Shown piece by piece: positions 1-53,744 of a stretch of 53,744 bases of DNA. The translations under genes were made by a program, and so were the position numbers. This DNA is from Fidelibacterota bacterium. GTDB taxonomy: Bacteria; Fidelibacterota; Marinisomatia; SCGC-AAA003-L08; D37C17. The stretch covers positions 1-53,744 of the forward strand of contig PBFG01000023.1 of assembly GCA_002718585.1 (NCBI GenBank). The letters are read 5' to 3'. Numbering within the stretch: position 1 is the stretch's first letter; the number at the start of each line of letters is the position of its first letter. Under the pieces are notes generated by a model. That model saw nothing but the letters and a program-made list of their open reading frames with translations. It was not told where the DNA came from and did no database searches.

Positions 1-306
1 AATGATGAATTAAATCTAAATTGTATAAAAACTTTAAAGGATAAATATAAATGTGAAGTAGGATATAGTGGTCATGAATTCGGGCTAACAACAACTATTG
101 CTTCTGTATGTTTAGGTGCTACTATAATTGAACGACATATTACATTAGATAGAACTATGTGGGGTACAGATCAAATGTGTTCGGTTGAACCTCAAGGTTT
201 GATAAAACTTGTTAGAGGAATAAAAGAACTAAATAAAGCTCTAGGTGATGGTAAAAAAATTGTTACGGAAACCGAAAAACCTATAAGAGAAAAATTAAGA
301 AAATAA
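1..306 (+). CDS. NeuB/SpsE-family sialic-acid (nonulosonate) synthase, C-terminal part
   Basis: The window opens inside this gene; the last 101 residues are visible. They carry the end of the NeuB TIM barrel: 'GYSGHE', then 'ATIIERHITLDR', then 'WGTDQ'. This family condenses phosphoenolpyruvate with an N-acetyl hexosamine derivative to form a nonulosonic acid such as sialic, legionaminic or pseudaminic acid for cell-surface glycans. The protein stops shortly after the barrel at 'KPIREKLRK', so the C-terminal SAF (antifreeze-like) domain of classical NeuB is absent. SAF-less relatives exist, so this is probably a subfamily trait rather than a truncation. The exact sugar cannot be told from this fragment. 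The stop lies 5 bases from the convergent cobC stop. Confidence 0.85.
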   Translation, partial: NDELNLNCIKTLKDKYKCEVGYSGHEFGLTTTIASVCLGATIIERHITLDRTMWGTDQMCSVEPQGLIKLVRGIKELNKALGDGKKIVTETEKPIREKLRK

Positions 307-311
307 TTAAT

Positions 312-875
312 TTATTTCATCTTAACTATTGAATCCAATAATGGGTCTGAATCAATTTTAAATATATATTGCTCATGAAATCCAATTGGTATTTTAAAAG
401 AATTATCTAATGGAAATTTTAGTAAATAGGCTAAAAAACACCTTATCACTCCTGAATGAGAAACAATTAATACTTCATTAAAATCCTTATTTCTCAACGT
501 TTCTATAAAATTACTAACTCTAAGATACATTTCGTTAAATGATTCCCCATTAGTAGGTGCAACATTTACAAAGTCTTCCATCCAATGATTTAATAGATTT
601 TTATCAATTTCATCCCATTCAATCCCTTCCCAATCTCCAAAGTCTATCTCAAGTAATCTTTTGTCTTTTATAATCTCACCAAATTTTAGAGATTCAGCTA
701 GAGCAATACATCTTTTTGCTGGGCTACTGTAGACAATATCATATTTATTCAATAATTGATTTTTGATTTTCCATATATCGTCATTAAAACTATCTAATAA
801 TGGAACATCTAATCTTCCATAGCATATTTTTTTTGAAATATTAACGGGTGTATGTCTAATTAAATGTACTTCCAT
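312..875 (-). CDS. cobC: Alpha-ribazole phosphatase / histidine phosphatase family (CobC-like)
   Basis: This is a histidine phosphatase of the phosphoglycerate-mutase fold. The phosphohistidine motif is 'LIRHTPV' (His8 from the chosen start), followed by 'CYGRLDVPL', which resembles alpha-ribazole phosphatases. A second active-site block is 'VSHSGVIRCFLAY'. The likely role is removal of phosphate from alpha-ribazole phosphate or cobalamin 5'-phosphate at the end of nucleotide-loop assembly, supported by its place directly after cobT and cobS. The start was set at the ATG at 875, giving 'MEVHLIRHT', the usual beginning of this family. A longer reading to 905 would add ten residues and overlap cobS by 46 bases; the chosen start overlaps it by 16. 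Without the cob neighbours it could only be called a general histidine phosphatase. Confidence 0.83.
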   Translation of the reverse strand: MEVHLIRHTPVNISKKICYGRLDVPLLDSFNDDIWKIKNQLLNKYDIVYSSPAKRCIALAESLKFGEIIKDKRLLEIDFGDWEGIEWDEIDKNLLNHWMEDFVNVAPTNGESFNEMYLRVSNFIETLRNKDFNEVLIVSHSGVIRCFLAYLLKFPLDNSFKIPIGFHEQYIFKIDSDPLLDSIVKMK

Positions 876-1642
876 AGCCCTAAATAAAACAATATGCAGA
901 TGCATTCTGCTAGCTGTTCAACAGCTCCTAAGCAGTCACCAGTATAACCTTGAAGCCATTTTTCAAAATATCTTTTAGAATGATAATAAAGTATAAAAAG
1001 AGGAATGGCTATAAATATAAATTGCCAATTATGGTAAATAAGCAAGGCAAGTGGTAGCATTCCAAAAAAATATGCACCAAAAATTTCATTTAAACCAAAA
1101 GACTTTGCTATAGGCTTTGCCTTACTTTTTTCATCTTCCCTTGAATATTTGGAAGTAAATACAATATTGATTGATGTTAGTCTAGCTAATGAATGATATG
1201 AAATAAATATTAATAAATTTAAATACCATTTTTCTGGATTTAATAATAGAGAACTAAGAGCCAAATATTTTAATAACAGAAGAATTGAAATTGAAATTGC
1301 ACCAAAAGCTCCCAGACGACTATCTTTCATAATATCTAGAATTTGTTGTTTAGTCCACCCACCTCCAAATCCATCTACAACATCAGCAAATCCATCTTCA
1401 TGAAATGCACCTGTAATTAATATGCCAGCAGCTAAAGAAAGGATTACAGCAATAGATTGGTCAAATAGAAAAGAGCTTAGATGAAAAATTAAAAAAGAAA
1501 ATCCACCAACTATCCAGCCAATTAGACTAAAGTATCGACTAGCTTTATCTAAGGCATCTTCGTTATGATCAATATTACTTGGGCACGGAATTCTAGTATA
1601 AAACATTAAGGCCGTGAAAAATAATCTGATTTCTTGATTCAT
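860..1642 (-). CDS. cobS: Adenosylcobinamide-GDP ribazoletransferase (cobalamin synthase)
   Basis: CobS is an inner-membrane enzyme that joins adenosylcobinamide-GDP to alpha-ribazole or its phosphate, giving adenosylcobalamin (phosphate). The family signature is 'FHEDGFADVVDGFGGG' followed by 'MKDSRLGAFG', which holds the acidic residues thought to bind Mg. Several hydrophobic membrane segments follow, and near the C-terminus there is 'GYTGDCLGAVEQ'. The start was placed at the ATG at 1642 ('MNQEIRLFFTALMFYTRIPCP'-type beginning shared by the family), four bases after the cobT stop. An upstream start at 1678 would overlap cobT by 32 bases. About 260 residues is normal. It belongs to the minus-strand cobT-cobS-cobC run. 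Confidence 0.93.
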   Translation of the reverse strand: MNQEIRLFFTALMFYTRIPCPSNIDHNEDALDKASRYFSLIGWIVGGFSFLIFHLSSFLFDQSIAVILSLAAGILITGAFHEDGFADVVDGFGGGWTKQQILDIMKDSRLGAFGAISISILLLLKYLALSSLLLNPEKWYLNLLIFISYHSLARLTSINIVFTSKYSREDEKSKAKPIAKSFGLNEIFGAYFFGMLPLALLIYHNWQFIFIAIPLFILYYHSKRYFEKWLQGYTGDCLGAVEQLAECICILFYLGLWKYI

Positions 1643-1646
1643 ATTA

Positions 1647-2648
1647 TTAAGATTTATTTGATACTCCAGCACTATCAAAACTTGCCATTTGATTAAGGAA
1701 ATTAACAGAACTTTGTATTATAGGAAACGCTAAAGCACATCCCGTACCTTCACCTAATCTAAGACCTAGCTTAAGTAATGGGTCAACATCCAAATACTCT
1801 AATAGAAGTGCATGTGCTTTCTCATCACTTAAATGACAAAAAATAGCATTTTCAATTATATCAGGATTTATTTTTGCTGCAGCTAAAAAAACGGTCGATG
1901 CGATAAATCCATCTACAAGTATTATCATATTTTGATTATATGCTTCTAGCATAGCACCACACATCTGAACCATTTCATAGCCTCCAAATGAAGCAAGAAT
2001 TTCTTCTATATCATTTAAACTACCATGAAAACACTTTGATTCTTCAAGTATTTTAATTTTATTTTTTAACTGTTTATCATTTATACCTGTTCCCCTTCCA
2101 ATACAATCTTTTATTGGATAATTACAAATATAGCTCATAATAATTGATGATGATGATGTATTCCCAATTCCCATTTCACCAAAACCAATTATATTTGTAC
2201 CTTGCAATGCAATATCTTTTACAATGGTTTTCCCTTTCATAATACATTGATAATACTCATCTGATTGCATTGCTTTAGATTTTAAAAAACTTTTCGTACC
2301 ATGACTAATTTTATTATCTATTATTTTTTTATGATTATTAAAATTAAAATTTACTCCAGCATCTACAATGTAAACACTTATATCATGCTGCTTTGAAAAA
2401 ACATTAATAGCAGCACCATCATTGATAAAATTAAATACCATTTGGTGAGTTACTTCTTGTGGATAGGCGCTCACACCCTCGTTAGCAATTCCATGGTCTC
2501 CAGAAAATACAATTAAAGATGGATTAATTAAAGAAGGAGATACACTTTGTTGGATATTTCCAATTTTCAAAGCAAGTTTCTCAAGTAGTCCAAGAGAACC
2601 AATTGGCTTAGTTTTAAGGTTGATTTCTTCTTGTAGCTTATTTTTCAT
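1647..2648 (-). CDS. cobT: Nicotinate-nucleotide--dimethylbenzimidazole phosphoribosyltransferase
   Basis: CobT activates the lower-ligand base, usually 5,6-dimethylbenzimidazole, by transferring phosphoribose from nicotinate mononucleotide to make alpha-ribazole phosphate. Family motifs are clear: 'TKPIGSLGLLE' at the N-terminus, 'SGDHGIANEGVSAYPQEVT', 'GFGEMGIGNTSSSS', and the C-terminal 'LGEGTGCALA', whose Glu300 corresponds to the catalytic base. At 333 residues it is slightly short for the family (about 350) but complete. It begins the cob run and lies 88 bases downstream of lpxL on the same strand. I see no cobalamin riboswitch hallmarks in that gap. cobU is not in the window. Confidence 0.94.
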   Translation of the reverse strand: MKNKLQEEINLKTKPIGSLGLLEKLALKIGNIQQSVSPSLINPSLIVFSGDHGIANEGVSAYPQEVTHQMVFNFINDGAAINVFSKQHDISVYIVDAGVNFNFNNHKKIIDNKISHGTKSFLKSKAMQSDEYYQCIMKGKTIVKDIALQGTNIIGFGEMGIGNTSSSSIIMSYICNYPIKDCIGRGTGINDKQLKNKIKILEESKCFHGSLNDIEEILASFGGYEMVQMCGAMLEAYNQNMIILVDGFIASTVFLAAAKINPDIIENAIFCHLSDEKAHALLLEYLDVDPLLKLGLRLGEGTGCALAFPIIQSSVNFLNQMASFDSAGVSNKS

Positions 2649-2736
2649 AATTATTTCTAGGCTTATCTAATAATTCAGTATTTAATTCTAACTAATTTAT
2701 AAAATTTTGATATTAAGTATTATTTGTCATTAATAA

Positions 2737-3594
2737 TTATTTATAAATTTCTTTATTCCATTTTTTATGAAACCAAAAATATTGTTCAGGATGAAGTTTT
2801 ATTTCTTCCTCTAAAATTCTAGAATATTCACTATTAACCATATTACAAATACCATCAAAATCCTTTATTTTTTTGTCTACTAATAATGGCTTTAATTTAA
2901 AATTATACGAAAAATCATCATTCATTATACAAAAACCCACTACAATTGGAATTTTTGTTTTAAAATGAAAATAACCAGCTCCCTTTGGTACAGAAACTTG
3001 CTTATTAAAGAACAATGAATCAGTTCCTTTGTGCTTTGCATTTTGATCACTTGCCAGCCCCAAAATTTTTCCATTAATTATAGCATTTAACATTTTTATT
3101 TTTGAATCTTTCATTGAAATCAGTTCTACACCATTAATTTTTCTTTGATTTTGAATAAACTTATCACCTCCAAAATTTTTTTGAATTTTAACGACAATAG
3201 CAATTTTTTTAAATCTAGTTAATGTTGATGGAATTAATTCCCAATTACCAAAATGTGCTGTCATCAATATAATACCTGATTTTGATTCTAATATTTTTTT
3301 TGTTTCATAATCAATATGGACCTTTTTATACGAATTAATATTTTGTCTTATGAACTCTGTGGCCATAATTGAAAAGTTACAATAGGTTTTTTTTAATAAA
3401 TTTTCTAATTCTAATTGATTTAAATTTGGAAATGCTATCTTCAAATTAGTTGCTGCAACTAACTTTCTTTTAGGAAATATTAGATATATTAATTTTCCTA
3501 AAGTATATCCTATTCGAATTGATAATTTTCTTGGTAAATATTTAAATATTTTACTTAGAAATTTTAAGGCTAAAAATGTAAATGAATTTTTCAA
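2737..3594 (-). CDS. lpxL: Lipid A biosynthesis lauroyl/myristoyl-type acyltransferase (LpxL/HtrB family)
   Basis: This membrane-associated acyltransferase adds secondary fatty acyl chains to the lipid A precursor at the inner membrane. The catalytic H-x4-E motif is 'HFGNWE' (His114, Glu119). Other blocks are 'ASDQNAKHKGTDSLFFNK' and 'VPKGAGYFHFKTKIPIVVGF', a substrate-loop pattern of this family, and 'HPEQYFWFHKKWN' close to the end. The N-terminal 40 residues contain a hydrophobic stretch with basic flanks typical of membrane anchoring. Length (285 residues) is normal. It transcribes away from the aromatic hydroxylase gene and could lead the lpxL-cobTSC group, though the 88-base gap to cobT may hold a separate promoter. 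Substrate chain length cannot be inferred. Confidence 0.88.
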   Translation of the reverse strand: MKNSFTFLALKFLSKIFKYLPRKLSIRIGYTLGKLIYLIFPKRKLVAATNLKIAFPNLNQLELENLLKKTYCNFSIMATEFIRQNINSYKKVHIDYETKKILESKSGIILMTAHFGNWELIPSTLTRFKKIAIVVKIQKNFGGDKFIQNQRKINGVELISMKDSKIKMLNAIINGKILGLASDQNAKHKGTDSLFFNKQVSVPKGAGYFHFKTKIPIVVGFCIMNDDFSYNFKLKPLLVDKKIKDFDGICNMVNSEYSRILEEEIKLHPEQYFWFHKKWNKEIYK

Positions 3595-3675
3595 ATTTTA
3601 GTTACAATATTTTATTATAAGTTAATCTTAATTTAAATATATTTAGAGTATGAATAGATTAAAAAATTTTCAAAT

Positions 3676-5394
3676 ATGGTAATCCCTAATCATTTAAAAC
3701 AATATATTGTAAATCAAGATTATGAAAGTTACACATATATTGATCAGGCAACATGGAGATTTATTATGAAAATCTCTACTGATTTTTTTAAAAAAAATGC
3801 AGATGAAATTTATTTTGAAGGTCTTAAAGAAACTGGTATAACATTAAACAAAATACCCAAGATAGAATCTATAGATCAAAAATTATCTAATTTTGGTTGG
3901 AGAGCTGTGTGCGTACGAGGATTCATCCCACCTAATGTATTTATGGAATTTCAATCATTAAAAATTTTACCTATTGCTGCAGATATGAGAAGTCATAAAA
4001 ATATAACTTATACACCTTCTCCAGATATAGCTCATGAAGCTGCAGGACATGCCCCTATAATTGCAAATAAGGATTATTCTGAATATTTAATTAATTATGG
4101 AGAAATTGCTTCAAAAGCAATTATTTCATCAGAAGATTTAGAAGTCTATTATGCGATAAGAAATTTATCTGATATTAAAGAAAATATATATGCAGAGAAA
4201 AAAGAAATTGAAAGGGCAAAAATTAAACTAGAAAAAGCAAATAAATCTATAACATATCTTAGTGAATCTGCTATACTTGCTAGAATGAATTGGTGGACTG
4301 TCGAATATGGTTTAATTGGAGAAATCAATAATCCTAAAATTTATGGAGCAGGTCTTCTGTCTTCTGTTGCAGAAAGTGAAAACTGCTTAAAAAAAGAAGT
4401 TAAAAAAATTCCCTTTTCAATTGACTGTATTAATTTTGATTATGATATAACAGAACAGCAACCCCAATTATTTGTAACGCCAAATTACAAATTTTTATCA
4501 AATGAACTAAAAAAACTAGCAGAATCTATGGCTTTCAATAAAGGTGGAGAATACGGATTGAGTGTTGCAAAAAAAGCCAAAACTTTATGTACGGTAGTTT
4601 TAGATGATAAGATATATATTTCAGGAATCGTAAAAAAATATATTGCTAATCAAAAAAAACAAATAATTTTTATATCTTTTGATGGCCCTACTCAAATAGG
4701 AATCAATAAAAAACAATTGAATAACCATGGACCAGATTACCATTTAGAAGGATATAGTTCACCTTTAGGAAATTTAAAAAAATTTGGTAAACCCATTTCA
4801 AAATTATCAAATATTGAACTGACAAAATCAAATATAATAAAAAATAAATCTGTAAAACTAGAATTTGAATGCGACATAGTCTTATCAGGTAAAATAATAT
4901 CAATTTTAAAAAATAATTCTAAAATTATTATTATAACTTTTGAAAACTGCACACTAAAATATAAAAATAAAACTCTATTTGAGCCAAAATGGGGGAACTT
5001 TGATTTAGTTTGTGGATCAACAGTAACATCAGTTTTTGGTGGAGTTTGTGATTCTTCTAAATATTTCTCTAAAATTCTAATAGATGAGAAAAAATATGAA
5101 GAGCTCAATTTAAATGATGAAAAAAAAATTGATCAAACTTTAAATATTTTTTTTAAAAAAATAAGAGAAAGTTCTAGACCTAAAGTAGATATTGATGAAC
5201 TTGAAAAAATTTATAATGATATTAAGAATAAAGGAATTGATGATTGGTTACTCAAATTTGAATTTTTACACGTCACTAATTGTAATTTAGAAATAAAATG
5301 GATTAAATCTATTTTTGATGATTTGTATGATTTTAGTATTGAAGATAATGATTTATCTCGAGCAATAAGAAGAGCTTTAAATTCATTTAATTAA
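3676..5394 (+). CDS. Aromatic amino acid hydroxylase, long form (phenylalanine 4-monooxygenase family)
   Basis: This is a pterin-dependent, non-heme iron aromatic amino acid hydroxylase. The 2-His-1-Glu iron site is visible: 'HEAAGH' gives His120 and His125, and 'WWTVEYGL' gives Glu210, matching PheH His285/His290/Glu330. The catalytic domain spans roughly residues 20-290 ('GFIPPNVFMEFQ', 'YTPSPDIAHE', 'IYGAGLLSS', 'PQLFVTPNY'). An additional region of about 280 residues follows, with a probable beta-rich part (about 300-470, including 'YSSPLGNLK' and 'EPKWGNFDLV') and a charged helical tail. This long architecture (about 580 residues) is known from Bacteroidetes-type proteins; the short bacterial PheH is about 280. 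Phe is the likely substrate, but Tyr or Trp cannot be excluded. It stands alone between lpxL (divergent) and the suf operon. Confidence 0.88.
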   Translation: MVIPNHLKQYIVNQDYESYTYIDQATWRFIMKISTDFFKKNADEIYFEGLKETGITLNKIPKIESIDQKLSNFGWRAVCVRGFIPPNVFMEFQSLKILPIAADMRSHKNITYTPSPDIAHEAAGHAPIIANKDYSEYLINYGEIASKAIISSEDLEVYYAIRNLSDIKENIYAEKKEIERAKIKLEKANKSITYLSESAILARMNWWTVEYGLIGEINNPKIYGAGLLSSVAESENCLKKEVKKIPFSIDCINFDYDITEQQPQLFVTPNYKFLSNELKKLAESMAFNKGGEYGLSVAKKAKTLCTVVLDDKIYISGIVKKYIANQKKQIIFISFDGPTQIGINKKQLNNHGPDYHLEGYSSPLGNLKKFGKPISKLSNIELTKSNIIKNKSVKLEFECDIVLSGKIISILKNNSKIIIITFENCTLKYKNKTLFEPKWGNFDLVCGSTVTSVFGGVCDSSKYFSKILIDEKKYEELNLNDEKKIDQTLNIFFKKIRESSRPKVDIDELEKIYNDIKNKGIDDWLLKFEFLHVTNCNLEIKWIKSIFDDLYDFSIEDNDLSRAIRRALNSFN

Positions 5395-5416
5395 TTCATC
5401 CAAATAAATTATATTA

Positions 5417-5439
5417 TATGCGATAAAATTAGTCGTATA
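5417..5439. promoter_or_regulatory. Candidate Rrf2/IscR operator before the suf regulator
   Basis: An imperfect inverted repeat, TATGCGA, nine bases, TCGTATA (one mismatch), ends directly before the ATG at 5440. The right half 'TTAGTCGTATA' resembles half of the E. coli IscR type 1 site. A possible -10 hexamer TATTAT (5412-5417) sits just upstream, so a bound repressor would cover the start of transcription. An autoregulatory site is inferred from position and symmetry only. Confidence 0.45.
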
Positions 5440-5835
5440 ATGTTAAATATAAATAAATCAATAGAATATTCACTAATAGCTATAAAGCATATTAAAAGCA
5501 AAAGTAATAAATTATGTTCTGCAAATGAAATAGCTAATCAGTACAATATACCTAAAGAGCTATTAGCAAAAATATTACAAAGATTATCTAAATGTGGTTA
5601 CTTAAATAGTATCAAGGGATCGAATGGAGGATACTCCTTAAATAAAAATTTAGAAAAAATAAATTTAATAGATTTTATTGAGACAATTGAAGGCCCCATA
5701 GGAGCAGTTAAATGTAATTTAAATTTAAATTGTAACATATATGATATATGTAATATTAAGAATCCAATGAACTTGATTAATAATAGTATTAGAGATTCAT
5801 TAAAAAAATTAAAAATTTATGATTTAACAAATTAA
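5440..5835 (+). CDS. iscR: Rrf2-family iron-sulfur-responsive regulator, IscR-like
   Basis: This is a small winged-helix transcription factor of the Rrf2 family. The N-terminal half has the DNA-binding helix region ('SANEIANQYNIPKELLAKILQRL') and the wing ('IKGSNGGYSL'). Three cysteines, Cys92, Cys98 and Cys104, have the C-x5-C-x5-C spacing and even the same residue numbers as the [2Fe-2S] ligands of E. coli IscR. It heads the SUF gene set, so the expected role is sensing cluster status and controlling sufABCDETS and itself. A 20-base palindrome starts two bases after its stop, before sufA. The gene symbol is by analogy; an orthologue in this group might be called sufR or simply rrf2. Confidence 0.87.
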   Translation: MLNINKSIEYSLIAIKHIKSKSNKLCSANEIANQYNIPKELLAKILQRLSKCGYLNSIKGSNGGYSLNKNLEKINLIDFIETIEGPIGAVKCNLNLNCNIYDICNIKNPMNLINNSIRDSLKKLKIYDLTN

Positions 5836-5836
5836 A

Positions 5837-5856
5837 TATTTAATACGTGTTAAATA
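5837..5856. promoter_or_regulatory. 20-base imperfect palindrome upstream of sufA
   Basis: TATTTAATAC followed by GTGTTAAATA is self-complementary except for one base pair (position 8 of each half). It starts just after the regulator stop codon and 52 bases before the sufA ATG. This fits an operator or an activator site for the suf genes. No experiment or comparison supports it beyond symmetry and place. Confidence 0.4.
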
Positions 5857-5874
5857 ATAAAAAAATTAATAAAT

Positions 5875-5892
5875 TATCGTGCATATCGTGCA
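5875..5892 (+). repeat. Tandem 9-base repeat TATCGTGCA x2 before sufA
   Basis: Two perfect head-to-tail copies of TATCGTGCA lie 15 bases upstream of the sufA start, just before its GGAG ribosome-binding site (5899-5902). The reverse complement of TATCGTGCATA is TATGCACGATA, which resembles the TATGCGATA arm in front of the regulator gene with two extra bases. It may be a second binding site of the Rrf2 protein. Confidence 0.4.
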
Positions 5893-5907
5893 AAAAATGG
5901 AGTAATT

Positions 5908-6258
5908 ATGAGTAATAAAGAAATTATAAATGAGAGTATAATTCTTACAAACGATGCAGCTAAAAGAGTTAGTGCAATACTAAGCGGTGAAGATAAAAAA
6001 GGTTATTTTTTAAGAGTTTCCGTTTCTAATGGTGGTTGTTCTGGGATGTCTTACAACTTAACTTTCGATAATAATGAAGAAGAATTTGATAAGATTTTTG
6101 AAAGCAAGGGAATAAAAATAATCTGTGATCTCAAAAGTTGGTTTTATGTTAGAGGTACCGAAATTGATTTTTCTGATGATTTACTATCTGGCGGATTTAA
6201 ATTAAATAATCCAAACGCTAATAAAACCTGCGGTTGCGGAACAAGTTTCTCGGCTTAG
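5908..6258 (+). CDS. sufA: A-type iron-sulfur carrier (SufA/IscA/HesB family)
   Basis: SufA receives assembled clusters from the SufBCD scaffold and passes them to target enzymes. The three ligand cysteines are Cys44 in 'NGGCSGM' and Cys108/Cys110 in 'TCGCGTSF', the invariant pattern of A-type carriers. The 116-residue length is normal, with a short N-terminal tail before '[10 protein letters not shown]'. The ATG is preceded by a good Shine-Dalgarno sequence GGAG at six bases' distance. It is the first structural gene of the SUF operon; the next gene starts six bases after its stop. Confidence 0.93.
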
Positions 6259-6263
6259 ATACA

Positions 6264-7712
6264 ATGAATAAATCTACAAAACAACAAATTGAAGATATCA
6301 CATCTTCTGAATATCAATATGGCTTTACTACAAAGATTCAAGAAGAACGTATCCCTAATGGTTTAAACGAAGAAATCATAAAAACAATTTCTGCTATCAA
6401 AAATGAACCTGATTGGCTTCTTGAATGGAGACTAAAAGCATTTCAAAGATGGCTTAAAATGTCTGAACCAAAATGGTCAAACTTGAAATATCCTAAAATA
6501 GATTTTCAAGATTTATGTTATTATTCTGCTCCAAAACAAAAGAAAAAATTAAATAGCTTAGATGAAGTGGATCCTGAGCTCATTAAAACTTATAATAAGC
6601 TAGGAATACCACTAAATGAACAAAAAATGCTTTCAGGTGTGGCTGTAGACGCTGTTTTCGATAGTGTTTCAGTTGCAACAACTTTTAAAGAAACCTTAAA
6701 AAAAGCTGGTGTTATATTTTGTTCTTTTTCCGAAGCTGTACAAAATCATCCAGATCTGATAAAAAAATATTTAGGGACTGTAGTGCCTATATCAGATAAT
6801 TATTATGCCGCATTAAATTCAGCAGTTTTTAGTGATGGGTCCTTTGTTTACATCCCTAAAGGGACAAAGTGTCCAATGGAATTGTCAACCTATTTTAGAA
6901 TTAATGCTGCTAATACAGGTCAATTTGAAAGAACTTTAATTGTTGCAGACGAAGGAGCATATGTAAGTTATCTTGAAGGTTGTACTGCTCCCATGAGAGA
7001 TGAGAATCAGCTCCATGCTGCTGTTGTAGAACTAGTAACGCTAGATAACGCAGAAATAAAATATTCAACAGTTCAAAATTGGTATCCAGGGGATAAAGAT
7101 GGTAAGGGTGGAATATATAATTTTGTTACAAAAAGAGGCTTATGCAAAGGTTATAAATCTAAGATTTCATGGACTCAAATTGAAACGGGTTCTTCCTTAA
7201 CATGGAAATACCCCAGTTGTGTTTTAAAAGGAGATAATAGCATTGGGGAATTTTACTCCGTTGCATTAAGTAATAATTTTCAGCAAGCTGATACTGGAAC
7301 TAAAATGATTCACATTGGTAATAATACAAAAAGTACAATTATTTCTAAGGGTATATCTGCTGGTAATGGTCAACAGACATACAGAGGTGAGGTCAAAGTG
7401 ATGAAAAATGCAATTAATGCCAGAAATAGATCCGAATGTGATTCAATATTAATTGGCTCAAAAAGTGGTGCACACACTTTCCCTTACTTAGATATCCGTA
7501 ATTCTTCCGCAAAAATAGAGCATGAAGCAACAACTTCTAAAATTGGTGAAGAACAACTTTTTTACTGTAATCAAAGAGGAATTGATACAGAAGATGCTAT
7601 TGCATTGATAATTAATGGATTTTGTAAAAGTGTTTTTAAAAAATTACCCATGGAATTTGCAGTTGAAGCACAAAAACTTATGGAAGTAAGTTTAGAAGGA
7701 TCAGTTGGTTAA
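6264..7712 (+). CDS. sufB: Fe-S cluster assembly scaffold protein SufB
   Basis: SufB is the core subunit of the SufBC2D scaffold on which clusters are built from iron and SufE-delivered sulfur. Recognisable blocks include '[21 protein letters not shown]', '[25 protein letters not shown]', 'YLEGCTAP', and the C-terminal '[23 protein letters not shown]'. That last block contains the residues at the SufB-SufD interface where nascent clusters form. The start at 6264 gives 482 residues, the family norm. A longer reading from 6234 would overlap sufA by 25 bases and adds no family-like sequence. The gene lies between sufA and sufC with very short gaps. Confidence 0.95.
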
Positions 7713-7727
7713 TAAATTAAGGATAAA

Positions 7728-8465
7728 ATGTTAAAAATTAAAAATCTAACTGCTGGAGTTGATGATAAAAATATTTTAAATAATATTAATTTAAATATAA
7801 ATAGTGGTGAATTTCATGTTATAATGGGTACAAACGGTACAGGTAAAAGTACATTGGGAAATATATTAGCAGGAAAAGATAATTACAACGTTCATTCAGG
7901 AGATATTGTATACAAAGATAAATCGATTATTAATCTTTCACCAGATGAAAGAGCACACGAAGGAATATTTATGTCATTTCAATACCCTGTTTCAATCCCA
8001 GGAGTTAATACTATGCATTTTCTTAGAACTGCTGTTAATTCAATTAGAAAATCAAAAAAACAAGATGAAATTGAACCTGGTGACTTTATCAAATTATTCA
8101 AAGAAAAATTAGAACTTATTGGTCTGAAAAGTGAGTTTTCAAAACGAAGTGTTAATGATGGTTTTTCAGGAGGAGAGAAAAAGAGATTTGAAATCATTCA
8201 GATGTTGCTACTCAATCCTGATTTAATTATATTAGATGAGACAGATTCTGGTTTAGATATAGATGCGATTAGAATAGTATCTAATGGAATTAATGCATTT
8301 AGAAATAAAAACAAATCATTCATATTAATCACACATTACAATAGAATTTTAAATTATTTAAAACCTGATTTTATTCATGTTATGTTAAATGGCACTATCG
8401 TTAAGTCCGGAGGAAGAGAACTGGCTGTTGAATTAGAAGAAAAGGGTTATGAGTGGATAAAGTAA
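7728..8465 (+). CDS. sufC: Fe-S cluster assembly ATPase SufC
   Basis: SufC is a soluble ABC-type ATPase that drives conformational change of the SufBD pair. It shows Walker A 'GTNGTGKST', the ABC signature 'NDGFSGGEKKR' (the SufC-type variant), Walker B 'LIILDETDSGLD' and the switch His in 'LITHYNRIL'. It is 245 residues, normal for the family. An AAGGA motif precedes the ATG. Its 3' end overlaps sufD by 13 bases, implying translational coupling, consistent with complex stoichiometry. Confidence 0.96.
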   Translation: MLKIKNLTAGVDDKNILNNINLNINSGEFHVIMGTNGTGKSTLGNILAGKDNYNVHSGDIVYKDKSIINLSPDERAHEGIFMSFQYPVSIPGVNTMHFLRTAVNSIRKSKKQDEIEPGDFIKLFKEKLELIGLKSEFSKRSVNDGFSGGEKKRFEIIQMLLLNPDLIILDETDSGLDIDAIRIVSNGINAFRNKNKSFILITHYNRILNYLKPDFIHVMLNGTIVKSGGRELAVELEEKGYEWIK

Positions 8466-9607
8466 TAGCTAAAAGTTCTATCATCGAAAATTGGAAATAT
8501 ACTAATTCAAGTCAATTCAAAACTTTTAAAAATATTTTCTCTTTCAAAACAGTTGAAAAAAGAATTATTCCCAAAAGTAATGAAATTATAATATATAATG
8601 GCCAACTCATTAATTGCGGAGATTACATATTTAGGAATAATATTAAAATTTACAATATAAATGAAGCAATATGTCAAGAAATTAATCAAATCCAAGATAA
8701 AATTGATCAATTTTCATCTTTTAAAAATGACAAATATGTTGAAGAAAATTTAAAAAATTACAACACTGGTTATTATATATATTTCCCTAAAAATTTAACG
8801 TTAAAAGATAAAATAATCATCAAAAATATTATAGAACAAGGAAACGAGACTGAATATATAAATTTAAGAATTTTAATAGATTGTGATGAAAATTCCAAAA
8901 TAACAATCTTAAATGAAGAAAAATTTTTAAATAAAAAGTGCATTAATATAGTTAATCAATGTCTTATTAATAAAAATTCATCATTAGAAATAATTAATAA
9001 ATCTAATAAACCAGATACAAAACAAATTTATAATTTTTTTTCGATAATAAACTATAATTCAAAACTAAAATATCACACTATAGATATAAATAGCAATTTA
9101 ATTAAAAATAACTATTTTATAAATCTAAATGGTCAAGGTAGTACCTGTTTATTTAATGGCTTAAACATTTCAAAAAATAGAGAACACTTTGATAATTATA
9201 TTGAAATCAATCATAATCATTCAAAAACAATTAGTAATTTAAATTATAAAATTATAGCTGACCATAAATCAAGAAGTACTTTTTTTGCCAAATCAATTAT
9301 TAATGAAGAATGCAGTGAGTCACAAGCCTATCAAAAAAATAATAATTTAATTTTATCAGATAAAGCTAAAATAAATGCAAATCCACAATTAGAAATATAT
9401 AATGATGATGTACAATGTTCTCACGGTTCTGCAACTGGACAAATAGATGAAGAAGCTATTTTTTATTTAAGATCTAGAGGGATAAAGCTTGATTTAGCTA
9501 AACAATTAATACTTAATTCAATCATAAACGAAGTTATTGAAGAAATTCAAAATATTGAAGTTCAAAAAAATTTAAAAGAAACTTTAGATACTTATATGTC
9601 ATCATGA
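8453..9607 (+). CDS. sufD: Fe-S cluster assembly protein SufD
   Basis: SufD partners with SufB in the SufBC2D complex and is needed for iron acquisition. The N-terminal half is poorly conserved and very Asn/Lys/Ile-rich. The C-terminal half shows the beta-helix core and the signature 'NPQLEIYNDDVQCSHGSATGQID', including the conserved Cys and His near the SufB interface, then 'AIFYLRSRGI'. The start is a GTG at 8453 inside the end of sufC, with an AAGGG motif five bases upstream; no in-frame ATG is nearby. Length 384 residues is somewhat short but complete. It overlaps sufE by four bases (ATGA). Confidence 0.93.
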   Translation: MDKVIAKSSIIENWKYTNSSQFKTFKNIFSFKTVEKRIIPKSNEIIIYNGQLINCGDYIFRNNIKIYNINEAICQEINQIQDKIDQFSSFKNDKYVEENLKNYNTGYYIYFPKNLTLKDKIIIKNIIEQGNETEYINLRILIDCDENSKITILNEEKFLNKKCINIVNQCLINKNSSLEIINKSNKPDTKQIYNFFSIINYNSKLKYHTIDINSNLIKNNYFINLNGQGSTCLFNGLNISKNREHFDNYIEINHNHSKTISNLNYKIIADHKSRSTFFAKSIINEECSESQAYQKNNNLILSDKAKINANPQLEIYNDDVQCSHGSATGQIDEEAIFYLRSRGIKLDLAKQLILNSIINEVIEEIQNIEVQKNLKETLDTYMSS

Positions 9608-10014
9608 ATTTAGATTATAAAAAAAATAAAATTAAAGAAACATTCGATTTTTTTGAAGACCCAATGGATAAATATATCCAAATTATTGAAATTGGTAAAA
9701 AAAATAATGGAATATCTGAAAAGTTTAAAAATGATGAATATCGAATTTTTGGATGTGCATCAATGGCGTGGGTTAAAGTTGAAAAAAATAAAAAGAAATA
9801 TTATATAGATACTGATTCTGATACATTCATCGTTAAAGGTTTATTATCAATTCTTAAAACATTAATTGATGGTTCTACAATTGAAGAAATAAATTCTTTA
9901 AAAGCAGAATCAATTTTTATTGATTTAGGGCTTAAGGATTCAATAACAAGCCAACGAACAAATGGATTTATAAATGCTTTAGCAACAATTAAAAAACAAA
10001 TTAATGGAAAATAA
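9604..10014 (+). CDS. sufE: Cysteine desulfuration protein SufE
   Basis: SufE accepts persulfide sulfur from SufS and hands it to SufB. The acceptor is Cys51 in 'RIFGCASMAWV', at the same residue number as in E. coli SufE. The flanking pattern (an N-terminal 'MDKYIQIIEIGKK' helix and a 'FIVKGLLSIL' block) fits the family. Length is 136 residues, normal. The start ATG overlaps the sufD stop (ATGA). It is followed by the SufT gene, with an 11-base overlap. Confidence 0.95.
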   Translation: MNLDYKKNKIKETFDFFEDPMDKYIQIIEIGKKNNGISEKFKNDEYRIFGCASMAWVKVEKNKKKYYIDTDSDTFIVKGLLSILKTLIDGSTIEEINSLKAESIFIDLGLKDSITSQRTNGFINALATIKKQINGK

Positions 10015-10540
10015 CTTTATAAAAATTTCTAGAGAGTGCAATGGAGTACTCATTCCTTCAGGAGATTCAATAAAAATTTTAAAAGATACGCCTGTAAAAA
10101 TAACGCAATCTCTTGGAGGATATTTTACGTTATATGTAAATGGTAATTTAGTAAAAATTGATGGTAAAGATGCTGATGCCATTGGCCAAAAAATAGAACA
10201 AAACAATGAAGTAATTCAAGAACAAGAATTTGATGAAAATTTAATATGGGATCAACTAAAAACATGTTATGACCCTGAAATACCTGTGAATATTGTTGAC
10301 TTAGGATTAATATATGATCTTAGTTATGAACAATCAAAAAATGAAAAATTTTATGTAAAAATTAAAATGACCTTAACTGCACCTGGATGTGGAATGGGTC
10401 CAACTATTGCTGCAGATGTAGAACACAAAATACAATCTCTTCATTTTATCGATGATGTACTTGTGGAATTAGTTTGGGATCCATTATGGAACAAAGAGAT
10501 GATGACAGAAGAAGCAAAACTAAAATTAGGAATGATGTAA
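10004..10540 (+). CDS. sufT: SufT-type Fe-S maturation factor (MIP18/DUF59 family)
   Basis: SufT is an auxiliary maturation protein for iron-sulfur enzymes. The MIP18/DUF59 domain occupies roughly residues 80-178, with 'CYDPEIPVNIVDLGLIYDL' and the conserved cysteine loop 'LTAPGCGMGP', ending in 'VELVWDPLWNKEMMTEEAK'. The N-terminal 75 residues ('GVLIPSGDSIKI', 'VKITQSLGGYFTL') form the extra segment that distinguishes SufT from stand-alone PaaD-like proteins. Its position between sufE and sufS supports the assignment. It ends with TAATG, where the last base of the stop is the first base of the sufS start. Confidence 0.9.
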   Translation: MENNFIKISRECNGVLIPSGDSIKILKDTPVKITQSLGGYFTLYVNGNLVKIDGKDADAIGQKIEQNNEVIQEQEFDENLIWDQLKTCYDPEIPVNIVDLGLIYDLSYEQSKNEKFYVKIKMTLTAPGCGMGPTIAADVEHKIQSLHFIDDVLVELVWDPLWNKEMMTEEAKLKLGMM

Positions 10541-11745
10541 TGGATTTTAAAAAAGATTTTCCAATTTTTAAAAATAATAATGAAAAATATCCACTTATTT
10601 ATTTTGACAATGCATCTACAACTCAAAAACCACAATGTGTAATAGATTCAATTTCTCATTTTTATACTCATTATAATGCCAATGTTCACAGAGGTAATTA
10701 TAAAATAGCAGAAAAAGCTACATTAGAATTTGAAAATTCTAGAGAAACCATAGCAAATTTCATAAACGCAAAGAAAGATGAAATAATCTTCACAACTGGA
10801 ACGACTGAATCTATAAACCTCATAGCATACTCTTTTGCCTCTTTTTTAGAAGATGAAGATGAAATTATTATTTCTGAAATGGAACATCATAGCAATATTT
10901 TACCATGGCAGATGATAAAAGAAAAGAAGAATATTAAAATTAGATATATAAATGTAAATGAAGACGGACAATTAGATTTAAGTCAATTAGAAACTCTAAT
11001 TAATAAAAAAACAAAACTGTGTTCTATTATTTCTATGTCAAATATTCTTGGTACAATTAATGATTTAAATAAAATTTCTAAACTAACAAATAAATATAAT
11101 ATCCCTTTACTAGTTGATGCTGCGCAAAGCATTGCTCATGAAAAAATAGATGTAGAAAAAATAAATTGTGATTTTCTAGTTTTTTCTGGACATAAAATTA
11201 TGGGTCCCACCGGTGTTGGAGTACTTTACATACATAAAAAATTTTTAAATAAGCTGCCTCCTTTTTTGAGAGGGGGAAATATGAATAAAGAAGTAGGTTA
11301 TGAAACATCAACTTGGAATGAAACGCCATGGAAGTTTGAAGCAGGGACTTCAAATATTGCACAAGTAATTGGTTTAAAAAGCAGTATCAACTATGTTAAA
11401 AGAATTGGACTTGATAAAATAGAAATTCATAATAAAAAACTTACAAATTATTTAATAAAAAATTTAAAAGATATTAAAGATATAAATATTTATGGACATA
11501 AAGATAAAAATTTTGGTCCTATAGTTTCATTTAATATAGAAGGTTGTCATCCATACGATATATCAAAGCTTCTCGGAGAATACAATATATGTATAAGAGC
11601 AGGACACCATTGTGGACAAATTTTAATGAAAAAATTAAATACTAACTTTACAAATAGAATTAGCTTACAGTATTATAATAGCTTTCAAGAAATTGATTTT
11701 TTTATTGAATCATTAAAAAAAGTTGTTAAAATTCTAAAAAATTAA
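10540..11745 (+). CDS. sufS: Cysteine desulfurase SufS
   Basis: SufS is a PLP-dependent group II cysteine desulfurase that takes sulfur from L-cysteine and passes it to SufE. The PLP lysine is Lys219 in 'FSGHKIMGPTG' and the catalytic cysteine is Cys358 in 'RAGHHCGQ'. Other fold markers are 'YFDNASTTQKP', 'EHHSNILPWQ' and 'VDAAQS'. The start was set at the ATG at 10540, overlapping the SufT stop by one base; this gives 401 residues and the family-like beginning 'MDFKKDFPIF'. An upstream reading at 10474 lies wholly inside sufT. It is the last gene of the operon and converges on a glutaredoxin gene nine bases away. Confidence 0.95.
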   Translation: MDFKKDFPIFKNNNEKYPLIYFDNASTTQKPQCVIDSISHFYTHYNANVHRGNYKIAEKATLEFENSRETIANFINAKKDEIIFTTGTTESINLIAYSFASFLEDEDEIIISEMEHHSNILPWQMIKEKKNIKIRYINVNEDGQLDLSQLETLINKKTKLCSIISMSNILGTINDLNKISKLTNKYNIPLLVDAAQSIAHEKIDVEKINCDFLVFSGHKIMGPTGVGVLYIHKKFLNKLPPFLRGGNMNKEVGYETSTWNETPWKFEAGTSNIAQVIGLKSSINYVKRIGLDKIEIHNKKLTNYLIKNLKDIKDINIYGHKDKNFGPIVSFNIEGCHPYDISKLLGEYNICIRAGHHCGQILMKKLNTNFTNRISLQYYNSFQEIDFFIESLKKVVKILKN

Positions 11746-11753
11746 CTTATTTT

Positions 11754-12059
11754 TTATTTTTCAAATATTTCCTTTAACTGTCCTGAATTATGTAGTTCTA
11801 CTGCTATATCACAACCTCCAATCAATTCACCTTTATAAAATAATTGAGGAATAGTTGGCCAATTAGATAGTTTTGATAATTCATGTCTAATATTTACATC
11901 TTCTAAAACATTAGTAGTTTTGTAGTCTACTTTGTGCAGATTCAAAATATTAACAACTGTAGAAGAAAATCCACACATAGGCATTTCTTTTGTGCCTTTC
12001 ATATATAACATTATTTTATTATCTTTAATATCTTTTTTTATTTTTTCTGATAAATCCAA
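11754..12059 (-). CDS. grxD: Monothiol CGFS glutaredoxin (Grx4/GrxD family)
   Basis: This is a small monothiol glutaredoxin with the CGFS active site (Cys29 in 'PMCGFSST') and the GSH/cluster-binding blocks 'WPTIPQLFYKGELIGGCDI'. CGFS glutaredoxins bind a bridging [2Fe-2S] cluster with glutathione and act as cluster carriers, often with A-type proteins or BolA. The length of 101 residues is normal. It lies tail to tail with sufS, nine bases away, so it is functionally linked to the SUF genes though transcribed from its own promoter. No BolA gene is seen nearby. Confidence 0.93.
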   Translation of the reverse strand: MDLSEKIKKDIKDNKIMLYMKGTKEMPMCGFSSTVVNILNLHKVDYKTTNVLEDVNIRHELSKLSNWPTIPQLFYKGELIGGCDIAVELHNSGQLKEIFEK

Positions 12060-12143
12060 AGCTTATTCCTTTCATTAAATATTGATTAATATAGTTCGTA
12101 CTGTCTAATTTATACAATCCAAATAATTTTATTAAATATTTTT

Positions 12144-14525
12144 ATGAAAAAATTTGTTACAAAAGCTTTAATAATACTATCTTACTGTATTCTTTTATCT
12201 GAAGAAAAAAAAATAGGATTAGTATTATCAGGTGGAGGTATTAAGGGATTTGGCCATTTAGGAACTCTGCAAATGATTGACTCGTTAAATATCCCTATTG
12301 ATTTCGTTGTTGGTTCTTCAATTGGTGCAATTTCAGCAGCACTGTATGCAACTGGACATTCTCCTCCTGAGATAGATATAATAGGTTCACAAACAAATTG
12401 GAAAGAAATTTTTGGTCAATCAAGATCTAGAGATGAACTACTGTACTTTAGAAAAAAGGATCACTCAAAATTTCAATTAACTTTTTTCTTAAGAGGATTT
12501 AGACCTACTACGCCTATTTCACTATCAAATGGACAATATAGCTATGAACACTTATTAGATTTATTCAGTGAATATACCCACATTAGTAATTATGATGATT
12601 TCTTAATTCCATTTAGATGTAATGCAACGGATATCATAAGTGGGGAAGAATATATATTCAATAAAGGTTCATTGGCAAAATCACTTAGAGTTTCTACATC
12701 AATTCCAACAATTTTTAGTCCAATTGAATATGAAGATAAACTTTTAGTTGATGGAGGTTTAATTAATAATATTCCAACAAATTTAGCTGAAAATTTAGGT
12801 GCAAATTACATAATATCATCTGATGTAACATCCGATGACAAATCAAAGGATGAGATTATTGATATTTTTAATATTGTTTATAAAATAATGGATTTATATG
12901 GCAATAATAATAAAAAAATTAATTCTAGTAAATCTGATATTTTAGTTAAGCCGAATTTAAATAATTTAAATGTTGTAAGCTATAATATAGATGATGTTAA
13001 TAGAATGAAACTTGAGGGTAAGAAGGCAGCCTATAAAAATTTAAGTTATTTTTTAAAATTACAAAAGAAAGAAAACCATCTTATTAATATTTCTGCCATC
13101 CCTAAGAATAAATTTAAACTTGATTCTTTAATACTAAGTAATGATTTAAAAGATGATTCTATAATTCATAATCTATTTAATTTAAAATCTGAAATTTATA
13201 AATCAAAGATTACAGAAAATATTTTAAAAATAAGAAGCTTGAAACGTTATCATAGTATTTATTCAAAATATAAAAAAAATAATTTTAATAATACCTATGA
13301 TATGTATCTATTTGGTGAAAAAAATCAACCTATAATTATAAATGAAATCAATGTGATTGGTAATAATAAAATTTCAAACAATAAAATTTTATCTATGTTT
13401 TCAATTAAGAAAAATGAAGAACTAGATATCATAAAACTTAATGAAGAAATTAAGACAGCTTATGAGACTGAACTTTTCGAATATATTAATTATGATTTAT
13501 TTAATGAAGGTTCTTATAAAATTAATATTAATGTAAAAGAAGCTGAAGATAAAAAATTAAAGTTAGGCGTATTGTGGGATAATTATTACAAACTAATTGG
13601 AAAAATTAAAATTGATATCTTCAATAAACCATTGAAAAATTTAAGATTTCAAAATGAACTTTTATTCTCAGGTTTAAAGAGAAATCAACTAAGTATTTAC
13701 TATTTAATTAACAACAATAGTAAATCAAACTTAATTCCTTTTTTAGAGTTTACTAATCAAATTAAAAATATTGGATTGTATAATTTTTTCAATGAAAATA
13801 TGAATTATAATATTGAACATGATTACAAAAGTTTTTCTTATGGGATAATTTATCCTATTTACAAATTTGGTTCTTTTGAAATCAGTTCAATAAAATTTAA
13901 TAGTAAATATAAATTTGAAATTAGTAGAAATGATAACAATTTTAGAAATTATAATATATCTTTATATAAATTAAAACTTGATTTAGATCAAATAGATGAT
14001 TTATCGCATCCTAAAAATGGCTATAGACTTAATTTAAATTTTAAAAAAAGTTATGATAATTTTTATACATCAAATGAAGATTTAATCCCTTCGTCCAATG
14101 GGTTCCAAACTTTTAATTTAAATTTTGAAAACTATAATTCGTTCAATGTCAATCATACTTTTAGAATATTTAATATTATAAGAAAATCGAGTCAATTAAT
14201 TCCTACATATTTAACAACATTCTATGGGGGGATAGATTGGGCTCTAGGTTATAAAGAATTTAACTTAACAGCAAATGATTTAAATTTATTTGGTGTGGAG
14301 TATCAATACCACTTTAAAAGTAGTGTAACTTATAGATTTGTAATCAATAAATTAGTAAAAATTGATAATCAAAATAATGGTCCATTAAATTATGGTATAA
14401 GTATCAAAATCCGATCAATTTTAGGACCGATAAATTTCACTTATGCCAAAGGACATAAAATACCTTATGATAAAAATAGCAGAGAAATTAGATTATTTTA
14501 CTTTAATTTTGGTGTGACATTGTAG
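12144..14525 (+). CDS. Patatin-like phospholipase with POTRA and outer-membrane barrel (PlpD-like, type Vd)
   Basis: A short signal peptide (about 1-18) is followed by a patatin domain. It has the oxyanion loop 'SGGGIKGFGHLG' (29-40), nucleophile elbow 'GSSIG' with Ser59, and catalytic Asp203 in 'VDGGLINNIP'. After a charged linker (about 300-400) comes a POTRA-like region ('INEINVIGNNKISNNKILSMF') and then a beta-rich C-terminal half ending in a barrel-type strand 'LFYFNFGVTL'. This order matches PlpD of Pseudomonas and its relatives, in which a barrel displays or releases a lipase. The catalytic pair is intact, so activity on phospholipids is likely. The gene is flanked by grxD (divergent) and tRNA-Leu and has no operon partner. 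Confidence 0.87.
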   Translation: MKKFVTKALIILSYCILLSEEKKIGLVLSGGGIKGFGHLGTLQMIDSLNIPIDFVVGSSIGAISAALYATGHSPPEIDIIGSQTNWKEIFGQSRSRDELLYFRKKDHSKFQLTFFLRGFRPTTPISLSNGQYSYEHLLDLFSEYTHISNYDDFLIPFRCNATDIISGEEYIFNKGSLAKSLRVSTSIPTIFSPIEYEDKLLVDGGLINNIPTNLAENLGANYIISSDVTSDDKSKDEIIDIFNIVYKIMDLYGNNNKKINSSKSDILVKPNLNNLNVVSYNIDDVNRMKLEGKKAAYKNLSYFLKLQKKENHLINISAIPKNKFKLDSLILSNDLKDDSIIHNLFNLKSEIYKSKITENILKIRSLKRYHSIYSKYKKNNFNNTYDMYLFGEKNQPIIINEINVIGNNKISNNKILSMFSIKKNEELDIIKLNEEIKTAYETELFEYINYDLFNEGSYKININVKEAEDKKLKLGVLWDNYYKLIGKIKIDIFNKPLKNLRFQNELLFSGLKRNQLSIYYLINNNSKSNLIPFLEFTNQIKNIGLYNFFNENMNYNIEHDYKSFSYGIIYPIYKFGSFEISSIKFNSKYKFEISRNDNNFRNYNISLYKLKLDLDQIDDLSHPKNGYRLNLNFKKSYDNFYTSNEDLIPSSNGFQTFNLNFENYNSFNVNHTFRIFNIIRKSSQLIPTYLTTFYGGIDWALGYKEFNLTANDLNLFGVEYQYHFKSSVTYRFVINKLVKIDNQNNGPLNYGISIKIRSILGPINFTYAKGHKIPYDKNSREIRLFYFNFGVTL

Positions 14526-14544
14526 TAGGTCTTTTAAACTATTT

Positions 14545-14625
14545 GCCGCGATGGTGGAATTGGTAGACACGCTGGTCTTAGGAACCAGTGCCTTTGGCGT
14601 GGGGGTTCGACTCCCTCTCGCGGCA
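14545..14625 (+). tRNA. tRNA-Leu (anticodon UAG)
   Basis: An 81-base cloverleaf can be drawn: acceptor stem GCCGCGA paired with TCGCGGC, D-arm with 'TTGGTAGAC', and anticodon stem CTGGT/ACCAG around loop CTTAGGA (anticodon TAG). It has a long variable arm ('TGCCTTTGGCGT') typical of class II tRNAs, T-loop 'GTTCGACTC', and discriminator A. The 3' CCA is not encoded. It reads CUA and possibly other CUN codons. Confidence 0.96.
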
Positions 14626-14648
14626 CTTAATTTATTCTTTTCTATAAA

Positions 14649-15617
14649 ATGTTTTTAGAAATATTAATTATATTAATCACAACTTATACAATATGGCACG
14701 CCTCAAATATTCTTGGTCGTGAAACGGAAAACCTAGGAAATAAATATAATATTCCAAATAGCGTTAAAGGAGCAACGCTTGATGCAGTAGGTAGCTCTTT
14801 TCCAGAATTCTGTACAGTCATATTTTGTCTTTATGCTGGTTCATTTGAGGCTGGTTTAGGTACAGTTGCAGGTTCTGCTCTTTATAACATACTAATTATA
14901 CCATCATTATGTGTAATCTTTACTAATAAGAGTATGAATGTTGAAAAAAAAGTTGTTTATAGAGATGGAATAACTTATATACTAACCATTATTTTTTTAA
15001 TTTCAATGATATACTTTGGTTCTTCAAATCCTTCTAATATTGAAGAGAAATTGATAAATAAATCATCTGGTAGCATATTTATATTATTGTACATATTATA
15101 TTTAGTTTTCTTAATTTTTGAATCTAAAAATTCTGATTCTAAAATTAATAGAACTTTCAATAATCAATCTCTTATTAAGATTATATCTTTCATTACAATA
15201 AGTATGATAATCATCGCAATTTCTGTTCATTTTTTAGTAGATAACAGTTTAAAACTATTTACAACTCTAGGTTTATCCAAAACAGCCATTGGGGTAATTA
15301 TTTTAGCTGCTATAACATCTTTACCTGACACTTTTTTATCCGTTATTTCAGCAAAGAGGGGAGATGCTGATGCCGCAATTAGTAATGCTTTGGGATCCAA
15401 TACTTTTGATATACTTATTTGCTTAGGTTTACCTATTGTTTATTTTAATGGGATTTATATTAACTGGAATGAAAGCTTTATTTTACTCATATACTTGTTA
15501 ATTAGTTCTGTAGTGAGCATGATACTAATTTCTTCCAATTGGAGACTTTCTAAGATTGAAGCTAAAGCAATGCTTATAATATATATTATGTTTTTCATTT
15601 ATATAATCATTCAATAG
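14649..15617 (+). CDS. Na+/Ca2+ exchanger family membrane protein (CaxA/YrbG type)
   Basis: This is an integral membrane antiporter with about ten hydrophobic segments arranged as two inverted repeats. The two alpha-repeat signatures are visible: 'LDAVGSSFPEFCTVIFCLYAG' with 'GTVAGSALYNIL' near residues 45-85, and 'ITSLPDTFLSVISAK' with 'ISNALGSNTFDIL' near 220-255. The acidic residues in these repeats bind the cations. The usual role is calcium extrusion driven by sodium or proton gradients. At 322 residues it matches bacterial members. It starts 23 bases after tRNA-Leu and converges on the GT2 gene with three bases between stops. Ion preference cannot be told from sequence. Confidence 0.86.
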   Translation: MFLEILIILITTYTIWHASNILGRETENLGNKYNIPNSVKGATLDAVGSSFPEFCTVIFCLYAGSFEAGLGTVAGSALYNILIIPSLCVIFTNKSMNVEKKVVYRDGITYILTIIFLISMIYFGSSNPSNIEEKLINKSSGSIFILLYILYLVFLIFESKNSDSKINRTFNNQSLIKIISFITISMIIIAISVHFLVDNSLKLFTTLGLSKTAIGVIILAAITSLPDTFLSVISAKRGDADAAISNALGSNTFDILICLGLPIVYFNGIYINWNESFILLIYLLISSVVSMILISSNWRLSKIEAKAMLIIYIMFFIYIIIQ

Positions 15618-15620
15618 AAT

Positions 15621-16652
15621 TTATAAATCTTTAAAATTAACTACTCTCATAAAAAAATATCTGATTACAATACTTTTATTAAAAACAATTTTTTTATTAA
15701 AAAGGGTATTATCATCAATCAATCTAATTTTTCTAATAAAATTTCTTTTTTTAGCTATTAATTTTAAATTAAATAATATTGATAATAGAGCCTTGTAATG
15801 AGCAATAAAATGTCTAATTCTTAAATTGAACAAATCATAAAATGAAGATAAAATTTCTAAAGGTATTCTTGTAAAAAAATAAGTGATAGAACGGATCAAG
15901 GAATAGTTAGATAGTAGTAGAATCAAGCTATTTCTATGATTTAGATAAGTTTTTTGGGGTGAAGTAACTTTTAAAGTTTGTGCTCCATAATGAAATAAAA
16001 TTGCTTTAGGTTCAACCCACACATCATAATTTTTAAGATGACATTTCCAATGATAATCTATTTCTTCCATGTGGGCAAAGAGGTTTTCATCAAAGCCATT
16101 TAAATCCTTAAAAGCTTTTTCCCTTGTTAAAAAACATGCTCCAGATGCCCAAAATATTTTTATAGATTTATCATATTGTGAAGTATCTTTTTCAGTTGTA
16201 TTAAAAACTCTACCTCTTGCAAATGGGTAAACTAAATAATCAATAAAACCACCACTAGCTCCTGCATAATCAAAAAAAGATTTATTATTAATATTTAAAA
16301 TTTTAGGCTGAACAGAAGATATGTTTGAATGTGACTCAATCTTTAAAAACAGGTTCTCAATACATTTTTTTTCAATAATTGTATCGTTATTTAAAAATAA
16401 TAAATATTTACCTTTTGCAATTTTTGAACCGAGATTACAACCACCAGCATATCCTAAATTAATTAAAGATTTTTTAACAATAACATTCGGAAATTTTTCT
16501 TTAACAATTGTATCACTTGAATCACTACTACCATTATCAACAACAATAATTTCAAAATCTTTAAATGTAGATTTATAAATAGATTCTATACAATTCAATA
16601 AAATTTGAAAATTATTATAATGAGGTATTATAATTGATATTTTAACTTTCAT
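15621..16652 (-). CDS. Glycosyltransferase family 2 (rhamnosyltransferase-like)
   Basis: A GT-A fold inverting glycosyltransferase. The N-terminus has 'SIIIPHYNN' and 'IIVVDNGSSDSS' (Asp39), then 'NLGYAGGCNLG', the metal-site motif 'LFLNNDT' (88-90, an NND variant of DxD), and 'HMEEIDYHWK', an ED motif that carries the general base. The set resembles WbbL-like rhamnosyltransferases acting on surface polysaccharides. The C-terminal 80 residues are basic with a hydrophobic patch, suggesting membrane association. Its ATG overlaps the stop of the DUF2723 gene by one base (TAATG), so the two are translationally coupled and may act on the same glycan. Donor and acceptor are unknown. Confidence 0.85.
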   Translation of the reverse strand: MKVKISIIIPHYNNFQILLNCIESIYKSTFKDFEIIVVDNGSSDSSDTIVKEKFPNVIVKKSLINLGYAGGCNLGSKIAKGKYLLFLNNDTIIEKKCIENLFLKIESHSNISSVQPKILNINNKSFFDYAGASGGFIDYLVYPFARGRVFNTTEKDTSQYDKSIKIFWASGACFLTREKAFKDLNGFDENLFAHMEEIDYHWKCHLKNYDVWVEPKAILFHYGAQTLKVTSPQKTYLNHRNSLILLLSNYSLIRSITYFFTRIPLEILSSFYDLFNLRIRHFIAHYKALLSILFNLKLIAKKRNFIRKIRLIDDNTLFNKKIVFNKSIVIRYFFMRVVNFKDL

Positions 16653-19600
16653 TAATTAGGAAGAATTTTTGATTCAAAGATTTTTTGTTTATTTATTAAT
16701 CTTTGATTACCAGGATCGAATTCTATCCATGTATTTAAAGTATTTAGTGCATCATCAATCGCTGATGAGTTGCCTTGTTCTAGTTCTGCTATAATTAAAT
16801 TTATATATGTATAAAGCATACCTTCAATTCTTTGATTATCGATAATATATGGTTTAGAAAATTGAATAAATTCATTCTTGCTAATTAAAATAGATAAGTT
16901 GTCTGATAAAAATTTTTGATAATCCACATCTTTTAAATCATTATCATAATGTTCAACTAATAAATTTTTAATGAGCCCTGCATACTTTTCATTAATAAAT
17001 GGATCGAAATTTACTTTAGATATAACTTGAGTAATTGATTGATATAAAATTAGTTTTTCATTAAATGTGTAATAAAGAGAATCTTCTAATAATTGTAACA
17101 TAAATTGAATAGGGACTTGCTCTAAACTTTCTATTTTTCTACTAATTTCATCTAATAGGGCAAGCCTATGCCTTAAATCCATATTATTAATAAAATTTGA
17201 AGTAATCAAATCATCAGTTTTTGCACCCGATTTAAACACGTCATGTAATTTTAATATGCTCAATAATCTTATATTAATATCTGAATTATTTTTAATGAGA
17301 TGATTTATCATTTTCTCTATTTCGTTATAATTATTGGTTGGCTCATAAATTTTATCCATTAACTCAAATCCAAGCCATGGATCCATTGGTAATGTTTCAA
17401 CTGGGAAATAATCATTAAATCTATCTATCAATAATTCAACTTCTTTACTATTATTTTTATCAATTTGATATTGCATCAATCTTAGATATCCTATTCTATA
17501 ATTTTGAACTAATCTTTTAATATTGTCACTAAAAACTATAGTAGAATCAGATAAATTTCTGTATCTATAAATACCTACTTTTTCATTAGTTGCATTATTA
17601 TAATCATCTTCATTAAAAATAATATCCTTTAAATCTCCTTCTGCAAGATTTAATTTCATTTTTTCATAATTAATACTTTCTACAATATTATCAGGAAGTT
17701 TTTCTGATACCAATTTATAAGTCATACCTTCCATCTGTAAATACCTTTTTAATCCTACTTGGTTATTTTCAGAAACTGTTGCAGCAAAATAAATAGGGCG
17801 CTCTAAATATAAATCTTTGATTAATTGTAAAATCATATAGTCTTGAATTCTTAATACTTGTTGTCTATAAGCTGGAACTTGAAATTTAAACTCTATATTT
17901 TCATCAATTTTTAAATTACAATCTAAATTTGACCATGGTACTTTACCAGTAAACTCATTTGAACATAATTTATAACCTTCTTCTGTGCTAATTATATATT
18001 CATTTTCGATATTATAAATATCTTCCTTCAATAATGAATTAGAAAATTTTATATTAAGTTTTGGATCATCTTTAATAAGCTGATAAATGTACCAAGGAGT
18101 ATTTAATAAACTGAGATTAACTACCCTTACGTCTCTTCTTATCTTCTCCACTTCTTGAAGATACCATAAAGGGAAAGTATCATTATCTCCATTGGTAAAT
18201 ATAATGGCATTGGGTTCACATGAATTTAAGAGGTTATATCCATAATCCCATGCAACATAGTTTCCTCTTCTTGAATGATCTTTATAATCTTTAATTACCA
18301 TTGTGAATGTCATCGAAATAAAAATAAAACATATAACACTGAAAGAAATAAAGGATGAAATATTTGAGTCTTCAAAAAAATCCTTGATTTTTTTTTGAAT
18401 AAAACTGATACCTATACCAACCCAAATCGAAAATGCAAAAAAGCTTCCTACATAGGAATAGTCACGCTCTCTAGGTTGAGGATCATACTGGTTTAAATAA
18501 ATTACAAGCATCAATCCAGTGGCTAAAAAAACGCTCAATACTGCTAATGCTCTCTTCCAGTCTGCGGAAAAATGTGCAAAAATACCTATTATACCAAACA
18601 AAAATACCATAGGTAAGCCATATCTAAAAAAATCTATTCCATCTAAAACTCTGTTCCCTATTGGGTTACCATCTATATCATTTATGAGCCATGCTTTATC
18701 AGTATTTTTATCTGATCTACCAATAAATTGCCAGGCAAAATATCGTAAGTACATTTCTTTAATTTGATAATTCCACATAAAACTAAACTGTTCTTTTAAT
18801 GAAGGATTTTCTTTATCAGTTGTCCATCTTTTCCAATGGCCACCTGTACTGTTTTGTATTGCTGATTTTGGATTAAAAGAATTTATGGAGCCATATTGCT
18901 CTCTATTAATATAAGAAACTGCCCTATCAAGAGTGTTTGGATTATTTTCATTTATTCTTGGTTCTTGATTAGCTCTTATAAATATTGTAGTATATGTTGA
19001 ATAACCAATAACAATTAATAAAAAACAAGATAGTAAAACTTTAATTATAAGCAGATTTTTTTCTTCTCTATGTTGAGTAAAATATCTAAAAACAAATAAA
19101 GGAATTCCAATTAAAATTAACAACAAGGCAAAAATAACTGATTTAGATTGCCATAATAATAAACTCAAAAAACTCATATCATCACTCTGCTTATCAAACA
19201 TTTTCTGATTTTTTATCAAAATTGCCTTATCTTTTTTAAGCTGATCTAAATAATCATAATTAATATCTGCATAATTAGGTGATTGCTTTTCTAATTCAAT
19301 CATATAGTAATAATATGCATCATCAATAGCTACAATTTGATTAGACAAATTATTTGTTATAAAATTTTTATCCTTAATAAATAATTTATTAAAGGATAGA
19401 AAAACTATGAAAATTATAGATAAAGTTGAAAATATTCTTGTAAGATTAAATAATGAATTATTATGTGTTGTTAAATGAATTAAAATAATTGAAGTAATAA
19501 TAATAGTAATACCAAACATTATTATGTATAAACTATTAAATTTACTTACTATGTCTGGAAGACCTAAAATGATACCATAGTAAATAGTTACAAAACCTAA

Positions 19601-20260
19601 AGTGGTAAAAAATAAAACTTTAATTATACTAATTACGCTTACATCTTCATATTTTTTAAAATAAATAATTAATCCAATAAATGACATAGTTAAAAGATTT
19701 AAAATATGAATCCCAATAGCAAGTCCCATCATATATGCTATTAATAATAAATATCTTGTATTCCATTTTTCATTAGACAATGAAGACCATTTTAATATCA
19801 TCCATATTACAATAGCTGTGAAAAACGTTGATAAAGAGTATACCTCAGTCTCTACAGCATTAAACCAATGAGAATCAGTAACAGCGAAAGTTAAAGATGC
19901 AACAAATGCACTTAAATTGTTTATTATAATTCTAGATGCATTATTTGCTTTACCGCTATACTCTTCAATTAATTTTACTATAATTAAATATAAAAACATT
20001 ACAGAAAGTGCACTGGTAATTGGAGAAATTAAATTAACCCTGGCTCCAATATCTGTAAAGGTAGGTAGACTACTAAAAAAATTCCCTAAAAGTAAAAATA
20101 ATGGAGACCCTGGTGGATGTGGCACACCTAAAATATAAGACGTAGCTATGAATTCACCGCAATCCCAAAATGAAGTTGTCGGTGCCATAGTCATTAAATA
20201 AAGGATAAGCGGAATAAAAAACGATAAAAAAGCTAAGATAATATTTATTTTTTTATACAT
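16652..20260 (-). CDS. DUF2723 multi-pass membrane glycosyltransferase (TMEM260-like)
   Basis: A 1,202-residue membrane protein. The DUF2723 hallmark is at the N-terminus: 'FWDCGEF' (Asp33, Glu36) followed by 'LGVPHPPGSPLF'. About a dozen hydrophobic segments lie in residues 1-630 and resemble GT-C sugar transferases that use lipid-linked donors. A large hydrophilic part follows, with 'NGDNDTFPLWYLQEV' (about 690) and 'RPIYFAATV', blocks conserved in bacterial members. The last 250 residues look helical and repeat-like. Human TMEM260, of the same family, is a protein O-mannosyltransferase, so O-glycosylation of exported proteins is a reasonable inference here. It lies between recG and a GT2 gene with overlaps of a few bases or less. 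Confidence 0.83.
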   Translation of the reverse strand: MYKKINIILAFLSFFIPLILYLMTMAPTTSFWDCGEFIATSYILGVPHPPGSPLFLLLGNFFSSLPTFTDIGARVNLISPITSALSVMFLYLIIVKLIEEYSGKANNASRIIINNLSAFVASLTFAVTDSHWFNAVETEVYSLSTFFTAIVIWMILKWSSLSNEKWNTRYLLLIAYMMGLAIGIHILNLLTMSFIGLIIYFKKYEDVSVISIIKVLFFTTLGFVTIYYGIILGLPDIVSKFNSLYIIMFGITIIITSIILIHLTTHNNSLFNLTRIFSTLSIIFIVFLSFNKLFIKDKNFITNNLSNQIVAIDDAYYYYMIELEKQSPNYADINYDYLDQLKKDKAILIKNQKMFDKQSDDMSFLSLLLWQSKSVIFALLLILIGIPLFVFRYFTQHREEKNLLIIKVLLSCFLLIVIGYSTYTTIFIRANQEPRINENNPNTLDRAVSYINREQYGSINSFNPKSAIQNSTGGHWKRWTTDKENPSLKEQFSFMWNYQIKEMYLRYFAWQFIGRSDKNTDKAWLINDIDGNPIGNRVLDGIDFFRYGLPMVFLFGIIGIFAHFSADWKRALAVLSVFLATGLMLVIYLNQYDPQPRERDYSYVGSFFAFSIWVGIGISFIQKKIKDFFEDSNISSFISFSVICFIFISMTFTMVIKDYKDHSRRGNYVAWDYGYNLLNSCEPNAIIFTNGDNDTFPLWYLQEVEKIRRDVRVVNLSLLNTPWYIYQLIKDDPKLNIKFSNSLLKEDIYNIENEYIISTEEGYKLCSNEFTGKVPWSNLDCNLKIDENIEFKFQVPAYRQQVLRIQDYMILQLIKDLYLERPIYFAATVSENNQVGLKRYLQMEGMTYKLVSEKLPDNIVESINYEKMKLNLAEGDLKDIIFNEDDYNNATNEKVGIYRYRNLSDSTIVFSDNIKRLVQNYRIGYLRLMQYQIDKNNSKEVELLIDRFNDYFPVETLPMDPWLGFELMDKIYEPTNNYNEIEKMINHLIKNNSDINIRLLSILKLHDVFKSGAKTDDLITSNFINNMDLRHRLALLDEISRKIESLEQVPIQFMLQLLEDSLYYTFNEKLILYQSITQVISKVNFDPFINEKYAGLIKNLLVEHYDNDLKDVDYQKFLSDNLSILISKNEFIQFSKPYIIDNQRIEGMLYTYINLIIAELEQGNSSAIDDALNTLNTWIEFDPGNQRLINKQKIFESKILPN

Positions 20261-20262
20261 TT

Positions 20263-22347
20263 TTATCCAATATTAATAAATTCTAACATATGCCTATAAT
20301 CTTGTAAAAGTTTCTTTTTTAAATTCTGAGACTTTATAAGTTTAGGGTCATTTTCTATAATTTCAAAGGCTCTTGTTCTTGCATGTCTCATAATTTTACC
20401 ATCATTAACAATATCAAGTAATTTTGATGAAATATGACCATGCTGTTTGGTTCCTAAAAACTCTCCAGGACCTCTAAGTTTTAAATCTTCATCAGATATT
20501 TTGAATCCATCAATGTGCTTTTCTATTATTGAAAGTCGCTTGAAGGATTGCTCAGTTTTTTTTCTTTGTATTAAAAAACAATATGATTGAAATTTTCCCC
20601 TTCCAATTCTTCCTCTTAATTGATGTAGTTGAGTCAGGCCAAATCTTTCAGCATTTTCAATTACCATAACTGTAGCGTTGGGATTATTTATACCAACTTC
20701 AACTACCGTTGTAGAAATTAAACATTGAATTTCTCCATTATTTACCTGCTCCATAATTTGTGTTTTAGATTCTTTTTTTAATTTTCCATGAAGAAAACCT
20801 AAGGTATATTCTTTGAAAATATTTTTTTTAAAATTCTCATAGGCACTTTCTGCTGCCTCAGCATCAATTTTATCAGATTCTTCTATTATTGGGAATACAA
20901 TAAAGCAAAAACGTCCCTTATCCATTTCATTTTTCATTAAAGTGTAGACTGAATCAATTTTTTTTGATTCAATTACTGATGTTTTTATAGGAATTCTATT
21001 TTGTGGAAGTTCATCAATCCATGATAAATCCATATCACCATGAATTGCAAAAGTTAGTGTTCTGGGTATAGGGGTTGCTGTCATAGATAAAATATTAACA
21101 TGTTTACCTTTTGTAATTAAATTTTTTCTTTGTTCAACTCCAAATCTATGCTGTTCATCTACTACAACTAATTCTAAATTTTTAAACTTAACTTTTTCTT
21201 GTATTAAAGCGTGAGTACCAACAATAATTTGTATTCTACCATTTTCTAAATCTTCATAAATCTGATTTTTTTGATTCTGTTTTAAATTCCCAATAAGTAA
21301 TTTGCATTTAATATTTAATTTGGAACAAAACTCAAAAAAACTTTCAAAATGTTGTTCAGCTAAAATTTCTGTTGGAGCCATAATTGCCACTTGAGAATCA
21401 TTACCTACAATTATTGCAGATGTGAGCATTGCAATAATTGTTTTTCCACATCCAACATCGCCCTGGACTAATCTATTCATTGGCTTATCCATTGCCAGAT
21501 CTTTTCTAATCTCTCTCATCACTCTAATTTGAGCATTTGTCAATTTAAAATCTAAACTCTTATACATTTTTATTGCATAGTCACCTAACTCTATAAATTT
21601 TTTTCCTTTAAAATTACTTAACTGATATTTATTTATTGCTAAAACTAATTGAAGGAAAAAATACTCATCAAATTTTAAACGATAGTATGCTGACTTTAAA
21701 TCATCATTTGAATTAGGCTGATGAACGATTCGAATAGATTTATCCAGGCTTAATAAGGCCTCTTTTTTTAGAAAATGTTCAGAAAAATGATCCTTAATCA
21801 AGTAAACCTGATTTAATGCATTATGAATTAATTTTCTGATTGCTCTACTATCTAAACTTACTTTTTTAAATAAGTTATTTGATGCATAAAGTGGAATAAT
21901 CTGACCAGTATTAGATGGATCTTTACTATTTTCTAATAAATCAAATTCAGGATGGATAATTCTATAGCCTTTATAAAATTCAACTTTTCCAAAAACAGCA
22001 ATATTGTCACCTTCTTTAAATTTTTCTGAAATCCATGATATTCCGTGAAACCAAATACATTGAATAAAACCTGTTTCGTCTGAAATATTAAGCTGAAAAT
22101 ACTTTCCTTTTTTCAAATATTTTAGACCAAATGATTTTACAGTGCCAATAATTACAACTTGTTCATTAATTTTAATTTGATTAATATTTTTAACATTTGT
22201 TCTATCTAAATATTTTCGTGGAAAATTACGAATTAAATCACCAATATTACTTATTCCATAACTCTTTAAAATTTGTCCTCGTTTAGGGCCTACACCTCTA
22301 AGGTATTGTACTTCTGTTTTAATAGTGATTTGATTTGGTATATCCAA
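20263..22347 (-). CDS. recG: ATP-dependent DNA helicase RecG
   Basis: RecG remodels stalled replication forks and branch-migrates Holliday junctions. The N-terminal wedge/OB region starts with 'YLRGVGPKRGQIL' and contains 'VIIGTV...' (about 60-140). Helicase motifs follow: Walker A 'GDVGCGKT' (Lys302), 'MAPTEILAEQH', DEQH box 397-400, 'SMTATPIPRTL', 'STTVVEVGINNPNATVM' and 'QLRGRIGRG'. The C-terminal 'DLKLRGPGEFLGTKQHG' is diagnostic for RecG. Length 694 residues is normal. It sits between valS (10-base gap) and the DUF2723 gene (2-base gap) on the same strand. Confidence 0.96.
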   Translation of the reverse strand: MDIPNQITIKTEVQYLRGVGPKRGQILKSYGISNIGDLIRNFPRKYLDRTNVKNINQIKINEQVVIIGTVKSFGLKYLKKGKYFQLNISDETGFIQCIWFHGISWISEKFKEGDNIAVFGKVEFYKGYRIIHPEFDLLENSKDPSNTGQIIPLYASNNLFKKVSLDSRAIRKLIHNALNQVYLIKDHFSEHFLKKEALLSLDKSIRIVHQPNSNDDLKSAYYRLKFDEYFFLQLVLAINKYQLSNFKGKKFIELGDYAIKMYKSLDFKLTNAQIRVMREIRKDLAMDKPMNRLVQGDVGCGKTIIAMLTSAIIVGNDSQVAIMAPTEILAEQHFESFFEFCSKLNIKCKLLIGNLKQNQKNQIYEDLENGRIQIIVGTHALIQEKVKFKNLELVVVDEQHRFGVEQRKNLITKGKHVNILSMTATPIPRTLTFAIHGDMDLSWIDELPQNRIPIKTSVIESKKIDSVYTLMKNEMDKGRFCFIVFPIIEESDKIDAEAAESAYENFKKNIFKEYTLGFLHGKLKKESKTQIMEQVNNGEIQCLISTTVVEVGINNPNATVMVIENAERFGLTQLHQLRGRIGRGKFQSYCFLIQRKKTEQSFKRLSIIEKHIDGFKISDEDLKLRGPGEFLGTKQHGHISSKLLDIVNDGKIMRHARTRAFEIIENDPKLIKSQNLKKKLLQDYRHMLEFINIG

Positions 22348-22357
22348 ATTTTAATTT

Positions 22358-24973
22358 TTAGATAAGGCTTTTATAATTTTTTAAAATTTTCTGATAATCC
22401 TCATAATATGCTTTATATTTATCTTTTTCATGATCAATAATATTTTTAGGAGCTTTATTAATAAAATTTTCATTGTTTAATTTTTTTTGCACATTATTTA
22501 GTCTTGCTTCTATATCATCTAATTTAGATTTTAATCGCTTAACTTCTTTATCTATATTAATAAGTCCTTTCAATGGAATAAAGAATTCTAAGTTATTAAT
22601 TACAGAAGATGCTGATTGTTCTGGTTTAGATATATTACTTCCATATTTTATTTCTTTTACATTCGCAATTTTAAATAAATGATGTTCATTATCCTTAATC
22701 ATTTGAGTTTTTATATCATTACCTTTAAAATAAATCACTAATTCTTTTTTAGGTGAAACGCCTAAATCTGATTTAATATTTCTGATAGAAGTAATAATGG
22801 ATTTAAATAATTCAATATTTTTTTGCTCTTTTTCAAATTTAAATTGTTGTTGAAATTCAGGATAAGTTTCCTTTGATAAAAAATTACTTTCATTTAAATA
22901 AGACCATATTTCTTCTGATATAAATGGAGCAAACGGATGAATTAATTTTAAAATACTTTTTAAAATATAAGTAGATATAGATAGCACAACTTTTTTATCT
23001 TCTTTAGACTGACCATAAATACGAGATTTTGAAAATTCAATATACCAATCACAAAAATCAGCCCAAACAAAATTATAAATAAGTTTAATTGCATCATTCA
23101 TTTTATAATTTTTAAGAGATTTTTCAACATCTTCAATAACAATATTCAGCTTAGATAAAATCCACTTATCTGTTTGATCTAATTTATCTTCGTTTATTGT
23201 TTCAATTTTGAGAAATTCAAAATCTTCAACATTCATCATTATAAACCGAGAACAATTCCAAAGTTTATTCATAAAATTTCTGCCTTGCTCTAATCTATCT
23301 TCTTTGAAATGTATATCTAAACCTTGAGGTGCCATCATAAGAATACTCACTCTAACAGCATCTACTCCATACTTATCAAATAATTCTAAAGCATCTGGAG
23401 AATTTCCAAGAGATTTACTCATTTTTCTACCTTTATCATCTCTTATGATACTTGTAAAATAAACATTAGAAAACGGTATCTCATTCTTAAAATATAATCC
23501 AGACATAATCATACGTGCTACCCAAAAGAAAATTATGTCTGGTCCTGTTACTAAATCTTGAGATGGATAGAAATGTTTTAAATCTTCGCTGTCATTGGGC
23601 CATCCTAACGTAGCCATTGGCCAAATCCAAGAGCTAAACCATGTATCTAAAACATCTTCCTCTTGAATCCAACCATCTTCATCTGGAGCAGTGGTACCAC
23701 AATATATTTTATCTTCTTTATACCAAACTGGGATTCTGTGGCCCCACCATAATTGTCTCGAAATACACCAGTCTTGAATATTTTCTAGCCAATGATTATA
23801 TATTTTTTCCCATCTTTTTGGATGAAAATTTACATCTTTATTTTTTACTGCTTTTAAAGCAGGTTGGGCTAATTGATCCATTTTCAAAAACCACTGCTTA
23901 GATAACCTAGGTTCAATAACTGCATTTGTTCTTTCAGAATGACCAACTTTATGAATATAATCTTCTGTTTTTAATAAATAACCATCTTTTTCAAGTATTT
24001 CAAGAACCATTTTTCGAACTTCAAATCTATCTTTATTTTGAAAATCAGAAGGGACATTATTATTAAATTTTGCATCGTCATGCATAATATTTATAATCTG
24101 TAAATTATTACGATTTGCCATTGCATAATCATTCATATCATGTGCGGGAGTTACTTTAACACACCCTGTCCCAAACTCCATATCAACATATTCATCAGAA
24201 AAAATAGGGATTTCTTTATTCATGATTGGAAGTAAAACTTTTTTACCAATATATTTTGAATATCTTTTATCATTGGGGTTAACTGCAACACCTGTATCTC
24301 CAAGCATTGTTTCTGGCCTAGTAGTAGCAACAATTAAATATTTTTTTTCATTTTTAATTGGATACTTAATATTCCATAAAAAACCTTTTTCTTCTTTATA
24401 AATAACCTCTTCATTGGATAATGCTGTTTTACCAATTGGATCCCAATTAATCATTCGCTTCCCTTGATATATCAAACCATCATTATACAATTTAACAAAT
24501 GTTTGAATGACAGATTTATAATATTTATCATCCATTGTAAATCTTTCACGGCTCCAATCACAGGAACATCCTAAACGCTTTAGCTGGTCTGTAATAATGC
24601 CTCCATACTTTTCTGTCCAGTCCCAACAATGTTTAAGAAATTCTTCTCTGCCAATTTCTTTTTTATCAATTTTTTGATCTTTAAGAAACTTAGTTACTTT
24701 AGCTTCTGTTGCAATAGATGCGTGGTCAGTTCCAGGAAGCCAAAGAGTATTTTTACCTTCCATTCTAGCTTTTCGAACTAGAACATCTTGAATAGTATTA
24801 TTTAAAACATGTCCCAGATGTAAAATACCCGTAACATTTGGAGGTGGAATCATTACAGTAAATGATTCTTTATTTTTATAATCAGGAACAAAAATTTTAT
24901 TAGCAATCCATTCTGAATACCATTTTTCCTCGACTCTTTTAGGATCGTAAACTGTAGATAATTTTTTTTTCAA
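22358..24973 (-). CDS. valS: Valyl-tRNA synthetase
   Basis: A class I aminoacyl-tRNA synthetase. The HIGH motif is 'HLGH' (52-55) in 'PPPNVTGILHLGH', and KMSKS is at 517-521. The editing domain includes 'TTRPETMLGDTGVAVNP' and 'KVTPAHDMND'. The C-terminal coiled-coil typical of ValS is present ('DKEVKRLKSKLDDIEARLNN' onward). Length 871 residues is normal. The start is a TTG at 24973: no in-frame ATG occurs between it and the essential N-terminal 'VYDPKRVEEKWY'. It leads the valS-recG-DUF2723-GT2 run and is divergent from the gamma-glutamyltranspeptidase gene. Confidence 0.97.
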   Translation of the reverse strand: MKKKLSTVYDPKRVEEKWYSEWIANKIFVPDYKNKESFTVMIPPPNVTGILHLGHVLNNTIQDVLVRKARMEGKNTLWLPGTDHASIATEAKVTKFLKDQKIDKKEIGREEFLKHCWDWTEKYGGIITDQLKRLGCSCDWSRERFTMDDKYYKSVIQTFVKLYNDGLIYQGKRMINWDPIGKTALSNEEVIYKEEKGFLWNIKYPIKNEKKYLIVATTRPETMLGDTGVAVNPNDKRYSKYIGKKVLLPIMNKEIPIFSDEYVDMEFGTGCVKVTPAHDMNDYAMANRNNLQIINIMHDDAKFNNNVPSDFQNKDRFEVRKMVLEILEKDGYLLKTEDYIHKVGHSERTNAVIEPRLSKQWFLKMDQLAQPALKAVKNKDVNFHPKRWEKIYNHWLENIQDWCISRQLWWGHRIPVWYKEDKIYCGTTAPDEDGWIQEEDVLDTWFSSWIWPMATLGWPNDSEDLKHFYPSQDLVTGPDIIFFWVARMIMSGLYFKNEIPFSNVYFTSIIRDDKGRKMSKSLGNSPDALELFDKYGVDAVRVSILMMAPQGLDIHFKEDRLEQGRNFMNKLWNCSRFIMMNVEDFEFLKIETINEDKLDQTDKWILSKLNIVIEDVEKSLKNYKMNDAIKLIYNFVWADFCDWYIEFSKSRIYGQSKEDKKVVLSISTYILKSILKLIHPFAPFISEEIWSYLNESNFLSKETYPEFQQQFKFEKEQKNIELFKSIITSIRNIKSDLGVSPKKELVIYFKGNDIKTQMIKDNEHHLFKIANVKEIKYGSNISKPEQSASSVINNLEFFIPLKGLINIDKEVKRLKSKLDDIEARLNNVQKKLNNENFINKAPKNIIDHEKDKYKAYYEDYQKILKNYKSLI

Positions 24974-25024
24974 CTTAATCTCATTCTTTTCATTATAAAT
25001 ATATATTATAAATTAATAATTTAT

Positions 25025-25053
25025 TTAACATCTTTAACAAAAAGTTATATAAT
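25025..25053 (+). promoter_or_regulatory. Sigma-70-type promoter of the ggt gene
   Basis: A -35 element TTAACA (25025-25030, one change from TTGACA) and a perfect -10 element TATAAT (25048-25053) are separated by 17 bases, the ideal spacing. The expected start of transcription near 25060 leaves a leader of only about 14 bases before the ATG at 25074. It is the cleanest promoter I could read in the window. Confidence 0.65.
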
Positions 25054-25073
25054 TAATTGAAGAAAAAATCACA

Positions 25074-26594
25074 ATGAAATATGGCTCAATTGCCGCAGGC
25101 TCAAAAGAAACTTTAAATACTGCAAAAGATATTTTAATTGAAGGCGGTAATGCATTTGATGCAACAGTAGGCGCCATTTTTACTAGCATGACATCAGAAT
25201 TTGCGTTAACAGGTGCAGGTGGTGGTGGAATACTAATATCATCTAGCAAAAACCAATATCCAATGATTTACGATTTTTTTGTTAATTACCCTCTTAATAA
25301 CATTAATTCAAATTTAGATTTTAAAAAAATAAAAGTTGATTTTGGTAATACATCACAAGATTTTTTTATTGGCAAAGGTTCATGTGCTGTCCCAGGAAAT
25401 ATTGCTGGGTTACTACAAGTTCAAAAGGAAAAAGGGATTCTACCGCTAAATGTAGTCCTTCAACCAGCAATAAAAATTGCAAAAGATGGTGTTATATTAT
25501 CTAGATATCAGTCTTACATAAATAAGTTAATTAAACCAATTCTTACAGATTCAAAAATGGGGAAACAACTCTTTATAAAAAATAAATCATTTCTAAAAGA
25601 AGGTGATACATTCAAAAACCCTAATTTCTCAACTTTTCTTGAAGAGTTAATTTTAAATGGGAGAGATTTTTTTTATAAGGGTGAAGCAGCTAATATTATT
25701 GAAAATACATTTAGTGATGGTGGTATGATTAATAAACAGAACTTAAATAATTACAAAGTGTTTAAGAGAAAACCTTTAAAAATTAAAATTGATGAATATG
25801 AAATTTTTACAAATCCGGCACCAGCCTATGGAGGTACACTAGTTGTATTTTTACTAAAAATTCTTAAAAAATCTAAACGTTTAAATTCTAATATAATTGA
25901 TTTAATAAAGGCTATGGAATTAACATCTGTAGTAAGGTCAGAAACCTGCTTAAACCCATTCGATGAAATGGAAATTTCTAACTGTCTCAAAGATTCAATT
26001 TTAAATAAATATTTAAAAAGTTTTAATAATGAAAATTTTAATAATGAAAATTTTAAAAGTTCTGATTTAGGCTCAACAACACATATTAGCGTAATAGATA
26101 AATATGAAAATGTAGTAAGTGCTACAACAACTAATGGAGAAGGTTCAGGTATTTTTGTTCCTGAATTTGGAATTTTGATGAATAATATGCTAGGAGAGCG
26201 AGATTTGAATCCTTTTGGGTTTCATAAATGGAAACATTCAGGTAGATTGCCTACAATGCTTTGTCCAACAATTATTATGAAAAATAATAAACCATTATAT
26301 GCATTAGGCAGTGGAGGAAGTAATAGAATAAGATCAGCAATCGTACAAATTATTATTAATCTTATTGTAAAAAAAATGAATCTAAAAGATGCCGTTGAAT
26401 CTCCTAGAATACATTTAGAAAATAATAATTTGTTCATTGAACGAGATATAAAAATACCAAAAAACACATACACAAATAAATTTCTAATAAATAAATTTTC
26501 TGATAAAAGCTTATTTTTTGGTGGTGCAAACTGCGTAAGTATTAATCAAGCAGTAGGTGATTCTAGGAGAGGAGGAGTTAGTGAAATATTCTAA
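25074..26594 (+). CDS. ggt: Gamma-glutamyltranspeptidase-like Ntn hydrolase
   Basis: A gamma-glutamyltransferase family protein, expected to cleave gamma-glutamyl bonds such as those in glutathione. The family start 'GGNAFDATVGAIF' and 'GAGGGGILI' are present, and the autoprocessing/nucleophile Thr is Thr335 in 'GSTTHISVIDK', followed by 'NGEGSGIFVPEFGILMNNMLG' and 'GSGGSNRIRSAIVQI'. At 506 residues it is shorter than E. coli GGT (about 580). The ATG opens directly at 'MKYGSIAAGS', with no signal peptide, so it is probably cytoplasmic, unlike the periplasmic E. coli enzyme. A 15-base in-frame repeat lies just before the processing site. It is a single-gene unit with its own promoter. Substrate is not predictable. 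Confidence 0.86.
   Translation: MKYGSIAAGSKETLNTAKDILIEGGNAFDATVGAIFTSMTSEFALTGAGGGGILISSSKNQYPMIYDFFVNYPLNNINSNLDFKKIKVDFGNTSQDFFIGKGSCAVPGNIAGLLQVQKEKGILPLNVVLQPAIKIAKDGVILSRYQSYINKLIKPILTDSKMGKQLFIKNKSFLKEGDTFKNPNFSTFLEELILNGRDFFYKGEAANIIENTFSDGGMINKQNLNNYKVFKRKPLKIKIDEYEIFTNPAPAYGGTLVVFLLKILKKSKRLNSNIIDLIKAMELTSVVRSETCLNPFDEMEISNCLKDSILNKYLKSFNNENFNNENFKSSDLGSTTHISVIDKYENVVSATTTNGEGSGIFVPEFGILMNNMLGERDLNPFGFHKWKHSGRLPTMLCPTIIMKNNKPLYALGSGGSNRIRSAIVQIIINLIVKKMNLKDAVESPRIHLENNNLFIERDIKIPKNTYTNKFLINKFSDKSLFFGGANCVSINQAVGDSRRGGVSEIF
26021..26055 (+). repeat. 15-base tandem duplication inside ggt
   Basis: The unit TTTTAATAATGAAAA occurs twice in full and starts a third copy, keeping the frame and encoding 'FNNENFNNENF'. 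It lies about 15 residues before the autoprocessing Thr335, in a linker that is poorly conserved in the family. It could be a slippage product that varies between strains. Confidence 0.6.
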
Positions 26595-26616
26595 TTATTT
26601 AAAGTTGATTAAAAAA

Positions 26617-27372
26617 TTAATTAATTAATCTGTCTAAAAGTATACCGGTTGCAACCGAAACATTCAAACTATCAATACTGCCTTTTTTAGATATTGTAAT
26701 ATTATTAAATTTTTTAAATATCATGTTTGTTCCATGTGCTTCTGATCCCAAAACTAATGCCCACTTACCTTTTAAAGAAATTTTTGAAATATCAGATCCG
26801 TTTAAATTTGAACATAAAATATTATAATTATTTTTTTCTAAAAAAGATATAATTTTATCATAATCTGAATAATTAATGTATTTAAAACTAAAATGTGCAC
26901 CCATAGCAGATCGCAAACATTTTAAATTAAAAGGATCAACTGATTCTGGCATTAAAACAATTTGATTTATACCATACCATGCACATGTACGTAAAATAGT
27001 TCCTAAATTGCCAGGATCTGAAATTTGATCTAGTATCACATAATTTTCATTTGTAACAGTCAATTTGGAATCCAAATATTTCTTAATATTAACTACAGCT
27101 ATTATTCCTTGGGGATTATTTGTATCAGCTATTTCCTTTAAATCTTTTAATTCTATAACATCATGAGGAATACCGTTCAAATCAATTTTAGTAAGTAAAC
27201 TTTTATTTTTATCAAAGAATTTTGAAACATAAAAAATCTCAGTGATTTTAGCATTTAAATTAATAGCTTCATCAATGATTCTTGAACCTTCGATAATAGT
27301 AAGTTTACTGGTTAATCTATTTTTTTTTAATTTTAAGGATCTAAGAAATTTTGTTTTATTTTTACTAATCAT
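26617..27372 (-). CDS. SpoU/TrmH-family RNA 2'-O-methyltransferase
   Basis: An S-adenosylmethionine-dependent RNA ribose methyltransferase with the SPOUT knot. Motif 1 is '[17 protein letters not shown]', motif 2 'LVLGSEAHG' and motif 3 '[15 protein letters not shown]'. The N-terminal 90 residues form the L30e-like substrate-binding domain seen in RlmB-type enzymes. At 251 residues it is normal. It overlaps the exonuclease III gene by eight bases and is last in the lptD-led run. Whether it modifies 23S rRNA (RlmB-like) or tRNA cannot be decided from sequence alone. Confidence 0.87.
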
Positions 27373-28123
27373 TTATTTCTAATACTACAGGAGCATGATC
27401 TGAACCCATAACATCTTTAAGGATATATGATTTAGCTAATTTTGGACGTAAAATTTGTGAAATACAAAAATAATCTATTCTCCAACCAACATTTTTTGCT
27501 CTCGAATTAAACATATAACTCCACCAAGTATAATGACCCTGTCCTTTTTCAAATTCTCTGAAAGTATCTATAAATCCAGAATCAATATAATTATCAAATC
27601 CTAATCTTTCTTCATCAGTAAATCCCGCGTTTCTTTTATTAGTTTTAGGATTTTTTAAATCTATTTCTTTATGAGCTACATTTAAATCACCACAAAAAAT
27701 AACAGGTTTTTTTTCTTCCAATTTTTTTAAATACTTTAAAAAATCTACATCCCATTCTTGTGCTCTATAATCCAATCTTAGTAATTCTCTTTTTGAATTA
27801 GGAGTATAAACAGTAACTAAAAAATAATCTTCAAATTCAACAGCTATAACTCTTCCTTCATTATCATGTTTATCAATACCAATATTATTTTTCACAGATA
27901 ATGGTTCTTTCTTAGAAAAAATTGCTGTTCCTGAATAACCTTTTTTTTCTGCTGAATTCCAAAACTGATACGGATATTGATTAAGCTTTATATCTACCTG
28001 TTCAGGTTGAGCTTTTGTTTCTTGTAAACATAAAATATCAGGTTTATATTCATCAATAAAATCATAAAATCCTTTTTTAATTACTGCTCTAATACCATTT
28101 ACATTCCAAGAAATTATTTTCAT
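27365..28123 (-). CDS. xth: Exodeoxyribonuclease III (AP endonuclease)
   Basis: An AP endonuclease of the ExoIII/APE1 family, acting in base excision repair. Motifs run in order: 'SWNVNGIRA' (N-terminal), 'LCLQETKAQ' with the metal-binding Glu, 'VYTPNS', '[14 protein letters not shown]' with catalytic Asp/Asn, 'YTWWSY', 'WRIDYFCIS' and the final '[11 protein letters not shown]' with the catalytic His. Length 252 residues is normal. It lies 30 bases downstream of hisS and overlaps the methyltransferase gene at its 3' end. Confidence 0.94.
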
Positions 28124-28153
28124 TTTTTTATCCTAAAATTAATCTCATAAATA

Positions 28154-29407
28154 TTATTTAAAGAAATCTAAAACCTCATCAAATAATTTCGTTTTTTGAT
28201 CACCTGTATCCATATTTTTTATTGAAACAGTAGAATTTTTTATTTCTTCTTCAGCTATAATAATGCAATACCTAGCCTGTAATCTATTTGCATCTTTCAT
28301 CTGAGATTTAATACTTCTACGTAAAGTATCTTGAATTACCACGAAATTCTTTTTATATCTCAATTTATTAGCTAATGAAAAAGATAAATTTATTGCTTCA
28401 TTACTAGAAGCTACAATATAAATATCTGGCTTATTTTCAATATGATTTACATCTAATTCAGATGCTAAAATTAATCTTTCAATCCCTGCAGCGAAACCAA
28501 TAGCAGGAGTTTTTTGGCCACCCAGTTCATCAATTAAATAGTCATATCTACCACCACCACATAATGCATTTTGCGAACCTAACGAATCAGATTGAACTTC
28601 AAATACAGTCCTAGAATAATAATCTAATCCTCTGACTAAATAATTATCAATAACATATGGAATATTCATATTATCTAAAATATTTAATAAAGTTTGAAAA
28701 TGTTCTTTATCTTCATCACTTATATAATCAATAATTCTGGGTGCCTTACGGACCAACTCAATTTCAAAATCAATTTTTGTATCCAAAATTCTTAAGGGAT
28801 TTGATTCTAAACGTTTCCTACTAATACTTGTTAATTTTTTTTCAAATTTATTAAAATATTCTTTTAAACTTTGAACATACTTTTTTCTATCTTCTCTTGA
28901 ACCAATAGTATTAATTCTTAAATTAAGATTTTTAATGTCTAAAGATTTATAAAACAAATATGCCATAGATATTATTTCGGCATCTTGTTCTGGAAAAGAA
29001 GATCCAAAAGATTCTATACCAAATTGTTCGAATTGTCTAAATCTACCTTTTTGCGGTCGTTCTCTTCTAAATGAGGACCCAATATAATAAAACTTGTGTG
29101 ACTTTTGTTTTTTGTTTAGTTGATTTTGTATAAAACTTCTTGAAACTGAAGCAGTTAATTCAGGTCTTAGTGTCAAATTATTATTACCTTGATCGACCCA
29201 ACTATACATTTCTTTAGAAACAATATCTGTATCCTTGCCAATAGATCGCAAAAATAGTTCTGTACTTTCAAAAATAGGAGTTCTAATTTCTTTATAACCA
29301 TATTTCTGAAAAAAATCTCTAATATAATTTTCATAATAAATCCAGAGCAAGGATTCATCAGGCAGTATATCATTTGTACCCTTTATATTTCTAATTATAT
29401 TTTTCAT
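28154..29407 (-). CDS. hisS: Histidyl-tRNA synthetase
   Basis: A class II aminoacyl-tRNA synthetase. The N-terminal 'IKGTNDILPDE' is characteristic, followed by motif 1 ('PIFESTELFLRSIG'), 'LTLRPELTASVSR', motif 2 'FRRERPQKGRFRQFEQFG', the histidine-specific 'LVRGLDYYSRTVFE' and motif 3 'GIERLILA'. The C-terminal anticodon-binding domain follows. 417 residues is normal. Its ATG overlaps the stop of the EIIA-like gene (ATGA), an unusual but tight pairing. Confidence 0.96.
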   Translation of the reverse strand: MKNIIRNIKGTNDILPDESLLWIYYENYIRDFFQKYGYKEIRTPIFESTELFLRSIGKDTDIVSKEMYSWVDQGNNNLTLRPELTASVSRSFIQNQLNKKQKSHKFYYIGSSFRRERPQKGRFRQFEQFGIESFGSSFPEQDAEIISMAYLFYKSLDIKNLNLRINTIGSREDRKKYVQSLKEYFNKFEKKLTSISRKRLESNPLRILDTKIDFEIELVRKAPRIIDYISDEDKEHFQTLLNILDNMNIPYVIDNYLVRGLDYYSRTVFEVQSDSLGSQNALCGGGRYDYLIDELGGQKTPAIGFAAGIERLILASELDVNHIENKPDIYIVASSNEAINLSFSLANKLRYKKNFVVIQDTLRRSIKSQMKDANRLQARYCIIIAEEEIKNSTVSIKNMDTGDQKTKLFDEVLDFFK

Positions 29408-29877
29408 TCAATATCGAGATTCCTATTATTTGCTTCCCATTCAGAAATGATGTTTTCTATTTCAATATTTGATTTTGCTTTTAACAATTCAGTCTTAATA
29501 TTCGAGGTTCTAAGAAATTCTTGAAACATATTAATAAATTTTCTGTGGCTATTGGGATTCTTCATGGGTTCTAGAATTAATAATATAAAATTACAAGGTA
29601 AACCATCAACTGATTGATAATTTATTCCATCTTCTGAAATACCTAGAACAGCTAATGTTTCTTTAACTTCCAGAGATGTATGGTAATGGTATGCTACACC
29701 TCTTCTAGCCATAGTTTTAAACTGATCAGAATTTAAATATGAAAATAATTTTTTTGTTTCTTTCAAATACTTATTGTTTTGAAAATGATTGAGGAGCTCA
29801 TGTATGGCATCCTGTCGGATTTTAGAATTTAAAGGATAAATTATTGTTTTTTTATTTATTTTATCTGATAATTTCAT
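29404..29877 (-). CDS. PTS EIIA-type (PtsN-like) regulatory protein with altered phospho-site
   Basis: A single-domain protein of the PTS EIIA type 2 family, which includes the nitrogen-PTS protein PtsN and IIA-fructose. The region 'GINYQSVDGLPCNFILLILEP' matches the family consensus, and an ungapped comparison places 'GVAYHYH' (60-66) over the usual G-[IV]-A-[IF]-P-H. The canonical phospho-histidine position is thus Tyr65, flanked by His64 and His66. The protein may have a shifted site or work without phosphorylation. The start was set at the ATG at 29877, overlapping the lptD stop by one base (TAATG); a TTG six bases upstream is the alternative. No HPr or EI genes lie in the window. A regulatory role tied to envelope or translation genes is only inferred from neighbours. 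Confidence 0.72.
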   Translation of the reverse strand: MKLSDKINKKTIIYPLNSKIRQDAIHELLNHFQNNKYLKETKKLFSYLNSDQFKTMARRGVAYHYHTSLEVKETLAVLGISEDGINYQSVDGLPCNFILLILEPMKNPNSHRKFINMFQEFLRTSNIKTELLKAKSNIEIENIISEWEANNRNLDIE

Positions 29878-32800
29878 TACCAATTATTTCCACGCATTCT
29901 TGAAGATTGTGTGACTTTTAAACTCTGTAAGTTAGGTTCACTAATACTTATTTTCAAACCAAATCCTTGATTATAACCAATAGGTTTCAGAAAAAATGAA
30001 AAATCCCAACAATGAAGTGATCGAATAAATTCAGCTTCATAAGAATTAATTTCTAAATCAACCATATTAATATAAAAATTATTTTTCATGAGCCATGAAT
30101 TTGTTAATCTAATATTTGAATTCAATGATAAAGTTGAATATTCAAGATCCCATTTTTTTTGTAAATCATACTTTGCTGTTAATGTAAATCCAAAAGATGC
30201 ATCCCAAAGATTTTGTTTTTTCGATTTTTGGTTAGTTTCTGATTCAGAATATTCATCACTATTGATTGTGTAACCAAAATTTCTAGAAATGCTAGTGCTC
30301 ATTCCAACTAATCTAGGTAACCCATTCAAAAATTCATTACTATCTTTTCTATAAAAACTTTGTTCAATATTTAATCTAAGATATTCTCCTCCAGTTTTAT
30401 CCTTTAAACTGATTGAAGACATTAGAGCATTGAATAATTTTGTATCCCAATTATAACTTGTATAAAAATTATAAGTTAAAATTTCTCTTTTATACAATTC
30501 GTTATCTTCATTCAAAATTTTTGCTTGTAATCTATTATTAATATTAAAGGATGAAATAAGTGAATAATTATTAATTAAATCATCATTAATATTAAATCTA
30601 GTTTGATTAAAATCATCATAAGATCCTGATATTAGCTTATTTTTTGAAATATAAATTGTATTTATCGAAGGAGTAATTATATGCCTAAAAGTTTGAATTT
30701 TTCTAAAAATCAATTGAGAATTAATTGTTCCATATATATTTGTTTGTAAATTTATACCTATAGAACCTTGTCTTTTTCTTGCTTTAATTTTATAGATGCC
30801 ATCCAGAGCCAATTGTTCTGAAACAATAATATTAGGATTTATATTAAAATACAAAAAATTAAATGGGATTTTTATTGTTATCTTATTTTCCAATGAGGGG
30901 TCAGATTGATAACTAATTCCATTTTTTTCCCAATCAAGTATCCAAATATTATTTGATGATAAACATTCTTCCTGTGAAAAAATATGACTTAATTGATTGT
31001 AGTCTGAATCAAAACATTCACCTTCCCAGATATTATTATCTTCTAAACACTGCTCTGAATTAAAATCAGAAGTAACCAATCCATATTGATCTTGGCATTG
31101 CCAAGTTGATTTTTTTGAGTATGATATACTTTCATTAAAATGTGATAAATTATATGAAAGTTTTGTATTACCAAACCATTTATCAGTTTTACCGAAAAGT
31201 AGTGGATTATTATATTGAAAATTCACGCTAGGATAATCAACTTTTTTATAATCTCTTAGTTGATTTTCATAATCTGGTTCAGGCAATATTAAATTTCTAA
31301 ACGATGAAGCTCCTACTGATAAACTAGAATTATCCCATGATTTAGAATAATAAATTTGAGAAATTTCTTTTTGGTCTAATCTAATTCTAGCATTATTCTC
31401 TATTACATCCGATAAATTTTCAAAATTATAATATTCATATTTTAATCTAATGAATTGATTATTACCAAAATCTTGATTATGTGAAAATTTACTTGAATAT
31501 TTTGTCGTTGATTTTTTATTATCAAATAAGTTTATAAAATTATTATTTGAAGGATTAAGTTCATTTATAAAATTATTAATTTGAAAATGACCGTAATAAT
31601 TATAGTTATACCAATTATTGCCGTATGATTTTTTATAATTTATTTTCGAATCAATTTGAACCTTTGACCTATCATAGAAATCTAAATATGTAATTATATC
31701 ATAATAATCATTTGGTGCATAATAATATCCCAAGTCTTGTATCCATGTTCCATTACTTTTACTATGACCGAATGAAGGCATAATAAATCCACTTTTTCTA
31801 TTCTGGTTTGAATTAGGTAAAATTGCAAATGGTAACGTAATTAATGGGAAATCCTGAATGTATAATCGCATTGGTCTTGCAATAATTTGATTATTTTGAT
31901 TATCAACTTTCATGACACTACTTCCAAAATGATAATGGGGCTCATCAATATCACATGATGTAAAAACTCCATTTTCAATATAAATATCTTCATTCTTATC
32001 TGTGAAAAAACTATCACCATGAAAAATACCCATATCGATTTTATTATATCCTTGTTCTATTATACCAGTTTCATTAGATAAATTAAACTTCATGTAATTC
32101 CCAAATGTTGGAGATTCATTTCCTGTTTTAACTGAAGGTATAATTGATTGACTTATTTTACTTTCAACTATATTTGTTTTTAAATCTGCATTAATTTCAC
32201 CGCCCTCTAAAGTGGTTTCTCCATACACAACCTTGGCTGATTCTACTAAATATGTTAGCTCATTTTCTAAATCATAACTTATTTCTTCGGCATTATATGA
32301 AATATTATATAATAAATTTTCATTTTTTTTATCTGGTTGAAAGCTACCTATTGCTCCTCCTTTTACAAACATATTAGTTAATTCATCATCTTTGATTTCA
32401 ATTAAAATTGTATCACCAGAAACGTTATTATATCCCTTCAATAAACTATCTGATATTGCATTAAAATTAGCTTGTGCCATACCCATTAATTTGATCGAAT
32501 TTATACTTTCATTTTCATCAAAGTAAATTAAAAGTATATTTGATTTCATATTGTCTTCTAATAATTGAGGTAAATGATTATCTTTAAATGAAAATAATTT
32601 TTTATTAATTAAACTAACTTTATCATACATATTAATTTTTGAAACCTTATTATTTTTGTAATTAATTTTTAAAGATTGTCCAAAAATTTCGTTATTTTCA
32701 CTTTGTAAATAAACATTTTCGTAGGCTTCAACTTGTTCTGAATCTGTAAAGTATAATAATTTTTCTGATTTAATATTTGTGCTTTTTCGGTTAAAAATAA

Positions 32801-33116
32801 CATTTCCAAGAGCTTCATATCTTTTATTATTTTGAAAAATAATCAATTCATTGCAAGATAATGTATCTAATTGATTAAACATTTTTACATTTCCACTTAA
32901 AATAACTTTATTTGAATCTTGTAAGTATCTTGCTAAATCTGTAAATAAGATTTTGTCTTTATCAATTATTTTAACATTATCTTTGAAAACTTTTATTTTT
33001 AAATTGTCTTCAATATAACTTTCAGCAAAATCTGCAGAAAATTTTAATTTTTCATTTGATAATACCATAGAGGTTTGAAAAATTAGATGTAATATTAAAT
33101 AAATTTTAAATTTCAT
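29877..33116 (-). CDS. lptD: LptD-like lipopolysaccharide-assembly outer-membrane protein
   Basis: A 1,079-residue outer-membrane protein with a signal peptide (about 1-20). Residues ~22-340 form OstA/LptA-like beta repeats ('GNVKMF', 'YEALGNVIF', 'VEAYENVYL'). From about 350 onward is the LptD region, with 'FTSCDIDEPHYHFGSS' and 'MRLYIQDFPLITLPFAILPNSNQNRKSGFIMP', a very characteristic LptD block, then barrel strands to a terminal Trp. LptD inserts lipopolysaccharide in the outer leaflet; lpxL and lpxH elsewhere in the window agree with that. It is longer than E. coli LptD (784), partly from a Cys-rich insert at about 674-725. It heads a minus-strand run ending in the rRNA methyltransferase gene. 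Confidence 0.85.
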   Translation of the reverse strand: MKFKIYLILHLIFQTSMVLSNEKLKFSADFAESYIEDNLKIKVFKDNVKIIDKDKILFTDLARYLQDSNKVILSGNVKMFNQLDTLSCNELIIFQNNKRYEALGNVIFNRKSTNIKSEKLLYFTDSEQVEAYENVYLQSENNEIFGQSLKINYKNNKVSKINMYDKVSLINKKLFSFKDNHLPQLLEDNMKSNILLIYFDENESINSIKLMGMAQANFNAISDSLLKGYNNVSGDTILIEIKDDELTNMFVKGGAIGSFQPDKKNENLLYNISYNAEEISYDLENELTYLVESAKVVYGETTLEGGEINADLKTNIVESKISQSIIPSVKTGNESPTFGNYMKFNLSNETGIIEQGYNKIDMGIFHGDSFFTDKNEDIYIENGVFTSCDIDEPHYHFGSSVMKVDNQNNQIIARPMRLYIQDFPLITLPFAILPNSNQNRKSGFIMPSFGHSKSNGTWIQDLGYYYAPNDYYDIITYLDFYDRSKVQIDSKINYKKSYGNNWYNYNYYGHFQINNFINELNPSNNNFINLFDNKKSTTKYSSKFSHNQDFGNNQFIRLKYEYYNFENLSDVIENNARIRLDQKEISQIYYSKSWDNSSLSVGASSFRNLILPEPDYENQLRDYKKVDYPSVNFQYNNPLLFGKTDKWFGNTKLSYNLSHFNESISYSKKSTWQCQDQYGLVTSDFNSEQCLEDNNIWEGECFDSDYNQLSHIFSQEECLSSNNIWILDWEKNGISYQSDPSLENKITIKIPFNFLYFNINPNIIVSEQLALDGIYKIKARKRQGSIGINLQTNIYGTINSQLIFRKIQTFRHIITPSINTIYISKNKLISGSYDDFNQTRFNINDDLINNYSLISSFNINNRLQAKILNEDNELYKREILTYNFYTSYNWDTKLFNALMSSISLKDKTGGEYLRLNIEQSFYRKDSNEFLNGLPRLVGMSTSISRNFGYTINSDEYSESETNQKSKKQNLWDASFGFTLTAKYDLQKKWDLEYSTLSLNSNIRLTNSWLMKNNFYINMVDLEINSYEAEFIRSLHCWDFSFFLKPIGYNQGFGLKISISEPNLQSLKVTQSSRMRGNNW
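30942..31097 (-). repeat. Duplicated Cys-rich module inserted in the LptD barrel
   Basis: Codons 674-725 of lptD encode two similar units: 'CQDQYGLV..', 'FNSEQCLEDNNIWEG' and 'CFDSDYNQ..', 'FSQEECLSSNNIWI'. Each has a first Cys, an S-x-E-x-C element (SEQC/SQEEC) and ends in NNIW. The surrounding sequence is Asn/Tyr/Ser-rich barrel with hardly any Cys, so the module stands out. It probably forms a disulfide-stabilised surface loop. Confidence 0.6.
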
Positions 33117-33187
33117 TTTTAAAAATTATGCTAATAAAGTTTAACAACTTGTATTAAATATATGTTCCATATCATACGTGTTTAAAT

Positions 33188-33200
33188 TGTAATAATTACA
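33188..33200. promoter_or_regulatory. 13-base perfect palindrome in the lptD / C25-peptidase divergent gap
   Basis: TGTAAT, one base, ATTACA lies 95 bases before the peptidase ATG and 71 bases before the lptD ATG. The 166-base divergent gap must hold promoters for both genes; a GGGAG ribosome-binding site (33274-33278) precedes the peptidase. The palindrome is a candidate shared operator, on symmetry alone. Confidence 0.3.
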
Positions 33201-33282
33201 TGTTACATTTTGTTATGAATATTAAATAGTTATCTTGTTATATAAAATATAAATTAAATTATTAAAATTTAATGGGAGCAAT

Positions 33283-36273
33283 ATGAAGTTTAAGCAATTT
33301 CTATTTTTTTTATTTTTATCTCAATTTTTATTTTCTAATGATAAAATCATTTTAAATAATTTACAATTATTTAGAATTAATAATATTAATCCAAATTCTA
33401 TAGAAGTAGAGTTTTCGATTAATGAACTTATAATAAGTGAAATACAAATTAATCAACAGAGTTTTACAAATATTTCATTATCAAATAGTTATCCATCAAA
33501 ACAATTGGGCCTACCAAACTTACCAATGATAAATAGCTTAATCGAAATACCACAAAATGATAATTTTAGAATTGAAATTATTAATGACGAAATTGAAATT
33601 ATTGATGGAAATAAAAATAATATTAATTTTTTAATTGATCCTGTCCAAGGTTCCCGAGCCAAAAGTAAATATCAAAATAAATTCCAATTTAATGAAAAGG
33701 AATATACAAGTAATAAGTTTATAAAAAACCCATTAATTGAAATTAAAAATAAAGGAACGCTTAGAGAGATAAATATAGCGAATCTTATGATTAGTCCAAT
33801 AGAATATAACCCTGTTACTAATAAAGTAGTGGTGCATAAAAACATTAAATTCAAAATATATTTTGATGATCTAGACCTTGAGCAATATAATCAAAATAAA
33901 TCTAAAGCATTTTCTCATTTTTTTGAACCAATTTTTAGAAATTCGTTAAAAAATTATAGTTCTGTAAATGAAATCACGCGTGAAAATGATTTCATTGAAG
34001 ATAAAGTTGGCTACATAATCATATCTGACAGAATTTTTGAAAGTAGTTTAGAACCATTTATCAATTGGAAAACTAAAAAAGGATTCCATGTTACAGTTGG
34101 ATATACTGATGAGATTGGTTCATCTTCAAATCAAATAAAAAACTATCTTCAAGATAAATATGAGAATCCACTCGATGGAGATCCTATTCCATCATTTGTT
34201 TTATTAGTTGGAGATACGCAACAAATTCCTGCTTCTTACTCAAGTGGCGGTCATGTTTCAGATTTAGATTATTGTGATTATACAAATGATAATTTACCAG
34301 ATGTTTTATGTGGTAGATTTTCTGCACAAAATCCTAATCATGCAATTGCACAGATTGAGAAAACATTAGAATACGAACAGTTCAATATGCCTGACCCTAG
34401 TTTTTTAGGAGAAGTCTTAATGATTTCAGGAGTAGACGCTAACTTTGCTCCAACTTATGGAAATGGACAAATTAATTACGGAAATCAATATTATTTCAAT
34501 TCTAATAATGGTATTAATTCGAATACATTTTTGTATCCTGCTTCAGGGAATTCACAAAATCAAATTCTAAATATAGCCAACCAAGGAGTAGGATTTATTA
34601 ATTATACTGCACATGGTTGGGAGTCAGGTTGGGCAGATCCAGAATTTGATCTTAATGATGCAAATAATATGACAAATTTCAATCAATATCCAACAATGAT
34701 AGGAAACTGTTGTTTAACCAATGCATTTGATTCAGGTTCTTGTTTTGGGGAAACTCTTCTAAGAAAAGCCAATGCTGGAGCTATCGGATATATTGGTGGT
34801 TCAGATGTTACGTACTGGGATGAAGATTATTGGTGGGGTGTAGGATCAGGTAATGTAAGTGTAAATCCATCATATAATTCCTCAGGAGTTGGTGCTTATG
34901 ACGCCATGTTTCATTTGCAAGATGAAGATACATGGGCAGTGGTTAATAGTGCAATAATGATGGTGGGCAATCTTGCTGTTGCCCAGGCAAATGGTATGGA
35001 TGATTATTACTGGGAAATTTATCATTTGATGGGAGATCCATCACTTTCAACCTATCAAGGCGTTCCTCAAGAGATTAGTGCAAACTATGATTTATTCTTA
35101 CCTATTGGTTCTGAAGCGATTGAAATTCAAGCTGATCCTTTTAGCTACGTTGGATTATCTCAAGGCAATGAACTGATAAGTTCTGGCACTGTTGAGGAAT
35201 CCGGATTCGTTGTACTAGTTTTTGATGCAATTAATGATATTACAAATTTAGATATTACAATTACGGGTCAAAATAAAATACCACATTTTAACGAAATTTT
35301 TGTAGCTTCCCCAGATGGTGCATTCACTTCACTTTCCTCACAAAGTATTGATATGGGAGAAGATTTAATGATATCTCAAAATGAGATAATCAATGTATTA
35401 CTAAACTTAGAAAATATAGGTAATGCTAATGATAATAATATACAGGTCAATCTACTAAATACCGAAAATAACCCATATATTAATATGATTACTGAAAATA
35501 TTAATATTGATGGCCTGAGTGCTGGAGAAAATATAGATATAGTATTGTCTTTTTTAATTGATCAAAATGCACCCTTTGGTCATAACTTTACATTAGATGT
35601 TGAAGTAATTTCTACAAATAATTTATGGAATAATACATATTATTTTAATGTAGAATATTTAATTGAGGACTTTAATCATAATTCTTTCAACGAATTCCCA
35701 TGGATTATAAATAGTGAGCAAAATTGGGAAATTATAAATGGAAATCAGTTGATAAATGAGTCATCACACATAAAATCTGGACAAATTGATCATAACATGA
35801 TATCTGAAATTTCTATAGAAATGAATATTGAAGAAGATGGAAACATTCAATTTGATAAAAAAGTTTCTTGTGAAGATGTAGGAAGTCAAACTGGAAATTT
35901 TTACGATTATTTAGCATTTTATATTGATAATATTGAACAAGAAAAATGGGCAGGTGAAATAAATTGGTCAACAAACGTTTTCCCAGTATCAGCTGGCCTT
36001 CATACATTTACTTGGAAATATATCAAAGACCAAGCGGTCACATTAGGAGAAGATGCAGCTTACATAGATAATATTATTTTTCCTCCTTCTTTTTATTCAT
36101 CAATTTTATATGGTGATGTTAATAATGATGGGAATATAAATATTCAAGATGTAATCCTTAGTGTGAATATTATTTTAGGATCAAATACTTATAATGAATC
36201 AGCTGATATAAATGCTGATGGATTTATTGATGTTTTGGACATTATTAACATAGTCAATTTAATTTTAAACTAA
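33283..36273 (+). CDS. Secreted C25 (gingipain-like) cysteine peptidase with dockerin-like C-terminus
   Basis: A secreted 996-residue protein with a signal peptide (about 1-18). An N-terminal propeptide-like region (20-230) is followed by the C25 domain (about 240-600): 'VGYIIISD', 'FVLLVGDTQQIPA', catalytic His444 in 'INYTAHGWES' and catalytic Cys477 in 'MIGNCCLTNAFD'. The His-Cys distance is 33 residues, the same as His211-Cys244 of RgpB gingipain. Beta-rich Ig-like stretches lead to a C-terminal dockerin-like pair (944-996) with 'GDVNNDGNINIQD' and 'ADINADGFIDVLD', each a Ca-binding loop. No classical T9SS C-terminal signal is evident. It is followed 13 bases later by a second secreted peptidase with the same ending, so they are probably co-expressed and sorted alike. 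Confidence 0.88.
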   Translation: MKFKQFLFFLFLSQFLFSNDKIILNNLQLFRINNINPNSIEVEFSINELIISEIQINQQSFTNISLSNSYPSKQLGLPNLPMINSLIEIPQNDNFRIEIINDEIEIIDGNKNNINFLIDPVQGSRAKSKYQNKFQFNEKEYTSNKFIKNPLIEIKNKGTLREINIANLMISPIEYNPVTNKVVVHKNIKFKIYFDDLDLEQYNQNKSKAFSHFFEPIFRNSLKNYSSVNEITRENDFIEDKVGYIIISDRIFESSLEPFINWKTKKGFHVTVGYTDEIGSSSNQIKNYLQDKYENPLDGDPIPSFVLLVGDTQQIPASYSSGGHVSDLDYCDYTNDNLPDVLCGRFSAQNPNHAIAQIEKTLEYEQFNMPDPSFLGEVLMISGVDANFAPTYGNGQINYGNQYYFNSNNGINSNTFLYPASGNSQNQILNIANQGVGFINYTAHGWESGWADPEFDLNDANNMTNFNQYPTMIGNCCLTNAFDSGSCFGETLLRKANAGAIGYIGGSDVTYWDEDYWWGVGSGNVSVNPSYNSSGVGAYDAMFHLQDEDTWAVVNSAIMMVGNLAVAQANGMDDYYWEIYHLMGDPSLSTYQGVPQEISANYDLFLPIGSEAIEIQADPFSYVGLSQGNELISSGTVEESGFVVLVFDAINDITNLDITITGQNKIPHFNEIFVASPDGAFTSLSSQSIDMGEDLMISQNEIINVLLNLENIGNANDNNIQVNLLNTENNPYINMITENINIDGLSAGENIDIVLSFLIDQNAPFGHNFTLDVEVISTNNLWNNTYYFNVEYLIEDFNHNSFNEFPWIINSEQNWEIINGNQLINESSHIKSGQIDHNMISEISIEMNIEEDGNIQFDKKVSCEDVGSQTGNFYDYLAFYIDNIEQEKWAGEINWSTNVFPVSAGLHTFTWKYIKDQAVTLGEDAAYIDNIIFPPSFYSSILYGDVNNDGNINIQDVILSVNIILGSNTYNESADINADGFIDVLDIINIVNLILN

Positions 36274-36286
36274 TCGGAGAATTTTA

Positions 36287-38083
36287 ATGTATGCAATTTT
36301 ATTTTCTTTAATATTTTTAATAAATATTATTATTTCTCAGGATAGTATTGGAGGTATGCCATTTGCCAAACAAAATAAAATTAAACTAAATAATAATTTA
36401 GTCATTATGCCAATACTCGATATAGAAAAACTAATTTTAGAAGATGAAAATAGGCCACCAGCAACTCCATTTAGGTATGGCTATAAATTTAATGTTCAAT
36501 TAAATTTACAAAATTCTGGTGAGTGGGAATCACTAGAAAACGGAGATAGAATATGGACATTATCAATTAAAAGCGAAGATGCCAAGGCCATTTCTATAGA
36601 ATATGATAATTTCAAGTTACCAGATAACTCAACTTTTTTTGTATATAATAAAAATAAAATATTAGGAGCTTATACACAAAAAAATAATCAAACCGATATG
36701 CTTTTTTCTACTCCATTAATACAAGGCGATTATGTCAATTTAGAATATTATGAACCATTTGAAGCTTTTGGTCAAGGTATAATTAGTATAGATTATATAA
36801 TACATGATTATAGAGATATTTTAAATTTTTCAAATAACTCTAATTCAAGAAGCTGTGGTGATAATGTAGTATGTAATAGTGCAAACGAATTTACAGATCA
36901 AATTAATTCCACATCATTCTTGGATATGGGTGGTTATATATGTAGTGGAGCAATGATTAATAATACAAGTTTTGATTTAACGCCGTACTACTGGACTGCA
37001 TGGCATTGTGTTGAAGGAGACAATCCTAGCACATTTAGATTTTATTTTAATTATGAAACATCATCCTGTAATGGAAGTTGGGCAAATCAAGGTTCATATG
37101 AATATGGAAGTTCTATTTTATCTGATTCAAATGGTATGGATAATGATTATGCCCTATTGATAATAAATGATTCTTCAATTTCAGATGGTATATTTTATAG
37201 TGGTTGGAGTAAATCAAATGAAAATCCAGTTATTTCATGTGGTATTCACCATCCAAATGGTGATCCTAAAAAAATAAACTTCGACAATGATACAGCATAT
37301 AGTTCTGGATCAATTAACTGGCAAGGACAAGGGTCTTCGCCTGCAGGTTCACATTGGAGAGTTTTATGGGATGATGGAGGAACATATGGTGGTTCTTCAG
37401 GTTCTCCTGTTTTTAATGAAGACGGATTATTAGTGGGGCAATTATCTGGAGGTTCAGGTAATTGTTATTCAGGTGATACAGAAGACTACTATGGAAAATT
37501 TTCGCTCTCTTTTATCAATGTTAGCCAGTGGTTAGATCCAATTAATAGTGGTGCTGTTCAAATAGTTGGGACCTATGATGGTACTAATCAAACTGATAAC
37601 GACAATGATGGAGTCGCAGAATCCAATGATTGGGATGATAATGACCAATATGTCTGTTCTGATATAGATGATGATAGTTGTGATGATTGTAATTCAGGAA
37701 GTTTTGATATTTATGATGATGGATTAGACTTTGATGGAGATGGTATATGTGATGCCGGAGATATAGATGACGATAATGATGGTGTTTCAGACCAAGTTGA
37801 TTCACATCCTTTAGATAATTTTTTATGTTCAGATATCGATGAAGACAATTGCGACGATTGTTCTTCAGGTTATTATAGTCCTGAAGATGATGGATGTTTT
37901 TTTATGATGGGAGATTTAAATTTAGATAGTGCTATTAATATACTTGATGTTGTGGCTATGGTAAATATAATTATGGGTATTTTAGAACCATCTGAAACCC
38001 AATTAAATTTAGCTGATTTAAATAATGATAATAATATCAACATAAATGATATTGTCTTACTTATAAATATAATTATGGGTTAA
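36287..38083 (+). CDS. Secreted S1 (lysyl-endopeptidase-like) serine peptidase with Ca-binding modules and dockerin-like end
   Basis: A 598-residue secreted trypsin-fold peptidase with a signal peptide (about 1-17). After a propeptide-like region, the catalytic triad is His240 ('WTAWHCVEG'), Asp287 ('NDYALL') and Ser371 ('GGSSGSPVF'), resembling Achromobacter lysyl endopeptidase. Residues ~437-540 hold thrombospondin-type-3-like DxDxDG loops with two copies of a 'CSDIDxDxCDDCxSG' module. The last 57 residues (542-598) form a dockerin-like pair ('GDLNLDSAINILD', 'ADLNNDNNININD'). A GGAG motif precedes the ATG. It is downstream of the C25 peptidase gene in one transcription unit; hairpins follow the stop. 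Cleavage preference is inferred only from similarity. Confidence 0.86.
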   Translation: MYAILFSLIFLINIIISQDSIGGMPFAKQNKIKLNNNLVIMPILDIEKLILEDENRPPATPFRYGYKFNVQLNLQNSGEWESLENGDRIWTLSIKSEDAKAISIEYDNFKLPDNSTFFVYNKNKILGAYTQKNNQTDMLFSTPLIQGDYVNLEYYEPFEAFGQGIISIDYIIHDYRDILNFSNNSNSRSCGDNVVCNSANEFTDQINSTSFLDMGGYICSGAMINNTSFDLTPYYWTAWHCVEGDNPSTFRFYFNYETSSCNGSWANQGSYEYGSSILSDSNGMDNDYALLIINDSSISDGIFYSGWSKSNENPVISCGIHHPNGDPKKINFDNDTAYSSGSINWQGQGSSPAGSHWRVLWDDGGTYGGSSGSPVFNEDGLLVGQLSGGSGNCYSGDTEDYYGKFSLSFINVSQWLDPINSGAVQIVGTYDGTNQTDNDNDGVAESNDWDDNDQYVCSDIDDDSCDDCNSGSFDIYDDGLDFDGDGICDAGDIDDDNDGVSDQVDSHPLDNFLCSDIDEDNCDDCSSGYYSPEDDGCFFMMGDLNLDSAINILDVVAMVNIIMGILEPSETQLNLADLNNDNNININDIVLLINIIMG

Positions 38084-38089
38084 ATAGCA

Positions 38090-38113
38090 AAGGGGAAGTA
38101 TTCACTTCCCCTT
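38090..38113. terminator. Perfect 10-bp hairpin after the peptidase pair
   Basis: AAGGGGAAGT, loop ATTC, ACTTCCCCTT lies seven bases after the S1 peptidase stop. It is the most GC-rich stem in the region. On the plus strand it is followed by ATATATG rather than a strong T tract; on the minus strand by TTTGCTATTT. It probably ends transcription from one or both convergent units. Confidence 0.6.
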
Positions 38114-38122
38114 ATATATGCT

Positions 38123-38142
38123 AGATAATCAATAGATTATCT
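38123..38142. terminator. Second hairpin in the convergent gap
   Basis: AGATAATC, loop AATA, GATTATCT is a perfect 8-bp AT-rich inverted repeat ten bases beyond the first hairpin. It has no clear T tract. It may back up termination or protect the mRNA 3' end. Confidence 0.35.
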
Positions 38143-38183
38143 TAACCTTGTATTATAATTTCAAAAAATCTACACTTAAAATT

Positions 38184-38199
38184 TGTGATGAAAATCACA
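38184..38199 (-). terminator. Small hairpin directly after rnhA
   Basis: TGTGAT, GAAA, ATCACA abuts the rnhA stop codon. Read on the minus strand it is a 6-bp hairpin followed by AATTTTAAG, so a weak terminator for the barrel-fusion/rnhA pair is the likeliest role. It also fits the CRP consensus TGTGA-N6-TCACA, but no promoter is expected between convergent genes. Confidence 0.35.
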
Positions 38200-38640
38200 T
38201 TAAAGATATAAGTCATCTATTCCTTGATTAGCTAAAGAATCAGCTTTATCATTATCTGGATTTCCACTATGACCTTTAACCCACTTCCAAAGAATATCAT
38301 GTTTGGATGATAATGTATCTAACTTCATCCATAATTCTTTATTTTTTACAGGTTTTTTTGAAGCAGTTTTCCAGCCTTTTAATTTCCAATTATGAATCCA
38401 GGTTGTTATTCCATTTTTTACATATGCAGAATCTGTTGTTACAACTACTTTAGATTTAAATTTTAATAGATTGAGAGATTCAATAACAGCTGTTAATTCC
38501 ATAATATTATTTGTTGTCAACAAAGACCCACCTTTAATTTCTTTTGTATAGTTTTCATACTTTAATAATGCGCCCCATCCACCTGGACCGGGATTACCTC
38601 TGCACGCACCATCTGTATATATATATATTTTTTTCCCCAT
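38200..38640 (-). CDS. rnhA: Ribonuclease HI
   Basis: RNase HI degrades the RNA strand of RNA-DNA hybrids. The catalytic residues fall at exactly the E. coli positions: Asp10 ('YTDGACRGNPGPGG'), Glu48 ('NNIMELTAV'), Asp70 ('TTDSAYV'), His124 ('VKGHSGNPDN') and Asp134 ('DKADSLAN'). The basic handle region ('WKLKGWKTASKKPVKNKELW') is also present. 146 residues is normal. It starts one base after the stop of the barrel-fusion gene, so the two are probably cotranscribed, though without obvious functional connection. Confidence 0.96.
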   Translation of the reverse strand: MGKKIYIYTDGACRGNPGPGGWGALLKYENYTKEIKGGSLLTTNNIMELTAVIESLNLLKFKSKVVVTTDSAYVKNGITTWIHNWKLKGWKTASKKPVKNKELWMKLDTLSSKHDILWKWVKGHSGNPDNDKADSLANQGIDDLYL

Positions 38641-38641
38641 A

Positions 38642-41600
38642 CTAAAAATCTATTCCTATAGAAAGATACCACTTTCTTGAAGAAATAATACCTCTATGTG
38701 GATTATATTGCCATGCATAATCAAGTTTCCATGGCATTCCTAAAAAATTAAATCTTGGTCCAAAACCAAATGACATTATCCAGCCTTCATTATTATCTAG
38801 CTGCCAACTATTCTTACTTGAAAAATTAGGAATTTTATCATTCCAAGCTACACCTACATCTATAAATATAACACCAAATATCTGCCCTAAATATTTTATT
38901 GTTGGAAAATAATATATCAGAAAAGGTAACCTTAATTCAAAGTTTGCTATTAATGATTTAGTACCAAATTTTTGAGCAACATTATAACCCCTCACTGGAA
39001 ATTGAAAATTGTTTAAAGAAGCATATCTATAATCTAATTCACCATCACCTGTTAAAGTTTGTCCATAATCTTCATTGAGTAAATTATCATCTCCATGTGA
39101 AATAGTGTTATATCCTGCACCGCCTATTCCAAAATTTCTTGCATCTCTTCCCCAACTAGAACCAAAAAATATCCTTGATGCAAAACGAACATAACCATCA
39201 TTTGTTAAATTAGAATAAGTCCTTGAATCAATTTCAATTTTATCAAATATATAATCATTTGAACTAATTGAAGGTGCAACTTCATAATCTATAAATGTTC
39301 GATTTCCTCCCCAAAACTGAGTATTATCCCAAACATATTTTAAAGAATATGTAGAAAAATTAAATGATTCTAAATATTCTGTTGTAATGTCTCCATACCA
39401 ATTTGTTATTTCTTCATTTTTTTCTAAATAATTATGTTCTAAGGCAGTTTCAATCCTACTAAATTTCGTAAATGGTCTTGAAAATCTTATTTTTAATCCT
39501 ATATCTTTAAAAAAATCATATTGACTTTGATAATTAAATGGATTCCAGCTATATGATGATACAATTGAATTATGGTAAAATATTAGGCCCCAATCAATTT
39601 TATTTTCTAAATTCAAATAATTAAGCATAATATCTGAATGTTTAAAATCAATAACTAAAGATGTTTGTAGCTCAATTTTATGATTTCCAAGTTTATCACT
39701 AAATAAAAAATAACCTACTCCTTGTCCCTCATTTTGTATAAAATCATATTGATATTGAGCACCATAATAATCTAAAGTAAACTTTCTTTTATATTTATAA
39801 GGAATTCGTATACCTAGACTATCAGTAGCAGATAACCTAGTATCATTTTTAGAACTAATATTTTTTTTGAACTCATAATTTTTCAAATTTTTATATTCTT
39901 TAATCTGATGATTAGAATCTTTTAAAAGGGAATATTGTTTAAAACTTTTCCAATTAGATTCTTTAATTTTAATCGATTTATCCATTAACTCTAAAACATT
40001 TGATATTTGAAAAATATCATATCCCATTTTATTAAATCCTGTAAAAATCATCTCAGTATCAGAAAACCAATCTATTTCAGTAATACCTATCAAAACATTG
40101 GTTATATTAGACCTAGATGAAAAATTATCATCTGTTATATAAATATTATTTATTCCTGATTCATCAGAGATGAATGCAATATATTCGCCAGAAGGTGAAT
40201 ATTGAGGATAAATTTCATTGTAATCAGTATTTGTTAAACGAATAATATTATTTTCAGAGTCTATGTTATAAATATCATAAGAGTCAAAATTAAAATTGAT
40301 TGTTGATAAATAATCATAGTTTGCACCTGAAACATTATTTTTCCGATCAGATACTAATAATAATTGTAAACCATCTGGACTCCAACTAACTTGAATATCA
40401 CTAAAAACATCGTTAGTAACCTGTTCTAAGCTATCATTATCTAAATCATATATAAATACATCGCTTGCAAATTGTTTATATCCAATAAAAGCAATTTGAT
40501 TTTTAATGGGGTTCCACTTTGGCCTATATATACCTTCAATATTAAATTTTTTCTTTATTCTATCTTTTGGATTATTAGGATCAAGTATTATTAAGGCATC
40601 TGAACTTCCAGATTTAACTGCAAAAGCTATTTTTTTACTATCAGGAGACCAAGTTATACCTGGTTTCAAAATATGCAATTCTTCAATTTCAGATGTTACT
40701 TGCGCAGAAACAATTTTATTTAAAAATTCGCCTGTTAACAAAGACACAGTATATATTGACATACCTCCATCTTTATTTGAATAGAGTGCTATTTTAGTTC
40801 CATCTGGTGAAACTGAAGGACCGATATTATAATTATTTTGTAACTTGACATGGTCGGTTATTTGTCTTGAAATATCTTTAATATCATCTCGGTCTACAAT
40901 ATCAGGCCAATATTGTTTTTTTAAAAATTTATGCCATTGATTTGATAATTCCATTAAATCAATTCCAAGCGTTACCTCGATTGCTTTATTGGTATCATTC
41001 TTATATTTAATATTTGAAAAAAGTTCAGCAATAATTTCTTTACCCCATTTTTGTGTTATAAAATTCCACACCGATTGTCCACCCCGATATGCTAAGTAAC
41101 CATTTAAATAAGGAATTTGTGGCATTGTTTCGCTGTTCAAAGCAATATCTCGCATCCACATATCAGAGTTAGTATCCCAATCATTAGTTAAGTACTCTGC
41201 TAATCCTTCATTCATCCAAAGAGGAATCATTACAGAATTATTTCTAATCGCATTCATAATATTCCCGCCATAAATTCCATCATTTATAAAAACATGAACA
41301 AGTTCATGATATATAACGTGTTTTAATTCTTTCAAAGTCCCATTATATGGAATTACCATTCTATTCTTAAATAATTCTGTAACTCCACCCACACCCTCTC
41401 CCATATGGACAGAAACAATATTGGTTTGTTGAAAGTCATTATGAGAATTATAAACAAAAATATCTGAATTTTTACTTAGTTCCCATCCAATTAAATTAGA
41501 AATTTTGTTATATGCTTCTTCAGCATAAAATGCTACAAATTCAGCTTGTTCTTTTCCTTTATCATAAAAGTAAATATTAAAATGTTCTGTTTTAATATAA

Positions 41601-41701
41601 TACCATTCAAAATTATCATATTGGACTTTATTTTTTCCAAATTGTGGGAATAAAAAATTAGTAATAGTAAATAATAATAAAATTTTAATTAAACGATTCA
41701 T
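38642..41701 (-). CDS. Metallopeptidase-like / TolB propeller / BamA-type barrel fusion protein
   Basis: A three-part envelope protein of 1,019 residues from the chosen ATG at 41701, which starts a good signal peptide; an ATG at 41725 would add eight residues. Residues ~25-270 resemble a peptidase MA/gluzincin domain, with HExxH in 'IYHELVHVF' (His132, Glu133, His136) and 'WMNEGLAEYL' providing a further Glu. Residues ~280-560 contain about six TolB-type blades ('SVSPDGTKIAL', 'TWSPDSKKIAF', 'SWSPDGLQLLL', 'YSPSGEYIAF'). The rest is a barrel ('FPVRGYN', 'FGIGGAGYNTISHGD') ending in 'LSIGIDF', with the terminal Phe expected for outer-membrane insertion. A surface or periplasmic protease anchored by its own barrel is the simplest reading. 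Substrate is unknown. Confidence 0.75.
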   Translation of the reverse strand: MNRLIKILLLFTITNFLFPQFGKNKVQYDNFEWYYIKTEHFNIYFYDKGKEQAEFVAFYAEEAYNKISNLIGWELSKNSDIFVYNSHNDFQQTNIVSVHMGEGVGGVTELFKNRMVIPYNGTLKELKHVIYHELVHVFINDGIYGGNIMNAIRNNSVMIPLWMNEGLAEYLTNDWDTNSDMWMRDIALNSETMPQIPYLNGYLAYRGGQSVWNFITQKWGKEIIAELFSNIKYKNDTNKAIEVTLGIDLMELSNQWHKFLKKQYWPDIVDRDDIKDISRQITDHVKLQNNYNIGPSVSPDGTKIALYSNKDGGMSIYTVSLLTGEFLNKIVSAQVTSEIEELHILKPGITWSPDSKKIAFAVKSGSSDALIILDPNNPKDRIKKKFNIEGIYRPKWNPIKNQIAFIGYKQFASDVFIYDLDNDSLEQVTNDVFSDIQVSWSPDGLQLLLVSDRKNNVSGANYDYLSTINFNFDSYDIYNIDSENNIIRLTNTDYNEIYPQYSPSGEYIAFISDESGINNIYITDDNFSSRSNITNVLIGITEIDWFSDTEMIFTGFNKMGYDIFQISNVLELMDKSIKIKESNWKSFKQYSLLKDSNHQIKEYKNLKNYEFKKNISSKNDTRLSATDSLGIRIPYKYKRKFTLDYYGAQYQYDFIQNEGQGVGYFLFSDKLGNHKIELQTSLVIDFKHSDIMLNYLNLENKIDWGLIFYHNSIVSSYSWNPFNYQSQYDFFKDIGLKIRFSRPFTKFSRIETALEHNYLEKNEEITNWYGDITTEYLESFNFSTYSLKYVWDNTQFWGGNRTFIDYEVAPSISSNDYIFDKIEIDSRTYSNLTNDGYVRFASRIFFGSSWGRDARNFGIGGAGYNTISHGDDNLLNEDYGQTLTGDGELDYRYASLNNFQFPVRGYNVAQKFGTKSLIANFELRLPFLIYYFPTIKYLGQIFGVIFIDVGVAWNDKIPNFSSKNSWQLDNNEGWIMSFGFGPRFNFLGMPWKLDYAWQYNPHRGIISSRKWYLSIGIDF

Positions 41702-41781
41702 TTTATATTTGAAAAAATTATACAATTTATTTTTTAAATTAGTTTAATAATAAACTATAAGTATAGTAATAATTTAAACAA

Positions 41782-42534
41782 ATGAAAGCACCTTTTTATA
41801 TTATATCTGATAATCACTTTATGATGAAGAGTGATAACAGTGAAAAAAAAAGAAGAAAAAGATTATTTTCTGTTTTAGATAAAATTAAAAAAGAAGGCAA
41901 AGGAACTCTATTAATTGGTGGTGATTTTTTTGATTTTTGGTTTGAAACTAACGAAGTTATACCTAATGGTTATAAAAACTTAATTGAGAAATTAGGCAAT
42001 CTCCAAAAGTATAATATTGATATTCATTATATTGCAGGTAATCATGATTATTGGGATTTTGGCTATCTTAAAGAAAAAGCTAACATTAATTTCTATAAAA
42101 ATGATTTGGTATTTCATTTAAATAATAAAAAAATTTTAATTACTCATGGAGATGGATTATTAAAAAGTGATTATAATTATAGATTAATGAAAAAAATAAT
42201 TCGAAGTACTTTATTTATAAAATTATTTAAAAAAATTCCCCCTCAATTAAGCTTTAAAATGGCTAATAAATTATCAAAATCAAGTTCTAACTATAATCAT
42301 AATGATAAATATATAGATACTATAATGAGAGATATAGTAAATTACGCTAAGTACAAATGGTCAACTGGAATTGATATAGTTCTTGTTGGTCATTATCATC
42401 AACAAAAAATAGTTAATCATGAAAATAAATATTTAATTTTTCTTGGAGACTGGCTGGATAAGTTTACAATAACAAAGTTAAGTTATAATGAAATTTGGCA
42501 AGGAAATTGGAAAGAATTTTTAGAATTAACTTGA
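41782..42534 (+). CDS. lpxH: UDP-2,3-diacylglucosamine diphosphatase (LpxH-type metallophosphoesterase)
   Basis: A calcineurin-fold phosphoesterase with the expected metal ligands: 'SDNHF' (Asp10, His12), 'IGGDFFDFWFE' (Asp48), 'AGNHDYWDF', 'ITHGDGLLKSD' and 'LVGHYHQ'. The 'FDFWFE' string and the length of 250 residues favour LpxH over other phosphoesterases. LpxH removes UMP from UDP-diacylglucosamine to give lipid X in lipid A synthesis, agreeing with lpxL and lptD in the window. LpxH2-type proteins are the alternative. It is divergent from the barrel-fusion gene, with an 80-base gap, and precedes the HEAT/lipoprotein/pilT genes. Confidence 0.82.
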   Translation: MKAPFYIISDNHFMMKSDNSEKKRRKRLFSVLDKIKKEGKGTLLIGGDFFDFWFETNEVIPNGYKNLIEKLGNLQKYNIDIHYIAGNHDYWDFGYLKEKANINFYKNDLVFHLNNKKILITHGDGLLKSDYNYRLMKKIIRSTLFIKLFKKIPPQLSFKMANKLSKSSSNYNHNDKYIDTIMRDIVNYAKYKWSTGIDIVLVGHYHQQKIVNHENKYLIFLGDWLDKFTITKLSYNEIWQGNWKEFLELT

Positions 42535-42585
42535 AAAAAGGAATAGAATTGAATAATATTACCAGTCCTGCAACAAAATAAAAAA

Positions 42586-43779
42586 ATGAATAAAAAATTG
42601 ACACTATTATTATTTTCTATTTTTTCAATTTTACTATTTTCTCAAGATATTGAGATAATGGATGCTGAAAAAATAAAAAATATGAAACCTAGAGCTAAAA
42701 AAAGACTGCTGGGTAAAAATTTAGTAATAAAACAAGATCCTTATAATATTGATGAGATTAATCAACTTAAAATTTTATATGAGTTTGGAAATCAATCTGC
42801 TTTAAATGTTATGCTAAATATTTTTTCAGATAAAAATCAAACATATGAAATTAGACTTTTATGTTTAGATTTATTATCAAGTATTGATAACCCACTAGTT
42901 AAAGATGCTTTAAAAAATACAGTCGAAAATGTTGAGTTTTTAGAAATTGAATATTTAGTTAAGTGTATAGAAATCTTAAATAGTTTTGAAGATTTAGAAT
43001 CAACTAATTCCCTAGTAAATAGCCTTAAAAACTCTGAAAATAAAATAATGGATTTGAGAGAAACAATTGTTAATGCAATTGGTGAAAATGGCAGTGATGA
43101 TGAAATTTTAACATTAATTGATTTATATGAAATTAGTTTAACTAATCACAATCGTATGAATGAAATATTAACTTTAACGCTTGGTAATATGAATGATGAT
43201 AAATCAATACCCCTACTTATGAAAATTGCTAATGATGAAAATATTAATATAAGAATTAGAAATACTGCTGTTGAGGTATTATCAAGAAAAAATGCACCTG
43301 AGCTGGTTGATTTTTTTATTGAAATGTTGGGAGATCCTGAAACTAATGAAGAAATGTTAAACTTTGTTAATAGCGCAATGGGTAATATACAAAATGAAAG
43401 AATGACTATGGCGTTATTAGAATCATTTCAAACGGGAAAAAATAGATATTATGCAAATTTACATTCTATTATGTCTGCAATGGATAATTATAATAACCCT
43501 CAAATTAAACCAGCATTTATTGAAGTAGCTACAACAGATGGATTCCCAAGGTTACTAAGAATTAAAGCTATAAATAGTTTAGCAAATTTTAATGATAGTC
43601 GAGTTTTAGAGTATATTATTCCAATTTTAGAAAATCCTGAAAACTATGAATTTTATTTTGAAATTTTAAATTTAGCAAAAAAATTAGATGCTAAAGAAAA
43701 GTATATGAATGAGATAAGAAATGCAGCATTTAAAGCGATGTTAAGTACGAATATTACTAAAGGAGATAAAATTGAATAA
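42586..43779 (+). CDS. Exported HEAT-repeat protein, function unknown
   Basis: A 397-residue protein with a signal peptide (about 1-20, 'LLLFSIFSILLFSQ'). From about residue 55 onward it is a series of paired helices of roughly 35 residues typical of HEAT-like repeats, for example 'VLNIFSDK...EIRLLCLDLLSSI', 'ENINIRIRNTAVEVLSRKN' and 'GFPRLLRIKAINSLANF'. No enzyme motif is present. Such proteins usually act as binding scaffolds, here in the periplasm. The 3' end overlaps the downstream lipoprotein gene by eight bases, so the two products are probably made together. The pair lies directly before pilT, suggesting a link with pili, but this is inference only. Confidence 0.7.
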   Translation: MNKKLTLLLFSIFSILLFSQDIEIMDAEKIKNMKPRAKKRLLGKNLVIKQDPYNIDEINQLKILYEFGNQSALNVMLNIFSDKNQTYEIRLLCLDLLSSIDNPLVKDALKNTVENVEFLEIEYLVKCIEILNSFEDLESTNSLVNSLKNSENKIMDLRETIVNAIGENGSDDEILTLIDLYEISLTNHNRMNEILTLTLGNMNDDKSIPLLMKIANDENINIRIRNTAVEVLSRKNAPELVDFFIEMLGDPETNEEMLNFVNSAMGNIQNERMTMALLESFQTGKNRYYANLHSIMSAMDNYNNPQIKPAFIEVATTDGFPRLLRIKAINSLANFNDSRVLEYIIPILENPENYEFYFEILNLAKKLDAKEKYMNEIRNAAFKAMLSTNITKGDKIE

Positions 43780-44530
43780 CTTCACGAAATATTTCATGCT
43801 ATCTTTTAGTCTAATAATTATTTTCAGTTGTGCCTCAAAAGAAAATATTTCTAATAATCAACGAAATAAAAGTGATAAAAAAACATCAATTTTAATTAAA
43901 GATTCTGAGCCTTTTTATCCTTTAAGTCAATCTATTATGGATATTCAAAATGAAATAATTGATTTAAAAAGTCAAATAATAGAATATGAATCACGTTTAC
44001 ATTATCCATCCGTAAATACAGATCTCTTAAAAATGGTTACCACACCTCATTTAAAACACGAAATTATTATGACAAATGGTACAATAATTGATGGAACAAT
44101 AATATATGAAGATACTGAAAAAATGATTCTTAAAACGCAAATCGGTCAATTAACAATAGAAAAACAATTTGTAGAATCAATTAAAGATAAAGCTCCATTG
44201 CAACCTTACGTAGAATTTACTTCAAAAGAAATAGAAGAACGACTAAATGATGATAATTCAATGACATACATTGGAGAGGTCATAAATAATGGATTAAGAA
44301 GAGCTGATTTTGTAAGAATTATTTATAATTTTTGGGCAGATGATACGAGCCCAATTTTTTCAGACTCTACATATGTATATGGTCAAAATATTATTTATTC
44401 AAATGGTGTAATTTCTGATTGTGCAATAGAACCTGCACAAAATGCAAAATTTGAAATGACAGTTTATATTCCAGATTCTTTAAAATTCGAATATATTACT
44501 AAAGAAATTAATTGGAGTACTTTCGAATAA
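43772..44530 (+). CDS. Lipoprotein with Lsm-like and FxLYD-like domains, function unknown
   Basis: A 252-residue predicted lipoprotein. The signal segment ends in the lipobox-like 'IFSC' (Cys20). Residues ~52-75 look like a short coiled coil ('IMDIQNEIIDLKSQIIEYE'). Residues ~88-138 have the alternating beta pattern of an Sm-like barrel ('MTNGTIIDGTIIYEDTEKMI', 'LKTQIGQLTIEK'). Residues ~160-245 resemble an FxLYD domain ('YIGEVINNGLRRADFVRIIY'). The start is a TTG at 43772 with a strong AGGAG site (43761-43765) six bases away; an ATG at 43796 would leave a very short signal sequence. It overlaps the HEAT gene and ends three bases before pilT. Domain calls are from pattern only. Confidence 0.65.
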   Translation: MNNFTKYFMLSFSLIIIFSCASKENISNNQRNKSDKKTSILIKDSEPFYPLSQSIMDIQNEIIDLKSQIIEYESRLHYPSVNTDLLKMVTTPHLKHEIIMTNGTIIDGTIIYEDTEKMILKTQIGQLTIEKQFVESIKDKAPLQPYVEFTSKEIEERLNDDNSMTYIGEVINNGLRRADFVRIIYNFWADDTSPIFSDSTYVYGQNIIYSNGVISDCAIEPAQNAKFEMTVYIPDSLKFEYITKEINWSTFE

Positions 44531-44533
44531 ATA

Positions 44534-45592
44534 ATGCTTACTCTAAAAAGTTTATTCGAAATAATGAATGATAAGAATGCAAGTGACTTGCATTTATCTA
44601 TTGGTAGCCCTCCAAGAATAAGAATTAATGGTAGATTAAATCCTATTAATGAAGATAAGCTTGATGAAAACAGTATAATTAATTTATTGAGTGAATATCT
44701 TAAAGATAGCCAATTACAAAAAGCTAAAAATGGTATAGCAATAGATTCTACAATAGGTATTCCTGGACTTAGTAGATTTAGAGTTAATGCATTTAAACAA
44801 AGAGGTAGTATTGTTGCCACATTCAGAAGATTACCATTTGAAGTTCCTAATATAAAAAATCTTGGATTTTCTGATACAATTCTAAAATTAACTGAACAAA
44901 GAAAAGGTCTAATATTAATCACAGGTGGTACTGGCAGCGGTAAATCAACAACACTTGCTACAATGGTTCAAAAAATATCCTCAGAATTAGAAGGACATAT
45001 CATAACAATTGAAGATCCTATTGAATACTTATATCCGCACTCTAAATCTTTAATTAACCAACGAGAAATTGGAATTGATAGCCCAACATTTGCGGATGCA
45101 TTAAAAAGTGCTTTAAGGCAAGATCCTGATTTAGTTGTTGTTGGAGAATTAAGAGATCCTGAGTCCATGGCAACAGCCTTAACAATAGCTGAAACTGGTC
45201 ATTTAGTTTTGGCTACATTACATACAAATAATGCAGCTGGAACTATTTCAAGAATAGTTGATGTTTTCCCCCCAGAAAAGCAAGAGATTATTAGAATGAA
45301 TTTATCCATGTCATTAGTTGCCATTATTTCACAACAATTAATTCCAAATGTTGAAAATAGCAGATCCTTAGCATTAGAGATTTTAGTAAATACACCATCA
45401 ATCAAAGCATTGATAAGAGAAAATAACATACATCAAATTGATAATTATATACTAAGTGGAGCAAAAGATGGAATGGTAAGAATGGATGATTCTATTTTGG
45501 CACTGTATAATGATAATTTAATTACTAAGGATAATGCTCTCTACTATGCCCATAAAGCATCAGAGCTTTCAAAAAAATTAAGTGATTTCTAG
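44534..45592 (+). CDS. pilT: Type IV pilus retraction ATPase PilT
   Basis: A hexameric secretion-family ATPase that powers pilus retraction. It shows the N-terminal 'ASDLHLSIGSPPRIRINGRL', Walker A 'GGTGSGKSTT' (131-140), Asp box 'IITIEDPIEYLY', Walker B 'PDLVVVGELRDPE' and His box 'ETGHLVLATLHTNNAAG'. 352 residues and the PilT-like 'LAEILVNTPSIKALIREN'-type region (here 'LALEILVNTPSIKALIREN') separate it from PilB. It follows the HEAT and lipoprotein genes by three bases. No pilin or assembly gene lies in the window, so those must be elsewhere. Confidence 0.94.
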   Translation: MLTLKSLFEIMNDKNASDLHLSIGSPPRIRINGRLNPINEDKLDENSIINLLSEYLKDSQLQKAKNGIAIDSTIGIPGLSRFRVNAFKQRGSIVATFRRLPFEVPNIKNLGFSDTILKLTEQRKGLILITGGTGSGKSTTLATMVQKISSELEGHIITIEDPIEYLYPHSKSLINQREIGIDSPTFADALKSALRQDPDLVVVGELRDPESMATALTIAETGHLVLATLHTNNAAGTISRIVDVFPPEKQEIIRMNLSMSLVAIISQQLIPNVENSRSLALEILVNTPSIKALIRENNIHQIDNYILSGAKDGMVRMDDSILALYNDNLITKDNALYYAHKASELSKKLSDF

Positions 45593-45641
45593 AAATATGT
45601 ATTTAAAATCACAAAATCAATGTTAAATAACTGTAGATATT

Positions 45642-45661
45642 ATCATTTTAATTGAAATGAT
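45642..45661. promoter_or_regulatory. 20-base imperfect palindrome upstream of the PhoD-type gene
   Basis: ATCATTTTAA then TTGAAATGAT is self-complementary except one pair and ends nine bases before the ATG at 45671. It may be an operator, a hairpin hiding the ribosome-binding region, or a weak terminator of pilT (four T follow). Position supports the first two slightly better. Confidence 0.3.
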
Positions 45662-45670
45662 TTTAGATTA

Positions 45671-46987
45671 ATGAAAATAATTTTTTATATACTTTTTACA
45701 TCTTTAATATTTCCTTTTAAAGATAAAATTAATGCTGGACCAATGGTTGGTTATTCGACCAAAATGGAAGTAGCTTTATGGATTCAAACAAAAGAAGAAT
45801 TTGAAGTTAAATTTTTATACTGGGATAAAAACAATCCAAATATAATTTTTGAGACAGAAAATTATCAAACAAGTAAGCATTCTGGTTTTACAGCAACTTT
45901 AGTTGCAGATAAAGTTAACCCAGGAATAAATTATTATTACAAACCTGTAATAGATGGTAAAGAAATTAATTTTGATTATCAATTAGAATTTCAAACTCAA
46001 AAACATTGGGAATATAGAACAAATCCACCCAATTTTAGTTTTGCATTTGGTAGTTGTGCATATACAAATGAGAAAGATAAAGATAGACCCGGTAAAGCAT
46101 ATGGTGGAGATTATTTTATATATTCTTCCATTTTAAAAAAAGATCCTGATTTTATGATTTGGCTTGGAGATAATGTTTATTTTAGAGAGCCAGATGACTC
46201 CAGAACAGGCATATATCATCGTTATACGCATGACAGATCACTAGCTGAATTACAACCATTGCTTGGCTCTGTACATCATTATGCTATATGGGATGATCAT
46301 GATTATGGACCTAATAATTCTGATAGAAGTTTCATATATAAAAATATTACACTGGAAGCATTTAAAGACTTTTGGGCAAATCCAACCTATGGATTTGAGA
46401 AAAATAAAGGTATTACAACTCAATTCAGATGGTCAGATGTTGATTTTTTTCTAATGGACAATCGTTATTTCAGAACGCCACAAAATAGAAAAAATATTTA
46501 CAAAGAAATTTTAGGTGATGATCAGGTCCAGTGGTTAATTGATGCTCTTTTAAATAGTAAAGCACCATTTAAAGTAATTGCATTAGGAGGACAATTTCTT
46601 AATTCCGAAAAAATTTATGAAAATCATATAAACTGGGAAGATGAACACAAAAAAATTTTAGATTTAATCGGTAAAGAGAAAATCGAAGGTATTGTTTTTA
46701 TTTCAGGAGATAGACATTTTTCAGAGGTATCAAAGATGGATAGGTTTGAAGCATATCCACTACATGATTTTACAGTTTCACCTTTAACATCCAGTTTTTG
46801 TGATATTTGTATTGATGAAAAAAATAAGTATAGAGTCAAAGATAGTGGAGTTTTTGAGCGTAATTTTGCGATAATCAATATTAGTGGTTTATATAATGAT
46901 CGATTATTGGAGTATATAATTTTTAATAGTTATGGTGAGCCGTTATGGAGCTATAAAATTCATGAAAATGATTTAAAATATGATTAA
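45671..46987 (+). CDS. phoD: PhoD-type alkaline phosphatase/phosphodiesterase
   Basis: A metallophosphatase of the PhoD family. An N-terminal fibronectin-like beta domain ('GYSTKMEVALWIQTKE', 'VNPGINYYYKPVIDG') precedes the catalytic domain. The latter has 'FAFGSCAYTNE', 'IWLGDNVYFREPDD', 'AIWDDHDYGPNNSD', 'FLMDNRYFRT' and 'FISGDRHFSEVSKMD', which carry the metal ligands. It has a short hydrophobic N-terminus that can act as a signal peptide, although the Tat-type twin arginine of Bacillus PhoD is absent. Likely role: release of phosphate from organic phosphoesters outside the cytoplasm. 438 residues. It stands alone between pilT and a bidirectional terminator. Confidence 0.85.
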   Translation: MKIIFYILFTSLIFPFKDKINAGPMVGYSTKMEVALWIQTKEEFEVKFLYWDKNNPNIIFETENYQTSKHSGFTATLVADKVNPGINYYYKPVIDGKEINFDYQLEFQTQKHWEYRTNPPNFSFAFGSCAYTNEKDKDRPGKAYGGDYFIYSSILKKDPDFMIWLGDNVYFREPDDSRTGIYHRYTHDRSLAELQPLLGSVHHYAIWDDHDYGPNNSDRSFIYKNITLEAFKDFWANPTYGFEKNKGITTQFRWSDVDFFLMDNRYFRTPQNRKNIYKEILGDDQVQWLIDALLNSKAPFKVIALGGQFLNSEKIYENHINWEDEHKKILDLIGKEKIEGIVFISGDRHFSEVSKMDRFEAYPLHDFTVSPLTSSFCDICIDEKNKYRVKDSGVFERNFAIINISGLYNDRLLEYIIFNSYGEPLWSYKIHENDLKYD

Positions 46988-46998
46988 AAAGAAATAAA

Positions 46999-47022
46999 AA
47001 GAGTCAGCGGACACTGACTCTT
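46999..47022. terminator. Bidirectional terminator between phoD and ligA
   Basis: AAGAGTCAG, loop CGGACA, CTGACTCTT forms a perfect 9-bp stem. On the plus strand it is followed by AATATTTTTA, and on the minus strand by TTTTTATTTCTTTTT. It thus serves the PhoD gene and the ligA operon, which converge here. Confidence 0.8.
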
Positions 47023-47039
47023 AATATTTTTATGATAAC

Positions 47040-47079
47040 TAATAACTTAGGAGGAGTTATTAATATATACTAATACTCC
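47040..47079. other. Two overlapping alternative hairpins in the phoD-ligA gap
   Basis: TAATAACT / AGTTATTA (47040-47062) forms an 8-bp stem whose 7-base loop is TAGGAGG. The right arm can instead join GGAGTTATTA (47053-47062) with TAATACTCC (47071-47079), nine pairs with one bulge. The two folds exclude each other. No open reading frame follows on the plus strand. On the minus strand it lies in the ligA 3' untranslated region. Confidence 0.35.
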
Positions 47080-47101
47080 GTTTACCATAAAAAGTTTCCA
47101 A

Positions 47102-49111
<2,010 letters not shown>

Positions 49112-49114
49112 TTA

Positions 49115-50626
49115 TTATGTAGATAAAATATTTTTATCAATAGAACCTGTTAAACTAAAGAAGTCTTTACTAGAAAAATTAAATGATTTATGCTGATAAT
49201 CACCATTTTCATTTACAGAATAATTATCAATAAAATATGATTTTCTATCAATAATTTGCTCTAAAGATTTTAATAGAAAATCAATATCATCAATTGTGTT
49301 GTATAATCCAAAGCTAGCTCTAACCATACCCATCCATGGTTCTACCTTCCATGATAAATGGTCATCAAGGCAATCTAATTGTTCTAATTCCTCTGAATGT
49401 GTCATATGAAGCATTTTTTCAACATAAGGATGAGCACAAAAACATTCATTTCTTACAGCAATATTAAAATAATCATTTAGTATTGCTGCAACCAGTCCAT
49501 GATCCAAACCTAAAATATTGAATGAAATAGTACCTGCTCTTTTGGAATCATCATCAACCGAATCACCATAAATGAAAATATCTTTAAATTCCTTCATTTT
49601 TTCTATGGCATAATTAGTAAGCTGCAAATCTTTTTTTAATATGTTATCCATACCTATACTATCTAAAACATGAATCGCACAACCTAAAGTAATTGCACCC
49701 AGAATATTAGGTGTTCCTGCTTCTTCTCTATTAGGAAATTGTTTAGACACAAAATAATTTTCAGGGAATACTTTATCAACCATTCCACCTCCAACTTCTT
49801 CTGGTTCAATAGCCGACATAAATGATTTTCTTGCTATGACAACTCCTGGAGAACCGGGTGCATATGTTTTATGTCCAGAAAATAATAGAGCATCAATCTC
49901 TAAATCTTTATCATCAAAACCACTCATATAAATAGGAACATGTGCAGCCATTTGTGCAGCATCTACTATAATGTATGCACCATATTTATGAGCCAATTTA
50001 GCAATTTTATTTATTGGATTAATGATACCAGTTACATTACTTAAACCAGTAATTGAGACATAATTAATTCTATCATGAAATTGAATTAAATATTTTTCAA
50101 AAATCTCCATATCAATACCACCCATATTAGTGTTATTTTTGTTTATAGGAATGTGCATAACCTTGCCACCATGCTTTCTGTGTGGCAAATCATTTGAATG
50201 ATGCTCCATAATTGAAACAATCACCATATCTCTCTCAGGCCTAATACGATTTAAAGTTTTTGCCATGCGATTCATACCTGCTGTAACACCACTTCCCATA
50301 AAAAAACATGTAAATTCATTTGGATCGGCATGAACAAAATCAAGAATTCGATTATGAATCCATTGATAAGTTTTAGTAGAAATTTTGGCACTAAAATGTA
50401 ATAGTGAGTGTGTATTTGAATAATGTTTTAAAAAATCATTTGATGATCTATGTGCTACTCCCATCATAAGAGAAGATGCTGTAGTATCTAAATAAATTCT
50501 TCTAGATTTATTACCATCAACAGTCTCGTATTCTGTATCTAAACCAATAAAATCATGTCTAATTTTCGCTAATAAATCTTGACCTTTAATTGACATAGTT
50601 TCCTTAGTTAAAAGAGGTAATTTCAT
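49115..50626 (-). CDS. Long class-V PLP enzyme, cysteine-desulfurase-like, substrate unknown
   Basis: A 503-residue aminotransferase class V protein. Fold markers are 'YLDTTASS', 'GSGVTAGMNRM', 'MEHHSNDLPHR', 'VDAAQMAAHV' (Asp222, Gln225) and the PLP lysine Lys253 in 'FSGHKTYAPG'. The C-terminal half has 'RNECFCAHPYV' (Cys394, Cys396) at the place where group II cysteine desulfurases carry the catalytic Cys loop. It is about 100 residues longer than SufS, with insertions around 230-240, 350-365 and a C-terminal tail. A true SufS is present in this window, so a different sulfur or amino-acid substrate is possible. It lies between pabC and ligA with nine-base gaps on both sides. Confidence 0.78.
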   Translation of the reverse strand: MKLPLLTKETMSIKGQDLLAKIRHDFIGLDTEYETVDGNKSRRIYLDTTASSLMMGVAHRSSNDFLKHYSNTHSLLHFSAKISTKTYQWIHNRILDFVHADPNEFTCFFMGSGVTAGMNRMAKTLNRIRPERDMVIVSIMEHHSNDLPHRKHGGKVMHIPINKNNTNMGGIDMEIFEKYLIQFHDRINYVSITGLSNVTGIINPINKIAKLAHKYGAYIIVDAAQMAAHVPIYMSGFDDKDLEIDALLFSGHKTYAPGSPGVVIARKSFMSAIEPEEVGGGMVDKVFPENYFVSKQFPNREEAGTPNILGAITLGCAIHVLDSIGMDNILKKDLQLTNYAIEKMKEFKDIFIYGDSVDDDSKRAGTISFNILGLDHGLVAAILNDYFNIAVRNECFCAHPYVEKMLHMTHSEELEQLDCLDDHLSWKVEPWMGMVRASFGLYNTIDDIDFLLKSLEQIIDRKSYFIDNYSVNENGDYQHKSFNFSSKDFFSLTGSIDKNILST

Positions 50627-50635
50627 ACAAATAAA

Positions 50636-51451
50636 TTAATTATTTTTAATTCTATTAAATAGTTCTTTTTTAATTCTTTTAGAATAATAATAGTCAGATT
50701 TCCAATTATCCCAGTAACATTCAACAAGACCAATTCCTGTTGAAGAGATAAATGCTTCATCCATTAGTTTAGCTTCATTTAATGGTATTTTGCGTTCATT
50801 TACTTCTAGCTTTAAATCTCTAGCAATATTTATGATTAAACCCCTCATTATACCTGCTAAAATTCCTAAATCTAATGATGGAGTATAAAGGACTTTATTT
50901 TTAATAAAAAATATATTTCTCATTGCACATTCAGTGACTATCTTATCTTGATTAAAAAAAACTGATTCAAATACATTCATTGATTCACAATATTCTCTTG
51001 CCATTATATTTCCCATATAATTAATTGATTTGATGGCAGGATTATAACGTATGATAGGAAATTCTTTTTCATCTAAATAAAAAACTTTTACTGGTATCTT
51101 AGGTATTTCATAAAATGGTTTTATGATTACAAAAATTGAAGAATTAATTTTTTTCAGATTATTTTCATTGCCTTTGGTTATGATTAATTTAAGTAAACCA
51201 GATTCTAAATTGTTAATGTTAATAACTTTGTTTAAAATTGATAAGATTTGATTCTTGCTCTTATTAATTTTAATTTTTGAAATTTTTAATCCATTATATA
51301 ATCTATCAATATGATCGGTATATGAAAATATTTTTTTTTTATCAAATCTCATCGTTTCAAATATTCCATATCCATAAGAAAAACCCATATCGTGAATTGA
51401 TATTTTTGCATCGTTTTCTTGTACATATTTACCATTTATATAATATTTCAT
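50636..51451 (-). CDS. pabC: Aminodeoxychorismate lyase-like class IV PLP enzyme
   Basis: A fold-type IV PLP enzyme. Markers are 'ISIHDMGFSYGYGIFETMR', the PLP lysine Lys141 in 'NPAIKSINYMGNI', 'ECAMRNIFFI' and 'SSTGIGLVECYWD'. The family includes PabC, branched-chain aminotransferase and D-amino-acid aminotransferase. Its place two bases after pabB makes 4-amino-4-deoxychorismate lyase, which yields p-aminobenzoate and pyruvate for folate synthesis, the best call. 271 residues is right for PabC and short for IlvE. Confidence 0.82.
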   Translation of the reverse strand: MKYYINGKYVQENDAKISIHDMGFSYGYGIFETMRFDKKKIFSYTDHIDRLYNGLKISKIKINKSKNQILSILNKVININNLESGLLKLIITKGNENNLKKINSSIFVIIKPFYEIPKIPVKVFYLDEKEFPIIRYNPAIKSINYMGNIMAREYCESMNVFESVFFNQDKIVTECAMRNIFFIKNKVLYTPSLDLGILAGIMRGLIINIARDLKLEVNERKIPLNEAKLMDEAFISSTGIGLVECYWDNWKSDYYYSKRIKKELFNRIKNN

Positions 51452-51453
51452 AT

Positions 51454-52656
51454 CTATTTTATAAATTGATCTAAAATATTACTTTTCAGACGTGCCTCAT
51501 TTAATTCTTTTTCTTCTTCAGAATCCCAAACAATTCCACCACCTACACAATATTTTGCAATTTGGTCTTTTATCAACATAGTTCTGATAGCAATATTAAA
51601 TTTTAAATCATTGTTTGAATCAATATATCCAATCGTACCAGTATATATTTCTCTATCATAGTTTTCTAACAAATCAATAATTTTCATTGAACTTTCTTTG
51701 GGCGCTCCGGTAATGGATCCTCCTGGACATAAAGCTTTAATTATATCGGTAAAACTAACCTCATTTTTAAGATTGCCATAAATACAGCTAACCATTTGAT
51801 TAATAGTTGTAAATGATTGAACAGAGAATATATCCTTAGTTTTAACAGATCCGAACTCACATATTTTACCTAAATCGTTTCGAAGCAAATCAACGATCAT
51901 AATATGTTCCGCTCTATCTTTGGGACTTTGCATTAACTTATTTTTTAATTTATCATTTTCTTGTTTACTTTTACCTTTATTAATTGTGCCCTTCATAGGA
52001 TATGTAAAAATTTTACTTTCTTCTGTATGAAAAAAAGATTCTGGAGAAAACGACAAAATATCATAATCTTTAATCTTTAAAAAATATCCATATTGGGGTT
52101 TTGCGATTTGTCTCATTAACAGATATATATCTATTGAATTGAAGTCAATTTTATATTTTTGTTCCATAGTATAATTAATTTGATATGAATTGCCTTGAAA
52201 AAGCTCTTTTTTTATTTTACTAATAATCTTGGAATAATTTGATAAAGAATCTATATCTTTAATTTTAGATAAAAATTTAAAGCTGACTTCTTTAGATATA
52301 TTTGATTGAATTGAATATGGTTTAATCATACTTGGCTTAGCAAACCAAAAAAAGGGGAAATTAGATTTTAATTTTTTAAATGGAATATGAGGATAAATTA
52401 TATTTTTAATATCATAACTCATAAATCCTATTGTTTTGATATTATCAATATCTTTAGACCATTTATTTATAAGCTTGTCAAGTAAATCAAATGAATTGCA
52501 TCTAACTTTTTGATGATTATGATATATACTATCATTTATCTGATAAACAACTTCATCAAAACCCCAAATAGCATATCCAACACTTTCAGAATGATTATCA
52601 ATTAAGGCATCAGGTTCACCAAATTCATTAATTAAATCAAATAAACTATTTTTCAT
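51454..52656 (-). CDS. pabB: Aminodeoxychorismate synthase component I
   Basis: A chorismate-using enzyme of the TrpE/PabB family. 'GNSYQINYTM', 'SFSPESFF', 'HIMIVDLLRNDLGKIC', 'GGSITGAPK' and 'GGGIVWDSEEEKELNE' are present. The discriminating position in 'YPMKGTINKG' is Lys222, the residue that marks PabB; anthranilate synthase has Ala there. It aminates chorismate to 4-amino-4-deoxychorismate. The glutamine amidotransferase partner PabA is not in the window. At 400 residues it lacks much of the usual N-terminal domain length (E. coli 453). It overlaps the upstream unknown gene by four bases (ATGA). Confidence 0.91.
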   Translation of the reverse strand: MKNSLFDLINEFGEPDALIDNHSESVGYAIWGFDEVVYQINDSIYHNHQKVRCNSFDLLDKLINKWSKDIDNIKTIGFMSYDIKNIIYPHIPFKKLKSNFPFFWFAKPSMIKPYSIQSNISKEVSFKFLSKIKDIDSLSNYSKIISKIKKELFQGNSYQINYTMEQKYKIDFNSIDIYLLMRQIAKPQYGYFLKIKDYDILSFSPESFFHTEESKIFTYPMKGTINKGKSKQENDKLKNKLMQSPKDRAEHIMIVDLLRNDLGKICEFGSVKTKDIFSVQSFTTINQMVSCIYGNLKNEVSFTDIIKALCPGGSITGAPKESSMKIIDLLENYDREIYTGTIGYIDSNNDLKFNIAIRTMLIKDQIAKYCVGGGIVWDSEEEKELNEARLKSNILDQFIK

Positions 52657-53561
52657 TTAATCTTCTCAAATACTGTATACTTTATAGTTTTAGGAGTGGT
52701 TATTGCATACGAAAAGATTTTCTTTTCACGGATAAATTTTGAAATTCCAATATTTTGGACTTTCGATACAGGAATGGTAATTTTTTTCCCCTTAATTTTC
52801 TTACTTATTAAGGGTAGTATAAAAGTACCCCATTGTAAATGATATGCAAATAATTCCATTAAATTTAATATAATATCCTCATCCCAATCAGGATTAAATT
52901 TTGACTCTCTAGATTGTAAACCTAGGTATTTACTTTTTAGTTTACCAAATCCCGATATTGCTCGCAGATTAATTAAATCAGAATAAAATATATGATCTAC
53001 TTCTTGTTCATATTCTCTTGAATCAATATTTTTAAATAACTCTTGCCAATTGTAATCTGAAAAAATATGGAGCCAATTATTGAAATTTTTTGAATATTTT
53101 TGAAATTTTAACCACATCGAATCACTATGTAATATTAAAAATTTTGAATAATTAGTATTGGGTATTTTAACATTATACAGCCATATTAAAAAAGCCAAAG
53201 TAGATAGCGGATATTTTTGATTAAAATTATTATTCGATAAATTCATTAAAATATTTGGATTACAAGAATTTCTAAATCCTCTTGGCATAGAATCTCCAAG
53301 CTTAATAATATGGCCACCTAAAGTTCTGCCTAGTGTAGGAATTATATCTAAATCAACCCATATTAAATCTTTTTTATTTTTGACTCCTGATTCTGAAATC
53401 CATATTGTTTGCATATTGTAATAACCAACCAATTCCCAATTGAGAAAGTGTGATAAAAAAGATGCGCAAATTAAACCATCGTAGTTTGCAGAAATTACAA
53501 ATTGTCTATTTTTATCCTTCAACCATTTGAATTTTTGAAAAATTTTTTTTCTGTTAAGCAT
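52653..53561 (-). CDS. Unrecognised 302-residue protein heading the pab operon
   Basis: I do not recognise this family. The protein is Trp/Tyr-rich and cytoplasmic by appearance, with no signal peptide or membrane segment. The N-terminal part 'VISANYDGLICASFL' followed by 'DLIWVDLDI' has a faint likeness to DHH-type phosphoesterase motifs (an N-D-G and a D-x-D after a strand), and 'LGGHIIKLGD' follows. That likeness is too weak to name a function. It overlaps pabB by four bases (ATGA), so it is translationally coupled to p-aminobenzoate synthesis and is the first gene of a run ending with ligA. Base use looks like that of its neighbours. Confidence 0.7.
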   Translation of the reverse strand: MLNRKKIFQKFKWLKDKNRQFVISANYDGLICASFLSHFLNWELVGYYNMQTIWISESGVKNKKDLIWVDLDIIPTLGRTLGGHIIKLGDSMPRGFRNSCNPNILMNLSNNNFNQKYPLSTLAFLIWLYNVKIPNTNYSKFLILHSDSMWLKFQKYSKNFNNWLHIFSDYNWQELFKNIDSREYEQEVDHIFYSDLINLRAISGFGKLKSKYLGLQSRESKFNPDWDEDIILNLMELFAYHLQWGTFILPLISKKIKGKKITIPVSKVQNIGISKFIREKKIFSYAITTPKTIKYTVFEKIK

Positions 53562-53652
53562 ATTTACAATTTATATTTAAACTTTATTATGAATTAATAG
53601 TTAATTTAATAACGAGTTTTTAATTTTTATATATTAACTTTAAATAATTTTA

Positions 53653-53744
53653 ATGAAAAATTTGAAAAAATTAATTTACATATTATTATCTATAAATTTT
53701 TTAATTTCACAAGATGAGATTGCACCTAATCTTAATGGTACTGA
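53653..53744 (+). CDS. Start of an exported protein (cut by window end)
   Basis: Only the first 30 codons are visible. They encode a typical signal peptide: 'MKNLKK' basic start, hydrophobic core 'LIYILLSINFLIS', and a probable cleavage before 'QDEIAPNLNGT'. The S-Q-D junction resembles the signal-peptide ends of the HEAT protein and the S1 peptidase in this window. The gene is divergent from the unknown gene heading the pab operon, with a 91-base AT-rich gap in which I see no clear regulatory element. Function cannot be assigned. Confidence 0.7.
   Translation, partial: MKNLKKLIYILLSINFLISQDEIAPNLNGT

Follow-up and report, generated by a model that had tools for sequence, protein, structure and literature searches.

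Metal binding in the DHH superfamily is achieved by residues of motif I, the aspartate of motif II, the first histidine of motif III, and the aspartate of motif IV. In archaea, inactivated RecJ homologues serve as structural parts of the replication machinery, as stated in the available part of the respective article (PMC3307487). With regard to restriction enzymes, DHH does not occur as a word in the available part of a 2014 review on type II enzymes (PMC4081073), and among the papers listed by the literature searches, none joins a DHH protein with restriction-modification in its title or abstract start.

Here, an unnamed 302-aa gene product encoded next to pabB in a member of the phylum Marinimicrobia (SAR406) is described and labelled famX. 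The window, i.e., the whole stretch of DNA that was analysed, comprises 53,744 nucleotides; the assignment to the phylum follows from four named relatives in the genome scan, all of which are Candidatus Neomarinimicrobiota. We consider the chances about even that famX, with its predicted DHH fold, once partnered a DNA methyltransferase and was domesticated as a probable pseudoenzyme.

The famX Gene and Its Run of Genes

The gene heads a run on one strand in the order famX, pabB, pabC, class V aminotransferase, and ligA (Table 1), since its upstream neighbour in the genome lies on the opposite strand (locus L059). This divergent gene (L059:9654-10598, outside the window) matches a deoxyribonuclease I model weakly (NF011716, E 7e-5) and falls well short of the cut-off. 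The class V aminotransferase of the run reaches 251 bits with the SufS model (cut-off 475 bits), followed by an encapsulin-cargo cysteine desulfurase as runner-up. The original prediction of a 302-residue gene sharing an ATGA with pabB and preceding pabC, a PLP enzyme, and ligA describes the arrangement exactly.

Table 1. Features of the famX locus in the window and residues of the predicted site.
Feature	Position	Strand	Basis or remark
famX, predicted DHH fold, heads the run	52653..53561	-	302 codons, ATG start
ATGA overlap, famX stop/pabB start	52653..52656	-	4 bases in common
pabB, aminodeoxychorismate synthase component I	51454..52656	-	302 bits, under the 328-bit cut-off of TIGR00553
pabC-like class IV aminotransferase/aminodeoxychorismate lyase	50636..51451	-	under every NCBIfam cut-off listed
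Class V aminotransferase (PF00266), PLP enzyme, SufS-like	49115..50626	-	under the SufS cut-off
ligA, NAD-dependent DNA ligase	47102..49105	-	follows the class V aminotransferase
Motif-I-like SANYDG, residues 24-29	53475..53492	-	family alignment
Motif-II-like WVDL, residues 68-71, contains D70	53349..53360	-	D70 in 29/29 clade members
Motif-III-like GGH, residues 82-84	53310..53318	-	family alignment
NPN, residues 101-103	53253..53261	-	place and wording as NPN after RecJ motif III
Motif-IV-like LHSD, residues 144-147, contains D147	53121..53132	-	family alignment
NPDWD, residues 223-227	52881..52895	-	NPDW in the order and f21, absent in f24/f27/f29

Shuffling of the famX bases (2000 shuffles) yielded a longest open run of 107 codons vs 302 in the real sequence. 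Compared with a 94%-identical relative (L021), famX has a dN/dS of 0.109, close to that of ligA (0.108), while pabB, pabC, and the PLP enzyme reach 0.170, 0.239, and 0.040, respectively. famX is a real gene under strong purifying selection. The description as Trp/Tyr-rich was fair in that both residues account for 7.9% of the protein (10 W, 14 Y) vs 3.1-7.0% in the four downstream genes; the enrichment is only mild, however.

Sequence Searches and Family Extent

The window protein retrieved nothing from Pfam up to E 10 and nothing from NCBIfam up to E 1. Among 31 famX members searched against Pfam, no DHH family was matched, and the single match elsewhere was at chance level (E 0.19). PHROG matches at E 0.012-0.35 and one PADLOC match at E 0.025 were rejected as noise. 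Likewise, a sequence search of the PDB gave nothing (best E 0.39), and none of the restriction nuclease models matched famX. The earlier statement that no family can be named thus holds for Pfam, NCBIfam, PHROGs, and PADLOC.

Searching with the single sequence detected famX in 40 of 60 genomes, all inside the window's order. With a profile, it was found in all but one of the 41 genomes of this order (40 of 41), and the genome without it is only 58% complete. Across the phylum, 54 of 245 genomes have it, where the 14 additional genomes belong to the families f21, f24, f27, and f29. As far as these searches reach, the famX family is one that spans the window's order plus patches of the phylum. 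One genome of f4 (G039) carries two famX copies (L034 and L036), each adjoining a methyltransferase of the type c4 described below, with the second c4 match being partial. A remote relative is located on the Alkaliphilus plasmid pB6464, adjoining dnaE, and three further ones on viral contigs (L110:5935-6765, L112:5971-6819, and L113:4318-5136). We take these contigs to be phages of Bacillus-like hosts, in which the relatives lie near a presumable capsid gene. All four relatives match the profile A4 at E 3e-18 or better (calculated for a nominal million sequences). Among the viral contigs, profile A4 led to one relative, which in turn led to the other two, and neither profile A1 nor the Alkaliphilus protein retrieved any there. 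A tblastn search of 50,697 phage records with four queries resulted in zero matches up to E 1.

Seven members with unknown residues (L006, L010, L014, L015, L026, L027, and L030) were omitted from the A1 alignment, whereas A4 consists of 30 chosen rows. Neither A1 and A4 nor the tree includes the three partial genes L031, L035, and L060. The tree comprises 47 of the 55 Marinimicrobia genes, with L006, L010, L014, L025, and L026 being omitted as well. The residue counts given below refer to all 55 Marinimicrobia genes and the Alkaliphilus relative. A Fisher value was disregarded, since the genes share a common descent.

Predicted Fold

AlphaFold2 produced confident models for the window protein (31-row alignment, pLDDT 93.0, pTM 0.92) and for a distant GHH-type member (L080, pLDDT 95.1). 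For the window model, the top Foldseek matches in the PDB were Cdc45 and RecJ (E 0.016-0.019), closely trailed by non-DHH folds such as glutamate dehydrogenase and oleate hydratase (E near 0.1), and the top match among viral models was a phage RecJ (E 2.6e-3); none of the three Foldseek searches gave a match at E 0.001 or better. Structural alignment by VIA-align, which draws its lists from Foldseek's own candidates, ranked Cdc45 (5dgo) best of the 50 entries listed for the window model, with Z 7.1 and an rmsd of 4.8 over 203 residues. This list has Cdc45 and RecJ at its upper end and NrnA and GdpP further below. For the L080 model, the best two matches were replisome chains (Z 8.1), which we take to be Cdc45, and the named Cdc45 5dgo followed with Z 7.8; values of 7-8 are middling according to the tool's note. 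All 50 PDB entries listed per model belong to the DHH superfamily, by title or by our own reading. The latter concerns replisome chains, assumed to be Cdc45 on account of their lengths, and 6mtz, which carries no family name and which we count as a member; entries titled 'DNA replication protein' (5ghr-type) were assumed to be archaeal RecJ. Structures of nanoRNase, GdpP, and PAP phosphatase appear among the matches listed for the two models.

DHH and DHHA1 sequence profiles gave no significant famX match, either in the Pfam search of the 31 members or with hhalign. The alignment of famX to seven Marinimicrobia RecJ proteins (E 0.15) paired the two motifs I and the two NPN with each other, as expected, whereas that to NrnA (E 0.097) had an unexpected register; both were insignificant, and the control of RecJ against NrnA gave E 2.5e-5. 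Since both structure match lists are uniform and the motif order agrees, the models support an assignment of the famX family to the DHH superfamily with a RecJ/Cdc45-type fold. The distant DHH-like relationship suggested originally is thereby supported by the PDB matches of two confident models and the matching order of motifs.

Residues of the Predicted Active Site

Residues were assigned to motifs I-IV by means of the family alignment, the motif order, and the DHH ligands named above. The aligned positions are the D-x-D of motif I (residues 26 and 28), D70, the tripeptide 82-84, NPN 101-103, and D147. Motif I takes GNDLDS-like forms in f24/f27/f29 and reads HNDIDG in the Alkaliphilus relative; the position of its histidine is occupied by G in f24/f27/f29 and by S in most of the order, with His retained in the Alkaliphilus relative. 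A motif III reading D-H-H was found neither in the window protein (GGH) nor in those members that retain all site residues (GHH). The three phage relatives show DNH at this place and keep the Asp residues.

The full D/D/D/GHH/D set is present in 19 of the 26 genes outside the window's clade, i.e., in all 13 members of f24/f27/f29, the f21 member, and 5 of 12 f4 genes, and in none of the 29 genes inside the clade. The other seven f4 genes have decayed to varied degrees, with D28 alone left in L042, yet they kept the c4 methyltransferase. Within the window's clade, the first histidine of motif III is absent throughout (25 G and 4 S). D70 is conserved in 29/29, D147 in 28/28, D28 in 26/28, and H84 in 24/28 readable genes. 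At residue 26, D occurs in 21 of 28 genes and N or S in the remaining 7, and all four members of genus g7 have GSQ as motif III. The window protein itself departs from the full set at N26 and G83. Altogether, the site occurs in the states GHH, GHG, GGH, GSQ, and motif lost. Some metal binding may remain in the clade via D70, D147, and usually H84. The originally proposed phosphoesterase is not supported as an active enzyme in the case of the window protein, given the complete loss of the first motif III histidine in its clade and the asparagine at residue 26.

Neighbouring DNA Methyltransferases

In 25 of the 26 Marinimicrobia loci outside the window's clade, famX adjoins a same-strand DNA methyltransferase, the lone exception being L085, where the contig ends. 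Two types of these enzymes, c2 and c4, occur in three gene orders, and both belong to the PF01555 superfamily. Type c2 features a DPPY or DPPF motif (PF01555 E 3.9e-43 in L080) and matches a PADLOC type II methyltransferase over its full length in L078 (E 2e-142); in f29 it is located upstream of famX, while the f24 and f27 copies are found downstream. Type c4 has an SPPY motif (PF01555 E 3.8e-13 in L037) and is the upstream neighbour of famX, no more than about 20 bases away, in f4 and f21. The famX-methyltransferase pair holds one genomic position in several f29 genomes.

No such methyltransferase adjoins famX in the 29 genes of the window's clade, and in the genome of the window, PF01555 yields nothing above the cut-off. 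A weak broken match on the window's own contig (G000:C25:97305-97640, 19 bits vs a cut-off of 26.7, 3 stops) was dismissed as noise. At E 1e-20, c4 was found in none of the f1, f2, and f3 genomes, and a weak partial match occurred in G027 of f5. With the same threshold, c2 was restricted within the order to two g17 genomes, accompanied by a weaker match with a stop in G020 of f1. Moreover, c2 occurs in six genomes that have no famX (G082, G194, G196-G198, and G217) and therefore can be an orphan which need not have famX. Family f25 harbours a c2-type methyltransferase in loci L089, L090, and L095 that are devoid of famX, where it looks like an orphan methyltransferase. In L089 it stands beside a FliK-like gene (PF02120), and open reading frames of similar length are found there in L090 and L095.

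Among the Marinimicrobia genes with the intact residue set, 18 of 19 stand beside a methyltransferase and one is at a contig edge. The rule that an intact site occurs only with a methyltransferase holds in Marinimicrobia but not in the plasmid and phage relatives, which keep conserved site residues: no PF01555 match was detected on the whole 436 kb Alkaliphilus plasmid or on the three phage contigs, which are possibly fragments. In a maximum-likelihood tree of 47 genes, the sampled ones lacking a methyltransferase (21 of 29) form one clade with a support of 100/99. In the present sampling, the loss of c4, the loss of the first histidine, and the arrival of the window-type pabB fall on one and the same branch, so that their coincidence counts as a single event.

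Link With pabB, pabC, and ligA

Immediately downstream of famX, pabB or pabC follows in 39 of 40 examined loci of the order, mostly at a distance of -29 to +10 bases; the exception is L036, the second famX copy of G039. A window-type pabB (E below 1e-86) adjoins famX in all 25 genomes having it, which all belong to the window's clade, and in G031 a fragment of it, truncated where the contig ends, lies next to famX. Nevertheless, pabB is not a constant companion of famX. Two genomes of one genus (G029 and G033) have famX-pabC with no window-type pabB and carry more distant pabB/trpE-like genes elsewhere, and in the 11 f4 genomes none was found at E below 1e-86 (best 1e-52, G028). Accordingly, the older arrangement in the order seems to be methyltransferase-famX-pabC. 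The fetched stretches of f21, f24, f27, and f29 contain no match to the window's pab genes. Conservation of the neighbourhood is confirmed for the pabB/pabC link within the order but not beyond it. In our reading, the linkage reflects shared expression rather than shared chemistry.

A function in DNA repair together with ligA, as the original prediction offered, gains no specific support, with ligA being near famX in f1, f2, and f5 loci and absent from the stretches fetched for f3 and f4. The other proposal, a folate or pterin enzyme, fares no better, as a full-strength window-type pabB is restricted to one clade and missing beside the famX of G029 and G033, and the constant neighbour outside this clade is a DNA methyltransferase.

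Proposed History and Alternative Explanations

The ancestor of famX would have bound metal by its D-x-D, D, GHH, and D residues, acted on DNA, and partnered a methyltransferase, most simply as a restriction-type nuclease. Taking it for a restriction nuclease is a bold step. Such an activity would explain why the intact set is not seen apart from a methyltransferase in Marinimicrobia and why the methyltransferase is able to outlive the famX site. The methyltransferase type (c2 or c4) would have been exchanged at least once. Along the branch that leads to the window's clade, the methyltransferase was presumably lost and the site decayed; a restriction-type nuclease could outlast the loss of its methyltransferase only by losing its activity. 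Afterwards, famX would have been maintained as a protein that lacks catalytic activity and probably binds nucleic acids or nucleotides, a retention that may be likened to that of Cdc45 and the inactivated archaeal RecJ homologues, and it would now be translated together with pabB and pabC. The complete reading, in which GHH-type members are DHH-fold restriction nucleases and the window's lineage lost the methyltransferase, was disarmed and domesticated, and passed on a vertically inherited pseudoenzyme across most of the order as a bacterial parallel to Cdc45, is put forward tentatively, and we rather doubt that it is correct in all parts. Its restriction part is weakened by the plasmid and phage relatives, which keep their site residues on contigs where PF01555 matches nothing, by the fixed position of the f29 pair, unlike that of a mobile restriction system, and by the seven decayed f4 genes that retain c4.

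The site decay in 7 of 12 genes of f4, a family whose c4 maintains a mean column identity of 68% over ten rows, as well as the constant pairing with methyltransferases of two types are compatible with an ancestral famX that served the DNA methyltransferase as an accessory or targeting subunit instead of being a nuclease. We regard this as rather unlikely, since c2 exists apart from famX in several genomes and the site residues conserved in all f24/f27/f29 members are not required of such a subunit. It is similarly improbable that famX of the window is still an enzyme, namely a DHH-type phosphodiesterase with the altered metal site D28, D70, H84, and D147 that acts on an oligonucleotide, pAp, or a signal dinucleotide. 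The high conservation of these four residues, the purifying selection, and the nanoRNase, GdpP, and PAP phosphatase among the structure matches listed argue for a remaining activity, and jumbo-phage DHH phosphodiesterases were proposed, in the available part of the article, to counter host nucleotide signals (PMC7824862). The lack of the first motif III histidine throughout the clade, the N or S at residue 26 in seven genes, the GSQ of genus g7, and a separate NrnA-sized DHH protein in the same genome point in the opposite direction.

A folate/pterin enzyme or a partner of PabB/PabC is suggested by the adjacency of the pab genes throughout the order. Because the window-type pabB is confined to the window's clade and not obligatory even there, we consider this very improbable; f4 genomes have no strong match, the families outside the order show no pab match in the fetched stretches, and the fold matches listed include no folate enzyme. 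Still less credible is a role as a RecJ stand-in in DNA repair, although the predicted fold is RecJ-like and the window's genus has apparently lost RecJ. Among the 42 genomes searched (the 41 of the order plus one), no RecJ match was found in G000, G001, and four g7 genomes, and G002 shows a mere trace at its NrnA-sized DHH gene. Nonetheless, RecJ exceeds the cut-off in 28 of the 42, and famX is present in every one of these, which is why we set this replacement so low. In addition, the first motif III histidine is missing in the window's clade irrespective of the presence of RecJ.

To return to the preferred reading of a former methyltransferase partner, an order-wide gene of ocean bacteria would offer a case in which the death and reuse of an enzyme can be tested, for which intact relatives and the intermediate site states listed above are all available. 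If the methyltransferase partner is indeed a DHH-fold nuclease, restriction enzymes would gain a further fold.

Comparison With Known Systems

Similar to type II restriction-modification pairs, diverse famX genes are located beside a methyltransferase of the PF01555 kind, with the type being exchanged between c2 and c4. Unlike these pairs, famX matches no restriction nuclease model, and its position in f29 is fixed in several genomes. With NrnA, GdpP, and PAP phosphatase, i.e., the DHH-DHHA1 phosphodiesterases, famX would share the superfamily according to the models (Z about 4 to 6.6); in contrast to them, the Marinimicrobia members lost the motif I histidine, and the window site is degraded. 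RecJ and Cdc45 differ from famX, which features no significant sequence match to them, reads G where DHH has its D, comprises only about 300 aa, and neighbours DNA methyltransferases or pab genes. Nevertheless, most of the protein resembles RecJ, archaeal RecJ-GAN, and Cdc45 in its predicted fold (Z 7-8), and motifs I-IV, with the NPN after motif III, follow one another as in RecJ. Finally, in the loss of its site famX is like Cdc45 and the inactivated archaeal RecJ homologues, as far as these are described in the available part of the article (PMC3307487).
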